Of a stretch of 20,944 nt of DNA, positions 1 through 20,944 are shown piece after piece (the first letter of the stretch is position 1; every line of letters starts with the position of its first letter). A program made the position numbers and the translations under genes. The notes under the pieces are model-generated. The model was given only the letters and a program-made list of their open reading frames with translations. It was not told where the DNA came from and made no database searches. The stretch is from a virus: the IMG/VR virus record IMGVR_UViG_3300033388_001728, positions 1 through 20,944 of that record; one strand, 5' to 3'.

Positions 1-4
1 ATTA

Positions 5-286
5 ATGTCTTGGGATGTTAAAAGATTTGATACATTACTAAGAGATGGCTGGATTCATGTATGGAGAAAGGGTTATGGTAAACATACTACCTTGTATGAA
101 TTATCTTACAAAGGGAAGCGGTTAGCTAATACTATTTACAGAAAGTTACATGGAGAAGAGATAGCTGAGTCTCCATCAATTAATCCTTTGTTCAGAGCTG
201 ACGCATCATACATGGATAAGGTTTACAGGAATTCTATAAAGGAACTTAATAAATTTATACAACAACAACGATATCTCTCTCAGTAA
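5..286 (+). CDS. Winged-helix-like protein, probably incomplete at the left edge
   Basis: This 93-residue protein has the look of the second half of a MarR-type winged helix: a helix with a KRFDTLLRDGWI motif, a basic beta-hairpin wing around residues 20-36 (HVWRKGYGKHTTLYELSYKG), then a helix ending in IYRKLHGEE. The tail (residues 55-93) is polar and helical. The codon before the ATG at 5 is sense (TTA) and the window begins there, so the true start may lie outside; the fold would normally have more N-terminal helix. Its last 32 bases overlap the 3' end of groES on the other strand, so the two genes converge with no room for a terminator. DNA binding is an inference from the fold; a structural role is also possible because winged-helix proteins are sometimes found among phage virion genes. 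Confidence 0.75.
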   Translation: MSWDVKRFDTLLRDGWIHVWRKGYGKHTTLYELSYKGKRLANTIYRKLHGEEIAESPSINPLFRADASYMDKVYRNSIKELNKFIQQQRYLSQ

Positions 287-512
287 TAACAGTAAAATTA
301 TCATTATGTATAAGCAGACTAAACCCAGCAGACTTATCATAATAAATAGTTTGACCTTCTTTGATTTCTGAAACATCGGTTCCTGGTTTTATCACTGTAC
401 CCTTTTTATATCTAAACTCATCCGCATCTTCTGCAGTTAGAATTAACCCTGAGTTAGTTTTTAGTTCTTCAGTGATAGGTTTTATAACAACGTACTTTCC
501 TATTGCTTTCAT
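255..512 (-). CDS. groES: GroES-like co-chaperonin (Cpn10), phage-encoded
   Basis: This 85-residue protein fits the Cpn10 beta-barrel: an N-terminal strand (GKYVVIKPI), a mobile loop with the hydrophobic GLILT tripeptide region at residues 22-26 that in GroES binds the GroEL apical domain, a GTVIKPGTDV strand, EGQTIYYDKSAG, and a C-terminal VITERDIVVVV strand. Cellular GroES is about 95 residues, so this is slightly short. It is the last gene of the minus-strand chaperonin cassette, 3 bases after the 56-residue micro-gene, and would cap the GroEL ring made by the first gene. The order groEL then groES is the reverse of the usual bacterial groES-groEL operon. The assignment is firm because a clear groEL lies in the same unit. 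Confidence 0.92.
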   Translation of the reverse strand: MKAIGKYVVIKPITEELKTNSGLILTAEDADEFRYKKGTVIKPGTDVSEIKEGQTIYYDKSAGFSLLIHNDNFTVITERDIVVVV

Positions 513-515
513 TTT

Positions 516-686
516 TTACTTGTTAAATATAGCATAAATTTTTGCTTTTCTGGACTGCGATGTGATCTTACCTTTTATAGTTCTGGTCGGAACTTCACAT
601 ATAAGCTCTCTATGTGGTTCTTCTTTTTCAATTTGAGCCGCAGGCTCAAATTTTGGATTTTTTGAGTTAAGCTTTCTTTTCTTCAT
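516..686 (-). CDS. Small basic protein inside the chaperonin cassette (56 aa)
   Basis: This ORF of 56 residues begins MKKRKLNSKNPKFEPAAQIE and ends KAKIYAIFNK. It is rich in Lys, Arg and Glu with no membrane segment. A GGAG sits six bases ahead of its ATG, unusual in this AT-rich phage, and its stop lies three bases before the groES ATG. It overlaps the end of the 30-residue micro-ORF upstream by 20 bases in another frame. The tight packing between groEL and groES argues that it is translated. The family is not recognised. A role in the chaperonin system is only suggested by position. Confidence 0.6.
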   Translation of the reverse strand: MKKRKLNSKNPKFEPAAQIEKEEPHRELICEVPTRTIKGKITSQSRKAKIYAIFNK

Positions 687-759
687 GTTTCTCCATGTTT
701 TTAATTATGTTGTTTGTTTCAGTTTTTATACCCAACAGTTTTAAAATAAACTCTATCAT
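667..759 (-). CDS. Micro-ORF coupled to the groEL stop (30 aa)
   Basis: The ATG shares an ATGA with the groEL stop codon, the classic arrangement for translational coupling, and the frame runs for 30 residues: a hydrophobic start (MIEFILKLLGI) followed by a polar, Lys/Glu-rich end (MEKHEEKKA). The same kind of overlap joins several better supported genes in this window. It may be a real micro-protein or only a device that passes ribosomes on to the 56-residue gene, whose ATG lies inside its last codons. No homology is recognised. Confidence 0.4.
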   Translation of the reverse strand: MIEFILKLLGIKTETNNIIKNMEKHEEKKA

Positions 760-2348
760 GCTCTCATATTTGTTACAATAGCATTAGTGCTAAGTATAGT
801 TGTTGCAACACTAACCGCATTAGTCAATGCGTTCTTAGTTACTTTTAGAGGATCAATAACACCTAACTCATACATATCACCATACTTATTATTCTTTACA
901 TCATAACCATAATTGTATTTTTTATCAAACACCTGGTCAATAACTTTATCATTATCTTTACCAGCGTTAGCTAATATTTGCATAAGTGGTGAACGTAGAG
1001 CTGCTTCTAATATTAACACAGCGTCTTTCTCATCTTGTTTTTTGGTTTTAGATTTTAGCTTTAATGATTCTCTAAACAATGCTATACCTCCACCAGCTAA
1101 TATACCTTCTTCTAAAGCTGATCGTACTGCACAAACTGAATCATCAACTCTATCATACTTTTCTTTTTGTTCTATATCTGAGTTACCTCCAACATAGATA
1201 CAGCCTATAGAACCTGCTAAACTTGCTATACGTTCATTGATAAAGTCTTTAGTTGATTTATCTTTTGTGGTTTTATGTTGTTCTTTTAGTTCTTTAATTC
1301 TATCGTTTAACTCTGGTGTGCTATTATCTTTTTTAAATATAACAGTTGAATGTTCTCCAACAATAATTTTATCAGCTACACCTAAATCGTGTGGCATTAT
1401 TAAACTTAAATCATCACCAGTCTTTTCAGAATAATATTTAGCACCAACTGATAATGCTATATCTTGCATAAGCTCGTGTTGTTTAAATCCAAACTGAGGT
1501 GGTTGAATGTTACAAAACTTTAATCCATTACGAACTACGTTAGCCGCTAAAGTATTTACTACGTTAGTTGAGCATGGTGCAATAATTAATAGCTTATCTC
1601 CGTTGTTTATAACTGGCTTCAGAACATTTTCTATTTGAAGTATATTATTAATTTCTGAATCACAAACTAATATCTTAACATCTTCAAGCACACATTCATC
1701 TTTCTTTTGATTATTGATAAATAAATTAGAAGAATAACCTCTGCTTATTTTAATACCGTTAGTTACCTCAGCATACGTGTCTGATGTCATAGACTTTTCT
1801 ACAGTTACCATTCCATTAATACCTACTTGAGTATATGCGTCTGTAATTATTTTACCTATCTCTTTATCATTGTTTGCTGATATAGATGCAATATCCAACA
1901 ATCTGTCTTCTGTTACTTTTTTAGAATTACTTTCTAAGTTAGATATAATTTTAGACGCATGATGGTTTATGTGTCTAATAACCTCTGTAGTGTTTGACTC
2001 TGATGTTAATGTTTGTTGTCCAGCTTTTACCAAAGCTTCTGTTAATACAATTGCTGTTGTTGTTCCATCACCTGCAGATTGTGCAGTTCTGGTCGATGCT
2101 TCCTTTACCATTCTAACTGCTAAGTTTTCAATAGGATCATCTAAAAATACAGACTGTGCTACAGTTACCCCATCTTTAGTTACAGTCATTCCAGAAGTAT
2201 GTTCTGGTGATTCTAACAATACTGTTTTACCTAATGGTCCTAATGTACTTTTAACTGCTTTAGAAATTTTTGTGATTCCGTCTATTAACTTGTGACGAGC
2301 CTCCTCATCAAAGCTTAGACTTTTTGGTATATAGCCTTGTGTATTCAT
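756..2348 (-). CDS. groEL: GroEL-like chaperonin (Cpn60), phage-encoded
   Basis: A full-length 530-residue chaperonin, the ATP-driven folding ring. The equatorial ATP site is intact: STLGPLGKTV (34-43), TKDGVTVA with Asp59 matching E. coli Asp52, and GDGTTT at 93-98. The C-terminal equatorial half keeps the RVDDSV...ALEEGILAGGG block, with Asp403 matching the catalytic Asp398, and YELGVIDPLKVTKNAL near the end. The apical domain (about 190-375) is the most diverged part, as expected if it binds phage substrates. It lacks the GGM repeat tail of cellular GroEL and ends STNAIVTNMRA. The gene heads the minus-strand cassette, with a candidate TAnnTTTG promoter and TTTGGAAT repeats upstream. Phage chaperonins are known from jumbo phage EL and from virioplankton; folding of capsid or other phage proteins is the likely role. 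Confidence 0.96.
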   Translation of the reverse strand: MNTQGYIPKSLSFDEEARHKLIDGITKISKAVKSTLGPLGKTVLLESPEHTSGMTVTKDGVTVAQSVFLDDPIENLAVRMVKEASTRTAQSAGDGTTTAIVLTEALVKAGQQTLTSESNTTEVIRHINHHASKIISNLESNSKKVTEDRLLDIASISANNDKEIGKIITDAYTQVGINGMVTVEKSMTSDTYAEVTNGIKISRGYSSNLFINNQKKDECVLEDVKILVCDSEINNILQIENVLKPVINNGDKLLIIAPCSTNVVNTLAANVVRNGLKFCNIQPPQFGFKQHELMQDIALSVGAKYYSEKTGDDLSLIMPHDLGVADKIIVGEHSTVIFKKDNSTPELNDRIKELKEQHKTTKDKSTKDFINERIASLAGSIGCIYVGGNSDIEQKEKYDRVDDSVCAVRSALEEGILAGGGIALFRESLKLKSKTKKQDEKDAVLILEAALRSPLMQILANAGKDNDKVIDQVFDKKYNYGYDVKNNKYGDMYELGVIDPLKVTKNALTNAVSVATTILSTNAIVTNMRA

Positions 2349-2373
2349 TTAAGTATATTAAATTTAATTTACG

Positions 2374-2418
2374 CAAATATATAAAAATAAATATAAAGTT
2401 ACATTCCAAAGCTCCAAA
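2374..2418 (-). promoter_or_regulatory. Candidate groEL promoter with two TTTGGA repeats
   Basis: On the minus strand TATATTTG at 2381-2374 matches the Bacteroidota -7 element TAnnTTTG and would start RNA about 20 bases ahead of the groEL ATG. No TTTG lies at the usual distance of about 20 bases; instead TTTGGAAT (2410-2403) and TTTGGAGC (2418-2411) sit in tandem, with TTTG 25 bases upstream of the -7 element. A weak -33 box overlapped by repeats would fit a promoter that needs an activator. This is inference from motifs only. Confidence 0.45.
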
Positions 2419-2560
2419 GAATTTTTTTATATATACGGTAAATATATTAGTATATATATATATTATATTATATTTTTTTTATTTTCATGTACTAAAGTAT
2501 GGAATAAATAAAGAATATATATATAAATAGTTGATAATCAAAAAGTTAGAAAAAATAAAG

Positions 2561-2614
2561 TTTGGAATATCTTTGGAATATCTTTGGAATTATTCCAGAC
2601 TTCTTTGGAATATG
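2561..2614. repeat. Helically phased TTTGGAAT operator-like array
   Basis: Four copies of TTTGGAAT start at 2561, 2572, 2583 and 2604, spaced 11, 11 and 21 bases. The first two and the last are longer matches (TTTGGAATAT). The third copy is part of a perfect palindrome, TGGAATTATTCCA. Spacing of one or two helical turns puts every copy on the same face of the DNA, as expected for cooperative binding of a protein. Related copies lie near groEL (2403-2418) and just ahead of the primase-helicase gene (11427-11445). The binding protein is unknown. Confidence 0.65.
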
Positions 2615-2616
2615 AT

Positions 2617-2643
2617 AAAAAAAAGAGGAGACTAAGCTCCTCT
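2617..2643 (-). terminator. Rho-independent terminator
   Basis: On the minus strand AGAGGAG and CTCCTCT form a perfect 7-bp stem around a 6-base loop, followed by eight T. It lies 25 bases after the stop of the 2668-2922 gene and separates that gene from groEL, so groEL needs its own promoter. Confidence 0.9.
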
Positions 2644-2667
2644 AATTACAAACAAACAAATTAAATT

Positions 2668-2922
2668 TTAGAATTCGTAAATGTTCTTGTCACCGTCCAT
2701 ACGCATCTTAGCTCTTTCAATACCATCTGCAATACAATCGATCTTATATTGTTTTTTCATTTGTTGTCTGTACAGTGATGCCTGTGCAATTCCAGTCATA
2801 CCGTCTGGTCGTTGGTTTATTAGTCTACCATCCTTTACGTAAAGGCCTTCAACATAATTTCCTATTTTGCTATTTCGTTCCATAACTTTTTTTTGTAAAG
2901 ATAATAAATTTTTGTTAGACAT
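2668..2922 (-). CDS. Small basic protein of unknown function (84 aa)
   Basis: This 84-residue protein begins MSNKNLLSLQKKVMERNSK and continues with a GNYVEGLYVKDGRLINQRPDG segment and a Lys/Arg-rich helix (YRQQMKKQYKIDCIADGIERAKMRM). No signal peptide or membrane segment is seen, and the family is not recognised. It is the only gene between the divergent non-coding region and its own strong terminator, so it is probably a single-gene transcript. The helical basic C-terminal half would fit a nucleic-acid-binding or virion-associated protein, but nothing decides between them. The leader on the minus strand contains C7 and A/T runs and has no clear TAnnTTTG element. Confidence 0.75.
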   Translation of the reverse strand: MSNKNLLSLQKKVMERNSKIGNYVEGLYVKDGRLINQRPDGMTGIAQASLYRQQMKKQYKIDCIADGIERAKMRMDGDKNIYEF

Positions 2923-3383
2923 TTAGAGGTTGAGGGTTCCACATAGTTATACGTACAACTGCTGTTATAGGAAACGTAGTTTTTTTTATAGGGGGGGTTG
3001 TTTTTTTAAAAAATTTTAGCGGAATATTTTAGCTTTTACCTGCGTCCCTCCGCCCAGACACACCCCGACTCACGTACACGCACACGCATTTAGCTTCAGT
3101 CTAACGAACTAACTCCAATACGAGCTCCTCCCACCCTTACAAAGGTGCAAGAGTAAGGAGAAGTAAAGAGACTTCCCTTAGCCACAGTCCGACACACATC
3201 ACACACAAACAAAACACACCGACAGACTCAGGACAATAAACTGATAGCCAAAGAAATAAAAGAAAGAAAGTATTAATTCTGACGAAGAGTCAAAAATATT
3301 AAAAAATCCGTCAGTCAAACATTAGGTTATTAAGTATTTATTATGTATCTTTGTAGAAGTTATTAATCAAAACAAATTAAATT
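2923..3383. other. Divergent gene-free region with homopolymers and G-poor C/A-rich DNA
   Basis: These 461 bases separate the minus-strand chaperonin side from the plus-strand early genes. Near 2980-3015 lie T8, G7, T7 and A6 runs. About 3040-3290 is far richer in C on the plus strand than the rest of the window, poor in G, and contains CACA and ACAC runs. Hairpins include 3154-3180 (10 bp with one bulged A), which competes for GTAAGG (3153-3158) with CCTTAC (3135-3140), and CTGACG/CGTCAG (3279-3284 with 3309-3314). No ORF or tRNA is evident. The plus-strand early promoter sits at the right end. An origin or a non-coding RNA is possible. Confidence 0.6.
3322..3353 (+). promoter_or_regulatory. 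Early promoter copy 1 (TTAG, 20 bases, TATCTTTG)
   Basis: TATCTTTG at 3346-3353 matches the Bacteroidota -7 consensus TAnnTTTG, and TTAG lies 20 bases upstream in place of TTTG. The spacer starts GTTATTAA and ends TTATG, as in the copies at 5495 and 7705. Transcription would start about 3360, some 24 bases ahead of the ATG at 3384. Confidence 0.8.
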
Positions 3384-3902
3384 ATGCAAAGCAAATATTA
3401 TAAATCAAGTGTTGAACCTGCAATAGATTCAGCAATCAGAGTTGGACTTGAACAACTAATGGAGACAGTAGAAAATCAAGTTTATGACACAGTTGGAAGT
3501 AGCACAAGTTATTATGAAACAAGAGATGAATTACAGAATCTTCAATGTGTAGTTGAAAATTATGCAATAATACATAAGGGTGCAAGTTTAGAAACAATAA
3601 TAGGTGATGTTGTAAAGACTGTTGTATACAAAGCACTTGGATTAGATGGTGATGAAAATTCATCATGGGTAAGTCCTGATGAACTTGAAAAACGTAATCC
3701 TAATAAATTCAGAAAGGTTTTAGATGTAGATGTTAAACTTAGAAATGAAATGACTGAATTTGAATTATGGAAAGAAGACAATACGATTATAACGTATGGA
3801 GATGGTAATCCAATATACAGTACACAAGATGCATTATATCGTAATAAAATTAAAGGTGATAAGGCACTTTATGATTATTTCATAAACGAATTTCGTTCAT
3901 AA
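3384..3902 (+). CDS. Unknown protein, first gene of early unit 1 (172 aa)
   Basis: A soluble, acidic 172-residue protein beginning MQSKYYKSSVEPAIDSAIRV. The first half is mainly helical (VGLEQLMETVENQVYDTVG, TRDELQNLQCVVENYAI); the second half has a charged WVSPDELEKRNPNKF segment and ends YDYFINEFRS. No catalytic motif, Cys cluster, signal peptide or membrane segment is visible, and the family is not recognised. It is the first gene after early promoter copy 1 with a very short A/T-rich leader, so it is probably among the first phage proteins made. Genes in that position often counteract or redirect the host, but that is inference from position alone. The gene is followed by the first of two twin RNA hairpins. 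Confidence 0.85.
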   Translation: MQSKYYKSSVEPAIDSAIRVGLEQLMETVENQVYDTVGSSTSYYETRDELQNLQCVVENYAIIHKGASLETIIGDVVKTVVYKALGLDGDENSSWVSPDELEKRNPNKFRKVLDVDVKLRNEMTEFELWKEDNTIITYGDGNPIYSTQDALYRNKIKGDKALYDYFINEFRS

Positions 3903-3918
3903 AATCACTTTTCCAGAT

Positions 3919-3980
3919 CCTACACCTCGCAATGAATTAACTGCGGGGATTTGTAGGTAGAAAACAAACGTTAAATTAAA
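3919..3980 (+). promoter_or_regulatory. Twin RNA hairpin element, copy 1
   Basis: Outer stem CCTAC (3919-3923) pairs with GTAGG (3953-3957). Inner stem CCTCGCA (3925-3931) pairs with TGCGGGG (3942-3948) with one G-U pair; the loop is 10 bases. An ATTT internal loop separates the stems on the 3' side. TAG and one base follow, then the 19-base tail AAACAAACGTTAAATTAAA (3962-3980), 10 bases before the ATG of the next gene. The same plan recurs at 4636-4697 with compensating changes in both stems, so it acts as RNA. It has no U-tract and is not a terminator. Its function is unknown. Confidence 0.75.
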
Positions 3981-3990
3981 ATATATAAAA

Positions 3991-4620
3991 ATGAAAGATA
4001 CAATTAAAAGATTAACTTTAAAAAAACTTCGTTCAAAAAGAAGAAGTTATGTAACAAAAGATGGTAGATGCATAGTAAGAAAAAAAGAATTGATACAGAT
4101 GGTTTGTGAAGCACAACTTGAAAAGAATGGTTACAATTCTGAATCTATAATATCTTATCTTGATTCAAATGGACAAATGCAATTTGCAACTCGCCCAACT
4201 AAACGTGAAATAGAATTAGCTAAGAAAAATGGAGAGACACCAAAACTTAATATGTGTCAGGGTTTCTATAATGTAGCATTTAGTGAATGGATACGTGAGG
4301 GATTGATTACACGTAGTCGTGAAGATGGATACCAACTTACAGATTTTGGTAGACTATTTTGTGAGACTGATACACGTGCATATGAGATTGAATATTGGAA
4401 ACGTAAATCTAAAAGTGAAAAATTTTGGAAAAATCATTGGAAAAAAAGGTTTATGGATAAGCAATTAGATTATAAAGATTCTCAATCCTTACTTGGACAA
4501 ACTGAAGAACAATTAGAGTTTGAAAAAACTAAAAATTGGGTATTGAATGGTGCATCGCTTGACAAAAAAAACATTCAGGTAATAATTGATGGACATCGCT
4601 ATAATTTAAGTAAAGAATAA
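3991..4620 (+). CDS. Unknown basic protein with a winged-helix-like centre (209 aa)
   Basis: The 209-residue protein starts with a very basic arm (MKDTIKRLTLKKLRSKRRSY), then a KKELIQMVCEAQLEKNG helix. Around residues 93-125 the pattern FSEWIREGLITRSREDGYQ followed by LTDFGRLF looks like the recognition helix and wing of a winged helix. The C-terminal part has a Trp/Lys-rich helix (WKRKSKSEKFWKNHWKKRF) and ends with a short strand pair (IQVIIDGHRYNL). The fold call is by eye and tentative; RNA or DNA binding is likely from the charge. The gene lies between the twin hairpin elements, so it may be regulated through, or may itself bind, these RNAs; that is speculation. No known family is recognised. 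Confidence 0.88.
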   Translation: MKDTIKRLTLKKLRSKRRSYVTKDGRCIVRKKELIQMVCEAQLEKNGYNSESIISYLDSNGQMQFATRPTKREIELAKKNGETPKLNMCQGFYNVAFSEWIREGLITRSREDGYQLTDFGRLFCETDTRAYEIEYWKRKSKSEKFWKNHWKKRFMDKQLDYKDSQSLLGQTEEQLEFEKTKNWVLNGASLDKKNIQVIIDGHRYNLSKE

Positions 4621-4635
4621 TTTGTTTTGTTTTTT

Positions 4636-4697
4636 CCACGTGCCTCAATGCTAATCGCATTGGGGATTTCGTGGTAGTAAACAAACGTTAAATTAAA
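4636..4697 (+). promoter_or_regulatory. Twin RNA hairpin element, copy 2
   Basis: Outer stem CCACG (4636-4640) pairs with CGTGG (4670-4674); inner stem CCTCAATGC (4643-4651) pairs with GCATTGGGG (4657-4665) with one G-U pair and a 5-base loop. GGGGATTT, TAG and the 19-base tail AAACAAACGTTAAATTAAA (4679-4697) match copy 1 exactly, while the stem bases differ in pairs. It sits in the leader of the 49-residue gene at 4708. Confidence 0.75.
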
Positions 4698-4707
4698 TAA
4701 AAAACAA

Positions 4708-4857
4708 ATGATAATAAATAACAAAGATGTGAAAGAAAAACTTATTGATATGATAATTCCATTAATTAAAAATACTCATAACGAACAAGATGTAAAAGAT
4801 TTACAAACTATGTCTAAAGAAGAGTTAAGATTAATTTATAAAGATTTGACATCATGA
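4708..4857 (+). CDS. Small protein of unknown function (49 aa)
   Basis: An ORF of 49 residues starting MIINNKDVKEKLIDMIIPLI and ending MSKEELRLIYKDLTS. It is predicted helical and amphipathic, with no membrane segment. Its ATG follows the conserved tail of the second twin hairpin by 10 bases, the same distance as at 3991, and its TGA overlaps the next ATG as ATGA. These two contacts make translation likely. The family is not recognised. Confidence 0.7.
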   Translation: MIINNKDVKEKLIDMIIPLIKNTHNEQDVKDLQTMSKEELRLIYKDLTS

Positions 4858-5090
4858 AAGTATATTGGATTGAAATAATGAATAAAGATGGTGACTGCTA
4901 TCCTTATCTCAAAGGCAAAAGAAACAATTCATTAAATAATTACAACACTAAACAAGATGCGTTGTTAGATTTAAATGAATTAGTTGATTACATGAAGAAT
5001 CACAAAAAGTACAATTCTTCTTTAGTTATGCTAAATAGAACAACTGATTGTGAATATGATGATAGAGTAAAAACAATAGAAATTAAATAA
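4854..5090 (+). CDS. Small protein of unknown function (78 aa)
   Basis: This 78-residue protein has strand-helix-strand character: MKVYWIEIMNKDGDCYPYLKG, a helix TKQDALLDLNELVDYMKNHK, and a final strand DDRVKTIEIK. The arrangement resembles the many small alpha/beta phage proteins with an aromatic first strand, but no specific family is recognised. It is coupled by ATGA to the 49-residue gene upstream and followed after 7 bases by the next gene, so it belongs to early unit 1. Confidence 0.82.
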   Translation: MKVYWIEIMNKDGDCYPYLKGKRNNSLNNYNTKQDALLDLNELVDYMKNHKKYNSSLVMLNRTTDCEYDDRVKTIEIK

Positions 5091-5097
5091 TAATAAA

Positions 5098-5334
5098 ATG
5101 AGATACAGTAATAAAGACATTTTTAGAATGGCTAAAAATCTAACAAAAAAAGAACCTGACTATATAATCACAGACTATTTCATTGATGATGATAATACAT
5201 TACACACTTTTGTAGGTGATAAAAAGCACGTTACTTTTAGTGATATTGATAGTCTGCATCAAGCTGAAACTTTGATTTATGATTACAATATGCGACAAGT
5301 TTTTGATAGAGGATTCTTTTTAGATATACAATAA
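5098..5334 (+). CDS. Small acidic protein, last gene of early unit 1 (78 aa)
   Basis: The 78-residue protein begins MRYSNKDIFRMAKNLTKKEP, continues with beta-like segments (DYIITDYFIDDDNTLHTFVG and KKHVTFSD), and ends with a helix (LHQAETLIYDYNMRQVF). It is acidic and soluble with no recognised motif. Its first residues (YSNKDIFRMA) resemble the start of the 9129 protein (YSKEDIFNQA), which may mark a shared short N-terminal module. A structured element begins at the base after its stop and a terminator follows within 60 bases, so it closes the unit. Confidence 0.82.
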   Translation: MRYSNKDIFRMAKNLTKKEPDYIITDYFIDDDNTLHTFVGDKKHVTFSDIDSLHQAETLIYDYNMRQVFDRGFFLDIQ

Positions 5335-5391
5335 TACTGAGAGGTTTGGGATAAACGTTTCACGAAATCTCCAATAGAATAAAACTCAGTA
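5335..5391 (+). promoter_or_regulatory. Structured RNA element closing early unit 1
   Basis: Directly after the stop codon, TACTGAG (5335-5341) and CTCAGTA (5385-5391) form a perfect 7-bp outer stem. AGGTTT (5342-5347) pairs with AAATCT (5365-5370) inside it, with a small CGT/ACG helix between, and an A-rich 14-base single strand (5371-5384) closes the fold. The size suggests a compact domain, but it lacks the arms of a tRNA. It precedes the terminator by two bases. Confidence 0.55.
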
Positions 5392-5393
5392 AT

Positions 5394-5417
5394 ACCCCTC
5401 TTCGGAGGGGTTTTTTT
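5394..5417 (+). terminator. Rho-independent terminator with UUCG loop
   Basis: CCCCTC, the tetraloop TTCG and GAGGGG form a perfect 6-bp stem followed by seven T. It ends early unit 1, ahead of early promoter copy 2. Confidence 0.95.
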
Positions 5418-5421
5418 GTAC

Positions 5422-5556
5422 ATGGACTTACGAAGCTCGTGAAGATCCTACACTAAAATCATGGACTTACGACTAAAAATTAGACTAAAATATATTTGGT
5501 TATTAATTATTTTTTATGTAATTTTGTAGTAATTATTAACTAATAGGACTTACGAA
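5422..5556 (+). repeat. GGACTTACGA short direct repeats
   Basis: GGACTTACGA occurs at 5424, 5463 and 5546 within a gene-free stretch, the first two as ATGGACTTACGA and the last ending directly at the ATG of the 5557 gene. A further copy, GGACTTACGAAG, lies inside the coding sequence at 7553-7564. The segment between the first two copies also repeats AGATCCTACAC (5443-5453) from the left arm of the first twin hairpin (3916-3926). The role is unknown. Confidence 0.5.
5495..5526 (+). promoter_or_regulatory. Early promoter copy 2 (TTTG, 20 bases, TAATTTTG)
   Basis: TTTG at 5495-5498 and TAATTTTG at 5519-5526 are exact Bacteroidota -33 and -7 elements 20 bases apart. The spacer (GTTATTAA...TTATG) is nearly that of the 3322 promoter. 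It lies after a terminator and 30 bases before the ATG at 5557. Confidence 0.88.
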
Positions 5557-5778
5557 ATGAAAGCAATACAATCCACTTTAGACTACTATATATCTGATTT
5601 TCAATCAATATTAGTAGTATACCAAACTTACAAACAAGATCAAACTTATGACACTCCAGGACATGACACATTAGAAATATTAAATATGTCTATCAAAGGA
5701 GAGAAGTTAAAAGAAAATGTTTATGATGCATTAGAAGAAGAGGTAAGAGAATATATAACAAATACAGAATGCTTATGA
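5557..5778 (+). CDS. Small acidic protein, first gene of early unit 2 (73 aa)
   Basis: The 73-residue protein begins MKAIQSTLDYYISDFQSILV and ends LEEEVREYITNTECL. It looks all-helical and acidic, with a YDTPGHDTLEILNM turn in the middle. No family is recognised. It is the first gene after early promoter copy 2; its ATG directly follows a GGACTTACGAA repeat, which may be a translation or RNA-level signal. The stop shares ATGA with the next start. Confidence 0.82.
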   Translation: MKAIQSTLDYYISDFQSILVVYQTYKQDQTYDTPGHDTLEILNMSIKGEKLKENVYDALEEEVREYITNTECL

Positions 5779-6068
5779 AAGAGAATTTAAATGACTTCAA
5801 CGTAGATAGAAGTGCGAACCTGGTCACATCACATTTGGAGCTTCGAAACTTACTAAACAATTATAATTTATTTTTTAAACAAAAGAAAAATTATTGGGTT
5901 GGATGGGACACCACGTTAGTAGATAACTTAACAGGATTAGGTTATTGTAATGACTTACTCTCTGAAGATGATAATGATATACTTGTTATGATATTAGATA
6001 AGTTAGAAAGGAATTTATTTGAAGTGTGTAAAGCAAAACAAACAGAATATTTAAAACAAAATTTATGA
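5775..6068 (+). CDS. Unknown protein (97 aa)
   Basis: The ATG at 5775 was chosen because it shares ATGA with the upstream stop; an in-frame ATG lies two codons earlier. The 97-residue protein (MKENLNDFNVDRSANLVTSH...) carries a WVGWDTTLVDNLTGLGYCND segment and an acidic helix (EDDNDILVMILDKLERNLFEV). It is soluble with no known motif. It ends in an ATGA overlap with the methyltransferase gene, so their expression is probably coupled, and it could be an accessory or control protein of that enzyme; that is inference from position. Confidence 0.82.
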   Translation: MKENLNDFNVDRSANLVTSHLELRNLLNNYNLFFKQKKNYWVGWDTTLVDNLTGLGYCNDLLSEDDNDILVMILDKLERNLFEVCKAKQTEYLKQNL

Positions 6069-6811
6069 AAATATTAGAATTATTTAGTGGTAGTCGTTCC
6101 ATTGGAAAGATTGCCGACCAGAGAGGACATGAAGTTTTTTCTGTAGACAACACACCTTACCCAAATACAAATTGGGTAGGTGATATATTAGATTGGGATT
6201 ATAGACTCAATGAAATGGAAGTAGGGGAATTAGATGAGCTTTGGATTCCTGATGTTATTTGGGCATCACCACCATGCACAGATTTTTCTGTAGCTTGTAT
6301 AGGTAAGAAGTGGGTTCCTGGTCATCCATTTAAACCACGTAATCCTGAACTCTTAGGTATTAAAATCTTAAAGAAAACTTTAGAGATTATAAAATGGTAT
6401 AAAGAAAAGAATCCAAATCTTATTTGGTTTGTAGAAAATCCAAGAGGTAAGATGCGTAAATTTCCTGATTGGTGGGCTTTTGATCATATAAGGCATACAG
6501 TATCTTATTGTTCTTATGGTGATGTACGTATGAAGCCAACAGATATATGGACAAACGTATCTAATTGGAAACCAAAACCTTTATGCAAGAATTATAAGTA
6601 TGATTCTGATGGTAATATTATAAATAGACATTGTCATCATGAAGCATCACAAAGGGGTGAAACTGTTAGAAAATTAAAAGAGAGAGGTATTCAGGCAGTT
6701 AAAGGCGGTACTGAGGCACTTAAAAATAATCATGAACGCAGTAACATACCAACCGAGCTCTGCATTGAAATTGTAGACATAATGGATAGTTTACTTACAC
6801 AAATAAAATAA
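6065..6811 (+). CDS. Cytosine-C5 DNA methyltransferase, compact phage type
   Basis: A 248-residue enzyme that would transfer a methyl group from S-adenosylmethionine to cytosine C5. Motif I is LELFSGSRSIGK (4-15), the SAM-binding acid is in FSVDN (25-29), a second acid in VGDILDW (38-44), and the catalytic motif IV is ASPPCTDFS (67-75) with Cys71. Motif VI is VENPRG (123-128) with Glu124, and YCSYG (148-152) matches the next core strand. It is shorter than classical enzymes (usually over 300 residues), lacks an obvious QxRxR motif VIII and has no separate target-recognition domain, so the target cannot be read. No restriction endonuclease is nearby. It probably protects phage DNA or alters its own gene expression. 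Coupled upstream by ATGA. Confidence 0.9.
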   Translation: MKILELFSGSRSIGKIADQRGHEVFSVDNTPYPNTNWVGDILDWDYRLNEMEVGELDELWIPDVIWASPPCTDFSVACIGKKWVPGHPFKPRNPELLGIKILKKTLEIIKWYKEKNPNLIWFVENPRGKMRKFPDWWAFDHIRHTVSYCSYGDVRMKPTDIWTNVSNWKPKPLCKNYKYDSDGNIINRHCHHEASQRGETVRKLKERGIQAVKGGTEALKNNHERSNIPTELCIEIVDIMDSLLTQIK

Positions 6812-6813
6812 AT

Positions 6814-7062
6814 ATGGATAAAATTAAGATAAATACTTTATTAAATAGCTTATACAATAAAATGAATAAAACAGAAAAGAAAAAGTTTGAAAAAGATCTT
6901 GTTTTATTATCAAAAGAATTATTTACTAAAAGTTCATACTCTAATAAATTTTTAAAATTCTATCAAGAGTTTTTTGAAGAGGATGGTAGTAAATGGACAT
7001 TAAAAGAAGTGAAGCAAAAATTAATTGAAGATAACATAAAAGAATATTCCTTAAATTTGTAA
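6814..7062 (+). CDS. Small Lys-rich protein (82 aa)
   Basis: An 82-residue helical protein, starting MDKIKINTLLNSLYNKMNKT and ending KEVKQKLIEDNIKEYSLNL, two bases after the methyltransferase stop. It is rich in Lys, Phe and Leu with a FLKFYQEFFEEDGSKWTLKE stretch. No membrane segment or motif is seen and the family is not recognised. It lies in the middle of a tight gene string and is surely co-transcribed with its neighbours. Confidence 0.8.
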   Translation: MDKIKINTLLNSLYNKMNKTEKKKFEKDLVLLSKELFTKSSYSNKFLKFYQEFFEEDGSKWTLKEVKQKLIEDNIKEYSLNL

Positions 7063-7063
7063 T

Positions 7064-7720
7064 ATGAAAAAATTTATAGCAACTATAGCATGTGATTCAC
7101 AAAGTGGTTCGCATGGAGTAATAGACAGACATCGCACAACAACCTCTTTAGTTGGCGTGGGTTATACCCATAGCGAACAAGCTCTTATACTTTCAAAACT
7201 AAGAGAATGGAAAAAGGGTGAAGACTTATATTTTTGGAAGAGATACCCCAAAGACATAAATTTTTTAGAATTAAGACCAGAAGAGTGTACACCAGAGTTA
7301 ATCGGTAATGGATCTTTAGCACAAAGATTAAAAAATATACCTTACACACATTTTTATTACATGACTAATAATGTGTTAAAAATTACAGATGGTTACAACT
7401 CACAAGTTCTGGTCGTAAAACCATACGATGAAAATATTTATGCTGTAATCACAGATATAGACACTTTAGTGCCTGAGTTTGTAAACAAAGAAACTTACGA
7501 GCTTGTAAAAGAAAATGCAGACAATCTAATTAAGATGTATTTTGACACAGAAGGACTTACGAAGGATATTTCAGGATATTCAAAAGACTCAGGTTTTAGG
7601 ATACCTAATGAAGTAATTGATTACAATAAATTTAATTATGACACAGGAATGGTAAGAGGTGATAGCTATGATTTTCCTGCAAAAGACAATTTTTTACATA
7701 TTGATTTGGTTGTTAACTAA
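7064..7720 (+). CDS. Unknown protein (218 aa)
   Basis: This 218-residue protein starts one base after the previous stop. It begins with a hydrophobic strand (MKKFIATIACDSQSGSHGVI), followed by a polar RHRTTTSLVGVGYTHSEQA segment, a helix (ALILSKLREWKKGEDLYFWKR) and mixed alpha/beta sequence. His and Asp pairs (SHGVIDRHR, THFYYM) could form a metal site, but no known catalytic signature is present. The DNA for residues 164-167 carries the GGACTTACGAAG repeat also seen ahead of gene 5557, and the last codons of the gene hold early promoter copy 3. The first 15 residues are hydrophobic, but a true signal peptide is not convincing. Confidence 0.85.
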   Translation: MKKFIATIACDSQSGSHGVIDRHRTTTSLVGVGYTHSEQALILSKLREWKKGEDLYFWKRYPKDINFLELRPEECTPELIGNGSLAQRLKNIPYTHFYYMTNNVLKITDGYNSQVLVVKPYDENIYAVITDIDTLVPEFVNKETYELVKENADNLIKMYFDTEGLTKDISGYSKDSGFRIPNEVIDYNKFNYDTGMVRGDSYDFPAKDNFLHIDLVVN

Positions 7721-7736
7721 TTATTATGTATTTTTG
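7705..7736 (+). promoter_or_regulatory. Early promoter copy 3 (TTTG, 20 bases, TATTTTTG)
   Basis: TTTG at 7705-7708 and TATTTTTG at 7729-7736, spaced 20 bases, match the Bacteroidota consensus. The spacer again begins GTTnTTAA and ends TTATG. The -33 part lies inside the last codons of the 7064-7720 gene. The leader to the ATG at 7847 is about 100 bases. Confidence 0.85.
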
Positions 7737-7791
7737 AAGGAATTGTTTTCATTTTGAAAGAGTTGATGTTAGGCGAGATCAACAACGTAAT

Positions 7792-7828
7792 AAGAAACTG
7801 TATGGCGTGTTTCTTCCTCTTTTTTTTA
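7792..7828 (+). terminator. Possible attenuator in the leader of the 7847 gene
   Basis: AAGAAAC (7792-7798) and GTTTCTT (7809-7815) form a perfect 7-bp stem with a 10-base loop, followed by CCTC and a run of nine T (7820-7828). The stem is AT-rich and the T-run starts four bases late, so termination would be partial. It lies between early promoter copy 3 and the gene it serves, which suits attenuation. Confidence 0.45.
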
Positions 7829-7846
7829 TTAACTAAACTTAAAATA

Positions 7847-8026
7847 ATGGATAGAGAATGGGTTGAAAAAATTGGCAAATACAAATACAAGCCACTTAAT
7901 TATAATGAGTGGATTAAGTATGTTGCTGAAAAATATAAAGAGACTGCTATAAAAAATATAAACAGAAAAGCACGTCAACAAAAGGAACAAATAAAAGAAA
8001 ATGTAATACAATTTTGCACGAGATGA
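7847..8026 (+). CDS. Small basic protein (59 aa)
   Basis: The ATG at 7847 gives a 59-residue protein beginning MDREWVEKIGKYKYKPLNYN and ending in a Lys/Arg/Gln-rich helix. A longer frame could use TTG at 7754, but the added part would encode a Phe-rich stretch translated from the attenuator T-run, and the A/T-rich leader before 7847 matches other starts here. The protein is strongly basic and helical and may bind nucleic acid; no family is recognised. Its TGA overlaps the next ATG as ATGA. Confidence 0.7.
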   Translation: MDREWVEKIGKYKYKPLNYNEWIKYVAEKYKETAIKNINRKARQQKEQIKENVIQFCTR

Positions 8027-8175
8027 GAGAAGTTCAAGAATTAATATTAAAAGAAAAGCTCAAAGAAAAGCCCAATAAAAAATTAATTCAATGGCTACAA
8101 AATCTTAACGACAAAATTGTTGCACAGATCTTAATAAACGAATACTTGAATAAAGACATAGCAAGTCGGGAATAA
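8023..8175 (+). CDS. Small basic protein (50 aa)
   Basis: This 50-residue ORF starts in an ATGA overlap with the previous stop and reads MREVQELILKEKLKEKPNKK, then a WLQNLNDKIVAQILINEYLN helix and a KDIASRE end. The amphipathic helices and the coupling to the 59-residue basic protein suggest a pair of partners. The stop lies in a small GGGA/TCCC hairpin (8168-8179). No homology is recognised. Confidence 0.68.
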   Translation: MREVQELILKEKLKEKPNKKLIQWLQNLNDKIVAQILINEYLNKDIASRE

Positions 8176-8230
8176 TCCCATAATTTTACAGGCGTAAGAA
8201 ACCTTAATATTAAATGTTTGACTTGTTGTA

Positions 8231-8294
8231 TTTAGGGAGGTAGGTATAAAGGCGATATTGCCAAACACGTTAATACACTTATCTACCTCCTAAA
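8231..8294 (+). promoter_or_regulatory. Long leader hairpin ahead of the 8311 gene
   Basis: TTTAGGGAGGTAG (8231-8243) pairs with CTACCTCCTAAA (8283-8294) over 12 bp with one bulged G; ATAA (8246-8249) and TTAT (8279-8282) extend it past a GT bulge. A small GGC/GCC hairpin (8251-8262) lies within the loop. Its last base is 16 bases from the ATG at 8311. There is no T-run after it, so it is not a terminator; a translational switch or RNA processing site is possible. Confidence 0.6.
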
Positions 8295-8310
8295 AATTTA
8301 ATTGAATAAA

Positions 8311-8613
8311 ATGAAAAGATTATCACAATATTTAGTGGACCAGATCAGGTCCGAACAGCACTTACGTAACTACAACAAAGCTCATAGATTAGACACTATT
8401 GAAATGAATGATTTCTTTAAAGAGTGTGATAAAATAGAAATAAAAGGTAGATTTGTTTCTGCGTGTAAATACGCATTACCAATGCCTGAAAAAGTCATTA
8501 TAAAAAATGACATGAGTAAATATAAATTAAATAAAATATTAACTGAAGAATTTATAAATAGATATGAAAGAATTAAACAAAAAAACAAAAAAAGAAGAAA
8601 TAGACGTACCTGA
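8311..8613 (+). CDS. Unknown basic protein (100 aa)
   Basis: The ATG at 8311, in an A/T-rich leader after the long hairpin, is preferred to an in-frame TTG at 8302. The 100-residue protein starts MKRLSQYLVDQIRSEQHLRN, has a central strand region (KIEIKGRFVSACKYALPMPE) and ends in a very basic tail (RIKQKNKKRRNRRT), suggesting RNA or DNA binding. It overlaps the next gene by 50 bases in another frame. It is the first gene of the string leading to the DnaA-like and recombination genes. No family is recognised. Confidence 0.78.
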   Translation: MKRLSQYLVDQIRSEQHLRNYNKAHRLDTIEMNDFFKECDKIEIKGRFVSACKYALPMPEKVIIKNDMSKYKLNKILTEEFINRYERIKQKNKKRRNRRT

Positions 8614-8842
8614 TTACTATGTAGGAGATACCTACAGAGAAGGATATTACCAAGCAAGATACGTTGTAGAAGATTTTAATTGTACGTGGAATGTAGGCAA
8701 TGTGGTGACTTATTGTTTACGAAGCTCTGAAAAACATGAGAGTCCAATAGAATGTTTAAAAAAATCAATTAACCACTTAAAGTTTGAAATAGAAAGATTA
8801 GAAAAATTAGAAAAAAAAAGAAATGAAAAAAGAAATATTTAA
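8564..8842 (+). CDS. DUF3310-like (SaV-type) phage protein
   Basis: The core of this 92-residue protein follows the DUF3310 pattern: Tyr-rich start (DVPDYYVGDTY), a helix with a conserved acidic residue (VVEDFNCTWNVG), the signature GNVVTYCLRSSEK (residues 45-57), then IECLKKSINHLKFEIERLEK. The family is common in phages and sometimes fused to nucleotide kinases, and its biochemical role is unknown; a function in nucleotide metabolism has been proposed from those fusions. The start lies inside the previous gene because no later start exists ahead of the domain. The C-terminus is a Lys/Glu coiled coil that runs into the next gene's start with 20 bases of overlap. Confidence 0.78.
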   Translation: MKELNKKTKKEEIDVPDYYVGDTYREGYYQARYVVEDFNCTWNVGNVVTYCLRSSEKHESPIECLKKSINHLKFEIERLEKLEKKRNEKRNI

Positions 8843-9128
8843 TACATACGCAGAGTTAGTAGCTGATAAGTTTTACATATCTCTTCAAGATATGTTCTCT
8901 AAATCTCGTGTTCATCCAAGACCAGAAGCAAGACAAATGCTTTATTATTTAGCATATCAACGTCCTATAAAAATTAGTAGTATAAGAAGGTTTATGGAGG
9001 AAAATGGATTGCCTGTTCAACACAATACAATAATGCATGGATATGAAAAAGCAAAAGCTTTAGTAGACAGTGATCCTGATTACAAAGAATTTGTAAAAAA
9101 AGTTTCTGAAACCATAATAATCAGTTAA
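8823..9128 (+). CDS. DnaA domain-IV-like DNA-binding protein
   Basis: The 101-residue protein resembles the C-terminal DNA-binding domain of the replication initiator DnaA without its ATPase part. A first helix (YAELVADKFYISLQDMFSKS) is followed by the DnaA-like segment EARQMLYYLAYQRPIKISSI with the conserved Arg-Gln pair, then an HTH-like RRFMEENG and NTIMHGYEKAKALV, which corresponds to the DnaA signature around DHSTVLHA. The key Asp-His of DnaA is replaced by His-Asn (QHNTIMHG). Such stand-alone domains are known in Bacteroidota phages and mobile elements and may bind an origin or mimic DnaA. It stands just upstream of the recombination genes, consistent with a replication role. Confidence 0.72.
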   Translation: MKKEIFNTYAELVADKFYISLQDMFSKSRVHPRPEARQMLYYLAYQRPIKISSIRRFMEENGLPVQHNTIMHGYEKAKALVDSDPDYKEFVKKVSETIIIS

Positions 9129-9521
9129 ATGTATAGTAAAGAAGATATATTTAATCAAGCTCTGCATGATCATACTATTTATTATGAAAGAAATGGAGGT
9201 GTTAGCATGATTAATATAGGTGTTAAAATTAGTAAGTTTCCAAGTAAATTAGAAATATTAAACTGTTCTAAAAATGGAGATTACTATCAGGAACTTACTG
9301 ATAAAGAATATGATATATTTTATATGAATGGATGGCAAAAAGGATGTAGACTATTAGCTTTAGAAAACTGCAAAAGAAAAGTAAACATCATTCAGGATAA
9401 AATGAAGACAGAAGTAAACACTCGTAAAAACGATAAGTTTATTAAGAATCTAAAAAATAAACGAGAGATCATAATGAAAAAATATGCTTATCACACAAAC
9501 AAATTAATTAACTTAAATTAA
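9129..9521 (+). CDS. Unknown basic coiled-coil protein (130 aa)
   Basis: This gene begins at the base after the DnaA-like gene's stop. The 130-residue protein starts MYSKEDIFNQALHDHTIYYE, contains strands around VSMINIGVKIS and ELTDKEYDIFYMNGWQKGCR, and ends in a long Lys-rich helix (residues about 75-130) with probable coiled-coil character. The N-terminus resembles that of the 5098 protein. It has no catalytic motif and no recognised family. Its place between the DnaA-like and ERF genes suggests a DNA-metabolism role, by context only. Confidence 0.82.
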   Translation: MYSKEDIFNQALHDHTIYYERNGGVSMINIGVKISKFPSKLEILNCSKNGDYYQELTDKEYDIFYMNGWQKGCRLLALENCKRKVNIIQDKMKTEVNTRKNDKFIKNLKNKREIIMKKYAYHTNKLINLN

Positions 9522-9526
9522 ATAAA

Positions 9527-10102
9527 ATGGAAAAGAAAAACATTTATAAAGCTCTGGCTGATTTTCAGCAAGAAGTTCCTGTACTATTAAAAGGTACAGA
9601 TGGATATGGATACAAGTATATTAGACTTGAACATATGATTGCACAAATTAATCCTTTATTAAAAAAACATAATTTAGGGTTTACTCAATTAGTTCAAGGA
9701 GATGGACTTACTACAATTTTATTTCACACCTTAACAGGAGAGACAATTGAAAGCCATGCAAATATACCAGACTGTGACCAGAAGGGAATGAACAAGCACC
9801 AATCTGCAGGAGCTGGTATAACTTATTACAGAAGATATTCTTTAAGTTCTATGTTAGGTATAATAACAGATAAAGATACAGACGCAAACATCTATGATAC
9901 TGTTAAGCCAGAGGAAAAGAAAAAATCAAATGTAATAACAAAAGTTAAATTAGAAGTAGGATCTGAAAATTGGCAAAAGGTACTAAGTTATATTGCTAAA
10001 CCTTCAGTAAAAGCTTTAGGACTTCCTGTAATAGTTGAGCATTTAGAAGAAAAATATAATGTTACAGCTAAAGTTAAAAAAGAACTTTCTAAACAAGTTT
10101 AA
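9527..10102 (+). CDS. ERF-family single-strand annealing recombinase
   Basis: A 191-residue ERF superfamily protein, which anneals complementary single strands in phage recombination and end repair. The N-terminal core is diagnostic: IYKALADFQQEVPVLLKG, then YGYKYIRLEHMIAQINPLLK (the usual KYApL..l......l.k element), GLTTILFHTLTGETIES, and the signature GAGITYYRRYSLSSMLGI (residues 95-112) with the expected D-x-D run (DKDTDAN) after it. The region after 130 is a Lys-rich linker leading to a short C-terminal helical part (WQKVLSYIAKPSVKALGLPV). It is followed with a one-base overlap (TAATG) by an exonuclease gene, the usual annealase-exonuclease pairing. Confidence 0.95.
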   Translation: MEKKNIYKALADFQQEVPVLLKGTDGYGYKYIRLEHMIAQINPLLKKHNLGFTQLVQGDGLTTILFHTLTGETIESHANIPDCDQKGMNKHQSAGAGITYYRRYSLSSMLGIITDKDTDANIYDTVKPEEKKKSNVITKVKLEVGSENWQKVLSYIAKPSVKALGLPVIVEHLEEKYNVTAKVKKELSKQV

Positions 10103-10848
10103 TGGATTTACATAAATTAGTAGAGGTTGTAAACAACCTTAAAGATGACACCAAATATTATGGTGAATATGGTAAACAGTGGTTGTCTAATTCTGACATA
10201 AATACACTGTTAAATAATCCTAAAATGTTTCGTAAACCTCAACTTGAAACTAAAGCCATGATTGAGGGTAGGTACTTTCATACTGCAATGTTAGAGCCAG
10301 AAAAACTAAAAGATTTTACTGTACTTAACTTACAAAGTAGAAATACTAAAACTTACAAAGAATATGTAGAGGAAAATGATAAACAAATTTATCTTCTGGT
10401 CAAAGAAGTTCAACATCTTGCAAAGGTAGTTCAAGCAATGCGATCAAATAAAGAGATGAGTAAACAAATTTATCATCCTGATAACATGTACGAAGTACCT
10501 ATGGTAAAAGAATTTTTTGGGTTAAAATGGAAAGGTAAGGCAGATATCGTATGTAATGATAAGTTGATAGATATTAAAACTACATCTGATATAAACAAAT
10601 TTAAATTTTCAGCACGTAAGTATAATTATGATAGTCAGGCTTACATTTATCAAGAGTTATTTGGCAAACCATTAGTTTTTTATGTAGTCGATAAAAATAC
10701 ATACGATTTAGGTATATACGAGCCATCAGCTGATTTTTTAGATAGAGGAAAAGAAAAAGTAGAGGATGCAGTTATAATCTACAATAGATTTTTTGATGAT
10801 GATTCTGCTGAAGATATTAATCAATACGTACATTATGAAACATTATAG
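10102..10848 (+). CDS. PD-(D/E)XK exonuclease, RecE/DUF3799-like
   Basis: A 248-residue nuclease that would resect double-stranded ends to give ERF its single strands. The family markers are in order: EGRYFHTAMLEPEKL with His60, KWKGKADIV with Asp148, LIDIKTT with Asp157 and Lys159, and YDSQAYIYQ with Gln179 and Tyr183. The sequence around 190-210 (PLVFYVVDKNTYDLGIYEP) is the strand pair usual in DUF3799 and RecE C-terminal domains. At 248 residues it has the catalytic domain only, without the long N-terminal part of E. coli RecE. The start overlaps the ERF stop by one base, and the end overlaps the next gene by 14 bases. Confidence 0.9.
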   Translation: MDLHKLVEVVNNLKDDTKYYGEYGKQWLSNSDINTLLNNPKMFRKPQLETKAMIEGRYFHTAMLEPEKLKDFTVLNLQSRNTKTYKEYVEENDKQIYLLVKEVQHLAKVVQAMRSNKEMSKQIYHPDNMYEVPMVKEFFGLKWKGKADIVCNDKLIDIKTTSDINKFKFSARKYNYDSQAYIYQELFGKPLVFYVVDKNTYDLGIYEPSADFLDRGKEKVEDAVIIYNRFFDDDSAEDINQYVHYETL

Positions 10849-11047
10849 AAACGTTACATGGCACAGAAAAATATTTTTCTTTATAAAGGTTGTTTTTAAA
10901 GTAATAAAACATTATCTTTCAAAGCTCTCTTGGAAAAGAGAAATCTTCATAGTAGAAGTTCCAACTACTATGAAAAGCGAACAGGAAAAGCAAAAGCTTA
11001 TGACTGACGTTTTAGAAATTTTGGAGCATCAAATTAAAATACATTAA
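10835..11047 (+). CDS. Small basic protein between exonuclease and SSB-like gene (70 aa)
   Basis: The ATG at 10835 overlaps the exonuclease gene by 14 bases, the same overlap that joins the two minus-strand genes at 16504; the earlier in-frame ATG at 10793 would add an unlikely Ile/Leu-rich leader. The 70-residue protein starts MKHYRNVTWHRKIFFFIKVV, is basic and aromatic in its first half (a hydrophobic patch FFFIKVVFKVI is too broken by Lys for a sure membrane span) and ends in a helical KSEQEKQKLMTDVLEILEHQ. The family is not recognised. Its place in a recombination string suggests a helper role. Confidence 0.68.
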   Translation: MKHYRNVTWHRKIFFFIKVVFKVIKHYLSKLSWKREIFIVEVPTTMKSEQEKQKLMTDVLEILEHQIKIH

Positions 11048-11048
11048 A

Positions 11049-11306
11049 ATGAGTGATAAAAAAATTTTTGTAGGAAATGGTGTAGAAAAGTTTGACGGTA
11101 ACCTTGTTTCGGTTAGCGTTTGCTTATCTGACTTACCTTCAGAATACATACAAACAGGAAATAATGGTAAAAAGTATATTAATCTTAACGTTCAAAAAAG
11201 GCAAGAAGTAGATCAGTATGGCAAAACACATTATATTGCTGTAGATACTTGGAAACCAGAGGCAAAAAAAGAGGTTGTTACTCCAGAGGATGACTTACCG
11301 TTCTAA
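11049..11306 (+). CDS. SSB-like single-stranded-DNA-binding protein (85 aa)
   Basis: The 85-residue protein is shorter than bacterial SSB but shares two features. First, an OB-like run of strands: FDGNLVSVSVCLSDLP, KKYINLNVQKRQEVDQYGKT, HYIAVDTWKP. Second, an acidic tail ending in DDLPF, close to the DDDIPF tip with which SSB recruits partner proteins. It follows the ERF and exonuclease genes and is the last gene before a strong terminator, as expected of a single-strand-handling cassette. The OB fold is inferred by eye; the tail match is the stronger evidence. A different small replication accessory protein remains possible. Confidence 0.65.
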   Translation: MSDKKIFVGNGVEKFDGNLVSVSVCLSDLPSEYIQTGNNGKKYINLNVQKRQEVDQYGKTHYIAVDTWKPEAKKEVVTPEDDLPF

Positions 11307-11324
11307 TTGTTGTGTGTTAAGGAG

Positions 11325-11357
11325 AGGGGGAAAGATATTTCTTTCCCTCTTTTTTTA
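11325..11357 (+). terminator. Rho-independent terminator after the SSB-like gene
   Basis: AGGGGGAAAG (11325-11334) pairs with CTTTCCCTCT (11341-11350) across 10 bp including one G-U pair, with a 6-base ATATTT loop, and a run of eight T ends the site. It closes the recombination unit and lies ahead of a new unit at 11450. Confidence 0.9.
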
Positions 11358-11426
11358 CTTACAACTATGGATAATAAAAAATAATAATATAATATAATAA
11401 TAATCAATGAGTTATGTAAAATTAAC

Positions 11427-11456
11427 TCTGGAATAAGTTTGGAATTAAAATGGAAA
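11427..11456 (+). promoter_or_regulatory. TTTGGAAT repeats and possible promoter ahead of the primase gene
   Basis: TCTGGAATAAG (11427) is followed 11 bases later by TTTGGAAT (11438-11445), the repeat and spacing of the groEL-side array at 2561. A third, weak copy falls another 11 bases on (11449), over the start codon. TAAGTTTG at 11434-11441 also fits the -7 element TAnnTTTG but lacks a good -33 box and would give an almost leaderless mRNA. Regulation by the same protein as groEL is inferred. Confidence 0.55.
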
Positions 11457-13837
11457 TAACAATATTTAAAGATATAAAAAACACTGATCAGCCTTTTTAC
11501 AGAGAAGTAGAGGTAACATTAGAAAGGATTGAAAAAGGAAATTCAGCTGAAACTGTAAAAAAAATCAGAGCTGAAAAAGATAAAGAAAAAAGAAATGAAT
11601 TAAAAAAATTATTACCCGCCATATGTTTTAGTGGTACGTTTAATAAAAGAAATGACAAGTCTTTACTTGAACATAGCGGGTTAATATGTTTAGATTTTGA
11701 TGGTTATAAAACAAACAAAGAATTATTACAAGAAAAAGAAAAGCTAACTAAGAATAAATATATTTACAGTGTATTTGTTTCACCAAGTGGTAAAGGGTTA
11801 AAAGCTCTGGTCAAGATACCCCCGATAGTTGAAAACCATAAAAAGTATTTTAAGTCTCTTCAAAAATTTTTAGACTCACCTTATTTTGATTCTACTTCTC
11901 AAAACATATCTCGAGTATGTTACGAAAGTTATGATCCTTTAATTTATGTAAATAAAAATTCAAGTGTATGGGAAAAAATTGAAGAAACAGAATTTGTTGA
12001 AGTCAATAAAAATATAGACAAACCTACAATACCAATAACAGATGAAAATAAAATTGTAGAAATTCTTATAAAGTGGTGGGAAAAAAAATATGGATTAAAA
12101 AATGGAGAACGAAATAATAATGTTTATATACTTGCAGCTGCCTTTAATGATTTTGGAGTTCCTCAAAACTTAGCAGAATATGTAATGGGTAACTTTGATT
12201 CAAAAGATTTTAATCTTAGTGAAATCAAAAGAACAATACAATCAGCATATGCAAACACACAAAATTTCGGTACAAAATATTACGAAGATGAGGACAGAGT
12301 TAATTTAGTTAAACAACAACTAAGACGTGGAGTGCCAAAAAAAGAAATACGATGTCAATTAGAAGACGAAAATATTGATGTCGTAGATATTGAAAACGTA
12401 ATGGTTCGTCTGGAAGAAGAGCAAGCAGTAAGACAATTTTGGACAAAAAATGATAAAGGTGTTGTAAAAATTACTCATATACTATTTAAAAACTTTTTAG
12501 AAGATAATGGTTTTTATAAATTTAATCCTGAAGGAAGTAAAAACTATGTATTTGTTAGAGTAACTAATAATTTAATTGATCATACTTCAGAAAAAGAAAT
12601 TAAAGATTTTGTTTTAAATTATTTATTAACTATTGATGATTTATCTGTATATAATTATTTTGCAGAAAAAACTAAATATTTCAGAGAAGAGTTTTTAACT
12701 CTTTTAGCATCCATAAATGTGTTTTTTATTGAAGACACAAAAACAACTGCATATTTATACTACATGAATTGTGCAGTCAAAATCACTACAAATGATATAA
12801 CTCTTATAGATTATATTGATTTAGGAGGTTACGTTTGGAGAGACCATGTAATTGATAGAAACTTTACTATGTGTAAAGTAGGAAAATGTGATTACAAAAC
12901 TTTTATATCTAATATATGTGGAGAAGACCAGAGTCGTATAGATTCTATGGAATCAACGATTGGTTACTTATTACATGGTTGGAAAAATTTATCCTATTGT
13001 CCTGCAGTAATTTTAAATGACGAGGTAATATCTGACAATCCAGAGGGTGGTACAGGTAAGGGGTTGTTTATGAATGGACTATCTCACATGAAAAAATTAG
13101 TAACAATAGATGGTAAAAGTTTTACATTTGAAAGATCATTTGCATATCAATTAGTTTCTGCCGACACACAAATATTATGTTTTGATGATGTAAAAAAGTC
13201 TTTTGATTTTGAAAGATTATTTAGTGTAATAACAGAGGGATTGACTTTAGAAAAGAAAAATAAAGATGCAATTAAAATACCTTTTTCAAAATCTCCAAAG
13301 GTTGCATTGACTACTAACTATGCTATAAAAGGAAAAGGATCTTCATTTGAAAGAAGAAAATGGGAATTAGAACTTGCTCAACATTACACTAAAGAATTCA
13401 CACCTTTAGTAGAGTTTGGAAAGCTTATGTTTGGAGAGTGGGATGATAATGAATGGTGTCAGTTTGATAATTATATGATACAAAATCTACAAGTTTATTT
13501 AAATAAAGGATTGCTTAAAAGTCAATTTGTAAATTTAAAAATTAGAAAATTATCTGCAGAAACGTGCCATGAATTTATTGAATGGTGTGGTTTAATTGGT
13601 AGTGGACAGACAAATGAATTGTTAAAACCAAATAAAAGAATTTACAAATCAGAGCTTTACGAAGACTTTATTAATGAACATCCAGACTTTGCTCCTAAAT
13701 CAAAATTTACTATTTCACGAATTAAATTTTGGTCATGGATCAGATCGTATTCTATTTTTAAATACGGAGTAGAATATAATGAGGGTAGAAGTTTAGACGG
13801 AAGGTATATTGAATTTATATATGAAGATGAAATTTAG
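11450..13837 (+). CDS. Primase-helicase: BT4734/VirE-like N-domain plus SF3 helicase
   Basis: A 795-residue two-module replication protein. Residues 1-190 match the BT4734-like (VirE-type) domain found in Bacteroidota mobile elements, with primase-polymerase-like motifs CLDFDG (80-85), SPSGKGLKALV (about 111-121) and ISRVCYES. Residues about 200-285 form a helical PriCT-like linker (KWWEKKYGLKNGERNNNVYI). The C-terminal part is a superfamily 3 helicase: Walker A GGTGKG (about 532-537), Walker B QILCFDDV (about 573-580), and motif C KVALTTNYAI (about 617), followed by an arginine in SFERRKWELEL. It would prime and unwind DNA at the fork. It opens a new unit after a terminator, and its last bases overlap the helicase gene. 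A polymerase partner is not in the window. Confidence 0.93.
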   Translation: MEITIFKDIKNTDQPFYREVEVTLERIEKGNSAETVKKIRAEKDKEKRNELKKLLPAICFSGTFNKRNDKSLLEHSGLICLDFDGYKTNKELLQEKEKLTKNKYIYSVFVSPSGKGLKALVKIPPIVENHKKYFKSLQKFLDSPYFDSTSQNISRVCYESYDPLIYVNKNSSVWEKIEETEFVEVNKNIDKPTIPITDENKIVEILIKWWEKKYGLKNGERNNNVYILAAAFNDFGVPQNLAEYVMGNFDSKDFNLSEIKRTIQSAYANTQNFGTKYYEDEDRVNLVKQQLRRGVPKKEIRCQLEDENIDVVDIENVMVRLEEEQAVRQFWTKNDKGVVKITHILFKNFLEDNGFYKFNPEGSKNYVFVRVTNNLIDHTSEKEIKDFVLNYLLTIDDLSVYNYFAEKTKYFREEFLTLLASINVFFIEDTKTTAYLYYMNCAVKITTNDITLIDYIDLGGYVWRDHVIDRNFTMCKVGKCDYKTFISNICGEDQSRIDSMESTIGYLLHGWKNLSYCPAVILNDEVISDNPEGGTGKGLFMNGLSHMKKLVTIDGKSFTFERSFAYQLVSADTQILCFDDVKKSFDFERLFSVITEGLTLEKKNKDAIKIPFSKSPKVALTTNYAIKGKGSSFERRKWELELAQHYTKEFTPLVEFGKLMFGEWDDNEWCQFDNYMIQNLQVYLNKGLLKSQFVNLKIRKLSAETCHEFIEWCGLIGSGQTNELLKPNKRIYKSELYEDFINEHPDFAPKSKFTISRIKFWSWIRSYSIFKYGVEYNEGRSLDGRYIEFIYEDEI

Positions 13838-15062
13838 AGATTATCAAAAAGAAATTATAGACAAGGCAGTTAAGATATTTTGTTACGGTTACAGTAATTT
13901 TGTTTACTTAGCTATGGAAGTTAGAACAGGTAAAACATTAACAAGCTTGGGAATATGCAAAGAGCTTGAAGCACAGAATGTTTTATTTATTACTAAGAAA
14001 AAAGCTATATCAAGTATTGAACATGATTATTATTTATTAAATCCTAAATATTATTTAGAAGTAATTAATTATGAATCTTTACATAAAATACCTCAGACAG
14101 GATGGGATGTTGTTATTTGTGATGAAGCTCATTCTCTTGGTGCTTTTCCTCGTCCAAACAAAAGAGCAAAACAAGTAAAAGAAATTTTTAGACGATCAAA
14201 TCCTCATGTTTTATTTTTATCTGGAACCCCAACACCTGAATCATATAGTCAACTATACCATCAAATATATGGGGTTAAAAACAATCCCTTTCATAAATTT
14301 AAAAACTTTTATGCTTTTGCTAAAACACATGTTAAAGTCACACAGAGAAAGATTAACAGTATGATGATTAATGATTATACTAAAGGTCTAAAAAGTATTA
14401 TAGATGCCTTAGAACCATTTAAAATCAGTTACACACAGAAGTCAGCTGGCTTCATAACTCAAACAGAAGAAAAAATATTATATGTAGACTTAAATGATGC
14501 TACTAAAAAACTTATTAAAAGATTTAAAAAGGATAGAGTAGTTGAAGGAGATGGTGAAATAATATTAGGAGATACAGGAGTTAAACTTATGTCAAAGGTT
14601 CATCAAATGTGTTCAGGAACTGTAAAGTTTGAAAGTGGTAACGCTCTTACTATTGACTATAGTAAAGTACATTTTATAGACAAGTATTTTAAGGGTAAAA
14701 AAATTGCAATATTTTATAAGTTTACACAAGAGTACAAAGCCTTAAAAGAAGTTTATGGTGATAAATTAACAAATGACTTGGAGGAATTTAAAAATACTGA
14801 CAAGTGCATAGCTTTGCAAATAGTATCTGGAAGAGAAGGAGTAAGTTTAAAAGAGGCAGAAGCTCTGGTCTATTACAATATTGATTTTAGTGCAACATCT
14901 TACTTTCAAAGCAGAGACAGAATGACAACGAAAGACAGAAAATATAATAAGATATATTGGATATTTAGCCACAAAGGTATTGAAAATGATATTTACAAAA
15001 CAGTAGTGAAAAAGAAAGATTATACTTTAAATCATTTTAAAAGAGATTCATTAGATTTGTAA
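13827..15062 (+). CDS. SNF2-like superfamily 2 DNA helicase
   Basis: With the ATG at 13827 the protein has 411 residues beginning MKFRDYQKEIIDKA, the Q-motif-like start common to this group; ATG at 13821 or TTG at 13809 would add two or six residues. Motif I is MEVRTGKT (residues 30-37), Ia NVLFITKKKA, II CDEAH (98-102), III LSGTPTPE (131-138), V VSGREGVSLKEAEALVYYN and VI QSRDRMTTKDR. The size and the QxxDRxxR motif fit phage SNF2-like helicases that act at forks or in recombination. The gene overlaps the primase-helicase by 11 bases and is followed after one base by the VRR-NUC gene, a pairing seen in many phages. Confidence 0.93.
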   Translation: MKFRDYQKEIIDKAVKIFCYGYSNFVYLAMEVRTGKTLTSLGICKELEAQNVLFITKKKAISSIEHDYYLLNPKYYLEVINYESLHKIPQTGWDVVICDEAHSLGAFPRPNKRAKQVKEIFRRSNPHVLFLSGTPTPESYSQLYHQIYGVKNNPFHKFKNFYAFAKTHVKVTQRKINSMMINDYTKGLKSIIDALEPFKISYTQKSAGFITQTEEKILYVDLNDATKKLIKRFKKDRVVEGDGEIILGDTGVKLMSKVHQMCSGTVKFESGNALTIDYSKVHFIDKYFKGKKIAIFYKFTQEYKALKEVYGDKLTNDLEEFKNTDKCIALQIVSGREGVSLKEAEALVYYNIDFSATSYFQSRDRMTTKDRKYNKIYWIFSHKGIENDIYKTVVKKKDYTLNHFKRDSLDL

Positions 15063-15063
15063 T

Positions 15064-15306
15064 ATGACAGAGAATCAAATCCAATTAAAACGTATCAAAC
15101 AATTGGAAGATGAAGGTTACTATGTTATAAAACTAACCGTAACAAATAAAAATGGTATACCTGATTTAATAGCTATACCAAAAGGATCAGACGTATTGTT
15201 TTCTGAAATTAAAAAACCACGTGGCAAAGTGTCTGCTATGCAACAGTTTAGAATAAAAGAGTTAAAAAAACATGGAGTTAAAACAGAAATCTATAGAGGA
15301 GGCTAA
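15064..15306 (+). CDS. VRR-NUC endonuclease
   Basis: A stand-alone 80-residue VRR-NUC domain, the PD-(D/E)XK variant that in phages is thought to cut branched DNA. The active site is complete: GIPD (31-34, Asp34), SEIKKPRGK (47-55, Glu48 and Lys50), and SAMQQFRI with Gln60/61 (57-64). The final strand GVKTEIYRGG closes the fold. The length is typical for phage members. It lies between an SNF2-like helicase and an unknown gene, and the pair may process forks or recombination intermediates together. Confidence 0.93.
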   Translation: MTENQIQLKRIKQLEDEGYYVIKLTVTNKNGIPDLIAIPKGSDVLFSEIKKPRGKVSAMQQFRIKELKKHGVKTEIYRGG

Positions 15307-15610
15307 GTGGAGTGTTGAGGATGATTTTATAGAAAATTTACAAGAAGAATTTAAAATTGTAAAAGCTGTAAAAATAGCTACATTTATTCAAAACAACTTA
15401 CAACAAGTCCCAAAAAATAATTTAACATCACACATTTTAGGTGGATGTATTGTTGATATTGACGAAAGTATTATAACTTTTGCTTTAGAAATAATACGTA
15501 CAGATAAAGGTCCCACTATCTTAAGTGACATAACATTAATCTCGGTTGACGAATATTTAGATTTACGTTTACAAAATTGTTATATAAAAAATCCTGAAGA
15601 ATTAGGATAA
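15272..15610 (+). CDS. Unknown acidic protein (112 aa)
   Basis: The only usable start ahead of the domain is ATG at 15272, within the VRR-NUC gene, giving a 35-base overlap in another frame. A GAGGAGG at 15296 looks like a ribosome site but leads only to frames that stop at once. The 112-residue protein begins MELKQKSIEEAKWSVEDDFI; the middle has helix and strand (FKIVKAVKIATFIQNNLQQ, HILGGCIVDIDESIITFALE) and the end is YLDLRLQNCYIKNPEELG. It is soluble with no known motif. It is the last gene of the helicase unit before the start-codon hairpin at 15627. Confidence 0.75.
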   Translation: MELKQKSIEEAKWSVEDDFIENLQEEFKIVKAVKIATFIQNNLQQVPKNNLTSHILGGCIVDIDESIITFALEIIRTDKGPTILSDITLISVDEYLDLRLQNCYIKNPEELG

Positions 15611-15626
15611 GTCTTAAATTTTTTTA

Positions 15627-15661
15627 TATTTGGGAAAATCACATTTAAAATGTCCCAAATA
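15627..15661 (+). promoter_or_regulatory. Inverted repeat spanning the start codon of the 15650 gene
   Basis: TATTTGGG (15627-15634) pairs exactly with CCCAAATA (15654-15661), and ACATT (15641-15645) pairs with AATGT (15649-15653) inside it, so the AUG at 15650-15652 is buried in the inner helix. TATATTTG at 15625-15632 also fits a -7 promoter element. It could be a translational switch, or an operator over a promoter. Confidence 0.55.
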
Positions 15662-15841
15662 GCAAAAGAAGATCAATCAACTATAAGTCATATTACTTAT
15701 GTTACTGATTCTATACATCAGTTTGGGGATGATTTGTACGAGGACTTAATGGACAGAGAACACGATAGAGCAAGAGAACGAGCTCAAGAATTAATTAAAG
15801 TATTAGCTGACTTAATCCAATCGCTGACGGATGAAATATAA
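15650..15841 (+). CDS. Small helical protein under a start-codon hairpin (63 aa)
   Basis: This 63-residue acidic protein (MSQIAKEDQSTISHITYVTD...) has a long amphipathic helix from about residue 25 on, with a LYEDLMDREHDRARERAQEL run followed by IKVLADLIQSLTDEI, and probably forms a dimeric coiled coil. No family is recognised. The start codon is placed within an inverted repeat, so its synthesis may depend on unfolding that hairpin. Confidence 0.72.
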   Translation: MSQIAKEDQSTISHITYVTDSIHQFGDDLYEDLMDREHDRARERAQELIKVLADLIQSLTDEI

Positions 15842-15871
15842 ACTAACAAACATAATAACAATCTGGCCATC

Positions 15872-16273
15872 ATGAACAAAGAAAGAGCAAAAGAATTAGA
15901 TGTGTTTTGCAATACAGTTGCAGAAAGATTTTCTAATAAAACAAGACAAGGGAATATTAATAATGAGACATTTAGTGTAGATGAAATTATTCCTACATCA
16001 GACGACTCTGCTGTTGTAAATTTCAAAAAAAACACAGGTAAATTAGCTGTAGCTTTTTGTTACTATATAAACAGAGGACGTTCTAAAGGTTGGAAGTATT
16101 TTTTTCCTACTGATGCACACACAGTTGGAATGAATGCTTTTGCCTTTTACAAATTAGAAGCCGAAAGAAAAAATTATAAGAAAAATTTTGATAATAATAT
16201 TGTAGACCAGTATAACAGAAACAGAGAGTTTTCTGATCACATCAAAAGTCCAGAGGAAATCAGCTATAAATAG
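15872..16273 (+). CDS. Unknown protein, end of the plus-strand block (133 aa)
   Basis: The 133-residue protein begins MNKERAKELDVFCNTVAERF. A well-ordered middle (about 55-95) reads TGKLAVAFCYYINRGRSKGW followed by KYFFPTDAHTVGMNAFAFYK, with clustered aromatic residues and a His/Asp pair that may be a conserved core. The C-terminal third is polar and helical. It is not a family that can be named from sequence here. The last 14 bases overlap the end of the minus-strand 16260 gene, so this is where the plus-strand early block meets the virion gene block, without a visible terminator. Confidence 0.82.
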   Translation: MNKERAKELDVFCNTVAERFSNKTRQGNINNETFSVDEIIPTSDDSAVVNFKKNTGKLAVAFCYYINRGRSKGWKYFFPTDAHTVGMNAFAFYKLEAERKNYKKNFDNNIVDQYNRNREFSDHIKSPEEISYK

Positions 16274-16517
16274 CGGACTTTAATCTTTCTTGCATTTCCA
16301 CCAATTCTTTACACTTTTCATACTCTTCAGTATAAATGAAATACTCAATAAGATCATCATAGACAGGATCATTGTATCTTAGTTTTTCTTTTTGTGGGTT
16401 ATATAAAAACCAAAGCTGATCACCATTATCTAAAAAATCAGACAAAGTTTTTTTACCTGTAATTAATTCAAAGGTGTTGTTAAAACACTTGTCTTCATCA
16501 AAATTACTCGTTTCCAT
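16260..16517 (-). CDS. Small acidic protein downstream of the giant gene (85 aa)
   Basis: An acidic 85-residue protein beginning METSNFDEDKCFNNTFELIT, with a LIEYFIYTEEYEKCKELVEM helix near the C-terminus. Short acidic helical proteins of this kind are common among phage structural genes. It overlaps the giant protein gene by 14 bases and is therefore translated with it; a role as assembly partner or chaperone of the giant protein is plausible from that context only. No family is recognised. Confidence 0.8.
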   Translation of the reverse strand: METSNFDEDKCFNNTFELITGKKTLSDFLDNGDQLWFLYNPQKEKLRYNDPVYDDLIEYFIYTEEYEKCKELVEMQERLKSAIYS

Positions 16518-19500
16518 ATAAGCTATAATATAATTCAGGGTTTTCTCTTTTCATTTGAGACTTAGGCATCAACTTGTTTTTATTTTTACTTCTTTTTTGA
16601 TCTTGTAATAATTTATATAAATCAGGATCAGTCTTTTTTATATATTGCATATCTTCAGCAGAAAAAGACATACCCAAAGATGGTTGATATGATGGACTAA
16701 TACCTAATATATCATAAATGGCTTTGGACTGTTCTTCTGTATCTCCTGCAAAAGCATTATATACTCCTACAAAAGGATCAACCTGTGCTCCTATAATTAT
16801 CTCAACAAGTGGCTGTAGTCCTTTCACACTACTTCCTTCTTGCGTAGCTTTAGCTATTTTTCTAAATACAGATTTGTATGGATTAACTACATCATCCCCA
16901 TATCCTGGTCTTCCTTTTGCTTTATTAATTACCTCTTCAGCTGCACCTCCTATCAAAGGTATTTGATATAATAAATTTAAACCATAAAGAGCGTCTTTTA
17001 ATCTTTCCATTACTACTTCTTCGTCCTCATCATTACCTTTTAGTAATTTAGCCATGTTAGCTGCTAAAGCAAACATAACGTTTGCACCTGCATAATTTAA
17101 TGCTATTGATTTTATGTCTTTACTTCTTACGTTACTTATTCTTCCTTTTACTCCTTTACCTTCTCCTAATGAACGCATAATGTTTGCCTGAGCTTGTAAA
17201 ACTTTATTTATTTGTAAAAACAATGTACTACCAAACATAGTAAAAGCTCTGGATAAATTGTCTTGATTTTGTTGAATAGGTATTTTATCTGTTCCTCTTC
17301 TGGACTGCTGAGTTGCATTATACTCATTAAATGCTGCTGCAGCTTCTGCTTTTGACATACCATTTTCAATATTTGCTTCATAGTTTATCATGTATCCCAT
17401 AACACCAAGTATATCTCCCATTACTGTTGGACTGGCTGCAGCTTGTTTAAATAATTTTACAAATCTATTTATTTGTGCCTCTCTATCTTTTCCTGCTGTT
17501 CTTTTTTCTACAGGTTTTACCGTTCTACTACCAGTCTCTAATCTGTAAATATCACCTTCTAAACCTTTACGTACACGATCAGCAAAGTCTGGAGATATTT
17601 GTTTTGCTAAATCCATATACTTTGGTAAGTTTGCTAAAATTTTAGTCATACCAAATATAAACTGAACAGGTTTTGGCACCTTACTTCCTTTAACTCCAGG
17701 AAAATCTTCATAAGCATTTACAAAAGATGTTGCTTGTTTTACCAACTGCACAGCTTTAAATGATAAAGCAAATCCAGTAAACTTACTTAATAACCTACCA
17801 ATCCAATCAGGAGCAACCGCACCAGCGTTTGGATTAATGGCTAAGTTTATTGACCTATACACTGTTTGTTCAATACCCAATTCTTTCATCAATGTATTTA
17901 CCGCTGGTGTGTTAAAAATAGCTGTTAAGTTTTTTACTCCTGGTGCGTAAGCTTTGAACCGTTCCATTTGAGTTACATGATTTTCTAAAGCAGCTGTAAA
18001 GGTTTCGTTTTCTGATATCTCTCCTTCAGTATCACTTCTGTCTTTTAAAGCAGGTGCAGTTTCTGCATTAAATACTTTACTAAAATTACCAGCTATTAAA
18101 TCTTTAGACACATCTTCTTTTGAGACACTTCGTGTAGGAAAATAATTTTCTACAGGATTTAGATTAACATAATTGTTCTGAACATACACATCGTTTATAC
18201 TTTCAAAATAACTATTACTTAAATAATCTACAATCTTATCTGCAAACTCTATTGCAATTGGTCCAATTTCATCTTCAATTATTCTCAATTGAGTTTCACC
18301 TATTCCATTCTTTAATAGTTTTTTTCTTTGCACAGGATTTTTAGACAATGCATATATTCTCATCAACTGGTCAATACTAAAAGTTTTAGGATCTTTTCTT
18401 CCTTCTACTTTTAACTCTACTAAGTCTTGTGGGATTTTTGTTTTTAAATCTGCATAATCATCTACACCATCAATAGATGCTGCAATAGAATTTAAGTTTT
18501 CCATTTGATTGTAATATCCACGTAATGCTTTTGTATGCATTCTATTTAATGCTAAGTAAACATTTTCGTAAAAAAATGTATTTTTCTTTGCAACATTGTC
18601 TAACAAATTCATCAGGGTTCCCAAATGAGACAGTCTGTTTCTAAAATAATTTGCTATACCAATACCTTTTGTTAATGGATACGTTTCCCACCATTTAGCT
18701 AATCTTTTTCTAAATGGTCCTAATGATCTTTGGTTTTCATCCTGAGCTAAATCGTTTTCATTTTTAAGAGTACCATCTTCATTAAACAACATTGGATAGT
18801 TTTCTCTTATTTGATTTATAGCTTGTTGAGATAACGAATTATTTATTTCAGCTCTTTCTAATCTTGACATGTTAAGTAAAGCTATTGATGCTTTCTTAGT
18901 GTCTTTCAATTGTTTCAAAACTCCTTCAACTGCTTCTAATTCTAAACTTTGTAGATTAGCAAATGTATCATAAGCTAATACTTTATTAATTAAAGACACT
19001 TCTTGAACTGTTAGCTTTTCACCACGCTTTTGTTTTTCTAAGGCAATATTAGTTTCTTTTTCTTTTGCTTTTATTTCGTTTGCAATTTTAAGTAATGCCT
19101 TTTGTCTTGGTGTAAAGCCATCAGCTTCTTGTTTATCTGACTTTGTAACAGCCATAACAACTTCTAAAATATCTTTGAAAAACTGCTTACCTTGTGCTTC
19201 TAAGTTTGTAGCTTTTTGTTTTGGTGCTGTACCTTGTGCCTGTTTTCTGACCAGGTCTTTTATTTCTTTTATACGCTTTTGTTTTAATTTGTTTCTTTGT
19301 CTACCAATAACATCAAATATTTTATTACCTACAGATAAAATAGAGTCAGGAGTTGCTTTTGCTATTTCATTAATTAAACGTGTAAGTTCTGTTTTACTTA
19401 GTTGAGCTTCTTTTGGTAAATAAGTTTTAAGAAGTTTGTTTAGTTGTAATTGTATTCTTCTTAAATCTCTTTGTCCTTTTTTTCTTATAAATAAATCTCT

Positions 19501-20944
19501 CTTTAATCTGGCTATACGTCTTCTGATTGCTTTGCTTTTTACTTTATTTAATACACCATCATAAGATATTTCTAATTCAGCCTTTGTTATATCAGGTTGT
19601 TTTTTAAATATATCATTGTTTCTTAATATTTCTAATCCTCTTTTAGCTACTTGTATTGGTGTAGCATCTGGATTTTCTGCAATATATTTATTTAACTCAT
19701 AAGTTATTTCATTGTAAAGAGTTTGCCCTTCATTTATACCACCCTCAACAGTACCAAATTCAAATGGCATACCAGCCATATCTTGTCCTTTTGTTTCCAG
19801 TGCAGCTCTTGCTTCGTCTACAGATAGCTTTCTATTGTTTCTTAAGTATTCATATATAGCTGCGTCACTATAATCTCTCCCTCTTGCTTTTGCAACAACA
19901 TCATTTATACTATCTGACTTTTGAAATATTATATCTGCATTGTTTTGTGATTCAGTTATAATCTGAGTCTTAACTTCTGATTTAGTTTTGTATCTACCTT
20001 CTACTATAGATACATTACGAACCTTGTATTCTACACCTGATTTTTGTATTAATACCTCACTTCCTGATTGTCTGTTTTGTGGTAAATGTAATATAGGTTT
20101 ACCACCATCTTTTATTGATATGTGAAATGGATAGCTTGGATGAGAATCTTCTTTAACCTCAACAGGACTGTTGATTTCTACAATTGCATAAACATCTCCA
20201 GTATTCAAACCTTTCGTAAGTTGTTCAGCTGCTATACGAGCAATTAAATCAACTAACCCGTTAGCAGTTGCTGATGTTTTCTTTGCTAAAGACTTATTTG
20301 GATTACCATCTAAAAAATTAATAATAGCACTTCTATCTTCTTTAGGAAGATTTTTAGCTATTTCTCCTACAATATCTCTAACCACATCTCCTCGTTTTTC
20401 AAAGGTTGATGTTTTTGGATTAGTAAAATATTTTTGTATATCTGTTTTTAAATCTTTAGCACTTTGTCTTAAATTAATTGTACCTCCTGCACTTTTAACA
20501 GCTGCAGAAACTGCACTTCTAAAATTAGATGGGGTAATTAATTTATTATCTAACATTGTGTTTAATATTGCTAAAGTAGAATTTACACCAGAAGCACTAC
20601 TAACTAATTTTGCATCTGATCCTTTAGTTAAAGTTAAGTATGCTTTACCACCATTAGTTTCTAATTGTTTATTTAAATTTTTAGCTATATTATTTGCAGT
20701 TCCTTTGTTACCTGAAGCCCATACATCACCAAACTTAGTTACAAAAAACACACCACCCTCACCTTCAAATATAACTTTACCATTATATTTAATCTCTCCT
20801 GCTAACATGTCATCTGGAGCTGTTATAACAGTTTCGTTACCTTCTAAGAAACTTACATCTTTAGGTTCAGTAACTAAACCTTTTTTAATCATTTCTGCAA
20901 TACTATCTTGTTGAGTATAGCTTACCTCAAAGCCACCTACGATT
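16504..20944 (-). CDS. Giant internal-virion or polyvalent-type protein, cut by the right edge
   Basis: The frame is open for 1479 codons and reaches the edge with no stop; the first ATG at 20892 is preceded by 17 sense codons, so the true start probably lies outside. Visible parts, numbered from that Met: a mixed region (1-300) with GKVIFEGEGGVFFVTKFGDV; a very basic helical and coiled-coil region (about 440-700); a NYFPTR motif near 917, like the YFPxxR elements in giant phage internal proteins; and a C-terminal helical part with hydrophobic helices near 1255-1325 (YAGANVMFALAANMAKLL, IPLIGGAAEEVI). This architecture suggests a virion protein ejected with the DNA or a large polyvalent protein. 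No lysozyme, protease or polymerase motif was recognised. Confidence 0.88.
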   Translation of the reverse strand, partial: IVGGFEVSYTQQDSIAEMIKKGLVTEPKDVSFLEGNETVITAPDDMLAGEIKYNGKVIFEGEGGVFFVTKFGDVWASGNKGTANNIAKNLNKQLETNGGKAYLTLTKGSDAKLVSSASGVNSTLAILNTMLDNKLITPSNFRSAVSAAVKSAGGTINLRQSAKDLKTDIQKYFTNPKTSTFEKRGDVVRDIVGEIAKNLPKEDRSAIINFLDGNPNKSLAKKTSATANGLVDLIARIAAEQLTKGLNTGDVYAIVEINSPVEVKEDSHPSYPFHISIKDGGKPILHLPQNRQSGSEVLIQKSGVEYKVRNVSIVEGRYKTKSEVKTQIITESQNNADIIFQKSDSINDVVAKARGRDYSDAAIYEYLRNNRKLSVDEARAALETKGQDMAGMPFEFGTVEGGINEGQTLYNEITYELNKYIAENPDATPIQVAKRGLEILRNNDIFKKQPDITKAELEISYDGVLNKVKSKAIRRRIARLKRDLFIRKKGQRDLRRIQLQLNKLLKTYLPKEAQLSKTELTRLINEIAKATPDSILSVGNKIFDVIGRQRNKLKQKRIKEIKDLVRKQAQGTAPKQKATNLEAQGKQFFKDILEVVMAVTKSDKQEADGFTPRQKALLKIANEIKAKEKETNIALEKQKRGEKLTVQEVSLINKVLAYDTFANLQSLELEAVEGVLKQLKDTKKASIALLNMSRLERAEINNSLSQQAINQIRENYPMLFNEDGTLKNENDLAQDENQRSLGPFRKRLAKWWETYPLTKGIGIANYFRNRLSHLGTLMNLLDNVAKKNTFFYENVYLALNRMHTKALRGYYNQMENLNSIAASIDGVDDYADLKTKIPQDLVELKVEGRKDPKTFSIDQLMRIYALSKNPVQRKKLLKNGIGETQLRIIEDEIGPIAIEFADKIVDYLSNSYFESINDVYVQNNYVNLNPVENYFPTRSVSKEDVSKDLIAGNFSKVFNAETAPALKDRSDTEGEISENETFTAALENHVTQMERFKAYAPGVKNLTAIFNTPAVNTLMKELGIEQTVYRSINLAINPNAGAVAPDWIGRLLSKFTGFALSFKAVQLVKQATSFVNAYEDFPGVKGSKVPKPVQFIFGMTKILANLPKYMDLAKQISPDFADRVRKGLEGDIYRLETGSRTVKPVEKRTAGKDREAQINRFVKLFKQAAASPTVMGDILGVMGYMINYEANIENGMSKAEAAAAFNEYNATQQSRRGTDKIPIQQNQDNLSRAFTMFGSTLFLQINKVLQAQANIMRSLGEGKGVKGRISNVRSKDIKSIALNYAGANVMFALAANMAKLLKGNDEDEEVVMERLKDALYGLNLLYQIPLIGGAAEEVINKAKGRPGYGDDVVNPYKSVFRKIAKATQEGSSVKGLQPLVEIIIGAQVDPFVGVYNAFAGDTEEQSKAIYDILGISPSYQPSLGMSFSAEDMQYIKKTDPDLYKLLQDQKRSKNKNKLMPKSQMKRENPELYYSLYGNE

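Follow-up and report, generated by a model that had tools for sequence, protein, structure and literature searches.

Bulged RNA hairpins between phage genes as a candidate family of intercistronic mRNA-processing elements

The window analyzed here is a 20,944-nt stretch of viral DNA (IMG/VR record IMGVR_UViG_3300033388_001728, positions 1 to 20,944). It contains two copies of a bulged hairpin, referred to as copies a and b, separated by the gene for a basic protein (the 3991 protein) and bordered by genes without an assigned function (Table 1). The 3991 protein has a predicted winged-helix region and a long helix, and it showed a weak PHROG match to a transcriptional regulator (E 0.0018). The motif TATCTTTG, which we take from its consensus to be a Bacteroidota-type −7 box, lies in one of three similar 44-nt repeats (3321-3364, 5494-5537, and 7704-7747) that carry TAnnTTTG-type boxes, each upstream of a gene cluster. 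These Bacteroidota-promoter-like repeats suggest a Bacteroidota host. The window also encodes a phage GroEL of 530 aa (756-2348, minus strand), which is 56% identical to that of MW202828 and ~37% identical to those of Flavobacterium elemo and immuto phages; a GroES-like ORF lies at 255-512. A 1462-aa ORF (16504-20892, minus strand) matched nothing in Pfam (E up to 0.01) and nothing convincingly in PHROG; it is probably an internal virion protein.

Table 1. Hairpin copies and adjoining features of the window. Fold z-scores are relative to dinucleotide shuffles.
Feature	Position	Strand	Details
TATCTTTG, presumed Bacteroidota-type −7 promoter box	3346..3353	+	precedes the first gene of the operon; part of a repeat that recurs at 5494 and 7704
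Gene upstream of copy a, 172 aa, no assigned function	3384..3902	+	stop 16 nt before copy a
Element copy a, bulged hairpin	3919..3957	+	sequence; fold z −4.62; model R2 match 51.1 bits, E 2.5e-7 in 1.17 Mb
Copy a, layout			CCTAC (3919-3923)-A-CCTCGCA (3925-3931)-10-nt loop (3932-3941)-TGCGGGG (3942-3948)-ATTT (3949-3952)-GTAGG (3953-3957)-TAG-A-tail (3962-3980); ATG 3991
Copy a, pairing			outer stem 3919-3923/3953-3957; inner stem 3925-3931/3942-3948; 3'-side bulge ATTT 3949-3952
Copy a, 3' flank	3958..3990	+	TAG, A, 19-nt tail 3962-3980, 10-nt A-rich gap to ATG 3991
Gene between copies, 209 aa, basic	3991..4620	+	stop 15 nt before copy b
Element copy b, bulged hairpin	4636..4674	+	sequence; fold z −5.08; model R2 match 73.3 bits, E 4.6e-12
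Copy b, layout			CCACG (4636-4640)-TG-CCTCAATGC (4643-4651)-TAATC-GCATTGGGG (4657-4665)-ATTT-CGTGG (4670-4674)-TAG-T-tail (4679-4697); ATG 4708
Copy b, pairing			outer stem 4636-4640/4670-4674; inner stem 4643-4651/4657-4665; loop 4652-4656; 3'-side bulge ATTT 4666-4669
Copy b, 3' flank	4675..4707	+	TAG, T, same 19-nt tail as copy a (4679-4697), A-rich 10-nt gap before ATG 4708
Gene downstream of copy b, 49 aa, no assigned function	4708..4857	+	

The original prediction described two copies with paired stems, an identical 19-base tail, and a 10-base gap to an ATG, all of which we confirmed from the sequence. The outer stems of the two copies do differ by compensating pairs, and the G-U pair that had been pointed out between CCTC and GGGG is present; across the family, 109 of 124 distinct copies retain this U-G pair. 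With up to three mismatches allowed, the tail occurs three times in the window (0.13 expected). The core hairpins fold at −16.3 (a) and −21.0 (b) kcal/mol, with the z-scores listed in Table 1, and when flanks were included the z-scores were −3.35 and −5.54, with no shuffle equalling either copy. A second hairpin in the window tail is weak and has just 3 bp (AAC-AAAC-GTT). The long identical tail is confined to the window genome and its close relatives, and the family core is the bulged hairpin together with the following TA.

Searches against Rfam 15 supported the suggestion that the hairpin belongs to no known class, both for the window and for other loci carrying it. The window gave no match at the gathering score, and relaxing the limit to E 10 produced only chance-level matches in the region. 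A scan of 12 carrier loci returned only tRNA, pistol, and hammerhead matches, none of them on the elements, and a scan of nine loci at E up to 2 gave no match on any element. The open-licence literature yielded no description of the motif, which may still be listed without a name in a large catalogue of candidate RNAs. The element is an uncatalogued structured RNA family, distinct from any named family.

Further copies were sought with patterns and covariance models. A gapped DNA pattern returned 53 loci from IMG/VR, mostly chance matches, but in four of them (L004, L020, L040, and L044) this hairpin was again present ahead of an ATG. Using the window primase as the query, 80 related viral loci were gathered. 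A descriptor scan yielded six well-aligned copies, from which covariance model R1 was built; in 1.3 Mb, R1 gave 58 sense matches and two antisense echoes, and these included weak matches that were nonetheless placed just before an ATG. A broader pattern, which fixes part of the 3' strand, matched at least 120 stretches of viral contigs, and models R2 and R3 extended the copy set beyond R1. In total, the covariance models added well over 100 distinct copies from viral contigs, almost all of them intergenic and on the coding strand, so that the additional copies proposed to be recoverable in this way were indeed found, in related and in unrelated phages. Most tested full records with any element carried one to four copies, which shared a strand except for weak antisense echoes. 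The family spans podovirus-like and siphovirus-like phages and occurs beside both early and capsid genes.

Cultured phages elemoF, Panino, phi46:1, phi39:1, Leef_1, hattifnatt, snusmum, and immuto gave no confident model match, and neither did the uncultured MW202828 and MW202897 (best score across all phages tested, 17.6 bits); blastn of consensus queries against cultured phages also returned no match. An element of host genomes was rejected, as a pattern slightly stricter than that used for viral contigs matched only two contigs in 84,980 GTDB species genomes. One of these (L255) is a 35-kb contig of a fragmented MAG, bearing a pistol ribozyme and two elements, and is probably binned phage DNA. 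The MAG is labelled Aliivibrio and holds two further copies on other contigs.

The family consensus is (C/A/U)CACC - N R - CCUC - stem - loop with AA - stem - GGGG - W UUU - N GUGG - U A. It comprises an outer stem of 4-5 bp, an inner stem of 6-9 bp, a conserved W-U-U-U bulge on the 3' side, and a 3' strand of N-GUGG followed by a near-invariant U-A. Among 36 aligned matches, 95.2% of cells pair, double changes occur in 9 of 14 pairs, and the covariation score is 0.507 compared to at most 0.095 for slid partners; for 124 distinct copies, the corresponding values are 92.3%, 12 of 14 pairs, and 0.548 (at most 0.084 for slid controls), these alignments being fitted to the model and the calibration rough. 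When all column pairs were ranked by mutual information in 101 dereplicated copies, the two stems came out on top and nothing else was recovered; a pseudoknot or loop-tail pairing, for which the ranking held no signal, was therefore discarded. In the primase-anchored set, which was built without the pattern that fixes the 3' strand, UUU-N-GUGG-UA was nearly invariant even where its 5' partner was unpaired. In the wider clade to which the window belongs, many copies are followed 3' of the core by a second hairpin (e.g., GGCA-ATAG-TGCC), with stems that compensate (GGCA/UGCC, GACA/UGUC, and GAGGA/UCCUC), and 36 of 91 tails reached the second-hairpin score vs. 10.7 after shuffling.

Covariation in both stems and the many copies bear out the earlier claim of selection on RNA structure, and the element is a genuine structured RNA under selection. 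Near-identical hairpins do stand before different genes in related phages, a pattern that would fit movement or conversion and could indicate a DNA-level element such as a recombination site for gene cassettes or a single-strand structure. We regard this as very improbable, as the copies sit in coding-strand junctions with RNA-type covariation and showed neither a cassette boundary nor a link to a recombinase; the conserved U-G wobble and the constant orientation to genes place the element at the level of RNA rather than DNA. A CRISPR-repeat mimic and an IS200/IS605 end were dropped for want of matching features.

Copies lie between the upstream stop codon and the next ATG, on the coding strand. 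The gap from the stop to the element was 11-20 nt in 76 of 150 copies, compared to 3.4% expected if positions were uniform, and in 44 of 98 after dereplication. This spacing puts the element just beyond a terminating ribosome. From the hairpin to the ATG, the spacing is larger and less constant (about 18 to 40 nt), and the genes downstream of the copies are mutually unrelated. The original prediction named the 3991 protein as a possible ligand, which did not hold: homologs were present in 3 of 35 element-carrying records, and elements precede many unrelated genes. An autoregulatory site of this protein was likewise rejected, since protein and element do not generally occur together, homologs being absent from 32 of the 35 carriers. 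Searching viral contigs with the 3991 protein returned no close relatives by that method.

The constant position just upstream of an ATG, together with sequence conservation of the bulge and 3' strand, would also be expected of a hairpin for translational control or insulation, in which a host or phage protein would read the UUU bulge and GUGGUA and set translation of the next gene. The ATG distance, however, varies while the stop gap is tight, the sole linked candidate protein is the one missing from most carriers, and the interleaving with ribozymes described below would be left unexplained. We consider such a role quite unlikely.

In many siphovirus-like contigs, a copy follows a gene of ~425 aa, and the one tested encodes a major capsid protein (Pfam PF05065, E 1.6e-30). 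The setting of an early operon proposed for the elements is too narrow. At locus L142 (7489-7548) and at similar loci, the element lies directly 3' of an HK97-type major capsid gene. A copy 3' of the major capsid gene in many phages could point to a transcription element, that is, a weak terminator, a pause, or a put-like RNA modifying RNA polymerase. The G+C-rich inner stem followed by UUU or UUUU would suit this role, and a hairpin with an adjoining conserved stretch resembles hairpin-stabilised pauses. The U-tract, however, is just 3-4 long and leads into GUGG, the outer stem covaries across it, copies occupy consecutive junctions rather than occurring once per operon, and the interchange with ribozymes would go unexplained, which makes a transcription element a long shot. 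An intrinsic terminator proper (a G+C hairpin followed by ~6 or more U) was rejected, as the element has only W-UUU and then GUGG.

Known ribozymes occupy neighbouring junctions in several carriers. The Rfam scan of 12 carriers located pistol ribozymes in L197 and L255 and a hammerhead in L181, all on the element strand. Whole-record searches of 50 records identified hammerheads in six and pistols in two, with ribozymes in seven overall. The models for these classes (RF00163 and RF02679) matched other junctions and never the elements, and identity of the element with either ribozyme was rejected on that basis. In record G040, a hammerhead (55599), an element (55956), a pistol (56363), and a second element (56670) follow one another within ~1.1 kb, all on the plus strand. 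Locus L197 has the order element, two genes, pistol, two genes, element, gene, element; its pistol occupies an ordinary stop-to-ATG slot with element-bearing junctions on both sides. Hammerheads alternate with elements in G055 and G050, and L255 combines one pistol with two elements. The pistols are located at 11888-11952 (−) in L197, 2367-2433 (−) in L255, and 56363-56427 (+) in G040. Type I hammerheads are located at 31928 in G005, 23536 and 24221 in G021, 55599 in G040, 3639 in G050, 25026 and 26055 in G055, and 4307 in G057; they mostly start within a few nt of the upstream stop and end 15-25 nt before the next ATG, and several score just under the Rfam cut-off yet keep the full core.

All ten ribozymes tested, from seven records, were on the element strand and at most 1.93 kb from an element, and a placement test using one ribozyme per genome gave a combined p of 4e-5. 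This association of strand and proximity could come partly from shared residence in accessory early regions. A single case of a swap was observed: a gene preceded by a hammerhead in G005 has a homolog in L076 (57.5% over 73 aa, E 6e-24) that is preceded by an element. Hammerheads, the class searched in the controls, were not significantly more frequent in carriers (6 of 50 records) than in controls (one weak match in 30), and one control record (G073) itself carries an element. Cutting between genes has a phage precedent among halophage early genes, where a hammerhead lies 13 nt upstream of a helicase gene and a mapped transcript 5' end falls within 3 nt of its cleavage site (PMC3088659).

The interchange and interleaving with hammerhead and pistol follow the same genomic logic as the discovery of pistol, which came from a search of intergenic regions near ribozyme-associated genes (PMC4604425). 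The element could accordingly be read as a new class of small self-cleaving ribozyme, in which the bulged hairpin, the 3' U-A, and perhaps the second hairpin would form an active site cutting between genes. The near-invariant unpaired UUU, U-A, and loop AA, as well as the lack of an Rfam match, are consistent with such a class. Against it, covariation yields no pseudoknot or multi-helix junction, only ~9 unpaired bases are conserved, and, in contrast to the arms of typical ribozymes, the GUGG helix strand keeps its sequence. We view this as a possible but unlikely reading. If true, it would add a very small natural ribozyme class, common in environmental phages and interchangeable with hammerhead and pistol for intergenic mRNA cutting.

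We favor, at a probability of roughly 0.55, a cis-acting intercistronic mRNA-processing element that is interchangeable with ribozymes, a reading that draws on sequence comparisons. Intergenic mRNA cleavage is best supported because of the intergenic position, the steady stop gap, and a leader that is A-rich and unstructured, with the interchange with ribozymes weighing most. Polycistronic phage RNA would be cut at or just 3' of the bulge, in the UUU/GUGGUA strand, more likely than not by a host or phage endoribonuclease. The upstream mRNA would then keep a protective hairpin shortly past its stop codon, and the downstream gene would receive a short A-rich unstructured leader that may suit ribosomes not reliant on Shine-Dalgarno sequences. 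Cleavage by a nuclease is somewhat more likely than self-cleavage, given the simplicity of the motif, a bulged hairpin in which few unpaired bases are invariant. Conservation of GUGGUA even without outer pairing also fits protein binding or an effect on RNA polymerase. The exchange with ribozymes suggests that intergenic cutting itself is the selected function of phage intergenic ribozymes, which is a long-standing question; if a nuclease cuts the element, it would show how phages of these hosts tailor their mRNAs.

Several known systems resemble the element in part. In the T7 early operon, RNase III processing sites are irregular intergenic hairpins with an asymmetric internal loop, lying between polycistronic phage genes. 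The element is likewise an irregular double-stranded hairpin between cistrons, but its stems are shorter, totalling ~14 bp, which is short for a classical RNase III substrate, and its bulge and 3' strand are conserved in sequence. The put RNAs of phage HK022 are ~65 nt long with two hairpins, one of them bulged, as is the case here; they act once near early promoters, whereas the elements are found at many junctions and in late genes. The SAS/ESAS repeats of cluster K mycobacteriophages are also repeated, almost all in one orientation and just upstream of many genes, with no established function, and ESAS are imperfect inverted repeats (17-bp repeats with a variable spacer) (PMC3203893). The element differs from them in sequence and host and in its strong covariation and ribozyme association. 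The closest parallel in placement is with intergenic phage hammerhead and pistol ribozymes, which use the same slots, strand, and gene clusters, with one gene family having either; there is no sequence or structural homology between them and the element. On the preferred reading of intercistronic mRNA processing, the element would work like known intercistronic processing elements, yet it is a separate RNA family.
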